Source: Acidobacteriaceae bacterium (GTDB lineage: Bacteria; Acidobacteriota; Terriglobia; Bryobacterales; Bryobacteraceae). Taken from it: DNA of 64,000 nucleotides. Made by a program: the position numbers and the translations under genes. The stretch spans positions 1 to 64,000 of the forward strand of contig JAFAMD010000055.1 of NCBI GenBank assembly GCA_019233755.1, read 5' to 3'. The notes under the pieces are model-generated. The model saw nothing but the letters and a program-made list of their open reading frames with translations. It did not search any database and was not told where the DNA came from. This document shows positions 1 through 64,000 of this stretch, one piece after another (within the stretch, counting starts at the first letter, position 1; the number at the start of each line of letters is the position of its first letter).

Positions 1-351
1 GGTTGCATCGTTCGAAAGCAGAGCTGTCACCACAACGCCCACGCCGTACAGCAAAGAGAACAATCGTCCGCAGGAATCCCGGGCCGCTGCAACCGCCTTT
101 GCGGCAAGCCAGTCGAACAAACCCTGCCGCCTCGCCATTTCGGCGAGCAGCATCATTCCTATCAGAAAAAGATAGACGTCGGTTCCTTTCCTGACGGCTG
201 CCGCTGCCTGTTCGCCGCTGAGCAGCCGAAAAACGAGAAGAAGCAAGGCGCCGAGGCAGGCCCAGATGAATTCCGGCCAACCTTTCGGCCGAATGAGGAT
301 GCCGAGGATTGTCAGTGCCGCGATAACCCAGATTCCGAAATGGCTCATCAT
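1..351 (-). CDS. ArsB/NhaD-type ion permease, N-terminal part (runs off the left edge)
   Basis: An open frame reads from ATG at 351 (a second ATG is at 348) to the first base without a stop, giving 117 residues of a membrane protein. It starts MMSHFGIWVIAALTIL, has at least three hydrophobic segments, and reaches LLSNDAT at the window edge. LSNDAT is a hallmark of the ArsB/CitT/NhaD ion-transporter superfamily, in which a re-entrant loop binds the substrate. Arsenite efflux is the best-known role, but Na+/H+ or dicarboxylate transport cannot be excluded from this fragment. It is transcribed divergently from maf across a gap of about 80 bases that must hold both promoters. Confidence 0.72.
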   Translation of the reverse strand, partial: MMSHFGIWVIAALTILGILIRPKGWPEFIWACLGALLLLVFRLLSGEQAAAAVRKGTDVYLFLIGMMLLAEMARRQGLFDWLAAKAVAAARDSCGRLFSLLYGVGVVVTALLSNDAT

Positions 352-428
352 TTTCCGTGCACATCGCCATTGTCCATGGTCCGTTTTCGGGCCCTGACGT
401 AAGCCCGCCTACGTTATCTTCAATAGAA

Positions 429-974
429 GTGCTGATTCTCGCGTCCGCCTCGCCTCGCCGGCACGAGCTCTTACTTGCAGCCGGCATTCCTCACCGGGTA
501 CAGCCCGCGTCAGTTTCTGAGGACGGATTACCCGGCGAAGCGCCGGTCGATTTCGTTCGCCGGCTGGCAAGTGAAAAGGCTCAGTCAATTCCGTGCAATC
601 CCGGAGAAATTGTGCTCGGCGCGGACACCATAGTCTGTATAGATAACCAGGTGTTCGGAAAACCTGCCGATGACCAGGATGCCGTGCGTATGCTCCGATT
701 GTTGTCTGGACGCCACCACTGGGTCCATACCGGCATCTGTCTTCGCTCAAAAAACCGCTCCATTGTGGACGTTTCGAGCACGAAAGTGAGGTTCACCCGG
801 CTGACCGATGATGAAATTGCGGAGTACACTCGCAGTGGGGAGCCGCGCGATAAAGCCGGAGCCTATGCGATCCAGGGACTCGCGTCCAAATTCGTGACGC
901 AGATCGAGGGCTGCTACCACAATGTTGTGGGTTTACCCGTCTCGCTTGTTTACCATCACCTGAAGGACCTATGA
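429..974 (+). CDS. maf: Maf-family nucleoside triphosphate pyrophosphatase
   Basis: Maf proteins hydrolyse non-canonical or excess nucleotides (dTTP/UTP, or m7GTP in the YceF group) to the monophosphate in the cytoplasm. The start is taken as GTG 429 because the family begins almost directly at the LASASPRR loop. An in-frame ATG at 357 would add 24 residues that match nothing and would invade the promoter space shared with the divergent permease. Visible motifs are SASPRR near the N-terminus, the catalytic GADTIV stretch, FGKP, and the C-terminal AGAYAIQG and VVGLP blocks. Length (181 residues) is slightly short but complete. Its stop overlaps the next start (ATGA), so the two are translationally coupled. 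Confidence 0.88.
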   Translation: MLILASASPRRHELLLAAGIPHRVQPASVSEDGLPGEAPVDFVRRLASEKAQSIPCNPGEIVLGADTIVCIDNQVFGKPADDQDAVRMLRLLSGRHHWVHTGICLRSKNRSIVDVSSTKVRFTRLTDDEIAEYTRSGEPRDKAGAYAIQGLASKFVTQIEGCYHNVVGLPVSLVYHHLKDL

Positions 975-3010
975 AGCTCTTTGTTGCCAGTGGCCTCGTG
1001 TTCGCTACGTCGCTCGTCGCTTCGGCCACGGAGCCGGAACAGCATGCCGCGTGGAAAGACCAGGGAGTCATCTATTTGGATCACTCGCTAAACGCGAGGT
1101 TGCACAGCGTGCCCGTTCAGGCTGTCCATTTGAGCGATGGTTTCTGGAGCGCCCGCCGCAAGGTAACCACGGAGCGGAGCCTGCCTACGCTTCTCGCGCT
1201 TTTAGAGGAACACGGTGTGGTGGACAATTTCCGCCGCTTGGACGGGCGGCCCGAAATCCCGCGTAAGGGTCCTCTGTACACGGATTCCGATCTCTACAAA
1301 TGGATAGAAGCGGCCGCCTGGGCAATTGCCTCCAACGAAACCTCCGAAGCCGATAAGCAAATGCTTCGCGGCGATGTGGAGTCGCTGATCACTCACATTG
1401 TTGCCGCGCAAGAGCCCAGCGGCTACCTGAATACCTACTTCGTCGGCGACAAGGTGCACCTTCGGTTTACCGATCTGCCGCATTCCCATGAGGACTATTG
1501 TCTTGGCCATCTGATACAGGCCGGAATCGCGTATTACCGTGCCACCGGCAGCCGTCGCCTTCTTGATGCCAGCATCCGGTTTGCGGACTACGTGGTCGAG
1601 AATTTTGGCGCCACCAAGCGGCCCTTTGTCACCGGACACCCCGAGCTCGAAATGGCACTCGTCGAGCTCTACCGCACAACGGGCGATGCCAAGTACCTGG
1701 AATTCACTCGCTACCTTCTAAGTGGGGTCGAGAAAGACCGGCTGAAGCTGAAAGATGCCGACATGCGATACATGTTCAGCGGTAAGCCGTTCGTATCCCA
1801 CACGGAATTCGAGGGGCACGCGGTTCGGGCTCTCTATGCCGCCTCAGGTGCAACGGACTATTTCACCGAGGCTGGCGATCCGGCCATAAGGCGGACACTG
1901 GACCTGCTGTGGACCGATCTGACCACGCGCAAAATGTACATTACGGGCGGTGTCGGGTCTCGCTCGGCCGGTGAAAGCTTTGGCGATCCTTATGAACTAC
2001 CCAGTGAGCAGGCATATGCGGAAACGTGCGCCTCTGTCGCCAACGTCATGTGGAACTTTCGTCTGCTTTTGCTGACCGGTGACGCACGTTACACGGACAT
2101 CCTCGAGCGAACGCTTTACAACGGTGTAAATTCGGGCATGTCTCTCTCCGGGAACTTGTATTGCTATCGCAACCCCCTTGCCTCCAGCGGGGAGAAGTTG
2201 CGAAATCCCTGGTATGACACGACATGCTGCCCGCCTAACATTGAACGCCTTTTCGAATCCCTGCCCGGCTACTTTTACGCAATTAGCCGTGATGGAGTCT
2301 ACGTGAACCTCTATGACAACTCGGAGATGGATTGGCATCTTGAGGACGGCACGGGCCTTACCGTATCGCAAGCGACGAATTATCCCTGGAGCGGCGATGT
2401 GAAGGTAACGGTTTCGCCGGCTCACCCGGCAGAGTTCGCCGTTTACCTTCGGTGGCCCGGATGGGCCTCCTCGGCTGAGGTCGCTATCAACGGGCAGCCT
2501 ATACAGACTGCGGCCTTCCGGCGCGGCGAGTACATCTCGCTTTCACGAACATGGAAGCCCGGGGATGTTATCAATATCGCTTTCCCCTTGCAGCCGACGC
2601 CTATGATTGCAAACCCTCGCGTTGCGGACGACTATGGGCGCACAGCATTGCAGCGCGGACCGCTTGTGTACGCCCTGGAACAGATCGACCAGAATGGCGT
2701 CCCGCTTGGGGATATCTTCTTCCGTTCGAGCGCTCCGGTTACCGTTGAGGTTCGAAAGGAACTGCTCGGAGGCATCACGATCCTCAGGGCTCCCGGTAGC
2801 GCTTCGGAAAAACTTCTTTCAGAGGAACCGTTGTATACGCCAATGCCAGCCGTTCCAACCAGGAACAAGCGGCCAGTCATCCTGACTTTTATCCCTTACT
2901 ATGCGATTGGCAATCGCGAACCCACACCTATGGAAGTGTGGGTTCCGCTATCGCGCTTTGATGGGCCGCCTGTTGCCCAGACCGCCGGCAATGTCGAACA
3001 CCATTTCTGA
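971..3010 (+). CDS. Secreted GH127-like (DUF1680) beta-L-arabinofuranosidase
   Basis: A 679-residue protein with a signal peptide (residues 1-20, cleavage after the VASA-T region), so it probably acts in the periplasm or outside the cell. The body is an (alpha/alpha)6 barrel of the DUF1680/GH127 type, which removes terminal beta-L-arabinofuranose from plant or microbial glycans. The metal and nucleophile site of the family is present: Glu351 and Cys353 in AETCASV, and the adjacent pair Cys419-Cys420 in TTCCPPN. It overlaps maf by four bases, a coupling that looks accidental in function. The actual substrate is inferred from the family only; GH146-like relatives share these motifs. Confidence 0.85.
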   Translation: MKLFVASGLVFATSLVASATEPEQHAAWKDQGVIYLDHSLNARLHSVPVQAVHLSDGFWSARRKVTTERSLPTLLALLEEHGVVDNFRRLDGRPEIPRKGPLYTDSDLYKWIEAAAWAIASNETSEADKQMLRGDVESLITHIVAAQEPSGYLNTYFVGDKVHLRFTDLPHSHEDYCLGHLIQAGIAYYRATGSRRLLDASIRFADYVVENFGATKRPFVTGHPELEMALVELYRTTGDAKYLEFTRYLLSGVEKDRLKLKDADMRYMFSGKPFVSHTEFEGHAVRALYAASGATDYFTEAGDPAIRRTLDLLWTDLTTRKMYITGGVGSRSAGESFGDPYELPSEQAYAETCASVANVMWNFRLLLLTGDARYTDILERTLYNGVNSGMSLSGNLYCYRNPLASSGEKLRNPWYDTTCCPPNIERLFESLPGYFYAISRDGVYVNLYDNSEMDWHLEDGTGLTVSQATNYPWSGDVKVTVSPAHPAEFAVYLRWPGWASSAEVAINGQPIQTAAFRRGEYISLSRTWKPGDVINIAFPLQPTPMIANPRVADDYGRTALQRGPLVYALEQIDQNGVPLGDIFFRSSAPVTVEVRKELLGGITILRAPGSASEKLLSEEPLYTPMPAVPTRNKRPVILTFIPYYAIGNREPTPMEVWVPLSRFDGPPVAQTAGNVEHHF

Positions 3011-3051
3011 AACCAGTTCGGACTACAGTAGTCTCACGAGGAGATTAAACG

Positions 3052-3795
3052 GTGTACAAGGTCCCTGTTGTCGAAATTAGTAGTGCAGCTCACGGTTCGG
3101 TAATGAAAGTCTTCTTTCGTATCCTTTTCTCGCGTGTTCAACGGCCTGTGGTTCGAAATCTTGGCCTCATTCTTGCGCTTCCCCTCTTTTGCGTCGGCCA
3201 GCAGGTTCCTGTGACGCCGAACCAGATTCCGACTGTTCCGGAAACTCGGGATGCGGCGCCGAAGGCCACCCAGCCGGGGGCTCCGGCACAGCCGGGGGGT
3301 GGTGCAGGCGCTCCGGTAGACTCTAACTCGTACAAAGTGGGTCCGGCCGATGTTCTCAGTGTTCGAGTGTGGGATGAGCCGCAGTTCTCCGGTCCGGTTG
3401 CGGTTCAGGAAAACGGGAAGATTACGCTGCCGCTGGTGGGTGATCTCGATGCTGGGGGGCACACACCCGTGCAAATCGAGGACTCGATCAGTAAGGCCCT
3501 TACAAAGTACATCGTGAAGCCGCTCGTGACCGTAACTGTTCAGGAAGTCGGCAGTCGAAGGTACTACATGGATGGGCAAATCAATCATCCTGGCGAATAT
3601 GCGCTGGTCGTGCCCACAACCATACTGGAGGCGATCAGCAAGGCGGGTGGGACGCAGGAATTTGCCAATAAAAAGAAGATCTATGTGCTCCGCGGGGATC
3701 AGCGAATTCCTTTCAACCTCAAACAGGTCATCCGGGGTGAGCATCTCGACCAAAACATTCTATTGAAACCCGGCGACCACGTCGTCGTCCCCTGA
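3052..3795 (+). CDS. Polysaccharide export protein (Wza/GumB-like, SLBB domain)
   Basis: An outer-membrane or periplasmic export channel protein for exopolysaccharide. After a hydrophobic export signal (about residues 35-50) and a Pro/Gly-rich linker come a Poly_export domain (YKVGPADVLSVRVWDEPQF onwards) and an SLBB domain (YMDGQINHPGEYALV). GTG at 3052 is preferred because GAGGAG lies at 3038-3043, 8 bases before it. An internal ATG at 3103 would give a more typical signal peptide but has no comparable ribosome site. It is followed at 20 bases by the Wzc-like gene, forming a three-gene export operon. At 247 residues it is shorter than Wza and closer to the GumB type. Confidence 0.88.
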   Translation: MYKVPVVEISSAAHGSVMKVFFRILFSRVQRPVVRNLGLILALPLFCVGQQVPVTPNQIPTVPETRDAAPKATQPGAPAQPGGGAGAPVDSNSYKVGPADVLSVRVWDEPQFSGPVAVQENGKITLPLVGDLDAGGHTPVQIEDSISKALTKYIVKPLVTVTVQEVGSRRYYMDGQINHPGEYALVVPTTILEAISKAGGTQEFANKKKIYVLRGDQRIPFNLKQVIRGEHLDQNILLKPGDHVVVP

Positions 3796-3815
3796 AGAGG
3801 CAGGCCGCAAGCATC

Positions 3816-5441
3816 ATGATTGACAGGCAATCTATACCCCGTCGCGCCCTCGATTTAGAGGACTACGCAGACATTGTCAGGCGTAATTTTCGCTGGCTGA
3901 TCGCCCCGGCATTCGCCGGTCTTGTCATCTCCACGGTGGTCGCCTTCGCGCTGCAGAACACTTACGTATCCGACGCTCTAATCCGCGTCGTTCCACAGCA
4001 GATTTCTACCGAACTGGTACATCCCGTCAGCGCCCAGGACGTGGCCGACCGGGTAAACGCGATGGTTCAGAGTCTCGAAAGCCGTAACACCCTGACGAAC
4101 ATCATCACGACCTATGGCCTGTATAAGAGCGAGGTGAAACACGAGCCGTTCGAAGATGTCATCAGCCAGATGCAGAAATCCATTGGCATTAGGCCGATGA
4201 CTGGACTGACCAGCGGGACCGAGCGCGAACTTCCCGCGATTCAAATCAGCTTTTCCTATAGCGATCGCTATATGGCTCAGAAGGTCTGCCAGAACCTCGT
4301 GTCGCGCCTGATGGACGCGAGCACGGAAGCTTCGTCTCAGACAGAGGTAAGCGTGAACCAATTCCTTCGCGATGAGTTTGATCAGGCCAAGCGCGATCTG
4401 GATACGATCGAGCAGAAGCTATCGGACTTCCGCCAAAAGAATGCGGGCCACCTTCCGGAAGAGACCCAGACGAACATTTCCCAGATGAACGCTCTCGAGA
4501 CCCGTATGAGTTCGCTTTCAGAGGCTGCCACCCACAACGCCGAACAGCGGATGATGCTCGAATCCGAGCTTCGGCTGGCAAAGGACCGGTTGGCGGCAAT
4601 TCAAACAAATTCGCCGCAATCTCTTGCACACAACGAACACGTCATGGAGTTAAACCGGCAGATCGAGCAGCTTGAGACAAACATCGCCTCCATGAGGGAC
4701 CGCTATACGGAAGATTACCCCGGGCTCCAGAGTGCGAAGAGTCAGCTTGCCGTGCTGAAGAAACAGCGTGATCAGGCGCTGAAGGACGATGCGGCCGCCC
4801 CGCCTCTCATACCGGTTGATACCTCGACCATCAACCGGGAACGGGTGGATGCGCAGGGGCAAATTGACCAGCTTCAGGTCGCTCTTAAATCGAATGCGAT
4901 GGAGGCGCAGCAGATTCAGAAGCAGTCAGGCCAGGTCAATGCCGGCTTGAAGAGCATACAAGACCGTCTGGAGGCTGTTCCGGCCGGTGAAAAAGAATAT
5001 GCCGACCTGAATCGTGACGAAGCGCTTGCGCGGGAACGATACATCGAATCTGAGAGCAAGGTTGGAAAATCCGCGGTCTCCATGGATTTGGAGCGCCGCA
5101 GGCAAGGGCAAACAGTGGAACAACTGGATCAGGCCTCCCTACCGGAACAACCCACCGCTCCGAGGCGCACGCTGATCATTCCCGCTGGCCCGGTGATCGG
5201 CCTCGTTCTCGGCTTCGTTTTTGTCACGGTTCGCGAGGTTCGCGATACCACGCTGAAGAACCTGAAGGATGCGCGTCTCTATACTCAACTTTCCATTCTC
5301 GGCAGTGTTCCGCTGCTTGAGAACGATGTAGTCGTGCAACGCCGCAGGCAGATGATGTGGGTGAGTTGGGCGGCGGCCACGTTCGTCGGGCTCGCGATTA
5401 TAGCGGGTTCCGTCGCGCATTATTTACTCAAGAAGGCGTAA
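3816..5441 (+). CDS. Wzc/GumC-like chain-length determinant (Wzz + GNVR)
   Basis: A 541-residue inner-membrane co-polymerase of the polysaccharide machinery. It has an N-terminal Wzz region with TM1 around residues 28-48 (FRWLIAPAFAGLVISTVVAF). A long coiled-coil periplasmic section spans roughly residues 180-430, and TM segments lie near 455-475 (a Pro/Gly-rich Wzz end) and 515-535. There is no Walker A motif, so the kinase half is carried by the next gene, four bases downstream, as in Gram-positive CapA/CapB or the PEP-CTERM-type EPS systems. The product probably sets polymer length by contact with the kinase at 5446. Confidence 0.85.
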   Translation: MIDRQSIPRRALDLEDYADIVRRNFRWLIAPAFAGLVISTVVAFALQNTYVSDALIRVVPQQISTELVHPVSAQDVADRVNAMVQSLESRNTLTNIITTYGLYKSEVKHEPFEDVISQMQKSIGIRPMTGLTSGTERELPAIQISFSYSDRYMAQKVCQNLVSRLMDASTEASSQTEVSVNQFLRDEFDQAKRDLDTIEQKLSDFRQKNAGHLPEETQTNISQMNALETRMSSLSEAATHNAEQRMMLESELRLAKDRLAAIQTNSPQSLAHNEHVMELNRQIEQLETNIASMRDRYTEDYPGLQSAKSQLAVLKKQRDQALKDDAAAPPLIPVDTSTINRERVDAQGQIDQLQVALKSNAMEAQQIQKQSGQVNAGLKSIQDRLEAVPAGEKEYADLNRDEALARERYIESESKVGKSAVSMDLERRRQGQTVEQLDQASLPEQPTAPRRTLIIPAGPVIGLVLGFVFVTVREVRDTTLKNLKDARLYTQLSILGSVPLLENDVVVQRRRQMMWVSWAAATFVGLAIIAGSVAHYLLKKA

Positions 5442-5445
5442 AAAC

Positions 5446-6528
5446 ATGAGCCGAGTTCACGACGCTTTACGCAAAGCCGCGCAAGAAAATCCTCAACCTG
5501 CGAAGCCGGCCGCTCGTATTCCGAAGGCGCCTCTGCTGGCCCCGGATGTTCTGGCCGCCTCGCCCGAAGTCCCTGCGCAGGAAAAAGCTCAGGAGGAAGC
5601 ACGGCAGCAGGGTGCAGCAGCGCAAGCCGGCTTCGAAGCTCGACCGGGCATCGAGACGCCTTCAGTAGAGGCGCCCCCAATCGAGACATCTCCCACGATC
5701 ACCCGAAGCGCCCCGCTGTTCGATACGGTCGCCGACCTGGAGTGCCTGGAGGAGTTCATCCTCGATGCGAGACAGGTTGCGTTCGATCCGCTGCCGGAAG
5801 CCCTCCTGATGAATCCCGCCCGGCCGCGGGCGACCCCTGCAGAGGAATTCCGGAGCTTGCGGACCCGGCTGAACCACCTGCAGACGATTCAGCCGCTTCA
5901 TACGCTGGTAGTCACAAGCCCATCGCCGGCCGAGGGCAAGTCCTTCACGGCCATGAACCTGGCCGTGGCACAGGCCCAACTGGCGGAAAAACGGGTGCTG
6001 CTCGCCGACTTCGATTTCCGACGTCCGACAATCGATAATACCTTCCGCCTGGCGGGCCAACCCGGGCTGACCGATTACCTGGAAGGCAAGGTTCGCATTA
6101 GCGACATCATCAACAAAGTCGGTGATACCAGTTTCTACGTGATGCCCGCGGGCAGCCCCGTGCCGAATCCCTTGGAGCTCTTAAACCTCAGGGAATGTCG
6201 CGCCCTGGTTGAAGCGCTTCGCAGCCACTTTGACTGGATCATATTCGACACGCCGCCTTTGCTTTTCGCTGCCGACGCGAATCTGCTTGCCACCATGGCC
6301 GACGGAACGATTTTGGTTGTCCGTATTGGAGCAACCACTTTTGAATCAGTCAGTCGTGCGATGCACTCCCTCTGTGAAAACAACATTTTGGGCGTTGTTG
6401 TGAACGGTGCGCGGCGCAGTGAGCTTTACAGCAAATACAGCTACTACCATGACTACTACTATTCGGAGCCGGAGCCGGAAAAAGCCGAGCCGCCTGCCTC
6501 CGATGATGTTGTAGTTGCCCACAAATAG
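5446..6528 (+). CDS. CpsD/CapB-type BY-kinase (tyrosine autokinase)
   Basis: A 360-residue cytoplasmic tyrosine kinase that cycles phosphorylation to control polysaccharide polymerisation. It begins MSRVHDALRKA, the N-terminus usual in EPS-associated kinases of exosortase-bearing bacteria. A low-complexity Ala/Pro/Glu stretch (residues 15-85) follows, then the P-loop ATPase fold: Walker A SPSPAEGKSF, Walker A' LLADFDFRRP and Walker B IIFDTPPLL. The C-terminal tyrosine cluster YSKYSYYHDYYY holds eight Tyr in about 15 residues and is the expected autophosphorylation tail. The gene starts four bases after the Wzc-like gene, so the two form a split Wzc. Confidence 0.88.
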   Translation: MSRVHDALRKAAQENPQPAKPAARIPKAPLLAPDVLAASPEVPAQEKAQEEARQQGAAAQAGFEARPGIETPSVEAPPIETSPTITRSAPLFDTVADLECLEEFILDARQVAFDPLPEALLMNPARPRATPAEEFRSLRTRLNHLQTIQPLHTLVVTSPSPAEGKSFTAMNLAVAQAQLAEKRVLLADFDFRRPTIDNTFRLAGQPGLTDYLEGKVRISDIINKVGDTSFYVMPAGSPVPNPLELLNLRECRALVEALRSHFDWIIFDTPPLLFAADANLLATMADGTILVVRIGATTFESVSRAMHSLCENNILGVVVNGARRSELYSKYSYYHDYYYSEPEPEKAEPPASDDVVVAHK

Positions 6529-6619
6529 CCCTTTCGAATCGGCGGCGTCTTCTCCTGCATCAAGGTAAGTGGGCCCCCGTCCGCGGAAGGCCCGGCAAAT
6601 CCTGTTCCGGGAGCAATTC

Positions 6620-7258
6620 TTGAGTATAGAAACGCAACATGCCGATGTGTCCGATTGGTTTTCTAAGAAAACTGCCGACGTCCCTCCGGCGGTGCACGAC
6701 CTCGTGCGCCAGCGCTGGAGCCCGCGCGCATTCTCTGACGAGCCAGTCTCGGATGCGGACCTCAAGACCGTTCTCGATGCCGCGCGGTGGGCTGCGTCCT
6801 CCTACAATGAACAGCCCTGGCGGTTCATTCTCGCCCGGAAATCCGAGGGCGCTGATTACGACAAGATGCTGAACCTGCTTGTGCCGGGTAATCAGGCGTG
6901 GGCGAAGAATGCACCGGTACTGATTATTACTGCAGCAAAACGAACCTTTTCGCACAACGGGAGTCCGAATTTCCATGCGGCACATGACGCCGGCGCCGCC
7001 TGGGCGCATCTCGCTCTGCAGGCAACCGCGTTAGGTCTGTACGCGCACGGCATGGCGGGTTTCGATCGGGAACGCGCTCGCAAGGAACTCGGAGTTCCTG
7101 ATGATTACGAGGTGGTAACAGCCATTGCTCTTGGCCATCTCGGCTCACCGGAAGCTCTTCCCGATGCCGTTCGCGAGCGGGAACTGGCCCAGCGCCAGCG
7201 TAAGCCGCTAAGCGAACTCGTTTTCAAAGGGCATTGGGACAAACCGCTGCAGTTCTAG
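6620..7258 (+). CDS. Nitroreductase-family FMN oxidoreductase
   Basis: About 212 residues of the NADPH/FMN nitroreductase fold. The RQRWSPRAFSDEPV segment carries the FMN phosphate-binding arginines, and AARWAASSYNEQPWRFI is the family's N-Q-P-W motif. The start is set at TTG 6620 because GGGAG lies at 6609-6613, six bases upstream. The open frame extends to a GTG at 6569, but the extra 17 residues resemble nothing in the family. Substrate is unknown: family members reduce nitroaromatics, quinones or enones, or act in cofactor metabolism. It ends 12 bases before the convergent Smr gene. Confidence 0.85.
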   Translation: MSIETQHADVSDWFSKKTADVPPAVHDLVRQRWSPRAFSDEPVSDADLKTVLDAARWAASSYNEQPWRFILARKSEGADYDKMLNLLVPGNQAWAKNAPVLIITAAKRTFSHNGSPNFHAAHDAGAAWAHLALQATALGLYAHGMAGFDRERARKELGVPDDYEVVTAIALGHLGSPEALPDAVRERELAQRQRKPLSELVFKGHWDKPLQF

Positions 7259-7269
7259 CCGGCCTCGTT

Positions 7270-7548
7270 CTATGGGCGCGCCAGGGTCACAATCGTCGCG
7301 CCCCATCCGCCCGCTTCAGCTGGCGCATCGCGAAAGTCCAGAACATACGGAGTTCGGCGAAGAGTTGATCGAACGATTTCGCGCTGCACGCCGATTCCAC
7401 GGCCGTGAATGATTCGCGGAGCGGTGAATCCCAGCCGGTGCGCCTCTTCCAAATAGGCTTCCACCGCGACGGCTACATCCCGCGGTGCGATGGTATGCAG
7501 ATCGAAGATATCCGTGACTGGAATTGCGATCGGCTCTTCCTCGCTCAC
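7270..7548 (-). CDS. Stand-alone Smr-domain protein
   Basis: A 92-residue protein made almost entirely of an Smr (small MutS-related) domain, a nucleic-acid nicking or RNA endonuclease fold also found at the C-terminus of MutS2. The two family signatures are present: IFDLHTIAPRDV (the D-L-H loop) and RIIHGRGIGVQREIV (the H-G-x-G loop). It lies 16 bases downstream of the gene ending at 7565 on the same strand. The cellular target is unknown. Short Smr proteins of this type are common, and no partner is visible. Confidence 0.82.
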   Translation of the reverse strand: MSEEEPIAIPVTDIFDLHTIAPRDVAVAVEAYLEEAHRLGFTAPRIIHGRGIGVQREIVRSTLRRTPYVLDFRDAPAEAGGWGATIVTLARP

Positions 7549-7564
7549 GCGCCGTCCCTGCCAG

Positions 7565-8401
7565 TTACGGAAGTGGAAAACGGGGCGTCCAGCCGTGTTT
7601 CTGCTGGGGCGCGGAAGTGTCGCCGTTGCTTAAGCCCGCTCTGGGCGCCGTATTGCTGAAATCCAGTTCGGATTCATCGAAGCTGATCGGCCGGTCCAGC
7701 ACCATTTCTACTGTTGAGCCTTTGGTTAAGGTTGCGTCAGGACCTCTCGTCAGCAGTACTCCAAGCAATCCCGCTGCTGCGCCCGCGCCGGTTCCGATGC
7801 CCGCACCTTTTGCCACATTCCCAGCAGCAGCGCCAACGCCCGACCCGATCACTGTTCCCGCTGTTGTCGCTCCCACTACCGTTCCCACGTCGCCCTTCTT
7901 GTCTCCGGGCCCTTCGATCTTGTTCTGCTCCCGCTTCAGTGTTCCATCATTGCGCGCATCAAGGGCACCCAGATCTGCGTTGAAGTTACGGGTTACGCCA
8001 TTTGGCAGCGTCAGCGAATCAAACCTCACCTGCAGCTCGCCTCGCCCTTTCACATGTCCGGGCCGCTTCACTTCGGTGACGGTTCCCGTTACCCAACTGC
8101 CTTGCGGAATCACGATACGATTTCCCGCCATTACCGGAAACGCGGTCTCGAGGTAGATCCGGTCACCAACCACGGCCTGCTTCGTGCTTACGCTGTTGAT
8201 CATGTCAAGCAGAATGTGCGTCCCCGCGGCAATCTGGTAGACACCTTTCTCTGCGGGCACTGGCTGTTCGCGCTGCTTGAATCCGCCCGTTTGGGCACTG
8301 CTCTGAGTTGCAGATGAGCTCTGCGGAACCGCATCGCTTTGCGCAAAAAGACTTGCCGCAAGCGTTCCGGCCAAAACAGGCATTCCCAACCTTCGAAGCA
8401 T
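7565..8401 (-). CDS. Secreted protein with TrbI-like core and glycine-zipper region
   Basis: A 278-residue exported protein of unknown role. It has a signal peptide (MLRRLGMPVLAGTLAASLFAQ) and a Ser/Gln-rich linker. A beta-rich middle (about residues 55-145) looks like the VirB10/TrbI-type domain (GTHILLDMINSVST, then GDRIYLETAFPV and IPQGSWVTGTV). A Gly/Ala-rich membrane-inserting stretch (GTVVGATTAGTVIGSGVGAA, about residues 173-215) and a short C-terminal tail complete it. The start has a strong upstream GGAGAGGAGA. No conjugation genes accompany it, so a type IV secretion role is not supported; a cell-envelope role is more likely. Confidence 0.7.
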   Translation of the reverse strand: MLRRLGMPVLAGTLAASLFAQSDAVPQSSSATQSSAQTGGFKQREQPVPAEKGVYQIAAGTHILLDMINSVSTKQAVVGDRIYLETAFPVMAGNRIVIPQGSWVTGTVTEVKRPGHVKGRGELQVRFDSLTLPNGVTRNFNADLGALDARNDGTLKREQNKIEGPGDKKGDVGTVVGATTAGTVIGSGVGAAAGNVAKGAGIGTGAGAAAGLLGVLLTRGPDATLTKGSTVEMVLDRPISFDESELDFSNTAPRAGLSNGDTSAPQQKHGWTPRFPLP

Positions 8402-8431
8402 GGGTCTCCTCTCCAGTTCAGTCTAACGGGA

Positions 8432-9520
8432 TTAGGTGTTCCGCGCTATGCCGGCGACGGCTACGGCTCGTTTTGACTCTTCCTTCGTAAGATGCTTCAT
8501 CACCACCCGCCGCGCCTTCTTCAAGATTGTGCTGGCCGGCAATCGCTCTAATTCCGCCAGCGGCACCCATTGGCACGTCCCAAGTTCATTTCGGAATGGT
8601 TCTTTTGGGAATGGTTCGTTTGGCAAAAAAGCCTCCGCCACCTCGAATCGATAGTCATGGAACGTGATCGCATGACGGAATGCGCCCATTTTGCGGCCGG
8701 GCAGCGCTGCGGGGAGCTGCAAGCGTTCGGGCAATTCCCAGAATCCTGGCATCAGGCGGGAACTTGCCGGACGCTGCCACAGCAATACGCGGTCATGCTG
8801 CTCAATCCAAAAAACCGTCCTGTTTATCCGAACCGTTTTCGCCGGCTTCCGATTCACGGGCAAATCGTTTTGCCGGCCTGCGATCCGCGCTCGGCACCCG
8901 GCCGATACCGGGCAAACGAGGCACTGCGGGTTTGTGGGAAGGCAAATCGTCGCGCCGAGCTCCATCATGGCCTGGTTAAAAACTCCCGGCCGCGAACGAT
9001 CCAGCATGGCCTCCGCAAGGTTGCCGAAATGCCGCCGTCCGGACCCCGATCCGATGTCCGTGTCGTCTTCGCAAACCCTGCTCAGCACCCGAAGAACATT
9101 GCCATCCACGGAGGCGTGCGGCAGTTGGAAGGCGATGCTCGCAACCGCGGCCGCCGTGTACTCCCCGACGCCGGGCAGCGCGCGGATCGCCTCATAGCTC
9201 GTCGGAAAGCCGCCGTCCGATTGCATCTGTTTGGCCGCGCTCTGAAGGTTTCGTGCCCGATAGTAGTAGCCCAGGCCCGCCCAGTGTGCGAGTACGTCCG
9301 CTTCCGGGGCCGCGGCCAGGGCGGAATGCGTCGGAAACCGGTTCAGGAAGCGTTCGTAGTAGGGAATTACGGCGGTGACCCTGGTCTGCTGCAGCATGAT
9401 CTCGGATACCCATATTGCGTAGGGATCGGTTGTTTGCCGCCAAGGCAGATCCCGCTGATGGCGGTCGAACCACTCGAGCAGCGCGGCACGAAAATCTGCA
9501 ATCTGTAGTTCCGAAAGCAC
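8432..9520 (-). CDS. mutY: A/G-specific adenine DNA glycosylase
   Basis: MutY removes adenine mispaired with 8-oxoguanine. The 362-residue product has the HhH-GPD core with catalytic Glu and Asp (SEIMLQQTRVTAVIPYY and LPGVGEYTAAAVASIAF) and the 4Fe-4S cluster cysteines CLPTNPQCLVCPVSAGC. It also has a C-terminal NUDIX-like 8-oxoG recognition domain with the ELP/EL blocks. Start GTG 9520 is preceded by AGAGGA. A small Asn-Glu-Pro-Phe repetition (LPNEPFPKEPFRNELG) in the C-terminal domain is unusual but in frame. It is divergent from uvrA, so two DNA repair genes share one short promoter region. Confidence 0.93.
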   Translation of the reverse strand: MLSELQIADFRAALLEWFDRHQRDLPWRQTTDPYAIWVSEIMLQQTRVTAVIPYYERFLNRFPTHSALAAAPEADVLAHWAGLGYYYRARNLQSAAKQMQSDGGFPTSYEAIRALPGVGEYTAAAVASIAFQLPHASVDGNVLRVLSRVCEDDTDIGSGSGRRHFGNLAEAMLDRSRPGVFNQAMMELGATICLPTNPQCLVCPVSAGCRARIAGRQNDLPVNRKPAKTVRINRTVFWIEQHDRVLLWQRPASSRLMPGFWELPERLQLPAALPGRKMGAFRHAITFHDYRFEVAEAFLPNEPFPKEPFRNELGTCQWVPLAELERLPASTILKKARRVVMKHLTKEESKRAVAVAGIARNT

Positions 9521-9638
9521 TTGTCCTCTACAACCTCGGGATGCAGCCCAGCATCTTATACTAGTGAAGAAGTTCTCGCCGAGTCTGCGCGGCCGTTACC
9601 AGACCGCCGACCCGAGCCATCCTGCCCCGACGTTAGTA

Positions 9639-12569
9639 ATGCCGGAAAAATCCAGTGTAGCCTCGCGTGAATGCGTCCTCCCCGATGAACCAGCAGCGGC
9701 TGGCCGCCCGGTCCTGGCAATTCGCGGCGCGCGTGTTCACAATCTCAAGAACATCGATGTTGACATTCCGCACAATCAGATCACCGTCGTTACAGGCGTC
9801 TCGGGGTCGGGCAAATCATCGCTTGTCTTTGACACGATTTATGCAGAAGGCCAGCGGCGCTACGTTGAGTCGCTCTCCGCTTATGCGCGACAGTTTCTCG
9901 AGCGCATGGAGAAGCCGGACGTGGACGAAATTCTCGGCATCGCGCCACCAGTCGCCATCCGCCAGAAGAACCAGACGCGTAATCCCCGCTCTACGGTCGC
10001 AACTGCTACCGAACTCTACGACTTTATGCGGCTCCTCTGGGCGCGCGCCGGACGTACGTATTGCCCGAATGACGGGACGCGCATCCAGCGCGACACAGTA
10101 GATCAGGTCGCCGACGCTCTGCTCGGCCAACCGGAAGGGTCCCGTTGGTATGCGCTGTTTCCGGTTCGCGCGAGCGGACAATCAACGGAGAAGACTCAAA
10201 CAACTCCGGACGCTTCGGCGCTCCGCGATCATCTGTTTGATCTCCGGAAAAAGGGCTTCAATCGGCTGTTCCAGAACGGGCAGACCTTCGAGTTCTCGAC
10301 GCCCGAATCGCTCCTCGAAATCAACTTCGCAAAGCCCTTCTATGTTCTAGCCGACCGCATCGTCGTCCGGCCTGATTCCCACCAGCGAATCGTCGACACG
10401 GTCGAGATCTGCTACCGCGAGGCAGGTGAAGTCTTCTTCGAGCAGGCGGGTGTTGCCGATCCCCAGACCCTGCATTTTTCTGAGGCCTTTGCCTGCAAGA
10501 CATGCGGCCTGGTCGCCACGTCCCCGGAACCAACCCTTTTCAGCTTCAACAATCCCATCGGCGCCTGCCCCGTGTGCCAGGGTTTTGGCAATACGATCGA
10601 TTACGATCTTGATCTGATCGTCCCAGACCCCTCACTTTCGGTCGAGGATGGTGCCATCGATCCATGGACGAAGCCCCAGTACACCTGGTACTACGACGAA
10701 GTCTTCAAGCCGAAGTCGCGCGGCAAAGTGCGATTGAATGTGGCGTACAGCGACCTGAAGATCCAGGAAAAAGAGTTCGTTCGCACTCATATTTATCGCT
10801 TCTTCGCTGAAGTGGAAAAGAAAAAATATAAGGTGCACGTGCGCGTCTTCATGAGCCGCTATCGGGCGTACACCGAATGTCCGGCGTGCCGCGGCGCGCG
10901 TCTTCGGCCGGAAGCGCTTTGGGTTCGCGTGGGCGATTGCAACATCGCACAGGTATCGCGCATGAATATCGCCCGCGCGCAAGAATTTTTTAGTTCTCTT
11001 GAACTCAGCCCGGAGGAATCGGAAGTTGCGGACCGAGTGCTTGAAGAGATTCGCCAACGTTCGAAGTTCTTAAACGATGTGGGCCTGGAGTACCTTACGC
11101 TCGATCGGCTTTCGGCTACTTTGTCCGGGGGGGAAGCGCAGCGTATCCAACTTGCAACATGTCTCGGTTCCCGCCTTGTCGGTGCCACCTACGTGCTCGA
11201 TGAGCCCTCCATCGGTTTGCATAGCCGGGATACCGCGCGGCTGATCCACATCCTCAAGGATCTGCGCGAGCTTGGCAACACGATTATCGTCGTCGAGCAC
11301 GATCCCGAGATCATGGCAGAGGCCGATCACATCCTCGATCTTGGGCCCGGTGCGGGAGAGACCGGCGGCCGCGTAATCTTCGCCGGCACGTATGATCAGC
11401 TTCTTACTCCCCCGCCTGCCAAAGACCGCGATAAGCCTCAATCCCTGACGGGCCGCTACCTGCGCGGTGAACTCTCCGTTTCGCGTGCTTTGGACCGCCG
11501 CAAGGTCAACGCGAAGCGGACGATTCGTTTCATCGGCGCCCGCGCGAACAATCTAAAGAACCTCGATGTCGAGATTCCCCTTGGCATGATGGTTGCAGTC
11601 ACTGGCGTATCCGGCTCCGGTAAATCCAGCCTGGTGCACGATGTGATTTACCGCGCGCTCGATTTCCAGGTGAACAAAGAGCGCGAGCAAAAAAAGGAGG
11701 CGAGCGAACCGGTCGATACCGACGCTGCTGTCCGGAAATTACCGTTAAAGCGCGTGGACCGCGCCGATCTCTTGACGAGCGTGGTGATGGTAGATCAATC
11801 ACCGATTGGCCGTACGCCCCGTTCCAATCCGGTCACCTACGTCAAGGCGTTTGACCTCATTCGCGAGCTGTTTGCCTGTACGCCCGAAGGCCAACGGCGC
11901 GGTTACACCGCCGGGCATTTTTCGTTTAATATTCCCGGCGGCCGCTGTGAAACGTGTCAGGGAGATGGAACAGTTACGGTAGAGATGCAATTCCTTGCGG
12001 ACGTCGAACTTGTTTGCGAGGAGTGCAAAGGCACCCGCTACAAGCCCAGCATCCTCGACATCCGCTACAAAGGGCGGAACATCCACGAGGTGCTCCAGCT
12101 CACTATCCGCGAAGCACTCTCGTTTTTTGCGGATACGCCCCGCTTGGCCGCACGCTTAAAAGTGCTACAGGATGTGGGACTTGGCTATCTGCGGCTTGGA
12201 CAGTCCGCCACTACCCTCAGCGGCGGCGAGGCGCAGCGCGTTAAACTAGCGGCACACCTGGCGCAATCAAGCTGCGAAGGGACGCTTTTCCTTTTTGATG
12301 AGCCCACAACCGGACTCCACTTTGACGACATTGCCAAGCTTCTGCAGGCGTTCGAGCGGCTGATCCATAATGGCGGAAGCATCCTTGTGATTGAACACAA
12401 TCTCGATCTTGTCCAGGCAGCCGATTGGATCATCGACCTCGGACCCGAGGGCGGGGAAGCCGGCGGCCGTATCGTCGCGCAAGGGACCCCCGAAGCCATC
12501 GCTGAGGCTCCCGAATCGTATACCGGCAAGTATCTGAAGCAAGCGCTGGCCCAGCGGGCTATTGCCTAA
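9639..12569 (+). CDS. uvrA: Excinuclease ABC subunit A
   Basis: UvrA is the damage-sensing ATPase of nucleotide excision repair. Two ABC modules are complete. Module I has GVSGSGKSSL, LSGGEAQRIQLA and DEPSIGLH. Module II has GVSGSGKSSLVHDV, LSGGEAQRVKLA and DEPTTGLHFDD. Zinc-finger cysteines are seen in CKTCG/CPVCQGFG and in CETCQGDG/CEECKG. I chose ATG 9639. The open frame extends to GTG 9564, but that sits against TATACT (9558-9563), a possible -10 element, and adds 25 unmatched residues. The ATPase loops are slightly extended by charged inserts, making the protein somewhat longer than E. coli UvrA. It abuts selA with no gap. Confidence 0.95.
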   Translation: MPEKSSVASRECVLPDEPAAAGRPVLAIRGARVHNLKNIDVDIPHNQITVVTGVSGSGKSSLVFDTIYAEGQRRYVESLSAYARQFLERMEKPDVDEILGIAPPVAIRQKNQTRNPRSTVATATELYDFMRLLWARAGRTYCPNDGTRIQRDTVDQVADALLGQPEGSRWYALFPVRASGQSTEKTQTTPDASALRDHLFDLRKKGFNRLFQNGQTFEFSTPESLLEINFAKPFYVLADRIVVRPDSHQRIVDTVEICYREAGEVFFEQAGVADPQTLHFSEAFACKTCGLVATSPEPTLFSFNNPIGACPVCQGFGNTIDYDLDLIVPDPSLSVEDGAIDPWTKPQYTWYYDEVFKPKSRGKVRLNVAYSDLKIQEKEFVRTHIYRFFAEVEKKKYKVHVRVFMSRYRAYTECPACRGARLRPEALWVRVGDCNIAQVSRMNIARAQEFFSSLELSPEESEVADRVLEEIRQRSKFLNDVGLEYLTLDRLSATLSGGEAQRIQLATCLGSRLVGATYVLDEPSIGLHSRDTARLIHILKDLRELGNTIIVVEHDPEIMAEADHILDLGPGAGETGGRVIFAGTYDQLLTPPPAKDRDKPQSLTGRYLRGELSVSRALDRRKVNAKRTIRFIGARANNLKNLDVEIPLGMMVAVTGVSGSGKSSLVHDVIYRALDFQVNKEREQKKEASEPVDTDAAVRKLPLKRVDRADLLTSVVMVDQSPIGRTPRSNPVTYVKAFDLIRELFACTPEGQRRGYTAGHFSFNIPGGRCETCQGDGTVTVEMQFLADVELVCEECKGTRYKPSILDIRYKGRNIHEVLQLTIREALSFFADTPRLAARLKVLQDVGLGYLRLGQSATTLSGGEAQRVKLAAHLAQSSCEGTLFLFDEPTTGLHFDDIAKLLQAFERLIHNGGSILVIEHNLDLVQAADWIIDLGPEGGEAGGRIVAQGTPEAIAEAPESYTGKYLKQALAQRAIA

Positions 12570-13898
12570 ATGAGTTCGTTTCGCGAACTACCCTCCGTCG
12601 ACCAGGTTCTCCGTAATCTCGCCCTCCGCAATCTCGATCACGTCGACCGCCTCCCGCACGAATTGGTCGTCAGTCAGATTCGGTCTGTTCTTGCGGAGCG
12701 TCGCGAAGCACTGAAGAACGGTCAGGCCATTCAGGAAGGCACGATAGAACGCGCTGTTGAGGAGCGCCTGCATGTGCTGGCGCAAAGTTCACTGCGCTGC
12801 GTTATTAATGCCACCGGCGTGATTCTCCACACAAACCTCGGCCGCGCGCCGCTGCCTCCTTTCACACCAATCCCCGGTTATTCGAACCTCGAATACGACA
12901 TCGAGGCTGGTGAGCGAGGCAAGCGCGACGCCCATATCGCGCCGCTTCTTGAAAGCCTGTTGGGGAAGCCGGGCATCGTGGTGAACAACAATGCAGCGGC
13001 GGTCTATCTCGTGCTGAATGAGCTCGCAGCGGGCTCCGAGGTCATCGTCTCGCGCGGCGAACTCATCGAGATTGGAGACGGCTTTCGCATTCCCGACATA
13101 ATGGCGCAATCCGGAGCGATCCTGCGAGAAGTCGGCACCACCAATCGCACGCGTCTCGAAGACTATCAGCGCGCGATCACCGAACGAACCCGGCTTATCC
13201 TGCGTGTCCACCCGTCGAATTTTCGAGTTTCCGGATTTACAGCCCGCCCGGAATTGAAGGCGTTAAGTGAATTGGCAAACAAGCATGCCATTCCGCTCTA
13301 CGAAGACCTTGGCAGCGGCTGCCTGGCGGATCTGCGCTCACTTGGTATCGACGAGCCACTCGTGAAGGAGAGTCTTCACTCGGGTGCAAGTCTCGTGTCG
13401 TTCAGTTGTGACAAATTGCTTGGCGGTCCTCAGGCGGGTGTGATTTCCGGAGACGAAAGCCTGGTTCGGCGCGTGCGCCGCAATCCAATGTATCGCGCCT
13501 TCCGCGTTGACAAGCTCATCTTGCAGTCCCTTGAAACCACGCTGCACCACGTACTCCGCCAGGACTGGCAATCGATACCTGCTCTCCGGATGATTCTCGC
13601 GCCGTTGGAAGAGTTGCATGCCCGTGCGCAGCGCATCGGCAGCCAGCTTTCCGGTCTTGATCTCGAATTTCATAAGGCTGAATCGGCAATCGGGGGCGGC
13701 TCCACGCCCGATCAAACGCTTTTGACGTGGACGATCGAACTCAAAGTCGCAAGTCCGGCCGCCTTTGAACGGCGCCTCCGTTCAGGTGATATCCCTGTGA
13801 TTTGCCGCATTCAACGCGACAGGATCGTCTTGGATATGCGCACGGTCTCTGACGAAGAGGAAGCTCTGCTCATTGCCGCGCTGCGGGCTGCCTCCTGA
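12570..13898 (+). CDS. selA: L-seryl-tRNA(Sec) selenium transferase
   Basis: SelA is a PLP enzyme that converts Ser-tRNA(Sec) to Sec-tRNA(Sec) using selenophosphate. The 442-residue sequence shows the SelA N-terminal domain (PSVDQVLRNLAL), NATGVILHTNLGRAPL, and the PLP lysine in SFSCDKLLGGPQAG. It begins on the base after the uvrA stop and has no ribosome site of its own, suggesting coupling. No selB, selC or selD is recognisable in the window, so the rest of the selenocysteine machinery would have to lie elsewhere. Some SelA-like proteins act on other substrates, but the full-length, well-conserved form favours true SelA. Confidence 0.9.
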   Translation: MSSFRELPSVDQVLRNLALRNLDHVDRLPHELVVSQIRSVLAERREALKNGQAIQEGTIERAVEERLHVLAQSSLRCVINATGVILHTNLGRAPLPPFTPIPGYSNLEYDIEAGERGKRDAHIAPLLESLLGKPGIVVNNNAAAVYLVLNELAAGSEVIVSRGELIEIGDGFRIPDIMAQSGAILREVGTTNRTRLEDYQRAITERTRLILRVHPSNFRVSGFTARPELKALSELANKHAIPLYEDLGSGCLADLRSLGIDEPLVKESLHSGASLVSFSCDKLLGGPQAGVISGDESLVRRVRRNPMYRAFRVDKLILQSLETTLHHVLRQDWQSIPALRMILAPLEELHARAQRIGSQLSGLDLEFHKAESAIGGGSTPDQTLLTWTIELKVASPAAFERRLRSGDIPVICRIQRDRIVLDMRTVSDEEEALLIAALRAAS

Positions 13899-14116
13899 TT
13901 ATCAGTTCGCGCCTATCGGGTGAGAGCCGAGAGCATGCCATCCCTTCGAGCCAGGCTCCGACACCGCTCTACAGGTGAGCAAGAACTCGTTTCGAACCGG
14001 ACAGGGTAGATTTTCGAGGAGGCGATGCATCCTCAAGACCGGTACTTCAATGACGATGAGAACTGAAACGCTTCGTGCTGTATCCGCATCGGAGTTTGGA
14101 CATCGTCGAGAACGAT

Positions 14117-15904
14117 ATGCAATCGGTTTGGTTCCCAGCCCGCTGGCATGCGCCAACTGGCGCAAAACGCTTAAGCGCGAAGTATAAGGCACCGATTGCT
14201 GCGGCGATAGCGCACAGCTCCACGCATCTGATATTTAGCACCTTCTTGATCCTTGGCTGCAGCGCGGTTTTCTGGTTCACGGCGCCCCGCTTCTATGCCG
14301 ATACCGCCAATTATGCTCTGCACATCGTGCAGCATTGGGAGAGACATTCCCCGGCGCCTGGTCTCGATCCGCTTTGGGACTTCGGCCACCTCCTATGGCG
14401 GCCGTTTGGCTACGTGCTATGGCTTCTCTCGGGCGGAGCAGCCTCTCAAGACCCGGTATTGCATGCGGCTAACGTGCTTATCGCCATCAGCGGAGTTTGC
14501 ACGGTACTCAGCATTATTCTTCTATACTTCCTGGCAGCTCACTACAGCGGCAAGCCGTGGGTCGGTCTGGTTACGGCGCTCGGTCTGCTCGCAACGCATG
14601 CGGTGATAAATCACTCCCGTACTGGGACTGCATACATCCCCGGCATGACGTGTCAGCTCGCTGCTCTTTATTGGCTGGAACGGCAGATCAGGGAAAGACG
14701 CGAGAGAAGCATCGGCACTTGGCTGGGCAGCGGAGTGTTGCTCGGCCTCTCGGTTCTTTTCTGGTTTCCGTACTCGCTGACAGTGCCTGGCGTTCTCGCA
14801 TTTGCCGTGCTGTACCGTTCGACCATTATCCGGGCGCGCATGGCACTGCTGCTTCGAATGGCAGCCGTGTGCGCCATGGTTGTGGCCGCGACCTATGCTC
14901 TTGCGCTTGCCGCGGACCACATCACAACGCTCGCTATGGCGCACGATTGGTTTGTACGCTCACGGTACGGGATTTCTCCAAACCGAGGCTACTTTCGGGT
15001 GATGACGGGCGTGCCGCGAAGCTTCTTCTGGCTCGGCGAAGACGGCGTTTTCTGGAAGCGTTTGCTGTTCCAACCCAGAATCGTTGTACAACACCCGGCG
15101 CTTGTTTCGCAGATTCTGGCCAGGGCCTGGAAACTGCTCGCCGTCTATGCTTTTCTGCTGGTTGTAGGGTTAGAGTTAGCGCGCGCCAAAAGCGGCCATA
15201 GGTTGCTGGTCGTTCTGCTGATTGCAACGGTTCCGGTCCTTTACTTCGCAATCTTTCTCTTCGATGCCAGCCCGCCGGACCGTTACCTCCCGGTCTTTCC
15301 TATGCTGTTTCTTTGCGTCGCACACATGCTAGCACGCGTCGGCCGGCGGCGAACCTCCATCGTTCTGGTTTGTCTCTTTGGCCTTATGTTTATCGCGAAC
15401 GCTGTTGCCCTGAGCCGTGCCGGCTACAGTACGCGCTGGAGCACGACGTCCGCGAAAGTTACCTGTTTTGCACGCAATTGTTCTCGCCAGGATCTGCTCA
15501 TTCTGCTCTCGTTCCAGGATGACGTCTTCCGCATGTGGGACGAGGCGCCTTTTGACCCTCTTATGCGCCGTGTAGCGGAAATGTATATTGCCGGGATAGT
15601 GGGGACGCAGCACGCGCTCAACTGGCAAAGCGAGGTATCGGACCGCATCCTCGATAAATGGGAACACGGGCACAACGTCTGGATTTCCAAGCGGCTCCTT
15701 GCTTCGCGTCCGCAGCCTGAATGGAACTGGGTGGAGGGGGACGATCCGCGCCTTCACTGGGCCGATTTCCCGGCGTATTTCGCTCCGCTCCAAGCGGTCA
15801 AGGAATGCTGCGGTGACGACGGCTATGTCCTCCTCGCAAAGACGCCGGAGAACGTCGCCTATCTGCATCAGCGCGCTTCCGAGTTAGCCGTCGCGCTCCA
15901 CTAA
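14117..15904 (+). CDS. Multi-pass membrane protein, possible GT39/ArnT-like glycosyltransferase
   Basis: A protein of about 595 residues with 10 or more hydrophobic segments and a soluble C-terminus (roughly from residue 470 on). The first loop carries FYADTANYALHIVQHWE, which recalls the acidic D-x-x-Y loop after TM1 of C-type polyprenyl-phosphate glycosyltransferases. FLFDASPPDRYLPVFPMLFL later resembles the 'RY..P..P' region of the same group. This is a fold-level guess, not a firm family call. ATG 14117 was chosen; the frame is open back to a GTG at 14075. It stands alone between selA and tag, and the 218-base gap before it shows no clear promoter. Confidence 0.55.
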   Translation: MQSVWFPARWHAPTGAKRLSAKYKAPIAAAIAHSSTHLIFSTFLILGCSAVFWFTAPRFYADTANYALHIVQHWERHSPAPGLDPLWDFGHLLWRPFGYVLWLLSGGAASQDPVLHAANVLIAISGVCTVLSIILLYFLAAHYSGKPWVGLVTALGLLATHAVINHSRTGTAYIPGMTCQLAALYWLERQIRERRERSIGTWLGSGVLLGLSVLFWFPYSLTVPGVLAFAVLYRSTIIRARMALLLRMAAVCAMVVAATYALALAADHITTLAMAHDWFVRSRYGISPNRGYFRVMTGVPRSFFWLGEDGVFWKRLLFQPRIVVQHPALVSQILARAWKLLAVYAFLLVVGLELARAKSGHRLLVVLLIATVPVLYFAIFLFDASPPDRYLPVFPMLFLCVAHMLARVGRRRTSIVLVCLFGLMFIANAVALSRAGYSTRWSTTSAKVTCFARNCSRQDLLILLSFQDDVFRMWDEAPFDPLMRRVAEMYIAGIVGTQHALNWQSEVSDRILDKWEHGHNVWISKRLLASRPQPEWNWVEGDDPRLHWADFPAYFAPLQAVKECCGDDGYVLLAKTPENVAYLHQRASELAVALH

Positions 15905-15955
15905 AATCCTGGATTTGAGTCTGGTTACTTTATGAGCAGACACATATCCATGCTG

Positions 15956-16564
15956 CTATTCTTTGCCGCGCATCAACTCTTTATATCGGAAGCAACTGAT
16001 GAGATGATCGTTGACCATGCCGGTAGCCTGCATGAATGCATAACAGATGGTTGAGCCAACGAACTTGAAACCACGCTTACTGAGGTCCTTGCTCATAGCA
16101 TCAGACTCCGGCGTGCTGGCGGGCACATTTTCCATGCGCGGCCAGCGGTTTTGCAGCGGTCGCCCGCCCACAAATTGCCAGACGTATCTGTCAAAGCTGC
16201 CGAATTCCTTCTGTACCGCCAAAAGCGCCTGGGCGTTTTGCACCGCCGAGCGGATTTTTAGCCGATTTCGCACGATGCCGGAGTCGGCCAGCAAAGCCTC
16301 AAATTTCACTTCACTGTATCGAGCTACTTTGCGGGGGTTAAAGCCGTCAAACGCAGCGCGGTAAGTCTCGCGCTTCCTCAGGATGGTGGACCAACTCAGA
16401 CCGGCCTGCGCGCCCTCCAGAACCAAAAACTCGAACAGAGCACGGTCATCGTGAACCGGGACGCCCCACTCCTCATCGTGATAAGCCACCGAAAGAACAT
16501 CCGAACGGGCTGCCCACGCGCAGCGCACCAGGTTGTCTGAGGGCATATCATCTTGAATCTTCAC
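15956..16564 (-). CDS. tag: DNA-3-methyladenine glycosylase I
   Basis: Tag removes 3-methyladenine from alkylated DNA. The 202-residue product shows the family pattern RCAWAARSD, AYHDEEWGVPVHDD, LEGAQAGLSWSTIL and a C-terminal VNDHLISCF. The zinc ligands are visible: Cys in RCAW, His in YHDEEW, and His and Cys in NDHLISC. The start is GTG at 16564 (MKIQDDM); an ATG six codons later is an alternative. It is divergent from the TIR/NB-ARC/WD40 gene with 75 bases between them. Gene content gives no reason to link the two functionally. Confidence 0.92.
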   Translation of the reverse strand: MKIQDDMPSDNLVRCAWAARSDVLSVAYHDEEWGVPVHDDRALFEFLVLEGAQAGLSWSTILRKRETYRAAFDGFNPRKVARYSEVKFEALLADSGIVRNRLKIRSAVQNAQALLAVQKEFGSFDRYVWQFVGGRPLQNRWPRMENVPASTPESDAMSKDLSKRGFKFVGSTICYAFMQATGMVNDHLISCFRYKELMRGKE

Positions 16565-16639
16565 ACGGAGATCCTAGCAAGGCCCGCCAATATCGCTAAC
16601 ATTTAGAAACTACCGCATCGCGCAGGTGGATTCTGCAAC

Positions 16640-19600
16640 ATGGCAAAATCACCCCAATGCAAGATCCGCGTCTTTATCAGCTATTCGTCTGAGAACGTTG
16701 AGCAGGCGAGAGCGATCCATGCAGCGCTCGAGACCGAAGGGTTTGAGGTCTGGCGCGATGAGAGGCGCATCGAAACCGACTGGTCGGCCGATATTGCAGA
16801 GGCGCTCGCACACTCGGACGTGATCTGCCTGATTTGGACGAAGGCTGCAGCAGGCTCTGGCTGGGTAAAGAACGAATGGCTCAGCGCACGTGCACTGGAA
16901 AAACTGATTGTTCCTTGTCTGTTTCCAGGCGCACCAGATCTCCCGAAGCCGATTGAGAACCTGCAGGGAGTCAAATTTTCGAAAACTCCAGTGGGTTTGC
17001 GTGACCTGACGGCACGTCTGAAATCTTCGGCATCATTTCACAAAAAATACGATTTCCGGGTTTTCCCGCCCAATGGCCATGTACATGTACCGTTTGCTCC
17101 AGACGATGATTTCACCGGCCGAAACGACGATTTACTAGCCCTCTATCTCGAACTGATCGGGCAGTTAAACAAAATCGGAATCAGTCACGTGGGAGCGGCA
17201 GGGATGGGGGGTGTCGGAAAGACTGCGCTGGCCGTCGAGTTTGCATATCGCTTCGCATTCGCCTTCGATGGCGTGTATTGGATCCAGGCAGCGGATTCAA
17301 GCCAGTTAAGCGCGGAGTTGGTATGGCTAGCTCGGGATATCCTGCGGCTCAAGATTGCCACTCCTAAGAACGCCGATGCAAACAGCCAATATCTGCGTGA
17401 ACTGTATTCGCACTCGAAGAAACACCCGCAGATGCTCTTGATTCTGGACAATCTTGGGGAGCCAGAACTGCTCGCAAGCGCTGCTATACTCCCGGGCGTC
17501 CATTTTGCGCCTCTCGACTTAGGGTGCAACCTGCTGTTCACTACGCGGAGACAGTTTAAGTTAACGGGAGTAAAGGCGCACCCGGTCGATGTTCTGTCCC
17601 CACATGCAGCCCTCGATCTTCTGGCTCGGTCACGGCGTCCGGAGACGGGTGATGATCGGGGGAAAGCAGAAGAGATCTGCAATGCTGTCGGTTATCTGCC
17701 TCTCGCGCTGGTTTTGATTGGCGCCTACCTGAGGAATTATGCCGAGATCTCGTTCGGGCGCTATCTCACCATGCTCCGTAAACACGGGCTGGCTGCGATC
17801 GATACGACAAGGATTGACGCCAGCAGCCTGGCAACGCGGCACGCCGCCGCAGTCGGAGTGACTCTTCAGGGCCAGTGGAAGGTGGTACGGGATCCGAATG
17901 CCCGGCTTGTCCTGAAGATCGCTGCACATTTTTCGGAGAGTGCCATCGTGCCCAGGAACCGGATCGGATTGCTAGCGGGTTTGGGTGCGGGCAGGACCGA
18001 AATGGATTTGCCGCTGGCAAGCGCGATTAAAGTGCTGCAGCGCCTGAGCCTTATTCAGGAAGTTGAGAACGGTACGGCAGTTCGTATTCATCCTCTGGTT
18101 GCCAAATTTGTGCGCGGAGCCGTCGCGGAGCGAGTGCGCTCCCATTTCCTATTCGCGGCAGCCGCAAAACTGAAAGCCGCGTACGACGATCCATCTCGTC
18201 TGGAATCCGAGTATCGGCATCGCGGCATCAACCAGGTCATCGGCGATCTGAATGCCGCAATCCCGTGGGCAAGCGGGCGTGCGCCGGTTGAGCGAAAGCT
18301 GTCTTTGTTGCAGCGCGTCTTAGACCGCGAGCGGCAGCATTTACAGTCTCCGCACCCTGAAGCTCAGGAGTTAGCCCCCAATTTCTTCCAGCAGCTACAT
18401 CATCGCGCCTCCATGATGGGGTTGCCAGAGCTTGCCGCAAAGTTTCTTCAAGCCGGATTGGCTGACGGACGGCCGATGCTCTCGGTTCAAGCGAGCAGTG
18501 CCATGGAAGATCCAGCCCGGGTCCGCACTCTCCAGGGCCACTCCATTGCCCTCAAGGCTCTGGGAGTGAGCAGTGACGGCCATCGCCTGATCTCAGCATC
18601 GATGGATCGCCGGATGATCTTGTGGGACCTGGAAACAGGCCAGATGTTGCGGTCGATGAAGGGTCACAAATATCCGATTCTGGATGTGGCGATTTCTCCG
18701 GACGGGCGCAGTGCGCTGAGCGGAGGTCGGGATAAGAAGCTGATCTTCTGGAACCTCGAAACCGGCGAAAAGCTATGGACCAGGCGGGAACACTCCGGCA
18801 CGATCGAATTTGTGAAATTCAGTGCCGATGGCCGCATGGCTTTGACCGGATCGCTGGATGAGACCCTGATTTGCTGGGACGTATCTTCGGGACGCAAGAT
18901 CTCACGCCTGAAAGGTCACAAGCATGGAGTTGTCGCCGGAGCGATGAGCCGGGACAGCCGTTACGCCCTTTCTGGAGATACCGAAGGTCACATCTTCTTC
19001 TGGGACCTGAAAAAGGCGTCCAGTGTTTACAGCTTCCATATTGATCCGCCTGCCGACAACATCAAACGAGGCATCACCGCCCTTGACCTCACTCCGGACG
19101 CTAAATTTGCAGTAATCGCTACCGGCTATAAGAATCGCTACCTGGTCGACTATTTCGGACCTGATCGTAACAGCCGATTGCTTCTGTGGAACCTCGAGGC
19201 CAGGCGCTTCGTTCGCGAATTCGAGGGCCACACCTTGCCCGTGAACGGCGTCGCATTCAGCAGCGACGGCAGACGGGTATTGAGCGGATCGTCAGACAAG
19301 ACCCTGAAACTCTGGCACGCGACGACAGGAAAGTGCCAGCGCACCTTTGTCGGGCATTCACGGGAAATACAAGCAGTCGTTCTTACCCTTGATGATCGCT
19401 ACGCCATAAGCGCAGGATTCGAAGGGAACGCCATTGTATGGGAGATGGATGCGGCGGACCAGGCCGAGCCCTCCAGCCGTCGTCGCACCCAATCCGCCGG
19501 ACATTCACTTTGGGTGAGGTCCGTCGATCTCAGTGCGGACGGAACGATCGCCGCTACAAGTTCCGACGACGCCACGGTCGCGTTATGGAACGCAAAAACA

Positions 19601-20479
19601 GGACGCTTGTTGCATTTCTTGCAGGGGCACTCGGAACGTGTTAACAGCGTGAAACTCACCGCCGATGCCTCGCTCGCTGTAAGTGCCGATCATCACGGGA
19701 CCATCATGCTCTGGAACGCAAAGACTGGCAAGCAAATATCCGCCATCGAAACGAAAAGAGGGCGAATCCATGCCGTCAACGCTTCCCCGGATGGACGAAC
19801 CGCGCTCTCCGGCGATTTGGGTAACTGGCTCATGGTCTGGGATGTTGAGAAAGGCGAACTGCTTCAGCCTTTCCAACATGTCCGCGATTTTGTTGACGAG
19901 GACTCGGATGGAATTACCGCAATCCTGTTGAGCAACGACGGCCGAACAGCAATCACTGCCGCGGAAGATAGTACAAAGCTGTTCCTTTGGAACCTCGCGC
20001 TGGTAACGGAGTTCCGGACCCAGATTCTCGCGGCGAACCCAAGCGAGCGGATTTTTCTTCAGGAACAGCTTGAGGAGGCGATCGCCACGCTGAAGGGGCA
20101 TTCTTCGGGCGTGCTGGCTCTCGATTATGACGGCCGGAACGCCCGGCTCTTGAGTGGATCGAGCGACCACACGGTCATCCTTTGGGACCTTAAGAAGAAA
20201 TGCCCGCTAATGCGCCTCGAAGGTCATTCGCAAATTGTGAATGCGGTCGGACTCGCAAACGCACAACGTGCGGTCAGCGCGTCCTGGGACAAGACGCTTA
20301 TTCTCTGGAACCTCGATTCAGGGAAACCGCTGCTCCAGTTGTATCTGGAAAACCCGGTGTGGGCTCTCGCGGCGCGCGGCCATCAAATGGTTGCGGGCGA
20401 TGTAGGCGGGATTGTTTATTTCTTCGCGATCAAGGAACCGAACACAAAGAAGACTCGCAACACGAAGCCGGCCCAATGA
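16640..20479 (+). CDS. TIR / NB-ARC (STAND ATPase) / double WD40-propeller protein
   Basis: A 1279-residue NLR-like protein. The TIR domain spans residues 8-125 (KIRVFISYSSENVEQA) with SGWVKNEW, whose Glu sits where NAD+-cleaving TIR domains keep their catalytic Glu. The STAND ATPase, about residues 160-450, has P-loop GMGGVGKT (188-195), Walker B LLILDNLGE, sensor LLFTTRR, and GxP motif GYLPLAL. A helical region follows (450-620). From about residue 627, 13 clear WD40 endings (MILWDLETG, LIFWNLETG, LKLWHATTG, VILWDLKKK) and one worn repeat suggest two seven-bladed propellers. The expected mechanism is that ligand binding by the propellers triggers oligomerisation and TIR activation. This architecture is typical of predicted conflict or immune proteins in developmentally complex bacteria. 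No export signal is seen. Confidence 0.9.
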   Translation: MAKSPQCKIRVFISYSSENVEQARAIHAALETEGFEVWRDERRIETDWSADIAEALAHSDVICLIWTKAAAGSGWVKNEWLSARALEKLIVPCLFPGAPDLPKPIENLQGVKFSKTPVGLRDLTARLKSSASFHKKYDFRVFPPNGHVHVPFAPDDDFTGRNDDLLALYLELIGQLNKIGISHVGAAGMGGVGKTALAVEFAYRFAFAFDGVYWIQAADSSQLSAELVWLARDILRLKIATPKNADANSQYLRELYSHSKKHPQMLLILDNLGEPELLASAAILPGVHFAPLDLGCNLLFTTRRQFKLTGVKAHPVDVLSPHAALDLLARSRRPETGDDRGKAEEICNAVGYLPLALVLIGAYLRNYAEISFGRYLTMLRKHGLAAIDTTRIDASSLATRHAAAVGVTLQGQWKVVRDPNARLVLKIAAHFSESAIVPRNRIGLLAGLGAGRTEMDLPLASAIKVLQRLSLIQEVENGTAVRIHPLVAKFVRGAVAERVRSHFLFAAAAKLKAAYDDPSRLESEYRHRGINQVIGDLNAAIPWASGRAPVERKLSLLQRVLDRERQHLQSPHPEAQELAPNFFQQLHHRASMMGLPELAAKFLQAGLADGRPMLSVQASSAMEDPARVRTLQGHSIALKALGVSSDGHRLISASMDRRMILWDLETGQMLRSMKGHKYPILDVAISPDGRSALSGGRDKKLIFWNLETGEKLWTRREHSGTIEFVKFSADGRMALTGSLDETLICWDVSSGRKISRLKGHKHGVVAGAMSRDSRYALSGDTEGHIFFWDLKKASSVYSFHIDPPADNIKRGITALDLTPDAKFAVIATGYKNRYLVDYFGPDRNSRLLLWNLEARRFVREFEGHTLPVNGVAFSSDGRRVLSGSSDKTLKLWHATTGKCQRTFVGHSREIQAVVLTLDDRYAISAGFEGNAIVWEMDAADQAEPSSRRRTQSAGHSLWVRSVDLSADGTIAATSSDDATVALWNAKTGRLLHFLQGHSERVNSVKLTADASLAVSADHHGTIMLWNAKTGKQISAIETKRGRIHAVNASPDGRTALSGDLGNWLMVWDVEKGELLQPFQHVRDFVDEDSDGITAILLSNDGRTAITAAEDSTKLFLWNLALVTEFRTQILAANPSERIFLQEQLEEAIATLKGHSSGVLALDYDGRNARLLSGSSDHTVILWDLKKKCPLMRLEGHSQIVNAVGLANAQRAVSASWDKTLILWNLDSGKPLLQLYLENPVWALAARGHQMVAGDVGGIVYFFAIKEPNTKKTRNTKPAQ

Positions 20480-20561
20480 CCTTCTGCGGGCGCCTTCGGG
20501 GACTTGTTAATCCCGCCCGATCGTAGTTCAATAGTGCAGACCGCAGTCCTGAGGCAGAACT

Positions 20562-21968
20562 ATGAGCGGATTACAGGCTGTTTGTTTTATCGATATGCCG
20601 TTCGGCAAAAAGCCGGATCTGGCAAGCGGCGTCGAGGTTGATTTTGACCAGATTTATTCGTGCGCGATCGAGCCGGCGATTCATGCTGCGGGTCTCGAGC
20701 CGGTTCGCGGCGATCGTGAGCGCAGTGGCGGCATTATTCACGCGCCTATGTTCGGCAGGCTTCTTCTGTCGGACTTCGTTGTAGCTGACCTCACGCTTGG
20801 TAACCCGAACGTATTCTACGAACTCGGCATCCGGCACACCGCGCGCCCATTTACAACCGTACCCATCTTCGCGGCCATTCATTCTCTGCCGTTCGACGTG
20901 AGCCTCGTTCGAGCGATCCCCTATACCCTGGAGCAGGGTAAGCTCACAGACGCCGGAGCCGAGAAGCTTCGTTCCGATCTGCAGAGCCGCCTCGACGAAG
21001 CAATCCGCGGAGTGGCGGCCAAGGACAGCCCGCTTTTTCAGCTCATTCCCACGTTCCCGGCGATCAACCTGCCTCATGAAGTGACTGAGATTTTCCAGGA
21101 TCAGGTACGCCACTCCGAAGAGTTTCGAAACCGCCTGATAGAGGCGCGGGCCTGGACTTCCGATGCGGAAAGGTTGAAAGCCCTGCAGGAAATCGAGAAG
21201 AGTCTGGGCAATCTGAAGATCGCACAAGGCGAAGTGCTGGTGGATCTCATGCTTTCCTATCGCGATGTAAGCGCCTGGAACGATATGATCCGCCTGACGG
21301 ATGCGTTTCCGGACTACTTGAAGACCAACGTGATGGTTCGGCAGCAGCGCGCGATGGCTCTCAACCGCCGAAACAATGCCGCTGATCGCGAGCAGGCCGA
21401 ACGCATCCTCCAAAGCATTGTGAAGGAGAAAGGCTCCGACCCGGAGACCTTCGGTATTCTCGGCCGAACCTATAAGGATCGGTATAAGGAGTTGAAGGAC
21501 AAAGGCAGCGTGATGGCCTCGGCGGCGCTCGACTCTGCCATCGATGCTTATACAAGGGGTTTTGAAGCCGATCCGCGCGATTACTATCCTGGTGTGAATG
21601 CGATCACACTCTTGATAGAGAGGGGCGATGCAGAAAGCCTACACGAAGCTTCCCGGCTCCTTCCGCTGGTCAGTTTCGCCGTCGCACGCCGCGGGGCGGC
21701 TGCCTCGACTGATTATTGGGATCTGGCCACCGTTCTTGAACTCAGCGCAATTGGGAACGACTGGAAGCTGTTGGGCAGAGTGCTCCCAAAAGCCCTCGCA
21801 ACCGCCAAGGCTTCCTGGATGATCAAAACGACTTGGGACAATCTGCTGTTGCTGAAGGCTGCACGCGAGCGCGCCGGTCAGCCAACAGCCGAATTGGATA
21901 AGGCACTAGGACACTTCGAGCAGCGATACGGCGAGATGTGCGGACAAGAAGTGAAACCGCCGAGCTAG
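20562..21968 (+). CDS. Nucleoside-deoxyribosyltransferase-like domain fused to DUF4071 (ASK/MAP3K-type) TPR scaffold
   Basis: A 468-residue cytoplasmic protein in two parts. Residues 1-130 form a Rossmann-like nucleoside 2-deoxyribosyltransferase relative (VCFIDMPFGKK at the N-terminus, VVADLTLGNPNVFYELGIRH at 73-92). The NPNVFYELG box includes Glu87, the position of the catalytic glutamate in that superfamily. Residues 160-460 are alpha-helical TPRs matching DUF4071, the regulatory domain of animal ASK kinases (ILGRTYKDRYKEL, then AYTRGFEADP and GVNAITLL). From memory of comparative-genomics work, this scaffold is predicted to bind NAD+-derived signals and pairs with TIR effectors. It lies 82 bases after the TIR gene stop, with its own GAGG site seven bases before ATG. 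Confidence 0.78.
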   Translation: MSGLQAVCFIDMPFGKKPDLASGVEVDFDQIYSCAIEPAIHAAGLEPVRGDRERSGGIIHAPMFGRLLLSDFVVADLTLGNPNVFYELGIRHTARPFTTVPIFAAIHSLPFDVSLVRAIPYTLEQGKLTDAGAEKLRSDLQSRLDEAIRGVAAKDSPLFQLIPTFPAINLPHEVTEIFQDQVRHSEEFRNRLIEARAWTSDAERLKALQEIEKSLGNLKIAQGEVLVDLMLSYRDVSAWNDMIRLTDAFPDYLKTNVMVRQQRAMALNRRNNAADREQAERILQSIVKEKGSDPETFGILGRTYKDRYKELKDKGSVMASAALDSAIDAYTRGFEADPRDYYPGVNAITLLIERGDAESLHEASRLLPLVSFAVARRGAAASTDYWDLATVLELSAIGNDWKLLGRVLPKALATAKASWMIKTTWDNLLLLKAARERAGQPTAELDKALGHFEQRYGEMCGQEVKPPS

Positions 21969-21989
21969 GCTGACGCCTTGCTCGACGTA

Positions 21990-23264
21990 TCATCGGCTGT
22001 GGATGAGCACAGCCGTTGTATCGTCCGTTCGTTCAGATCCATGGCCGAAGCGCTGCACTTGCTCGATCAATCCTTCCACGCACGCATCAGGTTGGAGGAA
22101 GTGTTCTATCAGGCGTGCCGGCCCATATTCCTCGTAGTGGAGGTTCATTGCTTCCGTGATGCCGTCCGTATAGAACAGCAACCGGGTGCCCGGATCGAGC
22201 TTTACGGTGTGCTCCGGGTACGAGGATGCGCCTAGCCCGAGCGGAAGACCGGTTTCGACGTCAAGGAATAAGCACTCGTGGTTGATCAGTAACGGGCGCG
22301 GATGCCCGGCGCTGGCCAGGGTGATTTCGCGCGAGCCGGCGTCCAGTACGCCGTAGATCATCGTGACAAACTTGCTTGGCGGAAAATCTTCCAACAGCAT
22401 CTGGTTCAGATGCATCAGCGTCTGGCCCGGTGAAGAATGAAGCTTCGCAGACGTGCGCAGGACCGCACGGGTGGCTGACATCAGCAGTGCCGCGGGCATG
22501 CCTTTGCCTGAAACGTCGGCGAGGACCACCCCGTAGCGCTGGTCGCCTAAATCGAAGAAATCAAACCAATCGCCCGCCACGGCGCCGGCCGGATGCCAGG
22601 CGGTTTCGAATGCAAAGCCCGGGACGAGGGGAACCGCGCGCATGAAGAGTGCCTGCTGGATGGCACGGGCTTCTTCCGCTTCACGCTGCATCCGTTCGCG
22701 TTCCTGGCGCTCACGTTGAAACAGCCGCGCGTTTTCTACGGCCACGGCGATATGCCCTGCCAGCCCTTGAAGTACCAGCAGTTGGTCGTCAGAAAAGGCG
22801 TTGGCCTGCTTGTGATCGACGCAGAAGACGCCAATTACCTCGCCGCCGACCTTGAGCGGAACAGTGACTTCCGACCGGGTGTCCGGCTCGCAGGCGATAT
22901 AGTACCGGTCCAGGCGAACGTCGGGGGCGTAGTGCATGCGCCCGGATGCGGCGACGTGACCGACCATCCCCTGACGGCCGATTTTCAGGCGACAACCTTT
23001 TTGGTTCTGCGTGCAGCCGCGAACGCTTTGGAGGACCATTTCGTCGGTTTCTGAATCACGCAGCCAGACGCCCACTTCGACGCAGCCAATGGCGGCGGCG
23101 AGATCGTTTACCACCCGATCGACAAGCGCGTCCAAGTCGAAGGTCGACGTGATGAGCTGCGCAGCTCGCTGTAGCTTCATCAGTACCTGAACGAGTTCGC
23201 AGGACGTATGAGGTTGCGAAGAAATCAGCGCGCGCGTGCCGATGCTACGCGCTAAGGTTGCCAT
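21990..23264 (-). CDS. GAF-domain PP2C/SpoIIE-type serine phosphatase (RsbU-like)
   Basis: A 424-residue soluble phosphatase, probably dephosphorylating an anti-anti-sigma factor. A GAF domain covers about residues 30-185 (STFDLDALVDRVVNDLA to GHIAVAVENARLF). A short coiled coil (RQERERMQREAEEARAIQQA) leads into the SpoIIE domain, with metal ligands in AGDWFDFF, VVLADVSGKGMPAALLM and LLFYTDGITEA. AAGGAGG precedes the ATG by five bases. It ends 21 bases from the convergent DUF4071 gene, which is not evidence of shared function. The signal sensed by GAF is unknown. Confidence 0.9.
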   Translation of the reverse strand: MATLARSIGTRALISSQPHTSCELVQVLMKLQRAAQLITSTFDLDALVDRVVNDLAAAIGCVEVGVWLRDSETDEMVLQSVRGCTQNQKGCRLKIGRQGMVGHVAASGRMHYAPDVRLDRYYIACEPDTRSEVTVPLKVGGEVIGVFCVDHKQANAFSDDQLLVLQGLAGHIAVAVENARLFQRERQERERMQREAEEARAIQQALFMRAVPLVPGFAFETAWHPAGAVAGDWFDFFDLGDQRYGVVLADVSGKGMPAALLMSATRAVLRTSAKLHSSPGQTLMHLNQMLLEDFPPSKFVTMIYGVLDAGSREITLASAGHPRPLLINHECLFLDVETGLPLGLGASSYPEHTVKLDPGTRLLFYTDGITEAMNLHYEEYGPARLIEHFLQPDACVEGLIEQVQRFGHGSERTDDTTAVLIHSR

Positions 23265-23386
23265 CGAGCCTCCTTCGCCGGTCTGGGCTTATCATCTTAC
23301 AGATGCTGGCCGGATGCGACACGATGCAGTCCCGGTGGCTGGTATTTCTGCCTTTAGGCGACCGAGAATGAGCTCCGGAAACGTGA

Positions 23387-24001
23387 CTAGTTCCAGACCT
23401 TCTGGACCGGTACACCATTCCTGCACAACTCGCAGGAGGAGGAATCCTTGTAATACATCGCGTCCATTTTTGCGAGGTAAAACAACGGCAGTGAACCCAG
23501 GTCCTCGACGGTCGGGTTGGGCTGGTATACGGCAACCGCCAGGCCCACTATCTCCGCGCCGGAGGATTCTACCAGGGATTTAAGCTCCTTCAGCCGTCTT
23601 CCCGATCGCAGAATGTCATCGATTAACAGAACTTTCTCGCCCTTGGCGGGCTCCACGAATTGGCGGAAGCGCATAGACGACGTTTCCGGATCCTGCTCAG
23701 TCCAATAGACCTGGTGGGCACGCAGCGCCTCACAGACTCCGAAGGCGATCGGCAGGCCGCTGGTGGTAGCGCACACAATCGAGAGTTCTTTGATCATGGC
23801 TCTGATTTCGCTATCGCTCCGGAGGCGGCGGCTCAGGCCGACACTCAGCATTTTCGCGTATTGAAAGTACCGAAACGCGAGTGCGACCTGCAGGTATTCG
23901 TTCGCGTGCATGCCGTTCGGATACTCGAAGTGGCCGTCACGCAAGGCGCCTGTTTCTCGCAACATAGCTATGACTTCTTCATTTGTTGGTAGAAGATGCA
24001 T
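23387..24001 (-). CDS. Orotate-phosphoribosyltransferase-like type I PRTase
   Basis: A 204-residue enzyme of the type I phosphoribosyltransferase fold, starting at ATG 24001 (MHLLPTNEEVI). The PRPP loop is EKVLLIDDILRSGRRL, with the two acidic residues of the family. The HFEYPNGMHANEYLQVAL region resembles the substrate loop of orotate PRTases. The open frame extends upstream, but those residues overlap the next gene and are not protein-like. The C-terminus ends with CELCRNGVPVQKVWN, a Cys-x-x-Cys pair unusual for PyrE and of unknown role. Orotate, adenine or another base could be the substrate; no pyrimidine genes flank it. Confidence 0.72.
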   Translation of the reverse strand: MHLLPTNEEVIAMLRETGALRDGHFEYPNGMHANEYLQVALAFRYFQYAKMLSVGLSRRLRSDSEIRAMIKELSIVCATTSGLPIAFGVCEALRAHQVYWTEQDPETSSMRFRQFVEPAKGEKVLLIDDILRSGRRLKELKSLVESSGAEIVGLAVAVYQPNPTVEDLGSLPLFYLAKMDAMYYKDSSSCELCRNGVPVQKVWN

Positions 24002-24045
24002 GGTTGAAGGGTGCTCCAGCCCGGTTCCGGGCGTCGCTCGGGCTC

Positions 24046-25419
24046 TTAGTGTGCGCCCTTGCCCGCCAGAACATGCGGAATTGTTCTTAGGATAATCGAC
24101 CAGTCCAGCTTTAGCGACCAGTTCTCGATATAGCAGATATCCATCTTCATCCAGGAGATGAAGTCGATGTGATCGCGCCCCGAGACCGCCCATAGGCAGG
24201 TGAGTCCCGGCCGCATGCGCAGCCGTCGGCGCTGCCATCGCTCATAGCGGGCTACCTCTTCCGGAACGGGTGGCCGGGGACCGACAATGGACATGTCGCC
24301 GCGCAGCACGTTCCAGAGCTGCGGCAGTTCGTCGATAGAAAACTTCCGGATCCAGCGCCCGATTGGTGTGACGCGGGGGTCGTGGGGGATCTTAAAGGCA
24401 ATATCGCGCTCGCTAAGATGCTCCAGGTCCGCCTTGAGTTCATCCGCGTTCTGCACCATGGAGCGTAGCTTGTACATGGTGAATTTTCGGCCGTTAAGGC
24501 CGCAGCGGTCCTGGCGGTAGACCACCGGTCCTGGCGACGTGATTTTGATCAGCACGGCCACCACCGCGAACAACGGTGAAAGAAGGATCAGCCCGGCGGT
24601 CGAGATGACAATGTCGAAGAAGCGTTTGAGGAGCAGCCTTACATCATCGAGCGGCGCTGCAGAGAAGGTAAGCAACGGCGCGTCGCCGACGCGATCGAAG
24701 CTGATGTCACTGTTCACGTGCGGAAAGAAATCGACGGAAACGCGCGTGCGCACGCCTTCCTCATCGCACTGAAGGAACACTTCTTCGAGTGCTGCAAGCT
24801 TGCTGCTGTCCACGTGAAAAATCACTTCATCAACGATCCGCTCATCCAGCAGTGTCGGCAGCTTGTGGGCGCACTCGTCTTCGCTCAATTGTGCAGTGAT
24901 TTCGATGCGGAACAGCGAGCCTTCCTTGAGCATGCGCGCAAGCTTTGAAGCCTTCTCCTGGCCGCCGACGATGACGAGATGGTAAGGCGTTCCGAAGCCG
25001 CGCTGGTAGGCGCCGATCAGGCCCGGCGAGCACCAGCGGAATAATTCCAGAAGAAACAGATTGTAGAAGAAGAAGAGTGTGACAAAGCTGCGGCTCATGG
25101 GCGGATCGGGTCGCAGCAGGTAATGGAACAGAACCAGGAGGGCCGTGCCGAAAATAGTTTGGCGGAAGGTTCGCCTCACCACCTGGCGCGTGGTGCCTGA
25201 ATCGAGCGACTCGTAAATCCGCATTGCGGAACCAAGCCACGCCCACACAACCGCGCAAAACACGAGCAGCAGAATATGGGTCTCGAAAGGAAAGAAGAAC
25301 ACCCTCTCGAGCGAGAGCCGCGTGCGCGTCACGTACGCGGCTTCAAAAGCCAGGAGCGTCAGAAGAGCGTCGGTGAAGGCTAAGAGTAGTTGTATTCGCT
25401 GTCGTTGATGCGCAAACAC
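24046..25419 (-). CDS. Polyprenyl-phosphate sugar phosphotransferase (WbaP/CpsE-like)
   Basis: This 457-residue membrane enzyme attaches the first sugar-1-phosphate to undecaprenyl phosphate to start exopolysaccharide or O-antigen repeat synthesis. The N-terminus has four TM segments (about residues 8-110) and a CoA-binding-like Rossmann section. The C-terminal third is the bacterial sugar-transferase domain: RFFDIVISTAGLILLSPLF, PGPVVYRQDRCG, MYKLRSM, then DELPQLWNVLRGDMSIVGPR and RPGLTCLWAVSGR. It begins at GTG 25419. It likely works with the export genes at 3-6.5 kb, although they are 18 kb away. No flippase or polymerase is recognisable in the window. Confidence 0.9.
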   Translation of the reverse strand: MFAHQRQRIQLLLAFTDALLTLLAFEAAYVTRTRLSLERVFFFPFETHILLLVFCAVVWAWLGSAMRIYESLDSGTTRQVVRRTFRQTIFGTALLVLFHYLLRPDPPMSRSFVTLFFFYNLFLLELFRWCSPGLIGAYQRGFGTPYHLVIVGGQEKASKLARMLKEGSLFRIEITAQLSEDECAHKLPTLLDERIVDEVIFHVDSSKLAALEEVFLQCDEEGVRTRVSVDFFPHVNSDISFDRVGDAPLLTFSAAPLDDVRLLLKRFFDIVISTAGLILLSPLFAVVAVLIKITSPGPVVYRQDRCGLNGRKFTMYKLRSMVQNADELKADLEHLSERDIAFKIPHDPRVTPIGRWIRKFSIDELPQLWNVLRGDMSIVGPRPPVPEEVARYERWQRRRLRMRPGLTCLWAVSGRDHIDFISWMKMDICYIENWSLKLDWSIILRTIPHVLAGKGAH

Positions 25420-25491
25420 AGATTCGCACCTGAACCGCTAAACGGGTCCACGGACTCTCTCAGTGTACTCAATGAGATGCGGTTTCCAGAG

Positions 25492-26679
25492 CTATACGCC
25501 CTTCAGCGCCTGGTCGATGTCGGCCATGATGTCTTCTACCGCTTCGATGCCGGCGGCGACGCGCACCAGGTTCTCGCGAATACCCATCCTCTCGCGCATC
25601 TTGGGAGATACATTGCGATGCGAAGCAATGAGCGGATACAGCAGCAGCGTATGCACGTCCCCCAGGGATGTCCCGGGGACGATCATGCGCAGACGATCCA
25701 TGAACGCCAGAACGGCTTCCTTATCGGCGCCCTTGATTTCGAAACTCAGAATGGCTCCGAACAGACCTGGGGCAAACGACCGCCGGATCGTGTCCGCATC
25801 CGGGTGATTCGGGTCGGCGCAGTAGTACACCCGATCGACGCACGGGTGTTTGGAAAGCCACTCGGCCAGCCTCTTCGCGTTCGCGCACTGCCGTTCGAAA
25901 CGCAGCGCGAGCGTCTTGATGCCGCGCATTGTGAGGTAACTCTCGAAAGGCCCCAGCAGCGGACCGGCGATACGCGAAATCATCCGGACCGTCTCGTGGT
26001 GCGCTTCATCGCTCACCACGATGCCGCCCAGGACGTCTCCATGGCCGGCAAGATATTTCGTCGCGCTGTGGACGACGATATTCGCGCCAAGCTCGAGCGG
26101 GCGTACGAGTATCGGTGTCGAGAAGGTGCTGTCGACGATCAGCGCCGCGCCCACTCCGCGAGCCAGTTTGGCGATTTTTTGGATGTCGCCTACCCGGAGC
26201 AGGGGATTTGAGATGCTCTCGATGAAGATGCAGCCGGGCTGCTTCTCCTCTACGGTCCGCTTCAGCAGATCGTAGTCGCAGATATCTGTGTAGTACACAT
26301 CGACATCGAAGGGCGCCAGAACCTGGTCAAGCAGGCTGATGGTTGCCCCGTAGAGGGCATTCGACGCGACCACCGTATGACGCCGGTCGAGGAGGGCAGC
26401 CTGCAAGGCAATCTGGACTGCCGACATGCCGGAAGCCGTGGCGAGCGAGCCGTGGCCGCGTTCCAGCTTGGTAGTCAGTTCCTCCAGCGCCGTATTCGTG
26501 GGGTTGGCATAGCGGGCATAGCTGAACCCGTCTTCCGGCTGGCCCAGCATGTGGTCGAGCGTGGCCGCGGAGTCGTAAAAATAGGTGGTCCCGAGGTTGA
26601 TCGGTGTTGTGGACGGCACCGGCAGGCCGTTCCGGCGTTTGCGGTCGCCGGCGTGTACAACTTCAGATTCGAACTTCAT
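25492..26679 (-). CDS. PLP-dependent trans-sulfuration enzyme (cystathionine gamma-synthase/lyase family)
   Basis: A 395-residue Cys/Met-metabolism PLP enzyme. The PLP lysine lies in HSATKYLAGHGDVLGG, and the family marks YARYANPTN and ATASGMSAVQIALQA are present. It could be a cystathionine gamma-synthase, gamma-lyase, methionine gamma-lyase or O-acetylhomoserine sulfhydrylase; the sequence alone does not settle this. Its ATG overlaps the cysS stop (ATGA at 26676-26679), so the two are translationally coupled and cysteine supply and charging are probably co-expressed. The ribosome site AAGGAA is unusually close to the start. Confidence 0.88.
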   Translation of the reverse strand: MKFESEVVHAGDRKRRNGLPVPSTTPINLGTTYFYDSAATLDHMLGQPEDGFSYARYANPTNTALEELTTKLERGHGSLATASGMSAVQIALQAALLDRRHTVVASNALYGATISLLDQVLAPFDVDVYYTDICDYDLLKRTVEEKQPGCIFIESISNPLLRVGDIQKIAKLARGVGAALIVDSTFSTPILVRPLELGANIVVHSATKYLAGHGDVLGGIVVSDEAHHETVRMISRIAGPLLGPFESYLTMRGIKTLALRFERQCANAKRLAEWLSKHPCVDRVYYCADPNHPDADTIRRSFAPGLFGAILSFEIKGADKEAVLAFMDRLRMIVPGTSLGDVHTLLLYPLIASHRNVSPKMRERMGIRENLVRVAAGIEAVEDIMADIDQALKGV

Positions 26680-28109
26680 TTCCTTTTCCAGCGGACGCCT
26701 TCTTTAGTGTCTTCGAGGACGATACCTTTTTCGAGCAGCAGGGCGCGGATCTCGTCGGCGCGGGCAAAGCTCCTGCTCTTTTTTGCCTGCGTTCGTTCTT
26801 CGATGTAGGCTTCGATCTCCGCGTCGCCGATGGCAGGCGCAGTGGGTTGCGCTTGCACCCCCGGCAGCTTGGCGGGGTCGGTTGCCTCGAGGACGTCGAA
26901 GACGCAGTCGAAGATTTCCAGAACACGCGCGGCATCCCAGCGGTTCTCTTCCTGAAAATATCCTTCATCAATAGTCGTATTCATCGCCCGCACGTACTCG
27001 AAAATCGCCGCGAGGGCTTCGGCTGTGTTCAGGTCGTCATCCATGCCGGCTTCAAACTGGCGGATGGCCTCGGCGGTTCGCTCCGCGACGGCCTGGTTGC
27101 GGCCGGCCGGAAGCTTTGTTGAACTCACGCGCAGTTCGAAATCGCGCAGACGCTCAATGGTCTTCGCCGCGGCCTTCAAACCTTCGAACGTGAAGTTCAG
27201 TTTCTTGCGATACGGCACGGAAGCCAGCAGGTAACGAATGGCTTCGGGCTGATAACCCATTTCGAGCAGGTCGCGTAGCGTGTAGAAGTTGCCTAGCGAT
27301 TTCGACATCTTCTGCGACTCGATCTGCAGGTGCTCGGAGTGCAGCCAATGGCGCGCAAACGGCTTTCCGGTGATTGCCTCAGATTGCGCGATCTCGTTCT
27401 CATGGTGCGGGAAAATCAGATCTACCCCGCCGGCGTGAATGTCCAGCGTTTCGCCCAGATAGGACATGGCCATGGCGGAACATTCGATATGCCACCCGGG
27501 TCGGCCTTTGCCGAACGGGGTGTCCCAGGATATTTCATTGTTTCTATGCGCCTTCCAGAGCACGAAGTCCCGAGCGTCGGCTTTATCGTACTCGTCGACG
27601 TCCACCCGGACGCCGCTCCGCATGCCGCTGAAGTCGTTGTGGGACAGTTTGCCGTAGGCCGGAAAGCTGGCGATGCGATAGTACGTTGACCCTTCGTTGG
27701 TATACGTGAAGCCTTTGGCCGCGAGCTCCTCGATTGCCTTCACCATCTCGGGGATGTGCTTCGTGGCGGGTGCGACATGCTCGGGTTGCTGGAGGCGCAA
27801 AGCGGCCGCGTCCTCGAAGAATGCTTTCGTATAGATCGCTGTGTAGTCTTCGATAGATTTGTTCTCTTTGGCCGCGTTGATGATGATCTTGTCGTCGACG
27901 TCAGTGACGTTCATGACGTGATCGAGTTTGTAGCCGCGATAGCGCAGCCAGCGTCGCAGAATGTCCTGGAATGTGAAGGTGCGGAAATTGCCGATGTGGA
28001 CGAAATTGTAAACCGTCGGTCCGCAGGTGTACATGCGCACCGTATTGCCCGCAAGCGGCGTAAAAACCTCAAGCTCTTGGGTAAGAGTGTTGTAAAAGCG
28101 AAGAGACAT
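26676..28109 (-). CDS. cysS: Cysteinyl-tRNA synthetase
   Basis: Class I aminoacyl-tRNA synthetase that charges tRNA(Cys). The start is ATG 28109 (MSLRFYNT), the usual family N-terminus; the open frame goes back nine codons to TTG. Visible motifs are MYTCGPTVYNFVHIGNFRT (zinc Cys and HIGH-like HIGN), GWHIECSAMAMSYLG, and the KMSKS loop QKMSKSLGNFYTLR. The C-terminal anticodon domain ends in EGVRWKRK. The length (477) is typical. It is the upstream gene of a coupled pair with the trans-sulfuration enzyme. Confidence 0.95.
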   Translation of the reverse strand: MSLRFYNTLTQELEVFTPLAGNTVRMYTCGPTVYNFVHIGNFRTFTFQDILRRWLRYRGYKLDHVMNVTDVDDKIIINAAKENKSIEDYTAIYTKAFFEDAAALRLQQPEHVAPATKHIPEMVKAIEELAAKGFTYTNEGSTYYRIASFPAYGKLSHNDFSGMRSGVRVDVDEYDKADARDFVLWKAHRNNEISWDTPFGKGRPGWHIECSAMAMSYLGETLDIHAGGVDLIFPHHENEIAQSEAITGKPFARHWLHSEHLQIESQKMSKSLGNFYTLRDLLEMGYQPEAIRYLLASVPYRKKLNFTFEGLKAAAKTIERLRDFELRVSSTKLPAGRNQAVAERTAEAIRQFEAGMDDDLNTAEALAAIFEYVRAMNTTIDEGYFQEENRWDAARVLEIFDCVFDVLEATDPAKLPGVQAQPTAPAIGDAEIEAYIEERTQAKKSRSFARADEIRALLLEKGIVLEDTKEGVRWKRK

Positions 28110-28133
28110 CGAGGGGATTAGACTCAATCGTAA

Positions 28134-29405
<1,272 letters not shown>

Positions 29406-29565
29406 GCCTTGGTACACCAGCCGCGAATTCAGGGCCACGGAAATAGCCTCGCGTCTTTCGAAGCTGGTGCGAGCGGAATTCCGAAGCTCAGTCTCTGCGA
29501 ACGTCCCCGGAAAGCGGGCCGCTTTTCCAGGCGGACAATAATCCATTTAACCTAGAACAGGACCT

Positions 29566-29895
29566 ATGTTGTACTCCTTGCTCCTTCTCCAGACTGCGCC
29601 TGCCTCCTCCCCGAGCAGCTTCTTAAGCGGTGTTCTCCCGATCGTCCTGATGATCGCGATCTTCTACTTTTTGGTCTTCATGCCAATGCGGCGGCAGCAG
29701 AAGAATCAAAAGGAGATGTTGAAGACCCTTCAGAATGGCCAGACGGTGGTCACCAGCGGCGGTATTATAGGGACCATCGTAGCGGTGAACGATGATACTC
29801 TTGTTCTTCGCGTAAAACCGGACAACCTGAAACTCCAGGTCTCGCGCGCTGCTGTGACGAGCGTAGTCGGCACGGAAGACCAGTCGAAGAAGTAA
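29566..29895 (+). CDS. yajC: Preprotein translocase subunit YajC
   Basis: A 109-residue single-TM accessory subunit of the Sec translocase. The hydrophobic N-terminal segment is followed by VFMPMRRQQKNQKEM and the YajC core (LQNGQTVVTSGGIIGTIV). It is upstream of secD by 38 bases and downstream of tgt, the standard context. AGGA is seen just before ATG 29566. The 160-base gap before it shows no recognisable regulatory element other than a possible GC-rich hairpin. Confidence 0.93.
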   Translation: MLYSLLLLQTAPASSPSSFLSGVLPIVLMIAIFYFLVFMPMRRQQKNQKEMLKTLQNGQTVVTSGGIIGTIVAVNDDTLVLRVKPDNLKLQVSRAAVTSVVGTEDQSKK

Positions 29896-29933
29896 AAGAC
29901 GCTCGAAGAATCGCTAGACCCTTTGCCATAGAA

Positions 29934-31550
29934 ATGAAACGCCATTTACGTATCAAGTTTTTCATCATTCTTGCCGTCGTGCTGATTTGCGTCTACGGTA
30001 TCGTCGGTATCCCGACCAGTAAGGCGCAGTTGGTTGCGAACTGGCAGAAGAGTATCCACCTTGGGCTGGATTTGCGGGGTGGAACGTACTTGGTGGTCCA
30101 GGTACAACAGCAGGATGCATTCAATGCGCAGGCGGGCGTAGAGGCGGACCGGTTGAAAGAACTGCTTCGCAAGGCCACTGTCCCTTATTCGGAAGTGCTC
30201 GTCGAGGAGGCCAAGAGCCTCCAGGATGCTAATAAGGTCGCCATTGATGCGAAGGGTATTCCGGCGACCCAGGCAGGCACATTCCGCAGCATCATCAACG
30301 ACAATCTGGCGCAATGGATCCTTACCCCGGTAAACGCGACAGACTATCGGCTCACTATGCGGCCGTCCGATGCACTTAAGATGTGGCAGGACGCCCTGAC
30401 CGATACGAAAAATACGCTGGAACGGAAGATTAACGCGCTCGGGTTGAGCGAAGCAACCGTGCAGCAGCGCCGTGAGGACCGCGACTCGGAGCTCCTCGTG
30501 CAACTACCAGGCGTCGATGATCCGGCGCGTGTAAAGCAGATTCTGCAGACCGCCGCAAAACTCGAACTCTATGACGTGAAGGGCGGTCCATACGCGAGTC
30601 GCGACGAGGCGCTGGCGCAGAACGGCGGAGTTTTGCCGATCGGAAGCAAGCTGATCGGGACCGGAGAGGCAACCGGAAAAGGCGGAGGCGTTTACCTGGT
30701 CACCAGCACACCCATCGTGCGCGGCCCCGACATCCGGGATGCGCGCGGGCAACAGGGCCAGTTGCCAGGCAACTGGGACACGGGTTTTGTTCTCAGCCAG
30801 GATGCGGCCAAGCGTTTTTCGGTCTACACGGGCTCACACATTGGCCAGCGGCTGGCGATTGTGCTCGACGGCAGGGTCCTCGAGGCGCCGGTGATCAAGG
30901 GGCAGATCAGCGATCAGGGAGTAATTGAAGGAGCGGGCAGCCAGCAGGAAGCGGCTGACCTCGCGCTGAACCTCAAGGCCGGGTCGCTCCCGGCGGGGGT
31001 AAAGTACGAACAGGAGGAGACCGTGGGCCCCTCCCTCGGCGCGGACTCCATTCGCGATGGCTTCTTCGCGGGCATAGCCGGTGTATTGGCCGTGATTGTT
31101 GTCATGCTGATCTATTACAAAAGAAGCGGCATCAACGCCACGCTGGCATTAGTTCTGAATGCGGTCATCCTGATCGCCTGCCTGAGCTATTTTGATGCGG
31201 TTCTCACGCTACCTGGCATTGCGGGCGTCATCTTGACAATCGGTATGGCCGTAGACAGTAACGTCCTGATCTTCGAGCGAATTCGCGAGGAGTTGCGGGC
31301 GGGCAAAGCGATAGTGCCGGCTGTCGATGCCGGTTTTAGCAAGGCGTTTCTCACGATTATTGACACTCACATCACGACGATTGTTTCCTGCGCCATTTTG
31401 TTCCTCTTCGGATCAGGGCCGGTAAAGGGATTCGCCGTGACCTTGGTGATCGGCCTGGCCGCCAACGTATTCACGGCGGTTTTTGTATCGAAGGTGATCT
31501 TCGATTGGGAGTTATCGGGACCAAAGCCCGTTAAAGCTCTCAGTATTTAG
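29934..31550 (+). CDS. secD: Protein translocase subunit SecD
   Basis: SecD uses the proton motive force to pull exported proteins through SecYEG. TM1 lies near residues 8-24, followed by the D1 motif IHLGLDLRGGTYLVVQV. A periplasmic P1 domain extends to about 350, followed by five TM segments with the signature IAGVLAVIVVMLIYY and LTIGMAVDSNVLIFERIREE. The length (538) is within the usual range. SecF follows after 106 bases, a gap that contains an inverted repeat (CGGTTCG at 31581-31587 and CGAACCG at 31613-31619) of unknown meaning. Confidence 0.95.
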   Translation: MKRHLRIKFFIILAVVLICVYGIVGIPTSKAQLVANWQKSIHLGLDLRGGTYLVVQVQQQDAFNAQAGVEADRLKELLRKATVPYSEVLVEEAKSLQDANKVAIDAKGIPATQAGTFRSIINDNLAQWILTPVNATDYRLTMRPSDALKMWQDALTDTKNTLERKINALGLSEATVQQRREDRDSELLVQLPGVDDPARVKQILQTAAKLELYDVKGGPYASRDEALAQNGGVLPIGSKLIGTGEATGKGGGVYLVTSTPIVRGPDIRDARGQQGQLPGNWDTGFVLSQDAAKRFSVYTGSHIGQRLAIVLDGRVLEAPVIKGQISDQGVIEGAGSQQEAADLALNLKAGSLPAGVKYEQEETVGPSLGADSIRDGFFAGIAGVLAVIVVMLIYYKRSGINATLALVLNAVILIACLSYFDAVLTLPGIAGVILTIGMAVDSNVLIFERIREELRAGKAIVPAVDAGFSKAFLTIIDTHITTIVSCAILFLFGSGPVKGFAVTLVIGLAANVFTAVFVSKVIFDWELSGPKPVKALSI

Positions 31551-31656
31551 CAGTGCCGCAAATTGAACTGTAAGAAAATGCGGTTCGGCGGCAGGGTTGG
31601 GAACATTTATGACGAACCGGTGTCTATTTTTAGTAGATGCCGGCCCCTAAAGTTAG

Positions 31657-32910
31657 ATGGAAATCTTCAAGCAAACGAACTTTGACTTCCTCGGCAAGAA
31701 GTGGCCGTTCATCCTCCTATCGCTGGCGCTTACGGCGGCTGGCTTGATTAGTCTGGCGATCAAAGGTGGACCGAGGTACGGAATTGACTTTACGGGTGGC
31801 GCGTTGATGGATGTCAATTTCATCAAGCGGCCGCCCGCGGATGAGATCCGCGCGGCTCTGCACAAGAGAGTGGCGGGCGAGATTGAAGTGCAAGAGGTGA
31901 GTAACTCACAAGAGGTATTGATTTCGACCGGAACCCGTTCGGCCCAGCAAAGCGATCAAGCTTTGCAGGCTACCCGTGACGATATGGTTGCCACCCTCAA
32001 CGCCGAATTTAATCCAAATTCCGGCGGGAAACTCGACATCAATACAGCCGGTCATATCGCGCTGGCTGACCGCTTGCGCGATCCGCTGGCGAAAGCCGGT
32101 GCCGGACTGTCTGACGATCAGTTGCAGCAGTTGGCGGGCGCGATTACCAGTTATCGCGATACGCCGCCGCGCTCCGGCCTGATTCGGAACCTCGACGAAC
32201 TGTCCGCCGTTCCCGGCGTGAAGCCGGCGGTTTTGAACGTGATCAAGCAGGAGTGCTTTCCGGGTACTTTCAACATTCGCAGTTTTGAGTTTGTCGGGCC
32301 GAAAATTGGCGCAGATCTTCGGCAGCAGGCGATCAACGTGGTGTTGATTGCCCTGGCCGCCATGCTGGTCTACATTGCTTTTCGGTTCGAGTGGATCTAC
32401 GGTGTCGCCGCGGTGATCGCGGTCTTCCACGACACCATCATCACAATCGGTCTGTTCTCGCTGTTTAATAAACAGATCGATCTGACGGTGATTGCAGCGC
32501 TGCTGACGCTGGTCGGCTACTCGATGAACGATACTATCGTGACTTTTGATAGGATTCGTGAAAACCTTCGTATGCAAATGCGCGGGTCGTTCTCCGAGAT
32601 TGTGAACAAGAGCATCAACCAGACGCTGAGCCGGACGGTTCTGACTTCAGGGCTTACCTTCCTGACGGCGCTGTCGCTATACCTGTTTGGCGGCCAGGTG
32701 TTGAGTGGGTTCTCGTTTGCGCTGGTAGTGGGCATCATCGTCGGAACTTACTCGTCCATCTTCATCGCCAGCCCGATTTTGATCTTCTGGCAGAACATTG
32801 CGGAAGGACGTAAAAGAAGAAAACCCGGCCCGGCGGTTGTGGACAACCGTAGCCGGAGCACGGCGAAACCGGTGAAAGCAGTGAATCCGGCCAAAGCCGC
32901 AAGCAAGTAG
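31657..32910 (+). CDS. secF: Protein translocase subunit SecF with an unusual periplasmic insertion
   Basis: Partner of SecD. TM1 (residues 17-34) is followed by YGIDFTGGALMDVNF, and the C-terminal half has the six-TM core with YSMNDTIVTFDRIRENLR. At 417 residues it is about 100 longer than E. coli SecF. The surplus lies at about residues 121-207 between the P1 fold and TM2. It reads like a helix-hairpin-helix element: GGKLDINTAGHIALA, then RNLDELSAVPGVKPAV. That pattern is usual in ComEA and type II secretion GspK, not in SecF. The C-terminus is a Lys/Arg-rich tail. The extra module is discussed as a finding. Confidence 0.93.
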   Translation: MEIFKQTNFDFLGKKWPFILLSLALTAAGLISLAIKGGPRYGIDFTGGALMDVNFIKRPPADEIRAALHKRVAGEIEVQEVSNSQEVLISTGTRSAQQSDQALQATRDDMVATLNAEFNPNSGGKLDINTAGHIALADRLRDPLAKAGAGLSDDQLQQLAGAITSYRDTPPRSGLIRNLDELSAVPGVKPAVLNVIKQECFPGTFNIRSFEFVGPKIGADLRQQAINVVLIALAAMLVYIAFRFEWIYGVAAVIAVFHDTIITIGLFSLFNKQIDLTVIAALLTLVGYSMNDTIVTFDRIRENLRMQMRGSFSEIVNKSINQTLSRTVLTSGLTFLTALSLYLFGGQVLSGFSFALVVGIIVGTYSSIFIASPILIFWQNIAEGRKRRKPGPAVVDNRSRSTAKPVKAVNPAKAASK

Positions 32911-32955
32911 GACGTGGACCCGGGGTCCTAGCGGCCCCAGAGCGAGGGTATTTGC

Positions 32956-33696
32956 ATGTTTGACCAAACGTTTGTTGACGGAACACAGAAAACCAAAAAG
33001 CCGTACACGATTCTGCTATCGCTGATTCTGCAGATCTCGGCCATCGGTATTCTGATTCTGATTCCCCTGATTTATACGCAGACTCTGCCGAGCGCGCAGT
33101 TGAAGAGCATGCTGGTGGCCCCACCGCCACCGCCGCCGCCTCCTCCGCCGCCGCCGCCGGCACAGCCGAAGGTTCAGCCGAAGCCGGTTGTGCACCAGTT
33201 CATTGCGAACCAGTTGATGGCCCCAAAGGTCATTCCAAAAACTATCAATAAGATTGAGGAAGCGGCGCCGCCTCCGGATACCGGCGGTATCGTCGGTGGA
33301 ACCGGTGAAGCAGGAGGTGCCGTCGGTGGTGTGATCGGTGGTGTCCTGGGTGGTGTTCCGGGTGCTCCGCCGCCCCCGCCGCCGCCTAAGGCTGCGAAAC
33401 CGACCGGACCGGTGCGCATCGGTGGTCAGGTTGCAGAAGCGAACCTGATTCGAAAAGTTCAGCCCGTTTATCCCCCCTTGGCGAAGGCCGCCAGAGTGCA
33501 GGGAACGGTTGAGTTTACCGCCGTGATCAGCAAAGACGGAAATATAGAGAATCTGCAGCTGGTGCGCGGCCACCCGCTTCTGGTAAATGCGGCAAAAGAA
33601 GCCGTGTTGCAGTGGAAATACCGGCCGACCATGCTGAATGGTCAACCGGTGGAAGTTGTCACTGATATCATCGTGAACTTCACGTTGAGCCAGTGA
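32956..33696 (+). CDS. TonB-family energy transducer
   Basis: A 246-residue TonB-like protein. A cytoplasmic start (to about residue 18) is followed by a TM segment (TILLSLILQISAIGILILIP), a run of 12 prolines (residues 57-68) and other Pro/Gly tracts. The C-terminal TonB_C fold follows (RKVQPVYPPLAKAARVQG, and VLQWKYRPTMLNGQPVEV at the end). It links the inner-membrane ExbB/ExbD motor, encoded next, to outer-membrane receptors. Its N-terminus is longer than that of E. coli TonB and resembles the TolA/TonB type seen in acidobacteria. Confidence 0.92.
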   Translation: MFDQTFVDGTQKTKKPYTILLSLILQISAIGILILIPLIYTQTLPSAQLKSMLVAPPPPPPPPPPPPPAQPKVQPKPVVHQFIANQLMAPKVIPKTINKIEEAAPPPDTGGIVGGTGEAGGAVGGVIGGVLGGVPGAPPPPPPPKAAKPTGPVRIGGQVAEANLIRKVQPVYPPLAKAARVQGTVEFTAVISKDGNIENLQLVRGHPLLVNAAKEAVLQWKYRPTMLNGQPVEVVTDIIVNFTLSQ

Positions 33697-33743
33697 GGAT
33701 TTTGCAGTAACTTGATTCAGTTCGATTCAACTAGGAGACAAGC

Positions 33744-34481
33744 ATGGTTTTACAAATTCAAGTATGGGCATTCTGGCTGTTCCAGGAAGCCGAAGGCATT
33801 AGCTTCGACCCGCGCTCGGTCTGGGGCAACATGGGCGTTCTCGCCAAGTTAGTTGTCCTTTGTCTGTTCATTATGTCGGCGTGGTCTATCGGCGTGATGA
33901 TTGACCGCCTGATCGCCTATAACGCGGCCCGCAAGCAGTCCCGCGCGTTTGCTCCGGCGGTGGCTGGCGCGCTTCGCGAGGGCAAACTGGAGGAAGCCAT
34001 CAAGATCGCCGACCGCTTCAACAAGAGCCACCTGGCTAAGGTTGTCGTCGCCGGTCTGCAGGAATTCAGAGCTCATGAGAAAAGCGCGGAAATTCCGGGT
34101 GAAGACATTGAGGCCTCGCGTCGTGCTCTCGAGCGCGCGGAAGCCATTGTCCATGCTGAACTGAAGCGTGGCGTCAGCAGCCTGGCGACCATCGGGTCCA
34201 CGGCTCCGTTCGTCGGACTGTTCGGCACGGTCGTCGGTATCATGAACGCGTTCAAGTCGATTTCGACCTCCAAGTCGACTGGTCTGGGTGCGGTGGCCGG
34301 TGGTATCTCGGAAGCCCTGATCACCACGGCCGTCGGTCTGTTCGTCGCCATCCCGGCCGTCTGGATGTTCAACTACTTCACAAACCGTATCGAAGCATTC
34401 GACGTGGAGATGGGCAACTCCAGCTCTGAGCTGATCGACTATTTCCTGAAGCGTACTCAGCAGCGGGTTGCGGCGAAGTAA
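33744..34481 (+). CDS. MotA/TolQ/ExbB proton channel protein
   Basis: A 245-residue inner-membrane protein of the ExbB/TolQ family with three TM segments (about residues 30-50, 145-168 and 190-212). The family box GSTAPFVGLFGTVVGI is intact. With the two ExbD proteins it forms the proton-driven motor that energises the adjacent TonB. CTAGGAGACAAGC lies just upstream of its ATG. A hairpin follows the gene, before the first exbD. Confidence 0.93.
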   Translation: MVLQIQVWAFWLFQEAEGISFDPRSVWGNMGVLAKLVVLCLFIMSAWSIGVMIDRLIAYNAARKQSRAFAPAVAGALREGKLEEAIKIADRFNKSHLAKVVVAGLQEFRAHEKSAEIPGEDIEASRRALERAEAIVHAELKRGVSSLATIGSTAPFVGLFGTVVGIMNAFKSISTSKSTGLGAVAGGISEALITTAVGLFVAIPAVWMFNYFTNRIEAFDVEMGNSSSELIDYFLKRTQQRVAAK

Positions 34482-34543
34482 TTCCCACACCTGCTGGATA
34501 GAAAATAAACCTGGATTGAACTGACTCGAGTTGAATCGCCGGC

Positions 34544-34569
34544 GTGGGGCGGTCTCAAACCGCTCCCAC
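34544..34569 (+). other. Stable hairpin between exbB and the first exbD
   Basis: The 145-base gap between exbB and exbD contains GTGGGGCGGT (34544-34553), a five-base loop, and ACCGCTCCCAC (34559-34569), which pair over ten bases with a one-base bulge. No T-run follows, so it is not a complete intrinsic terminator. It may reduce read-through or protect the exbB message, giving more ExbB than ExbD. Other gaps inside this operon are only 24-48 bases. Confidence 0.5.
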
Positions 34570-34626
34570 CTCCTGTGCCGGGTTCCTCTCGGGTAAATGT
34601 GAGCGTTCTCTTTAGAGGAGTAGAAA

Positions 34627-35070
34627 ATGGCGAAGCTACCGAAGGCTCCACCAGTTGTTTCAGAGATTAACGTGACGCCGATGGTTGACGTCATGCTGGT
34701 GCTCCTGATTATCTTCATGGTCATCACGCCGATGCTTTCGAAAGGCGTCAATGTGAACCTGGTGAAGACGCACAACGATATCAAGATGCAGGAAGCGGAC
34801 AAGGAAGACGCAGTTCTCATCGCGATTACGCGCGACGGCAAGGCATTCCTGAGTCCTGGTAACGTCCTGATTCAGCCGGATCAGTTGGCTAGTAAAGTAA
34901 AGGATCTGCAGCAAAACCGGTCGGATAAGACCGTCTATATCAAGGCTGACGCCAGGGCGAGATTCGCCAGCGTGACGGACGTGATCGATAATCTCCGTAC
35001 CTCCGGCGTGGATCAGCTCGGTCTCATCACGGAAAACATCCAAGGCAAGAAGGGTGGCCTCGGCCTGTAA
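34627..35070 (+). CDS. ExbD/TolR-family protein (first copy)
   Basis: A 147-residue biopolymer transport protein. It has a short cytoplasmic N-terminus, a single TM (DVMLVLLIIFMVITPML) carrying the family's essential Asp in PMVDVM, and a periplasmic C-terminal domain with RARFASVTDVIDNLRTSG. TTTAGAGGAG is the ribosome site. It is followed 24 bases on by a second exbD. Two unequal ExbD proteins with one ExbB is a common layout in this type of cluster and suggests a mixed TolR/ExbD ring. Confidence 0.92.
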   Translation: MAKLPKAPPVVSEINVTPMVDVMLVLLIIFMVITPMLSKGVNVNLVKTHNDIKMQEADKEDAVLIAITRDGKAFLSPGNVLIQPDQLASKVKDLQQNRSDKTVYIKADARARFASVTDVIDNLRTSGVDQLGLITENIQGKKGGLGL

Positions 35071-35094
35071 TATTTAGCTGAAAGGGATTCATTT

Positions 35095-35523
35095 ATGGCA
35101 ATGGCAGTTGGCGGCTCCGGCGGAGCCAAGGCGGACATTAACGTCACGCCGCTGATTGACGTACTACTGGTGCTGCTGATCATATTCATGGTCATCACCC
35201 CGCTTACCCCGCACGGTCTGGATGCGTTGGTGCCTCAGCCACCACCTCCGAATCAACCGCCTCCACCGCCCAATCAGGATCCGACTGTGGTCGTCGAGGT
35301 TGCCAAGGATGCGAGCCTCCAGATCAACGGACAACCGGTCAAGGAAGCGGACCTGACAACGCGGCTGGAAGACATCTTTAAGACCCGCGCGACGAAGGTG
35401 GTTTTCGTGAAAGGCGACCCGGATGTCGATTACCGCTATGTCGCGCAGACAATTGATGACGCCAAGGGCGCCGGCCTCGACAAAGTTGGTATTATGACCC
35501 CCAAAGTCGAAGCGGGGCAGTAG
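35095..35523 (+). CDS. ExbD/TolR-family protein (second copy)
   Basis: A 142-residue paralogue of the preceding gene. The N-terminus has a Gly-rich start (MAMAVGGSGGAKADI), then the TM with the catalytic Asp (NVTPLIDVLLVLLIIFMVI). It differs from copy one by a Pro/Asn/Gln-rich linker at the start of the periplasmic region (PQPPPPNQPPPPPNQ). The periplasmic domain ends DKVGIMTPKVEAGQ. Its spacing and strand make it part of the tonB-exbB-exbD operon. Confidence 0.92.
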   Translation: MAMAVGGSGGAKADINVTPLIDVLLVLLIIFMVITPLTPHGLDALVPQPPPPNQPPPPPNQDPTVVVEVAKDASLQINGQPVKEADLTTRLEDIFKTRATKVVFVKGDPDVDYRYVAQTIDDAKGAGLDKVGIMTPKVEAGQ

Positions 35524-35549
35524 TATCCCGGCGAAAGAGGATCTACACA

Positions 35550-36377
35550 ATGCGAAATTCTAGATGGTTGCTGCTGACGGTGTGCGCCGGGTTGACGGTG
35601 TTCACATGTGGTTGCGCCAAACTCCAGTCTCGAGATCAGATGAATCAGGGTGTTCAGGCGTACCGGAATAATCATTACGCCGAGGCCGTGAAGCATTTCA
35701 AGGAGGCGGTACAGCTCGATCCGACGAATCAAAATGCTCAGCTGTATCTGGCGACGTCCTACATGATTCAATGGGTGCCGGGCGCAGATTCGCCGGATAA
35801 CAAAAAGAACTATGACATGGCAAAGGCCGAGTTCGATAAGGTCCTGAAGAAAGATCCCGCTAACTCTCTCGCGCTCGCTTCCATGGCTTCCATGGCGTAC
35901 AACTCCGCAACGGGTGGTTCTCCTGACCAGAAGGAAGCGGCCCTCGAAGAGGCTCGCAAATGGAATCTGCGGCGGATCGAAGTGGATCCGAAGGAGGCAG
36001 AGGCCTACTATTACCTTGGCGTGATCGATTACGCGGAAGCACTCGGACCGATTGCCACGGCACGTGTCGATCAGAAGCTCAAACCGGATAACCCGGGACC
36101 TCTCCCGGACGCGAAGGTGAAAGCAGAGCTCAAGGACAAATACGGCAAGAGCATCGACGATGGCATCGACAACCTGAAGAAGTGCCTGGGCATCAACAAG
36201 GAGAATGAAGATGCCATGTCGTACATCAACCTTCTGCTTCGAGAGAAGGCGGCGCTTGCAGACAGTCCGGAAGAGGCAAAGGCCGATTCCACCGAGGCTG
36301 ACGACTGGATGAATAAGTCGCTCGATATGAAGCGCATCAAGGCGAGCCGTCCGCAGAAGACGACCGAAGCCAGCTAA
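35550..36377 (+). CDS. Probable TPR lipoprotein at the end of the TonB operon
   Basis: A 275-residue exported protein. A hydrophobic signal (RWLLLTVCAGLTVFT) runs into TCGCAKLQ, a lipobox-like site, so it is probably an outer- or inner-membrane lipoprotein. The TPR part begins MNQGVQAYRNNHYAEAVKHF, followed by at least two more helical pairs over about residues 60-180. The C-terminus is charged and helical. It lies 26 bases after the second exbD and before a strong hairpin terminator, so it is the last gene of the operon and may act with the TonB motor. Its role is not known. Confidence 0.82.
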   Translation: MRNSRWLLLTVCAGLTVFTCGCAKLQSRDQMNQGVQAYRNNHYAEAVKHFKEAVQLDPTNQNAQLYLATSYMIQWVPGADSPDNKKNYDMAKAEFDKVLKKDPANSLALASMASMAYNSATGGSPDQKEAALEEARKWNLRRIEVDPKEAEAYYYLGVIDYAEALGPIATARVDQKLKPDNPGPLPDAKVKAELKDKYGKSIDDGIDNLKKCLGINKENEDAMSYINLLLREKAALADSPEEAKADSTEADDWMNKSLDMKRIKASRPQKTTEAS

Positions 36378-36400
36378 CTTCAGCCGAAAAAAGAAAAAGA

Positions 36401-36438
36401 CAGAAGGGGCGATGCGCAAGAGTGCATCGCCCTTTCTG
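36401..36438. terminator. Bidirectional intrinsic terminator between convergent operons
   Basis: A 15-base stem with one G-T wobble: CAGAAGGGGCGATGC (36401-36415) and GCATCGCCCTTTCTG (36424-36438), with an eight-base loop. The plus-strand tail is only moderately T-rich. On the minus strand the sequence leaving the stem is TCTTTTTCTTTTTTC, a good U-tract. It therefore closes both the TonB operon and the xseA-to-mqnC operon. Confidence 0.78.
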
Positions 36439-36469
36439 TTTCTGATTCAAGCTGCCTGTCCGGCAGCTT

Positions 36470-37501
36470 CTAATTAAGGAAATAGGTACGATACAGCGTG
36501 TCGCGCTGTTTCGGAATAAAGCCTGCGTCGCGGATCAGGCGGCGGAGTTGCTCTTCGGTTGCACGATGATGCGTGCCCGCTGCAGAGACTACGTTCTCCT
36601 CGATCATGATACTGCCTACGTCGTTCCCGCCAAACCGCAGGCCGAGTTGGCAGACTTTGAGGCCCGGTGTCACCCAGGACGCTTGAATATTCTCAATGTT
36701 GTCCAGGTACACGCGGGACAGAGCCAGCATTTTGAGGTATTCCACCGCGGTGGCTTCCTGCTTTACGAACCGCCCGAGCGAGGTGTATTCGCGCTGGAAG
36801 AACCAGGGAATAAAAGCCGTGAACCCTCCGGTGTCCTCCTGAATCTGCCTGACGATCTCAAAGTGGTTCATGCGCTGCTCAATGGTTTCGCCGGTGCCGA
36901 ACATCATCGTTGCAGTGGTCCGCATGCCGAGCGAGTGGGCAACCCGGTGGGTATCGATCCATTCCTGGACTGAGCATTTCAGTCGGCTAATGCGATGCCG
37001 CACGGCGTCGTCGAGAATCTCCGCGCCCCCGCCCGGTATCGAATCGAGTCCTGAATCGCGCAGGCGCGCGATCGTGTCGCGAAGGCTCAGCCCGCTGACC
37101 TCGGCGATGTTGACAATCTCCGGAGCCGAGAAGCAATGGCACCAGATGTCGAAACGCGATTTGATCGTCCGCAGAAGATTCTCGTACCACTCGATCTTCA
37201 AATCGGGGTGCAAGCCGCCCTGCATCAGGATACCTGTGCCGCCGAGCGAGATAGTCTCCTGAATCTTGTCGAGGATCACTTCTGTAGGTAGGATGTAGCC
37301 CTCTTTGTGCCCGAGCGGGCGATAGAAGGCACAAAAGCTGCAATATTCGGTGCAGAAGTTGGTGTAGTTGATATTCCGGTCGATGATGTAGCTGACGATC
37401 CCATCCGGATGAAATCTTCGTCGGACGGCATCTGCCTCCATACCGATGCCGACGAGGTCATCGCTCTGGAACATCTCTATCGCTTGTTTCCGGGTGATCA
37501 T
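36470..37501 (-). CDS. mqnC: Cyclic dehypoxanthinyl futalosine synthase
   Basis: A radical-SAM enzyme of the futalosine route to menaquinone. The 343-residue product shows the C-x3-C-x2-C cluster motif (TEYCSFCAFY, first Cys in NFCTEYC), the MqnC-typical NINYTNFC entry and LMQGGLHPDLKIEWYE. GAGGGG lies six bases before ATG 37501. It is the last gene of the xseA-queC-queE-mqnA-mqnC run, nine bases after mqnA. With mqnA it shows that menaquinone is made by the futalosine pathway; the other steps are not in the window. Confidence 0.93.
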   Translation of the reverse strand: MITRKQAIEMFQSDDLVGIGMEADAVRRRFHPDGIVSYIIDRNINYTNFCTEYCSFCAFYRPLGHKEGYILPTEVILDKIQETISLGGTGILMQGGLHPDLKIEWYENLLRTIKSRFDIWCHCFSAPEIVNIAEVSGLSLRDTIARLRDSGLDSIPGGGAEILDDAVRHRISRLKCSVQEWIDTHRVAHSLGMRTTATMMFGTGETIEQRMNHFEIVRQIQEDTGGFTAFIPWFFQREYTSLGRFVKQEATAVEYLKMLALSRVYLDNIENIQASWVTPGLKVCQLGLRFGGNDVGSIMIEENVVSAAGTHHRATEEQLRRLIRDAGFIPKQRDTLYRTYFLN

Positions 37502-37510
37502 GTCTTCCCC

Positions 37511-38305
37511 TCAGGCTCGCTGGGCGAGAATAGGCCGCGCGAGATTTGCCAGCTCCAAAAAAGCTTCCAGACCGCGCTGTTCCGCGGCGCCGATTTCAAA
37601 CCGGATGTAGTCGCGCAGGTAACGTTCCGCGAGCCCCTGGGTTACCCGTCGTTTCGGATACTCGCTGTCGACTATTTCTCGCAGGTGCGCCTTACCGAAC
37701 TCATACGATGCGCGGGTGATGCGCTCGAGCTCGAATGCCGGTATGCCTGGTTTGCCGGCCCATACAGCAAACACCATCGGAAGCTGCGTGAGCGAGAACC
37801 ACTCGGCTCCCAGGTCGAGCCATGGCAGACCGGTTTCGTCCGGATCGATTTCAAGCGCAGAATCGCCGATGATAAGGGCCGCATCTGAGTGCGCGAGCAT
37901 GTCCTGCAAAACGGGCTTCGCTCGCGTGATAACCGGTTCCGCTCCGTACCGCTCGCGCAGGATGATTCTCGCCAGTTGCACCGAGGTTCTGGAGCCGAGA
38001 TCGGCGGCAAGCGTCTGAACTTGCCCCCAGGGAACGCGAGAAAACAGGAGAATACTGCGCACTGGCCCTAGGCATGTGATCCCGACGCCGGGCACGATTT
38101 CGAGACCCTGCCGGGCGCTTTCTGCTACCGGCACAAGGCCGATTTGAATGGTCCCCTCTTCCACCTGCTGGGCGCAAATGGACGGGATGGAGAAGCTGAG
38201 TTCGACCTCTTCTTTCTGGGGCCCGTGGAGCATACCCCACACTAGAGGGACCGTGTTGAGGTAACTAACCGCACCTACGCGAAACTTCGAATTAATATCT
38301 CGCAA
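37511..38305 (-). CDS. mqnA: Chorismate dehydratase (futalosine pathway)
   Basis: MqnA removes water from chorismate to give 3-enolpyruvyl-benzoate, the first futalosine-pathway step. The 264-residue sequence shows the periplasmic-binding-like fold of the family: KFRVGAVSYLNTVPLVWGM, the LVPVAESARQ segment and GDSALEIDPDE. The start is TTG 38305. It overlaps no neighbour and leads into mqnC after nine bases. The family also contains solute-binding proteins, but no signal peptide is present, and the adjacent mqnC supports the enzyme call. Confidence 0.9.
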   Translation of the reverse strand: MRDINSKFRVGAVSYLNTVPLVWGMLHGPQKEEVELSFSIPSICAQQVEEGTIQIGLVPVAESARQGLEIVPGVGITCLGPVRSILLFSRVPWGQVQTLAADLGSRTSVQLARIILRERYGAEPVITRAKPVLQDMLAHSDAALIIGDSALEIDPDETGLPWLDLGAEWFSLTQLPMVFAVWAGKPGIPAFELERITRASYEFGKAHLREIVDSEYPKRRVTQGLAERYLRDYIRFEIGAAEQRGLEAFLELANLARPILAQRA

Positions 38306-38356
38306 ATTTCAGTTTAGCCAAGACCTGCTCGTCAGGCTGGTGTGCGGCGCGGATCC

Positions 38357-39040
38357 TCAGACTCCGCGCCTGTCGCCCCAGAGATCGATATGTAACCGCG
38401 GACTGTACCGGTAGCCGGTGTTCTTGCAGATCTCCGCGAGCCAGAGAGATCTGTTCTGGAGCACGTCACGCTGCGTCCCCTCAGGCATGAGTACTACGCT
38501 TCCGCGCGGAGCATCGAGGGCGAGCCGAATTGCCTCGATCTCCTTGAGGTCTTCGGGCGACGAGACCACAAACTTCAGTTGATAGGGAAACTCAGCCGTC
38601 AATCTTCGGAGCACGTCCGGCTGATAGCGCAGCCGGTCATGCTGCGCGGCCCAGCGGCCTCCTTCGCGGTCATGCGGAGTAGAGTTGGAGAGTTTGGGAC
38701 TGATGCTCATCAGATCACAGGCAACGGGTGCATAGACTGTTCCTGCTGTTTCGATTGTGATGTGCAGGCCCGCTTCGCGCAGCGCCCAGGTAAGTGGTGC
38801 GATCTCGGGCGCGATCATCGGCTCGCCCCCCGTAACGACCGCGTGCGAAGCGGGGAAGGTCTGAACCGTTTCGAGGATTTGCTCGAGAGAGAGGTTCTCG
38901 CCTTCAGGATTCCAAGACGTGTACGGTGTGTCGCACCATTTGCAGCGCAGATTGCAGCCCGAGGTACGAACGAACACCGAGGGGACACCCAGCAGTACGC
39001 CTTCGCCCTGAATCGAATAGAAAATTTCGGAAATTTTCAC
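38357..39040 (-). CDS. queE: 7-carboxy-7-deazaguanine synthase
   Basis: A 227-residue radical-SAM enzyme of the preQ0/queuosine route, forming CDG from CPH4. The N-terminus EIFYSIQGEGVLLGVPSVFVR and the cysteines in GCNLRCKWCDTPY are diagnostic. The start is GTG 39040, six bases after the queC stop, so queC and queE are tightly linked. Downstream Tgt at 28.3 kb would use the product after further steps. QueD and FolE are not visible in the window. Confidence 0.92.
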   Translation of the reverse strand: MKISEIFYSIQGEGVLLGVPSVFVRTSGCNLRCKWCDTPYTSWNPEGENLSLEQILETVQTFPASHAVVTGGEPMIAPEIAPLTWALREAGLHITIETAGTVYAPVACDLMSISPKLSNSTPHDREGGRWAAQHDRLRYQPDVLRRLTAEFPYQLKFVVSSPEDLKEIEAIRLALDAPRGSVVLMPEGTQRDVLQNRSLWLAEICKNTGYRYSPRLHIDLWGDRRGV

Positions 39041-39046
39041 TCGCGG

Positions 39047-39748
39047 CTACCGCCTCGCGAGCAGCGGATCGGCCACGCCCGCCTCTTCAAAACCCTTGCG
39101 CCTTAGAATGCAGGCGTCGCAGCGTTCGCACGGCCACCCTTGCGCGTCGGGGTCATAGCAGGTTGATGTCAAACCCAGGTCGACGCCCAGCTCCACAGCC
39201 TTCCGCACGATCTCCGCTTTGGTTAACCGTATCAAAGGGGCCTGAATCACGACCTTGCTCTTGCCCTCGACTCCTGCCTTGGTTGCAAGGTTGGCCATCT
39301 TCTCGAACGCGTGGATGAACTCCGGCCGGCAGTCGGGGTATCCCGAATAATCGATGGCATTCACTCCGATAAAAATGTCCGAGGCTCCCGTGACTTCGGC
39401 ATAGGCCAGCGCAAACGAAAGAAAGATGGTGTTTCGGGCGGGTACGTAGGTGACCGGGATGCCGCTGGACATCTCGTTTTCGACGCGGTCCTTCGGAACG
39501 TCGAGGCTGCTCGTCAGAGCCGATCCGCCGAAAAGGCGCAGGTCAAAGCTCACGATCCGATGCTCTTTTGCTCCGAGATGTCTGGCAATACGCGCCGCCG
39601 CATCGAGCTCATCCTTATGGCGCTGCCCATAATCGAAGGAGAGGCAGTAGCACTCGTATCCCTCGGAACGGGCAATCGCGAGACAGGTTGTTGAGTCGAG
39701 GCCGCCGCTCAAAAGGCAGATGGCGCGTCGAATGGGAGATGGTTCCAA
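39047..39748 (-). CDS. queC: 7-cyano-7-deazaguanine synthase
   Basis: QueC is an ATP-dependent ligase that turns 7-carboxy-7-deazaguanine into preQ0. The PP-loop [11 protein letters not shown], the [10 protein letters not shown] segment and the C-terminal zinc site ([18 protein letters not shown], plus Cys in TSTCYDPD) are all present. The start codon is TTG 39748; no ATG lies close. It follows xseA by 36 bases on the same strand, so expression probably begins upstream of xseA. Confidence 0.94.
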
Positions 39749-39784
39749 ACTTCAGTATAGGTTCGGCCCGGCTGTCCGATTAGG

Positions 39785-41182
39785 CTAGGTTTGATCGGTT
39801 TCACCGCGCGTTGCGGTAACCGCCGCATCAAGTTCGCCCAGATGCAGGCGGATCCGGACGAGTTCGTTTGGCAGAATTTCACCCGCCGAGCGCAGGACCT
39901 GCCCGGTTGCATTCTGGACGATGGCATACCCGCGGCCGAGCACAGCAAGGGGACTGATCTGCCTCAAGTGCAGATCCAGCGATTCGTGCCGGCGGCGCGC
40001 CTGCCACAGCCTGGTCTCCATCGCCTTCACAGCCTGACCGAGCAACAATTCGTTGCGATGGCGGTCTCGGGCAAACCGCAAGCGGAGGTCGGTTGCCTCG
40101 AGCCGCCGCGCCAAATCGACAAACCGCCTCGCCCGCATTTGCATGATGTCCCGCTGCAAGTGTCTGAGGCGGTAATCGAGGTCGTCTATCGCCTGCGTGC
40201 GCCGGGCTACCGAACGGTGCATCAGCCGCGCCGCACGCTCGGTGCCGCGATCATGAAGTGCTCGGGACGCCAGCAGCAGCCGGTAGCGCACTGCCTGCAG
40301 AGCCTTGGTGCGGCAGGCGCTGATTTGTTCGAGCAGGCTGTCGCGCGTGCAAATCACAATTTCGGCCGCGGCGGATGGAGTAGGGGCGCGGTGATCGGCG
40401 ACGAAATCGGCAATGGTGAAGTCGGTCTCGTGCCCAATGGCCGAGATGACCGGTATACTCGAGGCGCAAATCGCTCTGGCCACGGCTTCTTCATTAAACG
40501 TCCACAGATCTTCGAGGGAACCGCCGCCCCGCGCGACGATCACCACGTCGGCCCACTTTGAATTATTAAAGAAGGTCAATCCGGCGCACACCTGTTCGAC
40601 GGCTCCGTCTCCCTGTACCTGGGCAGGATAAAGCCGCACGTGCAAGCCCTGAAAGCGCCGTTCGAGAACGTGTAGTATGTCGCGGATCACAGCTCCGGAA
40701 GGCGACGTCACCACACCGATCCGGCGTGGCAATTTCGGCAAGGGGCGTTTGCGCGAGGCATCGAAGAGTCCTTCGGCGGCGAGTTTGCGCTTCAGTTGCT
40801 CGAAGGCAAGCTGCAGTGCGCCGGCGCCTTGTGGCTCGAGCGTTTCAACGATGAGCTGATACTCGCCCCGGGCTTCGTAAACCTCGAGATTGCCGCGCGC
40901 AATCACAGCGAGACCGTCTTGCGGCTTGAACTTCGCAAATCGCGCAGCGCCTTTAAATAGCGCGCACTTAAGCTGGCTCTGCTGGTCTTTTAAGGAAAAG
41001 TAATAGTGACCGCTGGTGGCCATGCGGCAGCCGGATATTTCCCCCGCTACCCAGATGCTGCGGAATTCGTTTTCGAAGATGCTTTGCACGGCGGCATTCA
41101 ATTCGCTCACTTGGAAGATCTGCCGCTCAGGTTCGAGCGTCAGCCTCATCTGCCCGTTTTCAACATCGGTTCTGGCCAGCAT
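39785..41182 (-). CDS. xseA: Exodeoxyribonuclease VII large subunit
   Basis: XseA is the catalytic subunit of ExoVII, which degrades single-stranded DNA. The 465-residue protein has the N-terminal OB-fold (IFQVSELNAAVQ, WVAGEISG), the catalytic core (GVVTSPSGAVIRDILHV, VIVARGGGSLEDLW) and an Arg-rich coiled-coil C-terminus. A small subunit gene (xseB) is not found beside it. ATG 41182 is used; an internal ATG at 41149 (MRLTLEPE) is equally possible. It seems to head the queC-queE-mqnA-mqnC run. Confidence 0.93.
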   Translation of the reverse strand: MLARTDVENGQMRLTLEPERQIFQVSELNAAVQSIFENEFRSIWVAGEISGCRMATSGHYYFSLKDQQSQLKCALFKGAARFAKFKPQDGLAVIARGNLEVYEARGEYQLIVETLEPQGAGALQLAFEQLKRKLAAEGLFDASRKRPLPKLPRRIGVVTSPSGAVIRDILHVLERRFQGLHVRLYPAQVQGDGAVEQVCAGLTFFNNSKWADVVIVARGGGSLEDLWTFNEEAVARAICASSIPVISAIGHETDFTIADFVADHRAPTPSAAAEIVICTRDSLLEQISACRTKALQAVRYRLLLASRALHDRGTERAARLMHRSVARRTQAIDDLDYRLRHLQRDIMQMRARRFVDLARRLEATDLRLRFARDRHRNELLLGQAVKAMETRLWQARRRHESLDLHLRQISPLAVLGRGYAIVQNATGQVLRSAGEILPNELVRIRLHLGELDAAVTATRGETDQT

Positions 41183-41212
41183 CTGTAACTTTTAGTTTCG
41201 AACATCACAGTC

Positions 41213-41241
41213 TTGGATTGCGAAAGGAATTGCGGTATGCT
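41213..41241 (+). promoter_or_regulatory. Candidate sigma-70-like promoter of glnA
   Basis: TTGGAT (41213-41218) and TATGCT (41236-41241) are separated by exactly 17 bases, in the 122-base gap between the divergent xseA and glnA. Each hexamer matches the consensus at four of six positions. I see no convincing sigma-54 (GG-N10-GC) element here, although glnA is often nitrogen-controlled. Confidence 0.4.
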
Positions 41242-41304
41242 ACGACTTCCTGCGTCCCCGTCCGACGGCAGAGGATTCCGTCCTGAGCGCATTTCTGGAG
41301 GAAC

Positions 41305-42714
41305 ATGACCCCACAAGAAGTCCTGGAATTTGCCAAGAAGAATGATGCACGGCAGATCGACCTTCGCTTCACTGATCTGCCGGGGCTGAGTCAACACATC
41401 TCGTACCCGATCAGCATGCTGGACGAGGGCTCCTTCGAAGACGGTTTCGGGATCGATGGCTCGAGCATCCGCGGCTGGGCCGCGATCAACGAGAGCGACA
41501 TGCTGATCATTCCGGATCCGACCACCGCCTTCATGGATCCTTTCGCTGAGACGCGGACGCTGGTCATGCTCGGCGACATTATCGACCCGATCACCCGCCA
41601 GCACTATGATCGGGACCCGCGCTGGATCGCCAAGAAGGCGGAAATGCACCTCAAGAACAGCGGTCTGGCTGATACGGCGTACTTCGGAGCGGAAGCGGAA
41701 TTCTTCATCTTCGATAACATCCGCTTTGATCAGAATCAGCACAGCGGATTCTATTTCATCGATGCCGAGGAAGGGCGCTGGAACTCCAGCCGCGAGCACA
41801 ACAATCTGGGCTACCGGCCGCGCTACAAGGAAGGGTACTTCCCGGTGCCGCCGACCGATCACTATCAGGATCTGCGCAGCGAAATGGTCACGACCATGCT
41901 CGAGTGCGGATTGAACATCGAGTGCCACCACCACGAGGTCGCCACCGGCGGCCAGTGTGAAATTGACCAGCGATTCGACACTTTGGTGAAGTCCGCGGAC
42001 AATATGATGCTCTACAAATACATTGTCCGGAACGTGGCTTATCAATATGGAAAGACGGTCACCTTCATGCCGAAGCCGCTATTTGGCGATAACGGCAGCG
42101 GTATGCACACCCACCAGAGCTTGTGGGCCGGCAGCAAACCGCTTTTCGCAGGCGATAACTACGCAGGCTTGAGCCAGATGGCGCTGCACTACATCGGAGG
42201 CCTGCTCCGCCACGCCCGGGCCCTTTCGGCGATGATCGCTCCAACCACGAACAGTTATAAGCGCCTGGTCCCCGGATACGAAGCGCCAGTCAATCTGGCG
42301 TACTCACGCCGCAACCGCTCCGCGGCCGTGCGCATTCCCATGTACTCGAACAGTCCAAAAGCGAAACGTGTCGAGTTCCGGCCGCCTGATCCGGCCGCGA
42401 ACCCGTACCTCGCTTTTGCCGCAATGATGATGGCCGGTCTTGATGGTGTGGTCAATAAGATCGATCCGGGCGAGCCGCTGGACAAGGACATCTATGACCT
42501 TTCGCCGGAAGAAATGAAGAAAGTGCCTTCGATGCCGGCGTCGCTCGACGAAGCGCTCACCTGCCTCGAAGAGGACCACGTGTTTCTCACGAAAGGCGAC
42601 GTCTTCTCCGAAGAACTGATCGAGACCTTTGTTTCCTACAAACGGAAGGCAGAAGCGGAAGCGGTTCGGCTCCGGCCCCATCCCTACGAGTTCGCATTGT
42701 ACTACGACATTTAA
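41305..42714 (+). CDS. glnA: Glutamine synthetase, type I
   Basis: A 469-residue dodecameric ammonia-assimilating enzyme. The beta-grasp N-domain, the metal/ATP site ([39 protein letters not shown]-type [10 protein letters not shown]) and NRSAAVRIP are intact. The [11 protein letters not shown] loop has the Tyr that is adenylylated in GlnE-regulated enzymes, so activity is probably under covalent control. A clear GGAGGA site lies three bases before ATG. No glnB or glnD is adjacent. Confidence 0.96.
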
Positions 42715-42777
42715 GACGGGGTCTAATGACAACGACCCGTCCCGCCTCGGCCGGCGCCCCGTTCAGAGCGTCGGCCG
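42715..42777. terminator. Possible terminator hairpins between glnA and pheA
   Basis: Two inverted repeats lie in the convergent gap. GACGGGGTC (42715-42723) pairs with GACCCGTC (42734-42741), with one bulge. CGGCCGGCG (42748-42756) pairs with CGTCGGCCG (42769-42777), overlapping the end of pheA. Neither has a good T-tract, so termination efficiency is doubtful. Confidence 0.38.
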
Positions 42778-43605
42778 GTAACTGCCAAGGACTTTCAAGA
42801 ACTCGGCGGTTTCGCCCAAATGTGCGAGAGCCTTCTGCACCTTTTCATCCTCTTTGCGCCCTTGTAGATCCAGATAAAACAGGTATTCCCAGGGCTTGCC
42901 GCGCAGCGGCCGCGACTCGATCTTTGTGAGGCTTAAATCGCGCAGCGCAAAACATGCCATGGCGCGGAATAGCGCCCCGGGTGTATTTGCAGTTGAGAAG
43001 ACGATCGAGGTTTTCCACTCGCCGGTGGCGACGCGGGAGGTCTCCGGCTGTTTCGTCAACAGAAAAAATCGCGTAAAGTTTTGCCGGTTGTCTTCTATGT
43101 TTCGTTTGAGGATCACGCCGCCATAGATCTCGGCGGCGGTTTCGGACGCGATCGCCCCGGTGTCTGAAAGTTTCTGTTCGTTTAGCAGTTTCACACTCCC
43201 GGCCGTATCGTATTGCGGCACCGGTTCGATATGGCTGTACTTCTCAAAGAAACGCTTGCATTGGTTTAGCGCGACCGGGTGCGAAAAAATTCTTCTAATG
43301 TCGCGAAATTTGACACCGGGTCTAACAATCAATTGATGTGAAATACGTATGCTTGTCTCCCCAGAGATGAAGAAATCATATTCGAGCAGATGATCGTAGT
43401 TTTCATGCACACTGCCGTGCAGCGTATTTTCCATCGGGATAACGCCACTTACTGCTTCACCCGACCGGATCTTGTCGAATGCCTCGCGAAAGGTGGGGCA
43501 GGGAAGCACCTGGATGGAATCGCCGAGAATCTTCAACGCGGCGGAGTGGCTGAAGGCGCCGAGTTCGCCTTGAATAGCAACACTTTGGCTGGGCTTAGGA
43601 CGCAT
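42763..43605 (-). CDS. pheA: Prephenate dehydratase
   Basis: A mono-functional 280-residue prephenate dehydratase of phenylalanine synthesis. Motifs are AIQGELGAFSHSAA, GVIPMENTLHGSVHENYD, and NFTRFFLL (the catalytic T-R-F). The C-terminal ACT domain (GALFRAMACFALRDLSLTKI, with ESRP) gives feedback inhibition by phenylalanine. CAGGAA precedes the ATG at five bases. There is no chorismate mutase domain. Confidence 0.94.
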   Translation of the reverse strand: MRPKPSQSVAIQGELGAFSHSAALKILGDSIQVLPCPTFREAFDKIRSGEAVSGVIPMENTLHGSVHENYDHLLEYDFFISGETSIRISHQLIVRPGVKFRDIRRIFSHPVALNQCKRFFEKYSHIEPVPQYDTAGSVKLLNEQKLSDTGAIASETAAEIYGGVILKRNIEDNRQNFTRFFLLTKQPETSRVATGEWKTSIVFSTANTPGALFRAMACFALRDLSLTKIESRPLRGKPWEYLFYLDLQGRKEDEKVQKALAHLGETAEFLKVLGSYRPTL

Positions 43606-43798
43606 AGTTTCCTGAAATCAGGGATACGATTTCTGCCCGCAATCATACACCGCCCTGCCGTGGGGAACGCGCTGCGACGCTTTTAGTGCTTCACGCGGTC
43701 AATGCCGGGCTTTCTCAATGGTACAATCGCCATGTTTGTTCTGAAATCGGAACAGCGCGTTTTTAAGAGCGACTCTCGAACAGATCGGGCGGCGGTAG

Positions 43799-43808
43799 CT
43801 CGTACGAG
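43799..43808. promoter_or_regulatory. Palindrome upstream of the HTH/S24 gene, possible operator
   Basis: CTCGTACGAG is a perfect ten-base palindrome 50 bases before the regulator's start. It is flanked by CTCTCG and CGAGAG half-sites in inverted orientation (CTCTCG at 43773-43778 and CGAGAG at 43804-43809). This spacing fits dimer binding, perhaps autoregulation. A TACAAT hexamer further upstream could be a -10 element, with no good -35. Confidence 0.3.
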
Positions 43809-43857
43809 AGGTATTTGCCAACTTCTGTAACTTAGAACGGGCACTGGGGGCCCATAA

Positions 43858-44643
43858 ATGCAGGAGCCAGGTCGAAAGCTACGGCGTATACGGGAACGCC
43901 TCAGTCTGAAGTACCGCGACGTGGAGAATGCCAGCAACAAGATCGCACTTCATCGTGGCAACCCGGAGTTTGCAATTGGCTTGAGCCGCCTCGCGGATAT
44001 CGAGAATAAAGGAACGACGCCCTCGGTATACCGGATTTATTCACTTTGCGCCATATACGGAATTTCTTTCTCTTTGGTGCTCAGCTGGTACGGGGTAGAG
44101 GTGGATGCGTTGCCAGCCGATGCCGCGAAGATTTCCCTTAACCACACACGGCCCATTGACTTTGACACGGTACCTCCCGGGGTCCGTGTCACGGAAATGG
44201 CGGCTGACATAGACAACGATGTCGATCTGAAGCGCACAACCTGTTTGAGCCGGCAATCGCAACGGTGGGGAAAGTTGCCTCTCGGCCTGACTGCCTCGTT
44301 GGAACGCCGATATCGCTATGCGGTCATCGGCCAGGAAGACTGGTCTATGTATCCGTTGCTTCCGCCGGGTTCGTTTGTGCAGATCGACGAAACGAAGCGG
44401 CACATCGCCACGGCCGGCTGGCAGCATGAGTATGAACGCCCTATTTACTTCATTGAGCACCGTGCAGGATACCGCTGCGGTTGGTGCACTGAAATAGGCG
44501 GCTTTCTTCTGGTGCAGACGCACGCAGCGTCACATGTACCACCGGAGATCTTTCGCTACCCGGGTGAGGCCGATGTTATTGGCCAGGTTGTTGGAGTTAC
44601 TATGCGTTTGGATCTGGGGAAGCGACGCCATACACGTTCTTGA
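43858..44643 (+). CDS. HTH (XRE) regulator with S24/LexA-like C-terminal domain
   Basis: A 261-residue putative regulator. Residues 1-80 form an XRE helix-turn-helix (RKLRRIRERLSLKYRDVENAS). The rest resembles a LexA/S24 peptidase-like beta domain: the EDWSMYPLLPPGSFVQID stretch is the typical G-x-S-M-x-P-x-I serine box with ED-W-S-M-Y-P. The Lys of the catalytic dyad is not clearly identified, so self-cleavage is uncertain. A 252-base upstream gap holds a perfect palindrome CTCGTACGAG (43799-43808), a plausible operator. Its 3' end overlaps the unrelated convergent gene by 44 bases. Confidence 0.78.
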   Translation: MQEPGRKLRRIRERLSLKYRDVENASNKIALHRGNPEFAIGLSRLADIENKGTTPSVYRIYSLCAIYGISFSLVLSWYGVEVDALPADAAKISLNHTRPIDFDTVPPGVRVTEMAADIDNDVDLKRTTCLSRQSQRWGKLPLGLTASLERRYRYAVIGQEDWSMYPLLPPGSFVQIDETKRHIATAGWQHEYERPIYFIEHRAGYRCGWCTEIGGFLLVQTHAASHVPPEIFRYPGEADVIGQVVGVTMRLDLGKRRHTRS

Positions 44644-45055
44644 GCAGACCGAGAATGGCTTCGAAATCGGAGACATGTTTCTGGCGCTCAGGGCCTTGAA
44701 TCGCACCAGGAACGAGGTTTTTGTATGGAGTCAACCGCAGCCATGCATCAATCAGTTCGGCCCGGTCCACCTGATCGATACTTGCGATGTACAGCTCCAG
44801 GTCGGCCTTCTTACGTTCCAGCGGAAAACTGACCCAGTCCTTAAAAATTGTCTCGTGCATGCGCTTGATTGCGTGACTCACCGCGACCGAGTTAGAGGAG
44901 CTGCTCGACAAAGCATAGTGCTCGTATCTGCCGGTATCGGGATTACGTAGACTCGCAAGATAAACCAAGCGGCCATATGCGGTTTGGATTTGCGCAAGAT
45001 CTCTCATCCATAGTTCTGGGATGGTCTCCTGCTGCCTGGTTGGAACCCGCATCAT
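44600..45055 (-). CDS. Hypothetical protein, acidic, no known domain
   Basis: A protein of about 151 residues from ATG 45055, with a weaker TTG at 45073. It is soluble, with no signal or TM. The conserved-looking parts are IQTAYGRLVYLASLRNPDTG and ISHAIKRM-like VSHAIKRMHETIFKDW, followed by FPLERKKADLELYIASI. I do not recognise the family. The Tyr/Trp and Lys/Asp pattern gives an impression of a small helical domain. It is convergent with the HTH/S24 gene, overlapping it by 44 bases at the 3' ends. Confidence 0.6.
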   Translation of the reverse strand: MMRVPTRQQETIPELWMRDLAQIQTAYGRLVYLASLRNPDTGRYEHYALSSSSSNSVAVSHAIKRMHETIFKDWVSFPLERKKADLELYIASIDQVDRAELIDAWLRLTPYKNLVPGAIQGPERQKHVSDFEAILGLLKNVYGVASPDPNA

Positions 45056-45236
45056 TTGTGACTTTAAGTCCAATGATACACGGATAAATGGCCTTCACAA
45101 GGTACCGGAGTACTGGTAGGACTACCCCGTTCTGTTCACGGAAAACAACCTTGAGGCGGAAATTCCGTAGAAACTACTGGGCTATCGTACGTTCAGAAGT
45201 ACTAAAAATCAACTGGGAAAAAACAAAATAAACCAT

Positions 45237-45734
45237 ATGAAGGTCAGTCTTATAACCGGAATTCTCTCGCTTTCTTTGGCGGGCAGCATGCTTGCCAAGA
45301 AGTTTGAGCCACCTATTCCGGAGCCGGGCAACCCTTATCCGCCTGTCATGGCCAAGTTCGAGCCGCCGATTCCCGAGCCGGGCAACCCTTATCCGCCGAC
45401 CATGGCCAAGTTTGAGCCACCTATTCCGGAGCCGGGCAACCCTTATCCTCCGACCATGGCCAAGTTCGAACCGCCGATTCCCGAACCAGGCAACCCTTAT
45501 CCGCCGACCATGGCCAAGTTCGAACCGCCCATCCCCGAGCCGGGCAACCCTTATCCTCCGACCATGGCCAAGTTCGAACCGCCGATTCCCGAGCCAGGCA
45601 ACCCTTATCCGCCGACCATGGCCAAGTTCGAACCGCCGATTCCCGAGCCGGGCAACCCTTATCCTCCGACCATGGCCAAGTTCGAACCGCCGATTCCTGA
45701 ACCAGGCAACCCTTATCCGCCCGTGGTCGCATAA
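45237..45734 (+). CDS. Secreted protein of eight identical-type 18-residue repeats
   Basis: A 165-residue protein with a signal peptide (MKVSLITGILSLSLAGSMLA). All the rest is eight tandem copies of KFEPPIPEPGNPYPPTMA (the first ends PPVMA, the last PPVVA). Each unit has seven Pro, two Glu and one Lys, Asn and Tyr. The whole mature chain is repeat, with no other domain. Such Pro-rich regular repeats usually form extended, polyproline-II-like spacers; a wall, matrix or surface linker is possible. No partner gene is recognisable. Promoter and ribosome site are not obvious in the 163-base gap before it, which is AT-rich near the start (AAAAACAAAATAAACC). Confidence 0.75.
   Translation: MKVSLITGILSLSLAGSMLAKKFEPPIPEPGNPYPPVMAKFEPPIPEPGNPYPPTMAKFEPPIPEPGNPYPPTMAKFEPPIPEPGNPYPPTMAKFEPPIPEPGNPYPPTMAKFEPPIPEPGNPYPPTMAKFEPPIPEPGNPYPPTMAKFEPPIPEPGNPYPPVVA
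45300..45731 (+). repeat. Tandem 54-base repeat array, eight units, inside the secreted repeat protein
   Basis: Eight in-frame 54-base units, 432 bases in all, ending at the stop codon. Units alternate in silent changes: from unit 3 on, odd units carry CCGGGC and TATCCT, and even units carry CCAGGC and TATCCG. The current array therefore seems to have grown by duplication of a 108-base pair of units. Protein sequence is kept nearly constant while codons vary, which suggests selection on the peptide. Confidence 0.95.
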
Positions 45735-45871
45735 GGGCTGTCTTACGTCCGTCCCGCAATCCTTCTGACGACTCAGTGGACAAATCGGGGCTTCGGCGCA
45801 CCTTGGACTAATTGCGTTGATGTAAATCGCGGTTTTGCAGTACCATCCAAGAGAAGCCGATTAAGCGACGA

Positions 45872-46666
45872 ATGAATCTGACTCGTGCCATCCAACTGTT
45901 AAGCGAGTCGTTAACGATAGTCTTAATCTTTCGAATTTTCTTTCTTCGCTTACACAGTGTTTATCGTGTTTTCTCCATGTTCCTGTGTTTCGAGGTCCTT
46001 TCCACCTCGATAATGTTCCTTGAAGCGGCTCTACATGACAAGTTTTTCGATTACCGGATCACATGGATCCTCTTTAAAGTAATCGCGTGGGTTCTGTCGC
46101 TGTGGATGGTTTATGCCCTCCTGAGGGCAACGCTTGCTAATCTGCCTGGCATCCTGAGGCTCTCCCAAAAGATCTTAAATATCGTTTTCCCTTTAGCAGC
46201 CGTGGCTGCGATTCTAACGATTCAGCCGGAATACGCTGCTTCCGGACTCTCTTCTGCGGTCGATCCGATTGACCGGGCCGTACTCGTCGTCCTCGTTATG
46301 GATCGTTCGATCTCGACGGTAGCCCTGCTTGCGCTTCTGGCGATGCTCGTCTTCATTCTCTGGTTCCCGGTTCAGATGCCGCGCAACCTGGCCGTGTTTA
46401 GCGTTGGCTTTGTCGCATACTTTGCCAGCAAAACGATGCTCTTACTGCTGCACAGCTTCTTCGCGCATCAACTGCTGCATGCCATTAGCAACGCAATCTC
46501 GTTGATCCTCGTTGCCTGCTTCACTTATTGGCTTGTCTTCCTTAATGCCGAGGGGGAACGGGCCCCGGTACGAATCGGGCATAGCTGGCGGTCGGCTGAG
46601 CAAACCCGGCTGATTGAGCAACTTGAAGCAATGAATACCGCCCTGCTTCGGTCAGCGCGGCGGTAG
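45872..46666 (+). CDS. Multi-pass membrane protein of unknown function
   Basis: A 264-residue protein with about six or seven TM segments (for example LTIVLIFRIFFL, VLSLWMVYALL, ILNIVFPLAAVAAIL and VALLALLAMLVFILW). The C-terminal tail (RIGHSWRSAEQTRLIEQL) is short, charged and helical, probably cytoplasmic. No family was recognised. It is flanked by the repeat protein and another small membrane protein on the same strand, 138 and 150 bases away, so shared regulation is uncertain. Confidence 0.6.
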   Translation: MNLTRAIQLLSESLTIVLIFRIFFLRLHSVYRVFSMFLCFEVLSTSIMFLEAALHDKFFDYRITWILFKVIAWVLSLWMVYALLRATLANLPGILRLSQKILNIVFPLAAVAAILTIQPEYAASGLSSAVDPIDRAVLVVLVMDRSISTVALLALLAMLVFILWFPVQMPRNLAVFSVGFVAYFASKTMLLLLHSFFAHQLLHAISNAISLILVACFTYWLVFLNAEGERAPVRIGHSWRSAEQTRLIEQLEAMNTALLRSARR

Positions 46667-46816
46667 ATATTCCTCTGACCGTCACGTCCCGACGGGAAAT
46701 TCCTGCTGGATTATTGAATTCCTTCGGAAAGGGGCCGCAGGCTTAACAAAAAAAAATCACTTAGGGCTTGAAAGCGGAGTGCTAATCCGCTACTGTGTAC
46801 ATTACGGAGAGCGAAT

Positions 46817-47344
46817 TTGAATCCCGCGCTGGTTCTGACTCCACTTCTGTTGTTCGGACTTGGCCTCTTATTTGTGCTTCCTATCCTTTTAAAGCTCCTC
46901 AAAACCTGTAAGGTTGAGGAGATTTCGGCAGATTGGCTGGAAAACTTTTCCTGCTCTTCCTATCACGCGATGGAAGGGCTTCTTAGCGACGAGGATTTCG
47001 ATTTTCTGTCCCGGCAGCCTGGCTTCGATCTTTCGCTTTACAGGAAACTGCGTCGTGACCGCTTAAACATATTCAAGCAGTACCTGAACCGGTTGATCGT
47101 TGACTTCAACCGCCTTCATGCCGCTGCCCGGTTTTTGCTGGCCCAATCGAGCGAGGATCACTCCGAACTCGTCACCCGGCTCCTCTGGCTGAAAGTTCGA
47201 TTCTCTATCGCCGTGGTCGAGGCCCAATTCAGCTATGGATTGTGCTGTCTCGGATTCCGCTGCCTGGCGGTGAAGTCCGCGATCCGGCATCTTGAAGAGA
47301 TGAGCGCGCAACTCTCGGCGATCCCTGCCGCTCACGCTGCGTAG
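46817..47344 (+). CDS. Small membrane-anchored protein of unknown function
   Basis: A 175-residue protein starting at TTG 46817, with GGAGAG (46806-46811) five bases upstream deciding the start. One N-terminal TM (ALVLTPLLLFGLGLLFVLPILLKLL) is followed by a soluble helical domain with several Leu/Phe/Arg repeats (DRLNIFKQYLNRLIVDFNRL). I recognise no domain. It is convergent with the SprT-like gene, with 28 bases between stops. Confidence 0.6.
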   Translation: MNPALVLTPLLLFGLGLLFVLPILLKLLKTCKVEEISADWLENFSCSSYHAMEGLLSDEDFDFLSRQPGFDLSLYRKLRRDRLNIFKQYLNRLIVDFNRLHAAARFLLAQSSEDHSELVTRLLWLKVRFSIAVVEAQFSYGLCCLGFRCLAVKSAIRHLEEMSAQLSAIPAAHAA

Positions 47345-47372
47345 CTCAGCGGCCGCTTAGAATCTATTTTTT

Positions 47373-48113
47373 CTAGCGTCGCTCTTCCACGAATTTCTTC
47401 AGCGCCAGTTTTGCTTCCTCGTAGGCTTCGAACTGGCGCTCTGCGTCTTTGAACTCCTTCGTATGTACGCAACGCCTTGCGCCCTTGTGCTGGGTCGGGT
47501 ATCGCAGGTGCAGCATTTCATGGAACATGACAAACCTGACGATAAGTTCCGGCACTCCCGGTGCGTCGAAAACGCTCGTCAGCACGATCACGTTGTGAGA
47601 AGGATCGTAATGGCCTAACGTGGTGCGCGATGGCCGCAAACTCCAGCCGAGCTGAGGGCGCGCCATGAGCCCGTTGAAATACTTCAAATTTAAATCCTCA
47701 AACATTTCGCAGAGGTCAAAGTATTGCCCCTTGGGGTCGCGGAGTGCTTTGCGTCCGCGCTGCTGCTTGACGAGATGCAGCGTGCGGCGGACATCTGCAC
47801 GGTTCAAATAGCGACGATAGCGGGCCAGGATGCTGTTCTCCGGCGCCTTGCGAAAGAGCTTGCAGATCAGAATAAACGCCAGCGCCTCCTGAATGGGCGC
47901 CGGCGCGCCCTCAAGCGTATCGCTGATATCCACCGTGAGCTGGCCGCTTTCAAGCCTGATGCGGCTGTTTGCATTTGCATATTTGCGGAAGCGCACAGTA
48001 ATTTCAGGGAGCACAGTCCGAGGCTTTATGGTGCGGAATACGCGAGCATAAATCTGCTCAACCGACTCAAAAAACAGAGCAGTCTCGACTTGCATTTTTA
48101 CCAACTGTAACAT
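47373..48113 (-). CDS. SprT-like zinc metallopeptidase
   Basis: A 246-residue soluble protein. The zinc motif is FHEMLHLRYP (H-E-x-x-H) with a later His in CVHTKEFKDAERQF as the probable third ligand, typical of SprT/SPRTN-like or M48-like metallopeptidases. The N-terminal 100 residues are unique. The role is unknown: SPRTN relatives work on protein-DNA crosslinks, but the HEMLH type is broad. ATG 48113 is used; ATG 48095 is possible. It is divergent from fabH with about 70 bases between. Confidence 0.75.
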   Translation of the reverse strand: MLQLVKMQVETALFFESVEQIYARVFRTIKPRTVLPEITVRFRKYANANSRIRLESGQLTVDISDTLEGAPAPIQEALAFILICKLFRKAPENSILARYRRYLNRADVRRTLHLVKQQRGRKALRDPKGQYFDLCEMFEDLNLKYFNGLMARPQLGWSLRPSRTTLGHYDPSHNVIVLTSVFDAPGVPELIVRFVMFHEMLHLRYPTQHKGARRCVHTKEFKDAERQFEAYEEAKLALKKFVEERR

Positions 48114-48182
48114 GGTGTTTCGGGTTCAAAGCTGAAACTTCCCGCTGCTTGACCTCCGAATACTAAGTCTCAAGAGGTGTCC

Positions 48183-49172
48183 TTGCCTAAAGCGAAAATC
48201 ACGGCGCTCGGCTGCTTTGTCCCGCCGCGGATCCTGACGAACGACGATCTATCCCGGATTGTGGAAACGAGCGATTCATGGATTGTGGAACGGACCGGCA
48301 TGCGCGAGCGCCACATCGCGGACGAGAATGTCGCAACTTCCGATATGGCGGTGGCTGCCGCCCGGGCGGCACTCGCTCAACGTGGCGTGCCGGCGGAAGA
48401 CATTGACGCCATCCTGGTGTGCACCGTCACGCCGGACATGCTGTTCCCCTCCACGGCCTGTCTCGTCCAGGACCAATTAGGGGCAAAGGGCGCGTGGGGC
48501 TTCGACCTGATCGCCGCGTGCTCCGGTTTCCTCTACGGCATCACTACTGCCGCTCACCTGGTTCAGGGCGGCGCGCATCGCAAAGTACTCGTGATTGGTG
48601 CTGATACCATGTCACGCATACTTGATTACACGGACCGCACGACCTGCATCCTGTTCGGAGATGGTGCTGGGGCGGTCCTGGTCGAGCCTGCCGAAAACTC
48701 GGACGAAGGTTTCATAGGTCACTTAAATGAGATTGACGGCTCGGGCGCGCCTTATCTCAACATGCCCGCCGGTGGCAGCCGTCTGCCTGCCTCCGAAGAG
48801 ACCATCGCCAAGCGGCTCCACTATGTAAAGCAGGAAGGGCAGCAAGTATTTAAGTTCGCGGTTCGCAAGATGCATGAGTTGTGCGAAACCTTGTTATGTA
48901 GACACGGCTTTACTGCGGCCGATGTAGACCTCTTCATCCCGCATCAGGCGAATAGACGCATTATCACTGCAACGGCGGAACGTTTAGGCCTGCCGCCGGA
49001 GAAAGTGGTTATAAACCTCGACAAGTACGGAAACACGACGGCCGCCACCATTCCCCTTGCGACGCGCGACGCAGTCGAGGCGGGACGCCTCAAGAAAGGC
49101 GACTTGGTGTTATTTGCCGCCGTCGGTGCGGGCTACACGGCAGGAGCTAGTCTGTGGAGGTGGGCCTACTAG
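48183..49172 (+). CDS. fabH: 3-oxoacyl-ACP synthase III (KAS III)
   Basis: FabH condenses acetyl-CoA (or a branched-chain acyl-CoA) with malonyl-ACP to start fatty acid synthesis. The catalytic triad is visible: Cys in IAACSGFLYG, His in FIPHQANRRII, and Asn in YGNTTAATIP. The start is set at TTG 48183 because AAGAGG (48172-48177) lies five bases before it. A GTG at 48177 is in frame but would overlap that site. The branched-chain preference is not predictable. It overlaps the convergent lytic transglycosylase by 26 bases. Confidence 0.94.
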   Translation: MPKAKITALGCFVPPRILTNDDLSRIVETSDSWIVERTGMRERHIADENVATSDMAVAAARAALAQRGVPAEDIDAILVCTVTPDMLFPSTACLVQDQLGAKGAWGFDLIAACSGFLYGITTAAHLVQGGAHRKVLVIGADTMSRILDYTDRTTCILFGDGAGAVLVEPAENSDEGFIGHLNEIDGSGAPYLNMPAGGSRLPASEETIAKRLHYVKQEGQQVFKFAVRKMHELCETLLCRHGFTAADVDLFIPHQANRRIITATAERLGLPPEKVVINLDKYGNTTAATIPLATRDAVEAGRLKKGDLVLFAAVGAGYTAGASLWRWAY

Positions 49173-49845
49173 ATACGGCTTCAGCCCTTGTCTGCTGGCG
49201 CGCGTGCAGCTTCTGCTGCCGCTCGTATTCGTGCAGGACTCGGATCACATAGCTTCGCGTCTCCTGGAAGGGTGGTACGCCATGGAAGCGCTCCACCGCT
49301 CCCGGCCCGGCATTGTACGCCGCCAATGCCAGTACCGAGTCGCCGTGATAGCGAATGAGCAGGGACCGCAAATACTTGGCGCCACCCACTGCATTTTGCG
49401 AGGCATTCAACGGATCGACACCCAGCGTCTCAGCCGTCTCTGGCATCAATTGCATGAGTCCCAAGGCGCCTTTGCGCGATACCGCTTGCGGATGGAGGCC
49501 AGATTCAACTTTAGCCACGCTAAGAACGAAGTCCCGATAGAGTCCCTGCTGATCAGCTGCTTGCGAAAGCAACTCGTCCGTCTTTATAGCCGCGAGAGCC
49601 GCCGACGGCTGCACGGACGGCTTCTCAGTAACAGCTTCTGGGACAGATTGAATGCTCGCGACATTTTCCTCCGGGTACTCCAACGTACCCTGTCCGAGAC
49701 GGAGCACAAGCGTGCCGTTACTTGAGCGATGAGAATCGGCCTGGAGGCAAAAGCCGGATTTAAGACAAACCAGCTCTTTGGCTGAGCATGCTTCGACGCT
49801 GATAAGAAGAACCGCGCAACCAACAACGCGGCGAAGATCGATCAT
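49147..49845 (-). CDS. Secreted lytic transglycosylase (SLT domain)
   Basis: A 232-residue periplasmic protein with a signal peptide (MIDLRRVVGCAVLLISVEACS). A short N-terminal segment of unknown fold is followed by an SLT goose-lysozyme-like domain with the catalytic Glu in AKVESGLHPQAVSRKGALG, then LMQLMPETAETLGVDP and NAGPGAV. It should cut peptidoglycan to release anhydro-muropeptides. The C-terminus (QTRAEAVSSRPTSTD) is low-complexity. It is 12 bases downstream of the small gene that starts at 50106. Confidence 0.9.
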   Translation of the reverse strand: MIDLRRVVGCAVLLISVEACSAKELVCLKSGFCLQADSHRSSNGTLVLRLGQGTLEYPEENVASIQSVPEAVTEKPSVQPSAALAAIKTDELLSQAADQQGLYRDFVLSVAKVESGLHPQAVSRKGALGLMQLMPETAETLGVDPLNASQNAVGGAKYLRSLLIRYHGDSVLALAAYNAGPGAVERFHGVPPFQETRSYVIRVLHEYERQQKLHARQQTRAEAVSSRPTSTD

Positions 49846-49857
49846 CCTTTGACGAGT

Positions 49858-50106
49858 TTAATACGATCTTGTGCCGGTTCTCTCTACGGGCCGCTCGGCC
49901 GGCGAATCCCCGTCCGACTCGAGAAGCATAAGTTCGTGCTCGAGCATCGTCGAAGAAACGAGGGCTTTTACAGCGACTTCCGCAATGCTGCTGTCCTTGC
50001 CATAACGCGCCGTAAACAGATCAGAAGCATCCTGCAACTGTTTGCGAATACTAGACAGGTATCGCGCCATGGCAACGTGTTCGTCCCGGCTCAACGGATA
50101 CTGCAC
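49858..50106 (-). CDS. Small hypothetical protein upstream of the lytic transglycosylase
   Basis: About 82 residues, soluble. GTG 50106 (MQYPLSRDEHVAMARYL) is chosen because GAAGGA lies six bases before it; GTG 50112 is too close to that site. The region DEHVAMARYLSSIRKQL may be helical. I recognise no domain. It is on the same strand and 12 bases from the lytic transglycosylase, so the pair may be an operon. Confidence 0.55.
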   Translation of the reverse strand: MQYPLSRDEHVAMARYLSSIRKQLQDASDLFTARYGKDSSIAEVAVKALVSSTMLEHELMLLESDGDSPAERPVERTGTRSY

Positions 50107-50258
50107 GTGCACTCCTTCAAAGGGGTTTTGGGCTTACGCACATTTTGGCATAGGCCGGCATTTTTTACCACCTCTCATTGATCGGAAATCACCTAGCCTG
50201 CCACTTTTTCTCCCTATTTATTGCACTTCACAGTTCGAGCGCTACATTGGCAAATGAG

Positions 50259-51482
50259 ATGGGAGCACCTGCTGAACTCTTTTGCAGTCAATGTGGAAAA
50301 AAATACCAAGCAAACAAACTTCTGAACCTGTGCACATGTGGGGGGCCTCTGCTGGTTGCATACGATATGCCGGCAATAAAGGCGAGTTGGCGCAGAGAGG
50401 ATCTTCCAAAGTCAGTCGGTAGTATGTGGCGTTATGCGCCGGTGCTGCCGGCTGATGTCTCCGAAGCCGTTACGCTGAATGAAGGCTGGACCCCGCTCAA
50501 AAGAGCATCCGCGCTGGGAGCGCTCACAGGAGCAAGCAATCTGTGGGTGAAAGATGAGGGCCAAAATCCCACCGATTCGTTTAAAGCGCGCGGCCTGTCG
50601 GCTGCCGTTACAATGGCGCGGAAATTGGGCGCGCAGAAGTTGGCTATTCCCTCAGCCGGCAATGCTGGCAGCGCTCTGGCCGCGTATGCGGCTGCTGCCG
50701 GCCTGGAAGCGAACATCTTCATGCCACGCGATGTTCCGCACTCTAATTTCGTCGAATGCAAAGCTTTTGGCGCAAATGTCACATTAGTCGACGGCCTTAT
50801 CAGCGATTGCGGCAAAATTGTCGCGGAACGAAAGCAGGAGGAGGGTTGGTTCGACGTAAGCACGCTCAAAGAGCCCTATCGTATCGAAGGTAAGAAGACT
50901 ATGGGGTACGAACTCGCCGAACAGTTCGGGTGGCGCCTCCCCGACGCGGTTCTTTACCCGTGTGGTGGAGGAGTCGGCCTGATCGGCATGTGGAAGGCGT
51001 TTGATGAACTCGAGCAGCTCGGCTGGATTGATGCAAAGCGGCCGAAGATGATCTCGGTGCAGGCTGCGGGATGTGAGCCGATCACGCGCGCCTTTAACCG
51101 CCAGGCTCAGGCTAGCGAATTCTTTGAAAACGCGTACACCGTCGCAAGCGGCCTCAGGGTGCCGAAGGCGCTCGGTGATTTCCTCGTGCTGAAGGCGATT
51201 CGCGAAAGTGGCGGAACGGCGATTTCGGTCTCCGACGAAGAAATGCTGGACGCGGGCGTTTCTCTTGCCGAGCGAGAAGGAATTTTCGCCGCTCCTGAAG
51301 GCGGTGCGTGCGTGGCGGCGCTGCGCCATCTTTTCGAATCGGGTTTCCTCAAGCGCGATGAACAGGTTGTTATTTACAACACCGGCTCAGGGCTGAAATA
51401 TCTGGAGGCCTATTCCACACGTTTCCCGCGCCGGGCCGCCACCCAGCAAGACAGACTTGGCGGTTTAATTACACCGCGATAG
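50259..51482 (+). CDS. thrC: Threonine synthase (class with N-terminal Cys-rich zinc-ribbon)
   Basis: A PLP enzyme that forms threonine from O-phosphohomoserine. It has 407 residues from ATG 50259 (MGAPAELFC). The PLP lysine is in NPTDSFKARG, and the phosphate-binding loop is SAGNAGSALAAYAA. The N-terminal CSQCGKKY and CTCGGP form a short zinc-ribbon typical of the longer bacterial and archaeal subgroup. The frame is open back to 50178 but with a weaker start region. No other Thr-pathway gene is adjacent. A cystathionine-synthase-like alternative is unlikely, as the fold-family signatures fit ThrC. Confidence 0.9.
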   Translation: MGAPAELFCSQCGKKYQANKLLNLCTCGGPLLVAYDMPAIKASWRREDLPKSVGSMWRYAPVLPADVSEAVTLNEGWTPLKRASALGALTGASNLWVKDEGQNPTDSFKARGLSAAVTMARKLGAQKLAIPSAGNAGSALAAYAAAAGLEANIFMPRDVPHSNFVECKAFGANVTLVDGLISDCGKIVAERKQEEGWFDVSTLKEPYRIEGKKTMGYELAEQFGWRLPDAVLYPCGGGVGLIGMWKAFDELEQLGWIDAKRPKMISVQAAGCEPITRAFNRQAQASEFFENAYTVASGLRVPKALGDFLVLKAIRESGGTAISVSDEEMLDAGVSLAEREGIFAAPEGGACVAALRHLFESGFLKRDEQVVIYNTGSGLKYLEAYSTRFPRRAATQQDRLGGLITPR

Positions 51483-51649
51483 AGGCTGCCCGTATAATTG
51501 CGAGGACGATTTCGGCTTTTTTCCCGCCTTCTGTTTATGGGACCATAGTGGGGTCAGTTTGGAGTCCTTGGTTTTGCCTCTTGGAGTGACCTCTCGTCTA
51601 TCATCCAATCCAGATACCGGTTTCCGAACAACAGTTAGGAGAGTTTTAA

Positions 51650-51970
51650 GTGACAAAGCTGTTCGTGGGGAATTTGCCCTACAAAGCTACAGAAGCAGAT
51701 GTGCAGGCCTTTTTTGCGGAGGCCGGTGTTCACGTCGATAGCGTGAATATTCTTCGTGATCGTTTCAGCGGTGAAGCAAGAGGGTTCGGGTTCGTTGAAA
51801 TCAATGACGATGCCCTCGCTAACCAGGCAGTCCAAGCGTGTAACGGCCGCGCCCTGATGGGTCGGGCGCTGGTGGTGAATGAAGCTCGTCCGCCGGAGCG
51901 GCGGGAGCGGTCGCAAGCGGCAGGCGCGGGACATCAGCGCGACTTCGGCGGCAGCCGAAATCGCTGGTAG
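51650..51970 (+). CDS. RRM-type RNA-binding protein
   Basis: A 106-residue protein with a single RNA-recognition motif. RNP2 is LFVGNLPYK, and RNP1 is RGFGFVEI. A short Arg/Gly/Ser-rich C-terminal tail (ERREHSQ-like ERRERSQAAGAGHQRDFG) follows. GTG 51650 is preceded by TTAGGAGAG at six bases. Bacterial RRM proteins are often cold- or stress-induced chaperones; none of that regulation can be read here. The 167 bases upstream hold no clear promoter. Confidence 0.88.
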   Translation: MTKLFVGNLPYKATEADVQAFFAEAGVHVDSVNILRDRFSGEARGFGFVEINDDALANQAVQACNGRALMGRALVVNEARPPERRERSQAAGAGHQRDFGGSRNRW

Positions 51971-52007
51971 CCAGACCGCGTATAACGGGCGCTAAAATCG
52001 GGACGGC

Positions 52008-52979
52008 ATGTTAGCCGTCCACCTTCAATCCGGTCAGGTCTCTGTCATCCAGGCGGACGTTCCTCATCGGCCGCCTGGATACGCCCTCGTTCGGATGCAG
52101 CTCGCTGGCATCTGCAACACCGACATCGAACTGGTTCGCGGATATTACGGATTTAGCGGCATTCCCGGACATGAGTTTGTCGGCGAGGTTGTGGCTGCCC
52201 AGACGGCATCCCTTATCGGCACGCGCGTAGTGGGTGAGATCAATCTTGCATGTGGCGACTGCGATTTCTGCCACATCCAGCTACCGCGTCACTGCCTGCG
52301 CCGAAAGGTGCTGGGCATAGTACAGCACCCGGGCGCCTTCGCGGAGTACGTCACGCTTCCCGAGCAAAACCTGCACGTCGTTCCGGCTGGGCTCTCTAAC
52401 GAAGAAGCAGTGTTCGTCGAGCCGCTGGCTGCGGCATGTGAAATCCTCGACCAGGTTGGGATCCCCGAGGGGGCGCACGTCGCAGTCCTTGGAGACGGCA
52501 AACTCGGACTTCTGATTGCCCAGGTTTTACATGTCCACGGCGCCAGAGTGGTGCTTTATGGCCGGCACGAGCATAAGCTGCAGATTGCGCGCAAGGCCGG
52601 CATTTCGACGAGTCTGTCGGAGGAAAAGCCGACAGCCCTTTACCCGTTTGTGGTGGAATCCACCGGTTCGGCCGACGGCCTGCGCGAGTCAGTCAAGCTT
52701 GTAAGGCCGCGCGGGACTATCGTGATGAAATCGACCGTGCACGGACAGGTATCGCTCGATACGGCGCACGTGATCGTGAACGAAATCAGCCTGGTTGGTT
52801 CGCGATGCGGCCGCTTTTCGCCAGCCCTCGCTCTTCTTGAGGCGAAGAAGATCGACGTACTTTCCCTGCTGGCGGCTGAGTTCCCGCTCCCCCAGGCAGC
52901 AGAGGGGTTCATGGCCGCGCAGCAACCCGGCGCACTGAAGGTTTTGCTGCGCAACGATCAGAACACGCGTACGTCCTGA
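52008..52979 (+). CDS. Zinc-dependent alcohol/polyol dehydrogenase (MDR family)
   Basis: A 323-residue medium-chain dehydrogenase. The catalytic zinc ligands are in LAGICNTDIELVRG (Cys), GHEFVGEV (His, Glu) and VFVEPLAAACE. The structural zinc lobe CGDCDFCHIQLPRHC is complete. The Rossmann NAD site is VLGDGKLGLLIAQVLHVHGA. Substrate is unknown. It is 37 bases after the RRM gene. Its 3' end overlaps the convergent hpnB-like gene by 22 bases. Confidence 0.88.
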   Translation: MLAVHLQSGQVSVIQADVPHRPPGYALVRMQLAGICNTDIELVRGYYGFSGIPGHEFVGEVVAAQTASLIGTRVVGEINLACGDCDFCHIQLPRHCLRRKVLGIVQHPGAFAEYVTLPEQNLHVVPAGLSNEEAVFVEPLAAACEILDQVGIPEGAHVAVLGDGKLGLLIAQVLHVHGARVVLYGRHEHKLQIARKAGISTSLSEEKPTALYPFVVESTGSADGLRESVKLVRPRGTIVMKSTVHGQVSLDTAHVIVNEISLVGSRCGRFSPALALLEAKKIDVLSLLAAEFPLPQAAEGFMAAQQPGALKVLLRNDQNTRTS

Positions 52980-54109
52980 ACGCGGCCTTTCCAGTTTCCG
53001 CCCAATCCGCGCCAGTACTGCACGGCGGAATGGACGGTTGCGGCCAGATAAAACGACGCCACTGCGGGCAGCGCGAAAGACCACGCGAATGGGCAGTTGT
53101 ATAACCGTACCATCGGCCGGTAACTCACGGCCATCAATACCCAGGCGGCCGCCCCAAGGAGCATGGGCACTGGTCGGCCAGTGCAAAGCATCAGTGGTGG
53201 CAGGAGATAGGTCACAAACAGGCCCGCGACCGTACCGGCCAGAAGCAGAGCGGAGTGATGCAGTTGGTTGAATGCGGTGCGCGAGATCATGCGCCCGATT
53301 TCACCGAAAGTGCGATAGGAGCGAATACTCTTCGTTTCGCGCGTCAGCCCCATCCAGATTTGGCCGCCGGTACGTTTCACCCTCCGCGCCAGCGCGCAAT
53401 CATCGATTACTTCGTTCCGGATGGCTTCTATGCCGCCGGCCGCGCTCAATGCCGCCGGACGAACCAGAATGCACCCGCCCGCTGCACCTGCCGTGCGGCT
53501 TGAGCGGGACGCGATCCAGGCCGGCGGATACAGCATCAGGAAGAAGAACACAAATGCCGGAATGAGTGCTTTCTCTGCCGGAGTCTTGCATGCCAGCAGA
53601 ACCATGTAAGAAGCCAGATCGTAGCCGCCGGCCTCCGCGATCGCCACCAGCTCCGCCACGTTCGGTCTTCCGTGTTGAATGTCGGCATCGGTAAAGAGCA
53701 GGTAATCGGGTTTTAGCTCGATGGCGCGCGCTGCGCCCTGCGACGCCGCCCACATCTTCCCCGTCCATCCGGCCGGCAGCGGCTCGCCGCGAACGATTGT
53801 GAGGCAGTCGCCTCTGCCGGTTCGTTCCGCAGCCTGGCGTGCGATCTCTGCCGTTTCATCCGTGCTGGAATCATCAACCAGGAAGACGTGCAGCCGGGCG
53901 GGGAAGTCCTGCTGCAGGAGAGACGCGATGGATTGCCCGATCACTTCCGCTTCATTACGTGCGGGCACAATCACCGCGATGCGCTTCGGCGGCACGCGGG
54001 CTATCGCTGGCCGTGCAACTGATTTTGAAACGCGCCAGAATCCGCCGCGAAACAGCAGCAGATAGATCCAGATCAGCAATGAAAATGCGCCCAGTGCAGT
54101 CAGGATCAC
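52958..54109 (-). CDS. hpnB: Glycosyltransferase family 2, HpnB-like (hopanoid-associated)
   Basis: A 383-residue membrane GT2. The N-terminal TM is followed by the GT-A core (IAVIVPARNEAEVIGQ, VDDSSTDETAEIA and LLFTDADIQHG). The family-typical RTAGAAGGCILVR and DDCALARRVKRTGG lead to GLTRETKSIRSYRTFGEI and two C-terminal TM segments. This matches the hopanoid-cluster glycosyltransferase HpnB. No other hpn gene lies within the window, so involvement in hopanoids is by family only. Confidence 0.8.
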   Translation of the reverse strand: MILTALGAFSLLIWIYLLLFRGGFWRVSKSVARPAIARVPPKRIAVIVPARNEAEVIGQSIASLLQQDFPARLHVFLVDDSSTDETAEIARQAAERTGRGDCLTIVRGEPLPAGWTGKMWAASQGAARAIELKPDYLLFTDADIQHGRPNVAELVAIAEAGGYDLASYMVLLACKTPAEKALIPAFVFFFLMLYPPAWIASRSSRTAGAAGGCILVRPAALSAAGGIEAIRNEVIDDCALARRVKRTGGQIWMGLTRETKSIRSYRTFGEIGRMISRTAFNQLHHSALLLAGTVAGLFVTYLLPPLMLCTGRPVPMLLGAAAWVLMAVSYRPMVRLYNCPFAWSFALPAVASFYLAATVHSAVQYWRGLGGNWKGRVQDVRVF

Positions 54110-54118
54110 GAACTCATC

Positions 54119-55177
54119 TTAAGCGGGCTGCTGCTGTGTCATGCAGTGCAGCGTGCCCAGCCCCAATACCAGGTCTGTGCTGGCGATTCCGACCACTTTA
54201 CGGTTGGGAAACAGCTCCGCGAGTCTGTTCAGTGCAATGCGGTCGTGCGGGTCATTGAACGTCGGCACAAGCACAAGCGAATTTCCAATGTAGAAGTTGG
54301 CGTAGCTGGCCGGCAGGCGTTGGCCGTTGAAGAACACCGGCTCCGGCATCGGCAGAGTCTCCACCCGCAGCGGCTCGCCGTCCTGATCACGCATTCCGCG
54401 AAGCAGTTCAAGATTCTCTTTCAGTGGCTCGTAATTTGCGTCGGAGGGATCTGTTTCGCTCGCGATTACTACGGTATGCGCATCCGTAAAGCGGGCCAGG
54501 TCGTCGATGTGCCCATGCGTATCGTCTCCGGCGATGCCGTTTCGAAGCCACAGAGTGTGCCGCGCCCCCAGATAGTTCGCAAAGATCTGTTCGTAGTCTT
54601 CACGATCAAGGTCCGGATTGCGCTGTTGCACCGTGCTCAAAAGGCATTCCTCGGTGGTGAGAATGGAGCCCGCTCCGTTCACATCGATGCTGCCTCCCTC
54701 CAGAACTACTTGCTTATTGTTCCAGAGCGGAGTCCAAAGTTCGAGTCCTAACGGGGGCGCCAGTGCCCCCGTGACCGCATCGTCGTACTTGGCATTCGCG
54801 TACTTGGCCCAGCCGTTGAATTGCCAGTTCAGGACACCGCGCAGTCCCGCGCCGTCAATGACGAAAATGGGGCAAAAGTCGCGCGTCCAGCTTCGATCCG
54901 TCGGAATCTGAAAAAATTCGACTGCGTCCGGATGAACATGACACTTCTTCAGAACGCGGCGTGCCTTGTGCTCCGCGTCCGAATCGTGCACGAGAATTCG
55001 TACCTTCTCCGCTCGCGAGAGGTGACGGACGATTTCGCCGTACACCCACTGGATGGGCGCGAACTTGCCCGGCCAGTCTGTAATCTCATGCGGCCAGGCG
55101 AGCCAGGTCGCCTCATGCGGCTCCCATTCCGCCGGCATACGGAACCCAAGCGCCGCGGGGTGAGTTTCGCCGCACAT
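54119..55177 (-). CDS. aguA: Agmatine deiminase (PAD-like)
   Basis: Converts agmatine to N-carbamoylputrescine. The start is ATG 55177 (MCGETHPAAL), five bases after the upstream gene stops; the frame continues further up but would overlap that gene. Motifs are MPAEWEPHEATWLAWPH, RSWTRDFCPIF, LEGGSIDVNG, HIDDLARF, and the catalytic C-terminal GLGTLHCMTQQ. The product feeds the adjacent N-carbamoylputrescine amidase, so the pair makes putrescine from agmatine. Confidence 0.9.
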   Translation of the reverse strand: MCGETHPAALGFRMPAEWEPHEATWLAWPHEITDWPGKFAPIQWVYGEIVRHLSRAEKVRILVHDSDAEHKARRVLKKCHVHPDAVEFFQIPTDRSWTRDFCPIFVIDGAGLRGVLNWQFNGWAKYANAKYDDAVTGALAPPLGLELWTPLWNNKQVVLEGGSIDVNGAGSILTTEECLLSTVQQRNPDLDREDYEQIFANYLGARHTLWLRNGIAGDDTHGHIDDLARFTDAHTVVIASETDPSDANYEPLKENLELLRGMRDQDGEPLRVETLPMPEPVFFNGQRLPASYANFYIGNSLVLVPTFNDPHDRIALNRLAELFPNRKVVGIASTDLVLGLGTLHCMTQQQPA

Positions 55178-55182
55178 CCCGC

Positions 55183-56094
55183 TTAGGCAAGCCACCGGTT
55201 GGTAATGGGTGAGTACGCATCGATCCGCCGGTCGCGAAGGAAAGGCCAGTTCCGTCTCACCTCGTCCATCTGCTTCGGGTCGCATTCAACGACCAGCACC
55301 TGTTCTTCATTCGCAGGTGCCCGCGCGATCACGCGTCCGAAGGGGTCCGAAACAAATGAATTGCCCCAAAACTCGAGCCCGCTTTCAGGCGTACCCTCGA
55401 AGCCGGTGCGGTTCACTGCAGCCACGAAAACGCCGTTTGCGATGGAATGAGCCCGCTGAATCGTCCGCCAGGCGTCGAGCTGCGCTTCGCCGTATTGTTC
55501 CTTCTCCGAAGGATGCCAGCCGATGGCGGTCGGGTAGAACAGCACGTTGGCGCCCTGCAGGCTCGTAATGCGGGCGCCCTCCGGATACCATTGGTCCCAG
55601 CAGACCAACACGCCGATACGCGAATACTTGGTTTCGAAGTTCTGGAAGCCGAGATCGCCCGGCGTGAAATAGAACTTCTCGTAGTACAGAGGGTCGTCGG
55701 GGATGTGCATCTTGCGGTAGAGCCCGATGAGCGACCCGTCTGCATCCAGAACCGCAGCGGTGTTGTGATACAGCCCTTGCGCTCGCTTTTCGAAAAGCGA
55801 AGCCACGATCGAAACCTGCAGATCCTTCGCGACAGCGCTTAGCGCTTCCGTCGAGGGCCCGGGAATTGTTTCAGCAAGGTTAAACAGCTCGGCATTCTCT
55901 TCGCGGCAGAAATACTGGCTGCGGAACAGCTCCTGCAAGCAGACGATCTCCGCTCCCTTTGCCGCTGCGTCGCGAATACCCTTGACCGCCTTCTGTAAAT
56001 TCGCTTCCGGATCGGTCGAGCAGCTCATCTGCACGAGGCCGATTTTGAACGCGCTATCGCGCTGCGCCCGCGGCGCAACTGTGTGGATTGCCAT
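55183..56094 (-). CDS. aguB: N-carbamoylputrescine amidase (carbon-nitrogen hydrolase)
   Basis: A 303-residue nitrilase-fold enzyme, starting at ATG 56094 (MAIHTVAPR). The Glu-Lys-Cys triad is in IVCLQELFRSQYF, GLYRKMHIPDDPLYYEK and LVCWDQWYPEGARI. The YFTPGDLGFQNFETKY region fits the N-carbamoylputrescine subgroup. It is followed immediately by agmatine deiminase, forming the plant- and bacterial-type agmatine route to putrescine. The frame extends to 56136 but has no good ribosome site there. Confidence 0.9.
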   Translation of the reverse strand: MAIHTVAPRAQRDSAFKIGLVQMSCSTDPEANLQKAVKGIRDAAAKGAEIVCLQELFRSQYFCREENAELFNLAETIPGPSTEALSAVAKDLQVSIVASLFEKRAQGLYHNTAAVLDADGSLIGLYRKMHIPDDPLYYEKFYFTPGDLGFQNFETKYSRIGVLVCWDQWYPEGARITSLQGANVLFYPTAIGWHPSEKEQYGEAQLDAWRTIQRAHSIANGVFVAAVNRTGFEGTPESGLEFWGNSFVSDPFGRVIARAPANEEQVLVVECDPKQMDEVRRNWPFLRDRRIDAYSPITNRWLA

Positions 56095-56137
56095 GCTTGT
56101 GTTCCAAGTAAATTGGATGCGTGGGGAGGGCCCCAAG

Positions 56138-56872
56138 CTACATGTGTATGCCGCCGTTTACGTCCAGCACATGGCCGGTGATGAACGCGGCTTCATCGCT
56201 CACTAGAAAACGAACGGCGGCGGCGATGTCTTCGGGTGTTCCCATGCGCTTCAGCGGTGTCTGGTCGATCATTTTCTGCTTTAGTTCGTCGCTCAGGCCA
56301 TGTGTCATGTCCGTGCCTATGAAACCCGGGGCTACGGCATTCACTGTGATATTGCGGCTGCCCAGCTCGTGCGCCAGCGACTTCGTCAGTCCAATCAGCC
56401 CCGCCTTCGACGCCACATAATTGGCTTGCCCGGGATTCCCCATCTCGGCCACAACCGAAGAAATGTTTACGATTCGTCCCCAGCGCTCCCGCATCATCCC
56501 GGGGAGCACCTGCTGAATCGCGAAGAAGGAGCCGCTCAGGTTCGTTTGGAGAACCGTATCCCAATCCACCTTCTTCATACGAACCGCCAGGCCATCCTTC
56601 GTAACCCCGGCGTTATTGACAAGAATGTCGATCCGGCCGAATTCCTTAGCCGCCTTCGTGATCCCTGCCGCAATCGACTCGCTGTCGGCCAGGTCTATCG
56701 CCACAACGAATGTCTCCGCGCCGTTTTCCCGCAGACTCGAAGCGGCTTCCTCCAGCTTGTCGGCCGATCTTGCGGCAAGCACTACACGATATCCACTGGT
56801 CGCGAGTGCGTGCGCGCAGGCCCGTCCGATGCCTCGGCTTGCTCCGGTCACCAGAGCCGTTCGTTTACTCAT
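56138..56872 (-). CDS. fabG: 3-oxoacyl-ACP reductase, SDR family
   Basis: A 244-residue NADPH-dependent ketoacyl-ACP reductase of fatty acid elongation. The dinucleotide motif TGASRGIGRACAHAL, NNAG in ILVNNAGVTKDGL, the catalytic Ser-Tyr-Lys (NISSVVAEMGNPGQANYVASKAG) and the C-terminal SDEAAFITGHVLDVNGG are all typical. It heads a minus-strand run fabG-aguB-aguA-hpnB, with about 43 bases before aguB. fabH is 8 kb away. Confidence 0.92.
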   Translation of the reverse strand: MSKRTALVTGASRGIGRACAHALATSGYRVVLAARSADKLEEAASSLRENGAETFVVAIDLADSESIAAGITKAAKEFGRIDILVNNAGVTKDGLAVRMKKVDWDTVLQTNLSGSFFAIQQVLPGMMRERWGRIVNISSVVAEMGNPGQANYVASKAGLIGLTKSLAHELGSRNITVNAVAPGFIGTDMTHGLSDELKQKMIDQTPLKRMGTPEDIAAAVRFLVSDEAAFITGHVLDVNGGIHM

Positions 56873-56908
56873 AAGTTCAATCTCATGATAATGGGTGTAC
56901 GGTAACCA

Positions 56909-58366
56909 ATGCCCTTTGATGATTTGCGCGACTTCATTCGCCTACTCGAGAAGCAGCACGAACTGATAAGGATTCCGTTCGAGGTGGATCCTCATCTCGA
57001 AATCACGGAATTTGCTGACCGCGCCGTGAAGTCCGGTGGCCCGGCACTGCTCTTTGAAAATCCGAAGGGTTCGAGCGTGCCGCTGCTTATAAACGCATTC
57101 GCGAGCACGCGGCGGATGGAAATGGCGCTCGCAGCCCGGAATGTCCAGGAGATCGCCGACCGCATCTCCGGGTTTCTGCAAATTCAAAAACCGGAGAGCC
57201 TGCTCGATAAGATCAAACTCTTACCCAAACTGTCGGAGTTGGGTTCCGCGTTTCCCAAAACGGTTTCGAGCGGCCCGTGCAAGGAGGTTATTCGCCACGG
57301 CGATTTCTCGCTCGATTATTTTCCGATTCTGCACTGCTGGCCCGGAGATGGCGGCCGCTTTATCACCTTGCCGATGGTCTTCTCGCAGAACCCCGAAACC
57401 GGCAAGCGCAACTGCGGTATGTATCGGATGCAGGTCTTCGATGCCCGTACCACCGGCATGCACTGGCAGAAGCATAAGCAGGGTGCAGAGCATTATCGCA
57501 GGCTGCATGCGGAAGGCAAACAGGCACAGATGCCCGTTGCGGTCGCGATCGGTGCGGATCCCGCCACTATGTTCTCCGCCATACTGCCCCTGCCCCCTGA
57601 AATTGACGAGATGATGTTCGCCGGCTTCCTGCGCGGCAAGCCGGTTCCGATGGTGAAATGCGAGACCTCAGATATCGAGGTGCCCGCAAATGCTGAAATT
57701 GTGCTCGAAGGATATTTGAACCTCGGCGAACTGCGGCGCGAAGGTCCGTTCGGCGATCACACCGGCTTCTACTCGCTCGATGATGACTATCCCGTCTTCC
57801 ACATCGAGTGCATTACTCACCGGAAGAACCCCATCTATGCCGCCACCATTGTAGGACCGCCGCCGATGGAGGATTTCTACATGGGCAAGGCGATCGAGCG
57901 CATATTTTTGCCGCTGATGCGCATGCAATTGCCTGAGATTCGCGACATCTGCATGCCGGCCGAAGGGGTATTCCACAACCTGATCCTTATCTCGATCCGC
58001 AAGTCATACCCTGGCCAGGCGCGCAAGGTGATGCATGCGATCTGGGGGATGGGACAGGCGATGTTCAGCAAGTGCATCGTTGTGGTCGACGAGGATGTGG
58101 ATGTGCAGAACGTGTCCGAAGTCGCCTGGAAGGCACTTAACAATATCGACCCACAGCGTGACATCGAGTTCAGCCTCGGCCCGATCGACTCGCTTGACCA
58201 TGCCAGCCGGTTGGCGAACTTCGGATCGAAGATGGGAGTCGACGCCACGACAAAATGGCCATCCGAAGGGTTTACTCGCCGCTGGCCAAATGTGATCCGG
58301 ATGTCTCCGGAGGTTGTACAGCGCGTGGATACTCTGTGGAAGCGCGCGGGGCTGGATCGTAAATAG
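56909..58366 (+). CDS. UbiD-family prFMN-dependent decarboxylase
   Basis: A 485-residue decarboxylase using prenylated FMN from a UbiX partner (not in the window). The catalytic Glu region is RREGPFGDHTGFYSLDD, and the prFMN/metal contacts sit in NCGMYRMQVFD and IGADPATMFSAILP. UbiD proteins decarboxylate aromatic acids; in futalosine-pathway organisms a UbiD homologue is often placed at a late menaquinone step, so menaquinone is a candidate role given mqnA/mqnC nearby. The next gene begins on the base after its stop. Confidence 0.88.
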   Translation: MPFDDLRDFIRLLEKQHELIRIPFEVDPHLEITEFADRAVKSGGPALLFENPKGSSVPLLINAFASTRRMEMALAARNVQEIADRISGFLQIQKPESLLDKIKLLPKLSELGSAFPKTVSSGPCKEVIRHGDFSLDYFPILHCWPGDGGRFITLPMVFSQNPETGKRNCGMYRMQVFDARTTGMHWQKHKQGAEHYRRLHAEGKQAQMPVAVAIGADPATMFSAILPLPPEIDEMMFAGFLRGKPVPMVKCETSDIEVPANAEIVLEGYLNLGELRREGPFGDHTGFYSLDDDYPVFHIECITHRKNPIYAATIVGPPPMEDFYMGKAIERIFLPLMRMQLPEIRDICMPAEGVFHNLILISIRKSYPGQARKVMHAIWGMGQAMFSKCIVVVDEDVDVQNVSEVAWKALNNIDPQRDIEFSLGPIDSLDHASRLANFGSKMGVDATTKWPSEGFTRRWPNVIRMSPEVVQRVDTLWKRAGLDRK

Positions 58367-58921
58367 ATGGAGCGTGTCCCGTTCCGCGCCACCGGGGCCG
58401 CGGCCACTTATTCCGGGTTTCGTCCGCCCGTGACCATTCTGCTTGATAACGTCCGCAGCATGTACAACGTCGGGGCTTTTTTTCGCACCGGCGATGGCGC
58501 GGGTATCGAGCGGCTGTTACTCAGCGGCATCACTGCGCGGCCGCCGAAAGGCGCAATCAGCAAGACCGCCTTAGGCGCCGAAGAGCGTCTCCCCTGGGAA
58601 TCGGTTGAAGACGCCGTGAGCGTGATCTCTCGCCTGCGTTCAAACGGGTATGAAATCGCCGCAATTGAAACCAGTGTTCACGCGGTGGACATCTTCGATT
58701 GGCAACCGCACTTTCCCGTATGCGTTTTGTTCGGGCACGAAGTGGAAGGGCTTCGACCTGCGCTTCTTGATCTATGTGACGCACATGTGCGTATTCCCAT
58801 GCTGGGCCTCAAGCACTCGCTGAACGTTGCCAGCGCAGGATCCGTGGTGATGTACGAACTGCTGCGCAAATACCGCGCGCTGCACTCGACGGCCCGCGCA
58901 GCGCCAGGCCGCACGCCCTAA
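58367..58921 (+). CDS. SpoU/TrmH-type RNA 2'-O-methyltransferase, short form
   Basis: A 184-residue SPOUT methyltransferase with the knot motifs NVRSMYNVGAFFRTGDGAG, CVLFGHEVEGLRPALLDLCD and IPMLGLKHSLNVASAGSVV. There is no L30e-like N-terminal substrate domain, so it is a minimal form. The RNA target is unknown. It is coupled directly to the UbiD gene (no gap). The 3' end overlaps the convergent trehalase by four bases. Confidence 0.88.
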   Translation: MERVPFRATGAAATYSGFRPPVTILLDNVRSMYNVGAFFRTGDGAGIERLLLSGITARPPKGAISKTALGAEERLPWESVEDAVSVISRLRSNGYEIAAIETSVHAVDIFDWQPHFPVCVLFGHEVEGLRPALLDLCDAHVRIPMLGLKHSLNVASAGSVVMYELLRKYRALHSTARAAPGRTP

Positions 58922-60558
58922 CTATCCGGATTCCCCAGCACCTTCTTCTTGTCGGCTGGTGTGAGCTCATCATAGAGCCGCGTGAAGACTGCGTTCGTCC
59001 AGCCAAAGCCTGCCTGGTTCGCGCTGTACCCAAAGTGAATATTCTTGGCGACGTCTGAGCCGCCATTAACCACGTCGTACTTCTCGACAATGAAACCCTG
59101 CCGCAGGAATTCCTTTCGAATCAGGGACAGCCACTTTAGAGATATGCGCTCCGCATCATCGTTGTATCCGTAACGTCGCAAGCCGTCGACGGCAATCATC
59201 TGCAACGGCGCCCAACCGAACGGCGAGTCCCATTGGTTGCCGCTCACGTACGTGCTTGTCTGAAGCCCGCCTGTCTTCTCGAAGAGGTCGAGGTTCTTCT
59301 CAATACGGGCGGCCTGCTCTTTTGTCGCGAAACCGGCCCAGAGCGGGTAGAACGTTGTCAGAAACGGGTAATGCCGGACGTTCTTTGTTACAAAATCGTA
59401 GTCGTAGTACAGTCCGTCTTTTTCATCCCACATCAGCCGATTTACGCGCTCGGCTCGATCCTGCGCGCGCTTTCGCCAAGGGCCCGCTTCCGCACTTCTC
59501 CCCAGGATGTCGAGAATCTCAGCCGTCTGCGTCTCCATCAGGTAGAGCAGGGAATTGAGGCACACCGGGTCGTAATGAATGATGTCGATATTGAACGGGC
59601 CAAAGCGATTTGAAGGATCGAAACCGGATTCGCGCATGCTGCGGTCGCCTTTATAAAACAGCATCGTGAGCTGGTCGGTTTTCCGGTCGTAATACTGGCC
59701 GACATCGTAAGCCGTTATTTCATGTGTCTTGAAATATTCCTTTACCAGATCGTAGTGTGTTTGCCCCTGGCCGTTGCGTTCGGCGGAAAGCACCTCGGGT
59801 GCCGGCCCTTCGCCGAAATCCCAGTAACGCGAGAGGCCAGTTTCCGGCGTCAAATGCGGCTCCTTTACCCAGAGCTGGTAGTACGTTTCAATCTGAGGCA
59901 GGGCGTCTTCCAGCCACTTGCGATCGTGTGTCTTCTCGTACACCCCGAGCACCATCTGCGTCAGAAACGGCGGCTGCGAACGGTTCAAATAGTATGTGCG
60001 GTTCGCGTTAAGAACCTTTCCGCCGTAATTCTTTACCTGATATAGGAAGTTGTCCGCCATGTCCTTGGCGTGGTCCAGATCCTGGTCACGCAAAAGCCCG
60101 ACCTGAATGAAATAGCTGTCCCATCCGTACATCTCATTGAAACGGCCGCCCGGGACAACATAGGGTTTGGGCAGATAGAGCAGACCCTGCTCCTTCAGTG
60201 AATTGATGTCAGCGGGAAGAGCGCGAATGGAAATCGTGTTGTACTCAGCCGAAGGAATCTCGGCCTGCAGCTCTTTCTCAATAGCGTGAACGTCCTCTGT
60301 TCGCGGGATGTAAACGGGCCACTTCCCGTCCGCCCCGGGTTGGAACTTTGGATCGACGGCAGCCTTCGGCAGATTTCTGTTCGACCGTGTCAGCGTTTTC
60401 CAGGTTTGCTGAATGTAGAGGAGGATGTCAGTCGTCTGCGCCGGTGGAGAGGGATTCTGTCCAAGCGCCACGGTGGCCGCAACGGTCGCCAGTGCGGCGG
60501 CAAGCGCAGTTGCGCCTGCCCGCCTCCATTCCCTCTGAAGCTTTCCCAACCAGTGCAT
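58918..60558 (-). CDS. treA: Secreted trehalase, GH37
   Basis: A periplasmic alpha,alpha-trehalase of 546 residues from ATG 60558. AAGGAGAGG (60563-60571), four bases upstream, decides this start over a longer frame opening at 60672. The signal peptide includes AGATALAAALATVAATVALG. GH37 signatures are VVPGGRFNEMYGWDSYF and GNQWDSPFGWAPLQ; the catalytic Asp lies in the SRYWDFGEG region and Glu in a later helix. It is preceded on the same strand by a glucosidase-like gene, 40 bases away, so both glycan-degrading proteins are probably co-expressed. Confidence 0.9.
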   Translation of the reverse strand: MHWLGKLQREWRRAGATALAAALATVAATVALGQNPSPPAQTTDILLYIQQTWKTLTRSNRNLPKAAVDPKFQPGADGKWPVYIPRTEDVHAIEKELQAEIPSAEYNTISIRALPADINSLKEQGLLYLPKPYVVPGGRFNEMYGWDSYFIQVGLLRDQDLDHAKDMADNFLYQVKNYGGKVLNANRTYYLNRSQPPFLTQMVLGVYEKTHDRKWLEDALPQIETYYQLWVKEPHLTPETGLSRYWDFGEGPAPEVLSAERNGQGQTHYDLVKEYFKTHEITAYDVGQYYDRKTDQLTMLFYKGDRSMRESGFDPSNRFGPFNIDIIHYDPVCLNSLLYLMETQTAEILDILGRSAEAGPWRKRAQDRAERVNRLMWDEKDGLYYDYDFVTKNVRHYPFLTTFYPLWAGFATKEQAARIEKNLDLFEKTGGLQTSTYVSGNQWDSPFGWAPLQMIAVDGLRRYGYNDDAERISLKWLSLIRKEFLRQGFIVEKYDVVNGGSDVAKNIHFGYSANQAGFGWTNAVFTRLYDELTPADKKKVLGNPDS

Positions 60559-60562
60559 AAAT

Positions 60563-60571
60563 CCTCTCCTT
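60563..60571 (-). promoter_or_regulatory. Shine-Dalgarno site that fixes the trehalase start
   Basis: Read on the minus strand the sequence is AAGGAGAGG-ATTT-ATG, an unusually strong site. It argues against the longer open frame beginning at 60672, whose extra N-terminus (MPERSICSFPK) is not hydrophobic and would hide the signal peptide. Confidence 0.75.
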
Positions 60572-60598
60572 CCGTTCGCACATTTACATCTATCAGCT

Positions 60599-63094
60599 TT
60601 ACCAGGTGAAGGTGGCTGTAGCAGTCTGATATCCATCACCTTCGGGAAACTGCAAATGGATCTCTCCGGCACTGAGCTGTACCCCCTGCGCCGAGACTCC
60701 GGATCGGTTCAGCCTCACCGGCAGATCGTATTTCGAACCGCCCATCGCCGCAAAGCGGAATACTGCCTTATGCTCCGAGTACTGCTCATCCAGCACCTTC
60801 AGTTGCTGCGTTGTGGATCCCTGCTCTGGCAGCTTGGCTGGAATCCCGATCTCCACACCCGGTAACGCGATCGCCAAGTTATGCGCCGTTGCCGCTGCTT
60901 CCGCGCACGGCTTTTCCGGCGCATTCTGGCCCGCAAGACAGAATACGGTCGCCCGCTCCGTCTTTGCTCGGACCACCAGCCGCGACCCTTCGTGTGTATA
61001 TTCCAGATCCACCGAGAGATCGCCCAGCTTGACCTGCCGCAGAGCCGCATGGTCCCAGTCTGCCGGCAGGTGGGGTGCAAGCCGAAGCGTCCGGTTTGCC
61101 GCGTCCCAGTCAAGGCCAAAAAGCCCGCGCAGCAACGGAGAGATCACCATAGCCGAAGACCACATCTGGTGCGAACTGCTGCGCCCAAGCGGCTGGTAGA
61201 ACTCGCCCGACAGCAACTCGGTCACCGAACCGAGATCCTGTGCCCATGTGAGGTCGAGGTTCTGCATGAGGCTTGCATAACCTGCCAGCGGGCGCCCTGC
61301 ACGATATTGTGCGAGCGATGCCCATCCCGTGAACAGTGGCCAGATCGATCCCTGGTGATAGCTGATCGGATCGTAGAACGGCGTCTTTTCGCTGATATCG
61401 CGCGTGCCCCAGTCTGCCGAGAACTCGCCCGATGCCCATCGTGTAAGCATCGGGCCTGCATTCTTCAAGGCAAACGTTCCGTCCCACCACGCAACAGCAG
61501 GATAAATGCTAGCCGTGTGATCGAGTGAGCCGTCTCGATTTCTGCTGAATGCGTAGAACCGCTCGGAGGGTTCGTAGTACTCTGATTCAATCTTCTTCCC
61601 GATCTCTCCCGCTTTATCGTGCGCGGCTTGTGACAGTTGCTGATCTCCCATTAAGCCAGCTAAGTGCGACATCGCGGTGGCTGACTGCTGATCCATGGCG
61701 GCAAGATAGATTTCTTCAGCGGGCATCCCCGTGGGCCATGATTCCACCCAGCCTGTCCCTTCGCTGTTGGAATAGATTCCGTCGTTTCCTTCGTGCGCCC
61801 GCGTAAACGCATAGGCCTTTCGGATCACTTCCCAATTAGCTTTCAAATAAGCGGTGTCCCCGCTGGTCTTGACGTAATCCCAGGTGGCCATCACCAGCAG
61901 TGGGGTTGCGTCCGCCGACGCATAGAAATACGGAGTTGATTTCCAGTCGAGTGCATCGGCAGACTGCGAAAACTCGTGCATGATCTTTCCGTCTGCACGC
62001 TGTCTTCTGATAAGGAAGTCGAGCGCTCGTTTTGTCAAGGCGAAATCGCCGTAGCTGTTGATCGCGTAGGTGGTCCAAAGCGTATCACGCCCGAAAAACC
62101 ATGCATATCCCGGCCGCGCCGAATCAGCCGATTCATAATATCCGGCCACCATACCGGTCTCGCCGTGGTAATTCACCTGCATCTGGTCGATGGCAACTTC
62201 AGCCCAGGCGAGTGCCTCATTCACCTGGGAATTGGGAGTCTCCGCCTTCGCCCGGCTCTCCCGGAATTGCGAATAGTATTGTTGTGTTCGCTCATAAATC
62301 TCCGGCAGAGCTTTGAAAATGGTTTCCGCCTGTGCAGCCGGCGCGCTTCCGTCGGCGACAGCCATTACGAGCGGGAATACCAGGCCGTGATCGCGCTTGG
62401 GATCGAACGACAGCTTCAACTCCAGTGGATAAGTTTGCGGATGCTCCTGGTAAGGAACCATGATGCCCGGCTTCGTTCGCGGCATCGCAACAATTCCGGA
62501 AAACTGCGAATTATCGGTATGCAGAACGTACAAACCGGGCCCATTCTCCTGCCCGACCCACTCGCCGTTCGGCCGCCCGAAATTAGGAGCGGGCCACATG
62601 CGCAGCATTTCCGGCGTGAATGAGAACGTGATCTCTATCGGCCGCGCAGACTCAATCTCGAAAAACACGGCCGCCGACGTCGGTGGCTGCTCCTGCCCGC
62701 GTGCCGCGAACATGTGCTGCCGGATCGTAAATGCCGCGTGCGAGTACGTGATGATCGTTTCCGCCGGAGTGACTTTGATCTCCGCAGCCAATGCGTTTAC
62801 GTCAATGGGAACGTCGTAGTTCGCGAGTTCTGCTCTGATTCGAAAATTGCTGAGGATTTTCACCGGCCATTGCCAGCCTTCGAACACCCCGTTCTGACGT
62901 CCCAGGAGCGCGCCGCGCTCGCCCGCAACGGTCCATGGCTCGCGCGGCACACAAGGTGCCAGAATCTGCGGCGTGCTCACATTCTTCGCGAAATTCGTTA
63001 ACGGTGCGAAATTCGGCGACGGGGAATTGAGCTCGGCGGCAGCAAGAGCCGCGCTTGCCAGAACGAACAGGATCGGCAGTCCTTGTCTTGACAT
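60599..63094 (-). CDS. Secreted GDE-C / amylo-alpha-1,6-glucosidase-like glycosidase
   Basis: An exported enzyme of about 831 residues with an (alpha/alpha)6 barrel. The signal peptide is RQGLPILFVLASAALAAAE. The catalytic-fold part shows YAWFFGRDTLWTTYAINSYG and RADGKIMHEFSQSADALDW, near the GDE-C/GH63/GH133 group, then YHQGSIWPLFTGW. A beta-sandwich N-terminal domain (residues 50-300) and a C-terminal small domain complete it. The substrate could be an alpha-glucan or a mannosyl/glucosyl glycerate. ATG 63094 is used; a TTG at 63100 is possible. It is upstream of trehalase on the same strand. Confidence 0.85.
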   Translation of the reverse strand: MSRQGLPILFVLASAALAAAELNSPSPNFAPLTNFAKNVSTPQILAPCVPREPWTVAGERGALLGRQNGVFEGWQWPVKILSNFRIRAELANYDVPIDVNALAAEIKVTPAETIITYSHAAFTIRQHMFAARGQEQPPTSAAVFFEIESARPIEITFSFTPEMLRMWPAPNFGRPNGEWVGQENGPGLYVLHTDNSQFSGIVAMPRTKPGIMVPYQEHPQTYPLELKLSFDPKRDHGLVFPLVMAVADGSAPAAQAETIFKALPEIYERTQQYYSQFRESRAKAETPNSQVNEALAWAEVAIDQMQVNYHGETGMVAGYYESADSARPGYAWFFGRDTLWTTYAINSYGDFALTKRALDFLIRRQRADGKIMHEFSQSADALDWKSTPYFYASADATPLLVMATWDYVKTSGDTAYLKANWEVIRKAYAFTRAHEGNDGIYSNSEGTGWVESWPTGMPAEEIYLAAMDQQSATAMSHLAGLMGDQQLSQAAHDKAGEIGKKIESEYYEPSERFYAFSRNRDGSLDHTASIYPAVAWWDGTFALKNAGPMLTRWASGEFSADWGTRDISEKTPFYDPISYHQGSIWPLFTGWASLAQYRAGRPLAGYASLMQNLDLTWAQDLGSVTELLSGEFYQPLGRSSSHQMWSSAMVISPLLRGLFGLDWDAANRTLRLAPHLPADWDHAALRQVKLGDLSVDLEYTHEGSRLVVRAKTERATVFCLAGQNAPEKPCAEAAATAHNLAIALPGVEIGIPAKLPEQGSTTQQLKVLDEQYSEHKAVFRFAAMGGSKYDLPVRLNRSGVSAQGVQLSAGEIHLQFPEGDGYQTATATFTW

Positions 63095-63228
63095 AGTCAA
63101 TGCGTGTTATCGCAATGAGTATATACACCATTCCCCTCTCGCCGCCGCGGGTTTCGCCAAATGCGGTCAGTCCTTTTCCCCTTCAGCGGCTCCCATTTTG
63201 CGTCAGTGATAAACCTGAATAGTCCGCC

Positions 63229-63942
63229 ATGAAGCCAATTGTTCAAATCTCTCTCGACTTGGTGAACCTCGAAGAGGCTCTCGCGACCGCGGATATCGCC
63301 ATCCGCGCCGGCGTCGACTGGCTCGAAGCAGGTACACCTCTGATCCTTTCGGAAGGCGCGCGAGCCGTTCGGGAACTGCACGCCCGCTACCCGCAAGTGC
63401 CCATCGTTGCAGATATAAAAGCCATGGATGGCGGCTGGCTCGAAACGAAAATGATGGCGCAGGCGGGCGCCGGTTTCGTCGTTGTCATGGGACAGGCTCA
63501 CCCTGAGACCATAGAGTCGGCGGCGAAAGCGGGTCTCGATTTCGGAATCCAGGTCATGGGCGACAATATGGCGATGCCGGATCCCGTCGCTGGCGCAAAG
63601 CTGCTTGAGGATCTTGGGTGTGCCTATATCGTGCATCACATCGGATACGATATGCGGACCTTGCGGAGGCAGCGCGGCCTTCCGGCGCCTACTCCTCTCG
63701 ATCGGCTCCGCGAAGTCGTCACCGCCGTCTCGGTTCCTGTTCAGGCAGTCGGCGGGTTGACCATCGATCAGGCGACCCGGACTCCCGAATACGGCGCGCC
63801 GCTGGTCGTCGTCGGTGCCCCGCTTGTCGTCGGCGGCCAGGCGCTTAACTCGCCGGCCGAACTGGAAAAGACGCTGCGCTTGATCTGCGATCAGGTGCAC
63901 ACCTACGGCGATGTCAAGGTCGGTAAGGAGGCTATTCAATGA
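63229..63942 (+). CDS. 3-hexulose-6-phosphate synthase / keto-gulonate-6-P decarboxylase-like
   Basis: A 237-residue orotidine-5'-phosphate-decarboxylase-fold enzyme. VQISLDLVNLEEALATADI starts the barrel, and VPIVADIKAMDGGWLETKMM holds the D-x-K-x-x-D site of HPS and KGPDC (DIKAMDGG). The last strands include VGAPLVVGGQAL. Either HPS (ribulose monophosphate chemistry) or sugar-acid decarboxylation is possible; the sequence cannot decide. It overlaps the next gene at ATGA (63939-63942), so the two are coupled. Confidence 0.8.
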   Translation: MKPIVQISLDLVNLEEALATADIAIRAGVDWLEAGTPLILSEGARAVRELHARYPQVPIVADIKAMDGGWLETKMMAQAGAGFVVVMGQAHPETIESAAKAGLDFGIQVMGDNMAMPDPVAGAKLLEDLGCAYIVHHIGYDMRTLRRQRGLPAPTPLDRLREVVTAVSVPVQAVGGLTIDQATRTPEYGAPLVVVGAPLVVGGQALNSPAELEKTLRLICDQVHTYGDVKVGKEAIQ

Positions 63943-64000
63943 GCACGGCTATGCCTGCTCTTGTTAACTATTCCCGCGAACCGTTCTCTGTTGAGCTTCG
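63939..64000 (+). CDS. N-terminal fragment of a probable zinc dehydrogenase (cut by the window edge)
   Basis: ATG 63939 lies seven bases after AAGGAGG (63925-63931) and opens MSTAMPALVNYSREPFSVEL before the window ends. PALVNYSREPFSVEL resembles the start of medium-chain zinc dehydrogenases (sorbitol/L-threonine type, usually 'ALVKY...P..V.LREVP'). The four-base overlap with the HPS-like gene indicates an operon. Function beyond this is not determinable. Confidence 0.55.
   Translation, partial: MSTAMPALVNYSREPFSVEL

Follow-up and report, generated by a model that had tools for sequence, protein, structure and literature searches.

A TIR-NB-ARC-WD40 receptor gene beside an ASK1-like DrHyd-TPR-S gene in an Acidobacteriaceae bacterium: a candidate two-gene NLR-type module

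Both TIR-NLR and TPR-S proteins have been described before. TPR-S was reportedly named by Burroughs and Aravind in 2020 (work cited in PMC8195603), who are said to have predicted a conflict-system origin of TPR-S and the ASK signalosome.

The TIR-STAND-TPR (TIR-NLR) protein of E. coli P4-like satellites is a validated anti-phage system (Rousset et al. 2022, PMC9122126). Apaf-1 carries propellers of 7 and 8 blades, 15 in total (PMC4445527), and the kinase of ASK1 is under the control of the TBD-TPR half to which it is joined (PMC10972558). DrHyd, TIR and SLOG domains have been described as a class of nucleotide-processing domains (PMC9503650). In the literature searched, we found no description of a TIR-NB-ARC-WD40 receptor gene next to one for an ASK1-like TPR-S protein.

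We analyzed 64,000 nucleotides from an Acidobacteriaceae bacterium (GCA_019233755.1 JAFAMD010000055.1:1-64000; hereafter the window), in which such genes stand side by side (Table 1). We refer to the first as the receptor and to the second as the partner. Our main reading, to which we assign a probability of about 0.58, is that they form an NLR-type suicide module in which the receptor cleaves NAD+ and the DrHyd-TPR-S partner binds or processes the product.

Table 1 Features of the receptor and partner genes, in window coordinates
Feature	Position	Strand	Evidence
Receptor gene, 1279 aa: TIR - NB-ARC - helical region - 14 WD40 blades	16640..20479	+	ATG 16640, stop 20479
TIR domain, aa 11-115	16670..16984	+	TIR_2 PF13676 E 2.1e-20
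Putative catalytic Glu79 of TIR	16874-16876	+	Glu in 35/35 aligned TIRs
NB-ARC ATPase core, aa 172-366	17153..17737	+	PF00931 E 2.4e-11; phmmer to NRC4 9cc8 E 1.2e-6
Walker A, aa 188-195	17201-17224	+	motif GMGGVGKT
Winged-helix/helical region, NB-ARC to propellers	17738..18523	+	domain assigned by position, Apaf-1-like architecture
WD40 propeller 1, blades 1-7, aa 629-941	18524..19462	+	repeat HMM; AF2 segment matches 5yzv
WD40 propeller 2, blades 8-14 (probable ring), aa 949-1270	19484..20449	+	repeat HMM; AF2 low confidence
Gap between receptor and partner, 82 bp	20480..20561	+	no terminator-like site
Partner gene, 468 aa: DrHyd-like + TPR-S/MAP3K_TRAF_bd helices, without kinase	20562..21968	+	PF13281 E 2.1e-48, PF20308 E 4.2e-24
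DrHyd-like (nucleoside 2-deoxyribosyltransferase superfamily) domain	20562..20936	+	invariant columns; Nuc_deoxyrib_tr matches
Invariant Glu87 of partner DrHyd-like domain	20820-20822	+	invariant column
TPR-S sensor repeats, aa 239-351	21276..21614	+	PF20308 E 4.2e-24

Architecture and distribution of the receptor

The original prediction, made from the sequence alone, had placed the receptor ORF exactly, and family matches bore out its order of TIR, NB-ARC and two WD40 propellers, with TIR replacing CARD. These matches are all stronger than chance would give. Its Apaf-1/NLR-like reading holds for the domain order and fails in the blade comparison with Apaf-1; it also stops at the end of the ORF and overlooks the downstream DrHyd-TPR-S gene.

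The putative catalytic Glu that it pointed to in SGWVKNEW is present as Glu79, and the corresponding alignment column is Glu in every one of the TIR sequences that cover it. The receptor has a full set of P-loop, Walker B, RNBS-B-like, GLPL-like and MHD-position motifs, namely GMGGVGKT (aa 188), LLILDN (266), LLFTTRR (298), GYLPLAL (351) and RIHPLV (aa 482-487). Because all nucleotide-binding motifs are present, the ATPase is probably active. The sequence features that mark a TIR-NLR, or TIR-STAND, protein are found here together: a TIR with the conserved Glu, an intact STAND module and a C-terminal repeat sensor.

The WD40 part matches PF00400 at E 1.4e-76, with repeats starting at aa 629. 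Thirteen W[DNHE] endings counted by eye, plus a degenerate last blade carrying AGDVGGIVYF, give 14 blades, the number predicted. A repeat HMM built from the receptor protein agreed: it recognised 11 blades as regular and scored two others weakly, and there are insertions in both of these, blade 5 (aa ~796-858) and blade 11 (~1076-1149). The architecture is not unique, as L097 (1137 aa) and L231 (1166 aa) are further TIR-NB-ARC-14xWD40 proteins of the same family. Both also show 13 regular blades followed by a degenerate last blade with AGDxGGxxY, so 14 blades are a stable feature. Receptor repeats share a mean pairwise identity of 32% (range 19-49%), against 69% in L097. Since the repeats of L097 and L231 are far more alike than those of the receptor, the receptor array is an old one, in line with the earlier remark that its units are too diverged for a recent expansion.

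Two closed seven-bladed rings, to be checked by structure prediction, had been proposed. AF2 was run without relatives on aa 601-1279 and gave a mean pLDDT of 51, with most of the first ring at 60-86 and propeller 2 mostly under 50, a poor result that we attribute to the lack of relatives in the run. VIA-align matched aa 634-935 to the 7-bladed WD40 domain 5yzv (Z 36.0, rmsd 2.3, 281 residues), and propeller 1 models as a closed seven-bladed ring. The second ring came out at low confidence, so the 7+7 arrangement is taken from the repeat count, by which propeller 2 is probably seven-bladed. The comparison "as in Apaf-1" was wrong in this detail, given the 7+8 blades of that protein.

The distribution of the receptor is accessory and patchy. 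A search of 399 genomes of its class turned up no orthologue; the nearest matches there have about 27-35% identity, and most of the nearest TIR-NB-ARC relatives are TIR-NB-ARC proteins without WD40. Neither a full-length search (best 2 candidates per genome scored) nor a WD40-only search recovered an orthologue among the relatives, and the genome contigs searched with the receptor yielded one distant TIR match and nothing else. Plasmid tblastn with TIR-NB-ARC gave no match at 1e-20 and, at 1e-6, distant NB-ARC matches only, mostly annotated as TPR proteins. Viral sequences searched with the WD40 part gave no match.

The ASK1-like partner and its surroundings

Receptor and partner lie on the same strand in an operon-like position, and no terminator-like site was seen in 20480-20561. 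The DrHyd-TPR-S gene and the receptor probably belong to one system. A conserved syntenic block ends at 23387, and everything to the left of this point is variable in relatives. Foreign base composition was rejected, as receptor and partner, at 56-57% G+C, do not stand out from the window. The downstream SpoIIE-GAF gene is not supported as a third member, being on the opposite strand and not conserved. At another locus (L053), the partner homologue overlaps a SpoIIE gene upstream.

A defence island around the pair was rejected because the neighbouring genes are housekeeping genes. This setting would suit a developmental or stress-signalling scaffold outside immunity, with TIR and WD40 serving for protein contacts only. 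We regard that as highly improbable: the catalytic Glu of the TIR is conserved, relatives are carried by plasmids and viral contigs alongside recognised conflict domains, and the receptor is accessory and patchy, with no orthologue found in the genomes of its class that were searched.

The N-terminal domain of the partner carries an invariant motif, ADLTxxNxNVFYELGxRH (ADLTxxNPNVFYELGxRH in the partner gene). Nuc_deoxyrib_tr matched 12 of 21 relatives (E up to 1; best E 4e-6), and hhalign gave 96% for the N-domain to a Nuc_deoxyrib_tr protein, which together place this domain with the DrHyd/TIR/SLOG nucleotide-processing class. Glu87 is likely its catalytic residue.

The partner as a whole resembles ASK1. 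A phmmer search matched it to human ASK1 (8qgy) at E 1.7e-17, and the top four Foldseek matches to its AF2 model (21 aligned sequences, mean pLDDT 82) were all ASK1 chains. VIA aligned the model to 5ulm over 269 residues (Z 21.6, rmsd 4.6) and residues 10-465 to residues 95-645 of the 8qgy chain (Z 21.0, rmsd 15.0); the high rmsd indicates that both domains match, in a different relative orientation. The VIA matches listed for the partner are TPR matches, with none for the N-domain separately. Pfam gave no kinase family match within the 468 aa, and no PH domain was detected.

Linkage of TPR-S genes with TIR genes

As neighbours we scored TIR genes lying no more than about 2 kb from a partner homologue of full length (TPR-S-bearing); several of the loci stop at contig edges. 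A TIR neighbour was present at 15 of 16 plasmid and viral-contig loci with a TPR-S partner homologue, at 5 of 34 TPR-S loci of the window's phylum (window included), and, among 33 relatives with an N-domain and no TPR-S, at none. The pooled Fisher p is 6e-6, for a plasmid sample hand-chosen from search matches and including related loci. With the window left out, the phylum count is 4/33, compared with 11 TPR-S-lacking relatives there, and is not significant (Fisher p 0.30); it lies above the roughly 0.5-2.6% per locus expected by chance.

The most informative locus is an operon on a plasmid of Rhodococcus JS3073, which encodes TIR-nSTAND1-14xWD40, then DrHyd-TPR-S, then SLOG-patatin, the last two genes overlapping. 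Here the window's pair is repeated with another STAND clade, and the SLOG-patatin gene adds a lipase, which would be what the signal activates. At L171, a TIR-NB-ARC-APAF1-like gene lies near the partner homologue. Other neighbours of partner homologues are of conflict type: SLATT membrane effectors (pores), a macro domain, SIR2-TIR and PfkB kinases. Alpha/beta-hydrolase-TPR-S genes occur at L155, L156 and L171, and a patatin-TPR-S gene at L086.

These neighbourhoods bear on whether the receptor acts alone. It could sense, oligomerise and deplete NAD+ by itself, in which case the ASK1-like gene would lie beside it independently and have lipase-type partners of its own at other loci. The E. coli TIR-STAND-TPR system is a validated single-gene example (PMC9122126), and no TPR-S gene was found near L097 or L231. 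The closest partner orthologues are L155 (73% identity), L156 (71%) and L157 (67%), and no TIR or STAND gene was found beside any of them; L155 and L156 pair with the alpha/beta-hydrolase-TPR-S gene instead. It follows that neither gene requires the other in this family, and the window's pair may be a chance neighbourhood. However, the short terminator-free gap on one strand, the independent Rhodococcus operon and the general TIR/TPR-S linkage speak against an independent neighbour, and we consider the single-gene explanation doubtful. As each gene has orthologues or relatives that stand alone and no receptor orthologue was found in the class, the pair is an uncommon combination of two accessory parts.

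Alternatively, the partner could be an antitoxin-like brake, with DrHyd (through Glu87) degrading the TIR product or the TPR helices restraining the TIR. In favour of this, an invariant Glu within a motif of nucleoside-deoxyribosyltransferase type points to an enzyme, and the ASK1 kinase is regulated by its TBD-TPR half (PMC10972558). The fusion of TPR-S to lipase-type effector domains fits a signal reader better than an antitoxin, however, and most loci of the phylum have the partner without any TIR neighbour, making a brake decidedly unlikely.

Proposed mechanism and likeness to known systems

In the suicide-module reading that we prefer, the two WD40 propellers would keep the receptor off, with NB-ARC closed. 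A trigger, probably phage-derived or a damage signal, would bind the propellers; NB-ARC would then exchange its nucleotide and the receptor would oligomerise. Oligomers would bring TIR domains together, leading to cleavage of NAD+, and the cell would be arrested or killed either by NAD+ depletion or by a product of ADP-ribose type. The partner would bind or process the TIR product and pass on or tune the response. The outcome would be an abortive-infection-type defence, probably against viruses.

The receptor half of this scheme is supported, by analogy, by the validated TIR-STAND-TPR protein (PMC9122126), and we infer the partner half from the linkage, the TPR-S prediction and the likeness to ASK1. 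NADase activity and oligomerisation of the receptor, what triggers it, which product TPR-S reads and how phages are affected are all predictions of the model.

A further step, which we offer tentatively, is that the ASK1-type sensor (DrHyd-TPR-S without kinase) would serve a TIR-NB-ARC-WD40 "bacterial apoptosome" as its dedicated reader and its DrHyd Glu would act on the product of the TIR, so that Apaf-1-like and ASK1-like animal cell-death parts would meet in one bacterial pathway. Should the two genes cooperate, a single bacterial immune pathway would contain relatives of Apaf-1 and ASK1, which in animals are separate regulators of cell death. The idea that the ASK signalosome arose from a conflict system could then be tested directly in E. 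coli, and it would be easier to identify what TPR-S senses, so far a prediction. The receptor itself offers a simple two-propeller NLR for study.

The proposed concept is that of Thoeris, in which a TIR-made NAD+ derivative is read by a second protein with a SLOG or macro domain (PMC11204291, PMC9503650). Membership in Thoeris was rejected, as no ThsA-type effector (SIR2-SLOG or TM-macro) was found among the annotated genes of about 12.6-25.4 kb. ThsB and Thoeris III matches to the receptor are weak, confined to the TIR part and far below the cut-off.

The partner shares with the N-terminal half of ASK1 the order of a TBD-like domain followed by a TPR central region. ASK kinases have a Ser/Thr kinase domain, whereas the partner has no kinase. 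It also differs from TPR-S/TRAFs-binding proteins and the ASK signalosome in that the bacterial domain has the DrHyd-type invariant Glu, and in that it adjoins a TIR-NB-ARC-WD40 gene.

Like Apaf-1, the receptor has NB-ARC followed by what are probably two WD40 propellers, and an N-terminal effector-linked domain, which is CARD in Apaf-1 and TIR here. Foldseek matched the WD40 part to Apaf-1 (3sfz) at E 4.8e-30, a strong blade similarity that is generic to WD40. Apaf-1 has 15 blades (7+8) and the receptor 14, probably 7+7, and no cytochrome c logic is implied for the receptor. The E. coli TIR-STAND-TPR protein is likewise a single protein with an N-terminal TIR, a central STAND NTPase and C-terminal repeats, and the receptor is built in the same way. 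The E. coli sensor consists of TPRs, whereas the receptor has 14 WD40 blades and an ASK1-like gene next to it, and its anti-phage role is predicted.

TPR-S and lipase-type effectors

Genes that fuse TPR-S, the predicted sensor repeats, to lipase-type domains adjoin DrHyd-TPR-S genes, which suggests that TPR-S is a signal-reading module common to lipase effectors. The Rhodococcus array is a full set of sensor, reader and lipase, encoding TIR-nSTAND1-TM-14xWD40, DrHyd-TPR-S and SLOG-patatin proteins in that order.

Features of the window and compared loci (L-numbers; locus-internal coordinates)
Location	Feature	Source
L132:4461-12066	Three-gene operon-like array, unannotated	Rhodococcus sp. JS3073 plasmid NZ_CP113952.1
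L155:6709-8298	TPR-S fusion to alpha/beta-hydrolase, adjoining DrHyd-TPR-S gene	
L156:8722-10311	As L155	
L171:7728-9176	As L155	
L086:4684-7260	TPR-S fusion to patatin, adjoining DrHyd-TPR-S gene	
Window 21990-23264 (-)	GAF-SpoIIE phosphatase gene, convergent with partner (DrHyd-TPR-S)	
L053:6003-7157	SpoIIE gene overlapping start of partner homologue	
Window 36470-39040 (-)	Radical SAM (CofH/MqnC-type), VitK2_biosynth and second radical SAM gene, grouped	
L171:196-5211	TIR-NB-ARC-APAF1-like winged-helix/helical protein, 1671 aa	
L097:7569-10982	TIR-NB-ARC-WD40 protein	
L231:7189-10686	TIR-NB-ARC-WD40 protein	

Neighbouring genes

The SpoIIE neighbours hint faintly at a possible phosphatase link to the partner. 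The radical SAM group looks like ordinary futalosine-pathway menaquinone genes. On rhizobial plasmids (L073, L074, L080), a conserved block (7-cyano-7-deazaguanine synthase, DNA lyase, TIR, PfkB kinase) is divergent from a TRAFs-binding gene, accompanied by SLATT or macro-domain genes, and resembles a bigger defence locus with nucleotide signalling.

Other TIR-NB-ARC proteins

A Pfam search at 0.01 matched no family in the C-terminal half of the L171 1671-aa protein. The L097 and L231 proteins each carry 13 WD40 repeats that closely resemble one another (mean identity 69% in L097); both arrays look like products of recent amplification or homogenisation.

Follow-up and report, generated by a model that had tools for sequence, protein, structure and literature searches.

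A tandem-repeat secreted protein as the multi-copy variant, in a single species, of a short peptide gene kept beside an XRE-type regulator in soil Acidobacteria

At positions 45237..45734 (plus strand) of the window, by which we mean the whole stretch of 64,000 nucleotides analysed here, lies an ORF that is the multi-copy variant, in a single species, of a short peptide gene that soil Acidobacteria retain next to the same regulator gene. Bryobacteraceae (Acidobacteriota) conserve this gene, which encodes a short Sec-secreted peptide, and in the window it is amplified as units within the ORF. It is probably under the control of the adjoining regulator, and its product possibly serves as a cell-to-cell signal; to this explanation in full we give about even weight. 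At the level of sequence, the comparison of loci establishes a family of ORFs at a fixed place, its amplification by two routes, and a palindrome common to the predicted promoters of the peptide and regulator genes.

The ORF encodes a putative multi-copy peptide precursor of 165 residues from an ATG start. Its first 20 residues, MKVSLITGILSLSLAGSMLA (45237..45296, plus strand), form a Sec-type signal peptide as judged by a hydrophobic-stretch rule rather than a dedicated cleavage-site predictor, and one extra lysine (SMLA-K-KFEPP) separates them from eight in-frame 54-nt units of 18 residues each (45300..45731, plus strand), delineated by repeat finding and translation. Tandem Repeats Finder assigned this array a period of 54, 7.8 copies, 0 indels and a score of 669, making it by far the strongest tandem repeat of the window. 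Units 2–7 are identical in protein sequence (KFEPPIPEPGNPYPPTMA), and units 1 and 8 end in VMA and VVA, respectively. The conserved unit has the core P-P-x-P-x-P-x-x-P-Y-P-P and a net charge of −1. The earlier note had described a secreted protein consisting of a signal peptide and nothing but eight 18-residue repeats; translation and repeat finding confirmed this architecture, and the protein had no sequence match in Pfam, NCBIfam or the PDB. Its observation that the protein is more constant than its codons also held, with pS of 0.423 and pN of 0.031 across the eight units (ratio 0.07) and 13 of the 16 variable columns at third codon positions. The low pN/pS and the third-position variation indicate that the protein unit has been kept by selection, and recent unit-to-unit exchange may contribute. 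The source genome holds a single copy of the repeat gene. Two long ORFs overlying the array (45292-45768, plus strand; 45421-45801, minus strand) show no sign of being genes and arise because the stop-free 54-nt repeat is also open in other frames. An orphan repeat or assembly artefact was ruled out by the homologues, the intact frame and the codon-diverged units, and a phage origin by the lack of any match among phages or in viral contigs.

A protein search of 200 family genomes retrieved three clear relatives, all congeneric with the window species; every one has an 18-residue unit of its own, built on a common core P-P-x-P-x-P-x-S-P-Y-P-P; weak matches outside the genus from this search were excluded from the evidence, and a contig scan with the repeat protein as the query found no relative. 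With the regulator as bait, the locus was recovered in 16 of the 17 genomes of the genus. The genus comparison set comprised the window and 16 other loci, and all 17 carry a secreted Pro-rich ORF in the same gap. The unit number varies from 1 to 9 and the unit sequence differs from species to species, as exemplified by AFPPLPNPKSPYPPMM (5 units), FDGPLPDPNSPNPPYA (9 units), SDPAWPHPGSPNPPVTLK (4 units) and the single copy QDSAWPEPGNPRPPYDK. The search for homologues with other repeat numbers, suggested in the earlier note, was thus successful, and since homologues with a conserved repeat exist, an objection from their lack fails. Seven relatives gave nothing significant against Pfam and NCBIfam. 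The gene order among the genus loci is pheA, the XRE regulator, a minus-strand helical protein, the peptide gene, a seven-transmembrane-helix (7TM) protein, orf175 and SprT, except at the ends of contigs or fetched stretches. The conserved orf175 (46817-47344, plus strand), which lies 3' of the 7TM gene in most genus loci, has no Pfam family.

Beyond the genus, named relatives belong to Bryobacteraceae, Bryobacterales and Solibacteraceae, with some labelled Acidobacteriaceae, within the class Terriglobia; the matching loci suggest that the window comes from the same family. There, the ORF is usually a miniprotein of 34–56 residues, such as MKKLFLMLFLALQFTVVANLSLANDPEPRCFPCPQADAR, and the usual Bryobacteraceae peptide ends in P-x-P-x-C-x-P-C...Arg. 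A set of 64 peptides from outside the genus, encoded by single genes or gene tandems, includes 52 with P-x-C-x-P-C and 48 whose last residue is Arg or Lys (Arg in 42); the charge of their last 16 residues averages −0.17, reaching +2 or more in only five. By hand reading, 104 of 110 orthologous Bryobacteraceae loci carry a secreted peptide ORF. The family set comprised 113 loci after duplicate removal, each extending at least 700 nt beyond the anchor, and the automatic caller found a peptide in 102; hand reading removed two false calls (L234 and L243), added L185, L247, L249 and L255, and left out L233–L235, which are regulator paralogues on a long branch. A single rule applied to a fixed 700-nt gap identified an ORF in 101 of the 110 loci on the coding strand, none on the opposite strand and two in shuffled DNA. 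Signal peptides were called from hydropathy instead of with a trained predictor, and the counts do not represent independent events because the loci are related by descent. Six of the 110 loci (L131, L134, L167, L177, L189 and L243) keep the regulator and have no peptide; an operator-like sequence is still found in the gap of L177 (16.8 bits) and L189 (22.5 bits). Among 19 non-redundant loci from other families of the class, the automatic rule placed a Pro-rich secreted ORF after the regulator in 11; the one at L282 is apparently a false call.

Copy number has increased by two recurrent routes, namely more units within one ORF and more whole genes in tandem. Arrays of Cys-bearing units (ILPVPDCWPC..., ILPIPKCYPC...) reach about nine units, and whole-gene tandems reach five genes. 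In the two largest tandems (L180 and L196), the five peptide genes are near-identical, and four or five of the copies encode the same mature part. Of the 103 scored loci, 64 have a single copy, 29 an array of units and 10 an array of genes, and the amplified versus single state requires at least 18 changes on the regulator tree, with L255 entered as peptide-less in that count. Such repeated amplification by two routes fits selection for dose. In the cultivated isolate KBS 96 (L150/L069), a run of N lies inside the peptide array, where the repeat itself probably left a gap in the assembly.

A palindromic operator-like element, GTTCTGTTCACGGAAAACAA (45129..45148, plus strand), lies 108 nt before the peptide ATG, and a second near-perfect copy, GTTCTGAAATCGGAAC (43738..43753), is found upstream of the regulator gene. 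Alignment on the peptide ATG gave the palindrome consensus GTTCYGawttyCRGAAaAC at −97 to −146 in 50 of 50 loci. Scores of at least 14 bits marked a putative operator in all 50 training loci and, when these are counted in, in 89 of the 100 loci for which a peptide had been called; the matrix was built on the same 50 loci that were first scored, and the shuffles were single-base. The near-perfect palindrome upstream of the regulator gene, present in 97 of 109 loci, consists of sites outside the matrix training. A −10-like hexamer, TATCGT (45183..45188, plus strand), lies 34 nt past the operator 20-mer in the window, and in 15 of 16 genus loci a −10-like box TATCKTA follows the operator by 34–36 nt, with a chance expectation of about 0.001 per locus. 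On this spacing, the centre of the operator would fall some 60 nt ahead of the predicted transcription start, which is a usual position for an activator. A wide regulon was rejected because sites elsewhere in the source genome are at control level: the 16-mer had only nine matches, two of them at the window locus, compared with eight control matches.

The presumed binder of both palindromes is the XRE-type helix-turn-helix regulator with an extra C-terminal domain (43858..44643, plus strand), since it is linked to them and has the palindrome at its own promoter. A Pfam scan of 10 regulator members detected the HTH only, with no TPR at an E-value of 0.1, and the C-terminal domain matched nothing. 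The regulator family is present in 106 of 200 genomes of the class. Three genomes from another family of the class (G284, G356 and G386) carry five to six regulator paralogues each, and a four-unit Pro-rich array adjoins one such paralogue (L288). An all-helical protein of an unassigned family (44600..45073, minus strand) is encoded divergently to the peptide gene, with an overlap onto the 3' end of the regulator gene, and was found in 123 of 150 family genomes; its confident model had no fold match (best E-value 0.67). Directly downstream of the peptide gene lies the 7TM protein, also of an unassigned family (45872..46666, plus strand), for which AF2 gave a confident model (pLDDT 91.8) with seven helices crossing the membrane and a further one at the C-terminus. 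Among solved structures, rhodopsins and GPCRs come closest to it, possibly reflecting only a generic bundle, with a best Foldseek E-value of 0.033 and a VIA Z of 11.9, below the tool's caution level of about 13 for helical bundles. In hand-corrected counts, 92 loci have both the 7TM and peptide genes, none the 7TM gene alone, 12 the peptide gene alone and six neither gene. The end of a contig or stretch is close to some of the 12 peptide-only loci. A 7TM gene was found somewhere in 12 of 13 genomes searched, several of which had been picked as lacking it at the locus. Among nine relocated 7TM genes examined, the operator was near none and a secreted Pro/Cys ORF near one, and G388 has two peptide genes with no 7TM gene detected. 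Because 7TM genes occur elsewhere, mostly without a peptide, the 7TM protein is only a candidate receptor. One relocated 7TM gene (L302, G392:C208) lies far from the XRE locus and 184 nt downstream of a secreted 37-aa ORF ending in APPPCCPPICKK, perhaps constituting an independent peptide/7TM pair.

We consider it very probable, taking the steps jointly, that the XRE protein would bind both palindromes, control its own gene and activate the promoter of the peptide gene from a position some 60 nt ahead of the transcription start, that the precursor would be exported and its leader cut off, and that the short Pro-rich core would act outside the cytoplasm, with repeats providing a higher dose. 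The system has a pheromone-type look: the peptide is secreted, has a short conserved core and a species-specific sequence, is amplified in dose along independent routes, is tightly controlled by what is presumed to be an autoregulator, and is linked to a membrane protein. That the peptide is a self-produced, species-specific, pheromone-like signal falls a little short of an even chance in our judgement; it might be read at the envelope, with the linked 7TM protein as the candidate, or by the regulator after re-import. It would be improbable that the whole circuit runs from an autoregulated XRE protein through a species-specific secreted peptide, amplified as in alpha-factor precursors, to a linked seven-helix receptor of GPCR-like topology. 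The earlier note was right to list a peptide precursor among its options, whereas the release it proposed at a Met-Ala-Lys boundary was not supported. A single Lys stands at every unit joint of the window array, and Lys precedes each unit in L050 as well, but the junction is not conserved: the linkers of L049, L051, L055 and L059 contain neither Lys nor Arg. We therefore dropped conserved Lys cleavage between units, and the window and genus linkers revealed no conserved protease site at the unit joints.

Within the signalling explanation, the peptide could be re-imported and read in the cytoplasm by the XRE protein, as in RRNPPA systems, making the 7TM protein irrelevant. The mature pheromone of RRNPPA systems has 5–10 residues and re-enters through an oligopeptide permease. 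No other parts of the locus are as constant as the regulator, peptide gene and palindromes, 12 of 104 peptide loci have no nearby 7TM gene, and RRNPPA propeptides adjoin their receptor, use Sec and carry one to four copies (PMC11343458). In the 10 scanned regulator members, however, the scan showed no TPR domain and the phylum differs from that of RRNPPA, and we regard re-import as unlikely, at about one chance in five. Outside signalling, the protein might be a structural or matrix filler, an intact, disordered, Pro-rich chain spacing or coating the envelope, as the wall or matrix spacer of the earlier note implied. An acidic Pro-rich composition without any domain and as many as nine units suit such a role. 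In the majority of homologues, however, there is only one short peptide, roughly 15 residues long once mature, and this weakens the case. One short copy in 64 of 103 scored loci, relatives with a CxPC core and a C-terminal Arg, no visible anchor signal, and what appears to be tight operator control all argue against a filler, and we rate it as rather improbable.

The species-to-species sequence variation, gene amplification and linked membrane protein would suit a bacteriocin-like or otherwise antimicrobial role in which the 7TM protein confers immunity. Such peptides are, however, hardly expected with the charge distribution given above and −1 for the window unit, and the gene is retained vertically across most of the family rather than sporadically and at times has no 7TM gene nearby; we rate this possibility as low as that of the filler. 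Slightly less probable still is a periplasmic metal-binding or redox peptide acting through the CxPC pair. The frequent P-x-C-x-P-C motif outside the genus favours it, but the window array and several relatives are Cys-free and yet retain the cassette and the operator-like element.

In the open-access library searched, we found no description of this cassette, nor of any peptide signal of Acidobacteriota. Acidobacteriota are among the commonest soil bacteria. The locus offers a conserved secreted peptide gene, a defined predicted operator, a candidate regulator, natural copy-number variants and two candidate partner proteins (helical and 7TM) without Pfam families, which makes peptide communication in Acidobacteriota directly testable.

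Several known systems resemble parts of the cassette. Insect proline-rich antimicrobial precursors of the apidaecin type also carry short Pro-rich units in tandem, whereas the present units range from neutral to acidic instead of being cationic. Fungal Kex2 repeat proteins and alpha-factor-type precursors share a signal peptide followed by tandem near-identical short cores (PMC7329392, PMC6339444, PMC9769878). They differ in that dibasic sites are absent here, where the joints have a single Lys in the window and no basic residue in the four relatives above, and in that the cassette is bacterial and dominated by single-copy relatives. The RRNPPA systems of Bacillota, in which one Sec-exported precursor beside the receptor can hold one to four pheromone copies, resemble the cassette in their small precursor (Sec export here resting on the hydropathy rule) adjoining an HTH regulator, in the C-terminal mature part and in the repeated copies of some members (PMC11343458). 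In contrast, the cassette is hosted by Acidobacteriota, has a palindrome common to both predicted promoters, and encodes a Pro-rich peptide, with CxPC in most, in up to nine units or in whole-gene tandems; because no TPR domain was found in its regulator, we do not class it as RRNPPA. In outline, the RRNPPA propeptide is nevertheless the closest worked-out analogue of the peptide gene described here.
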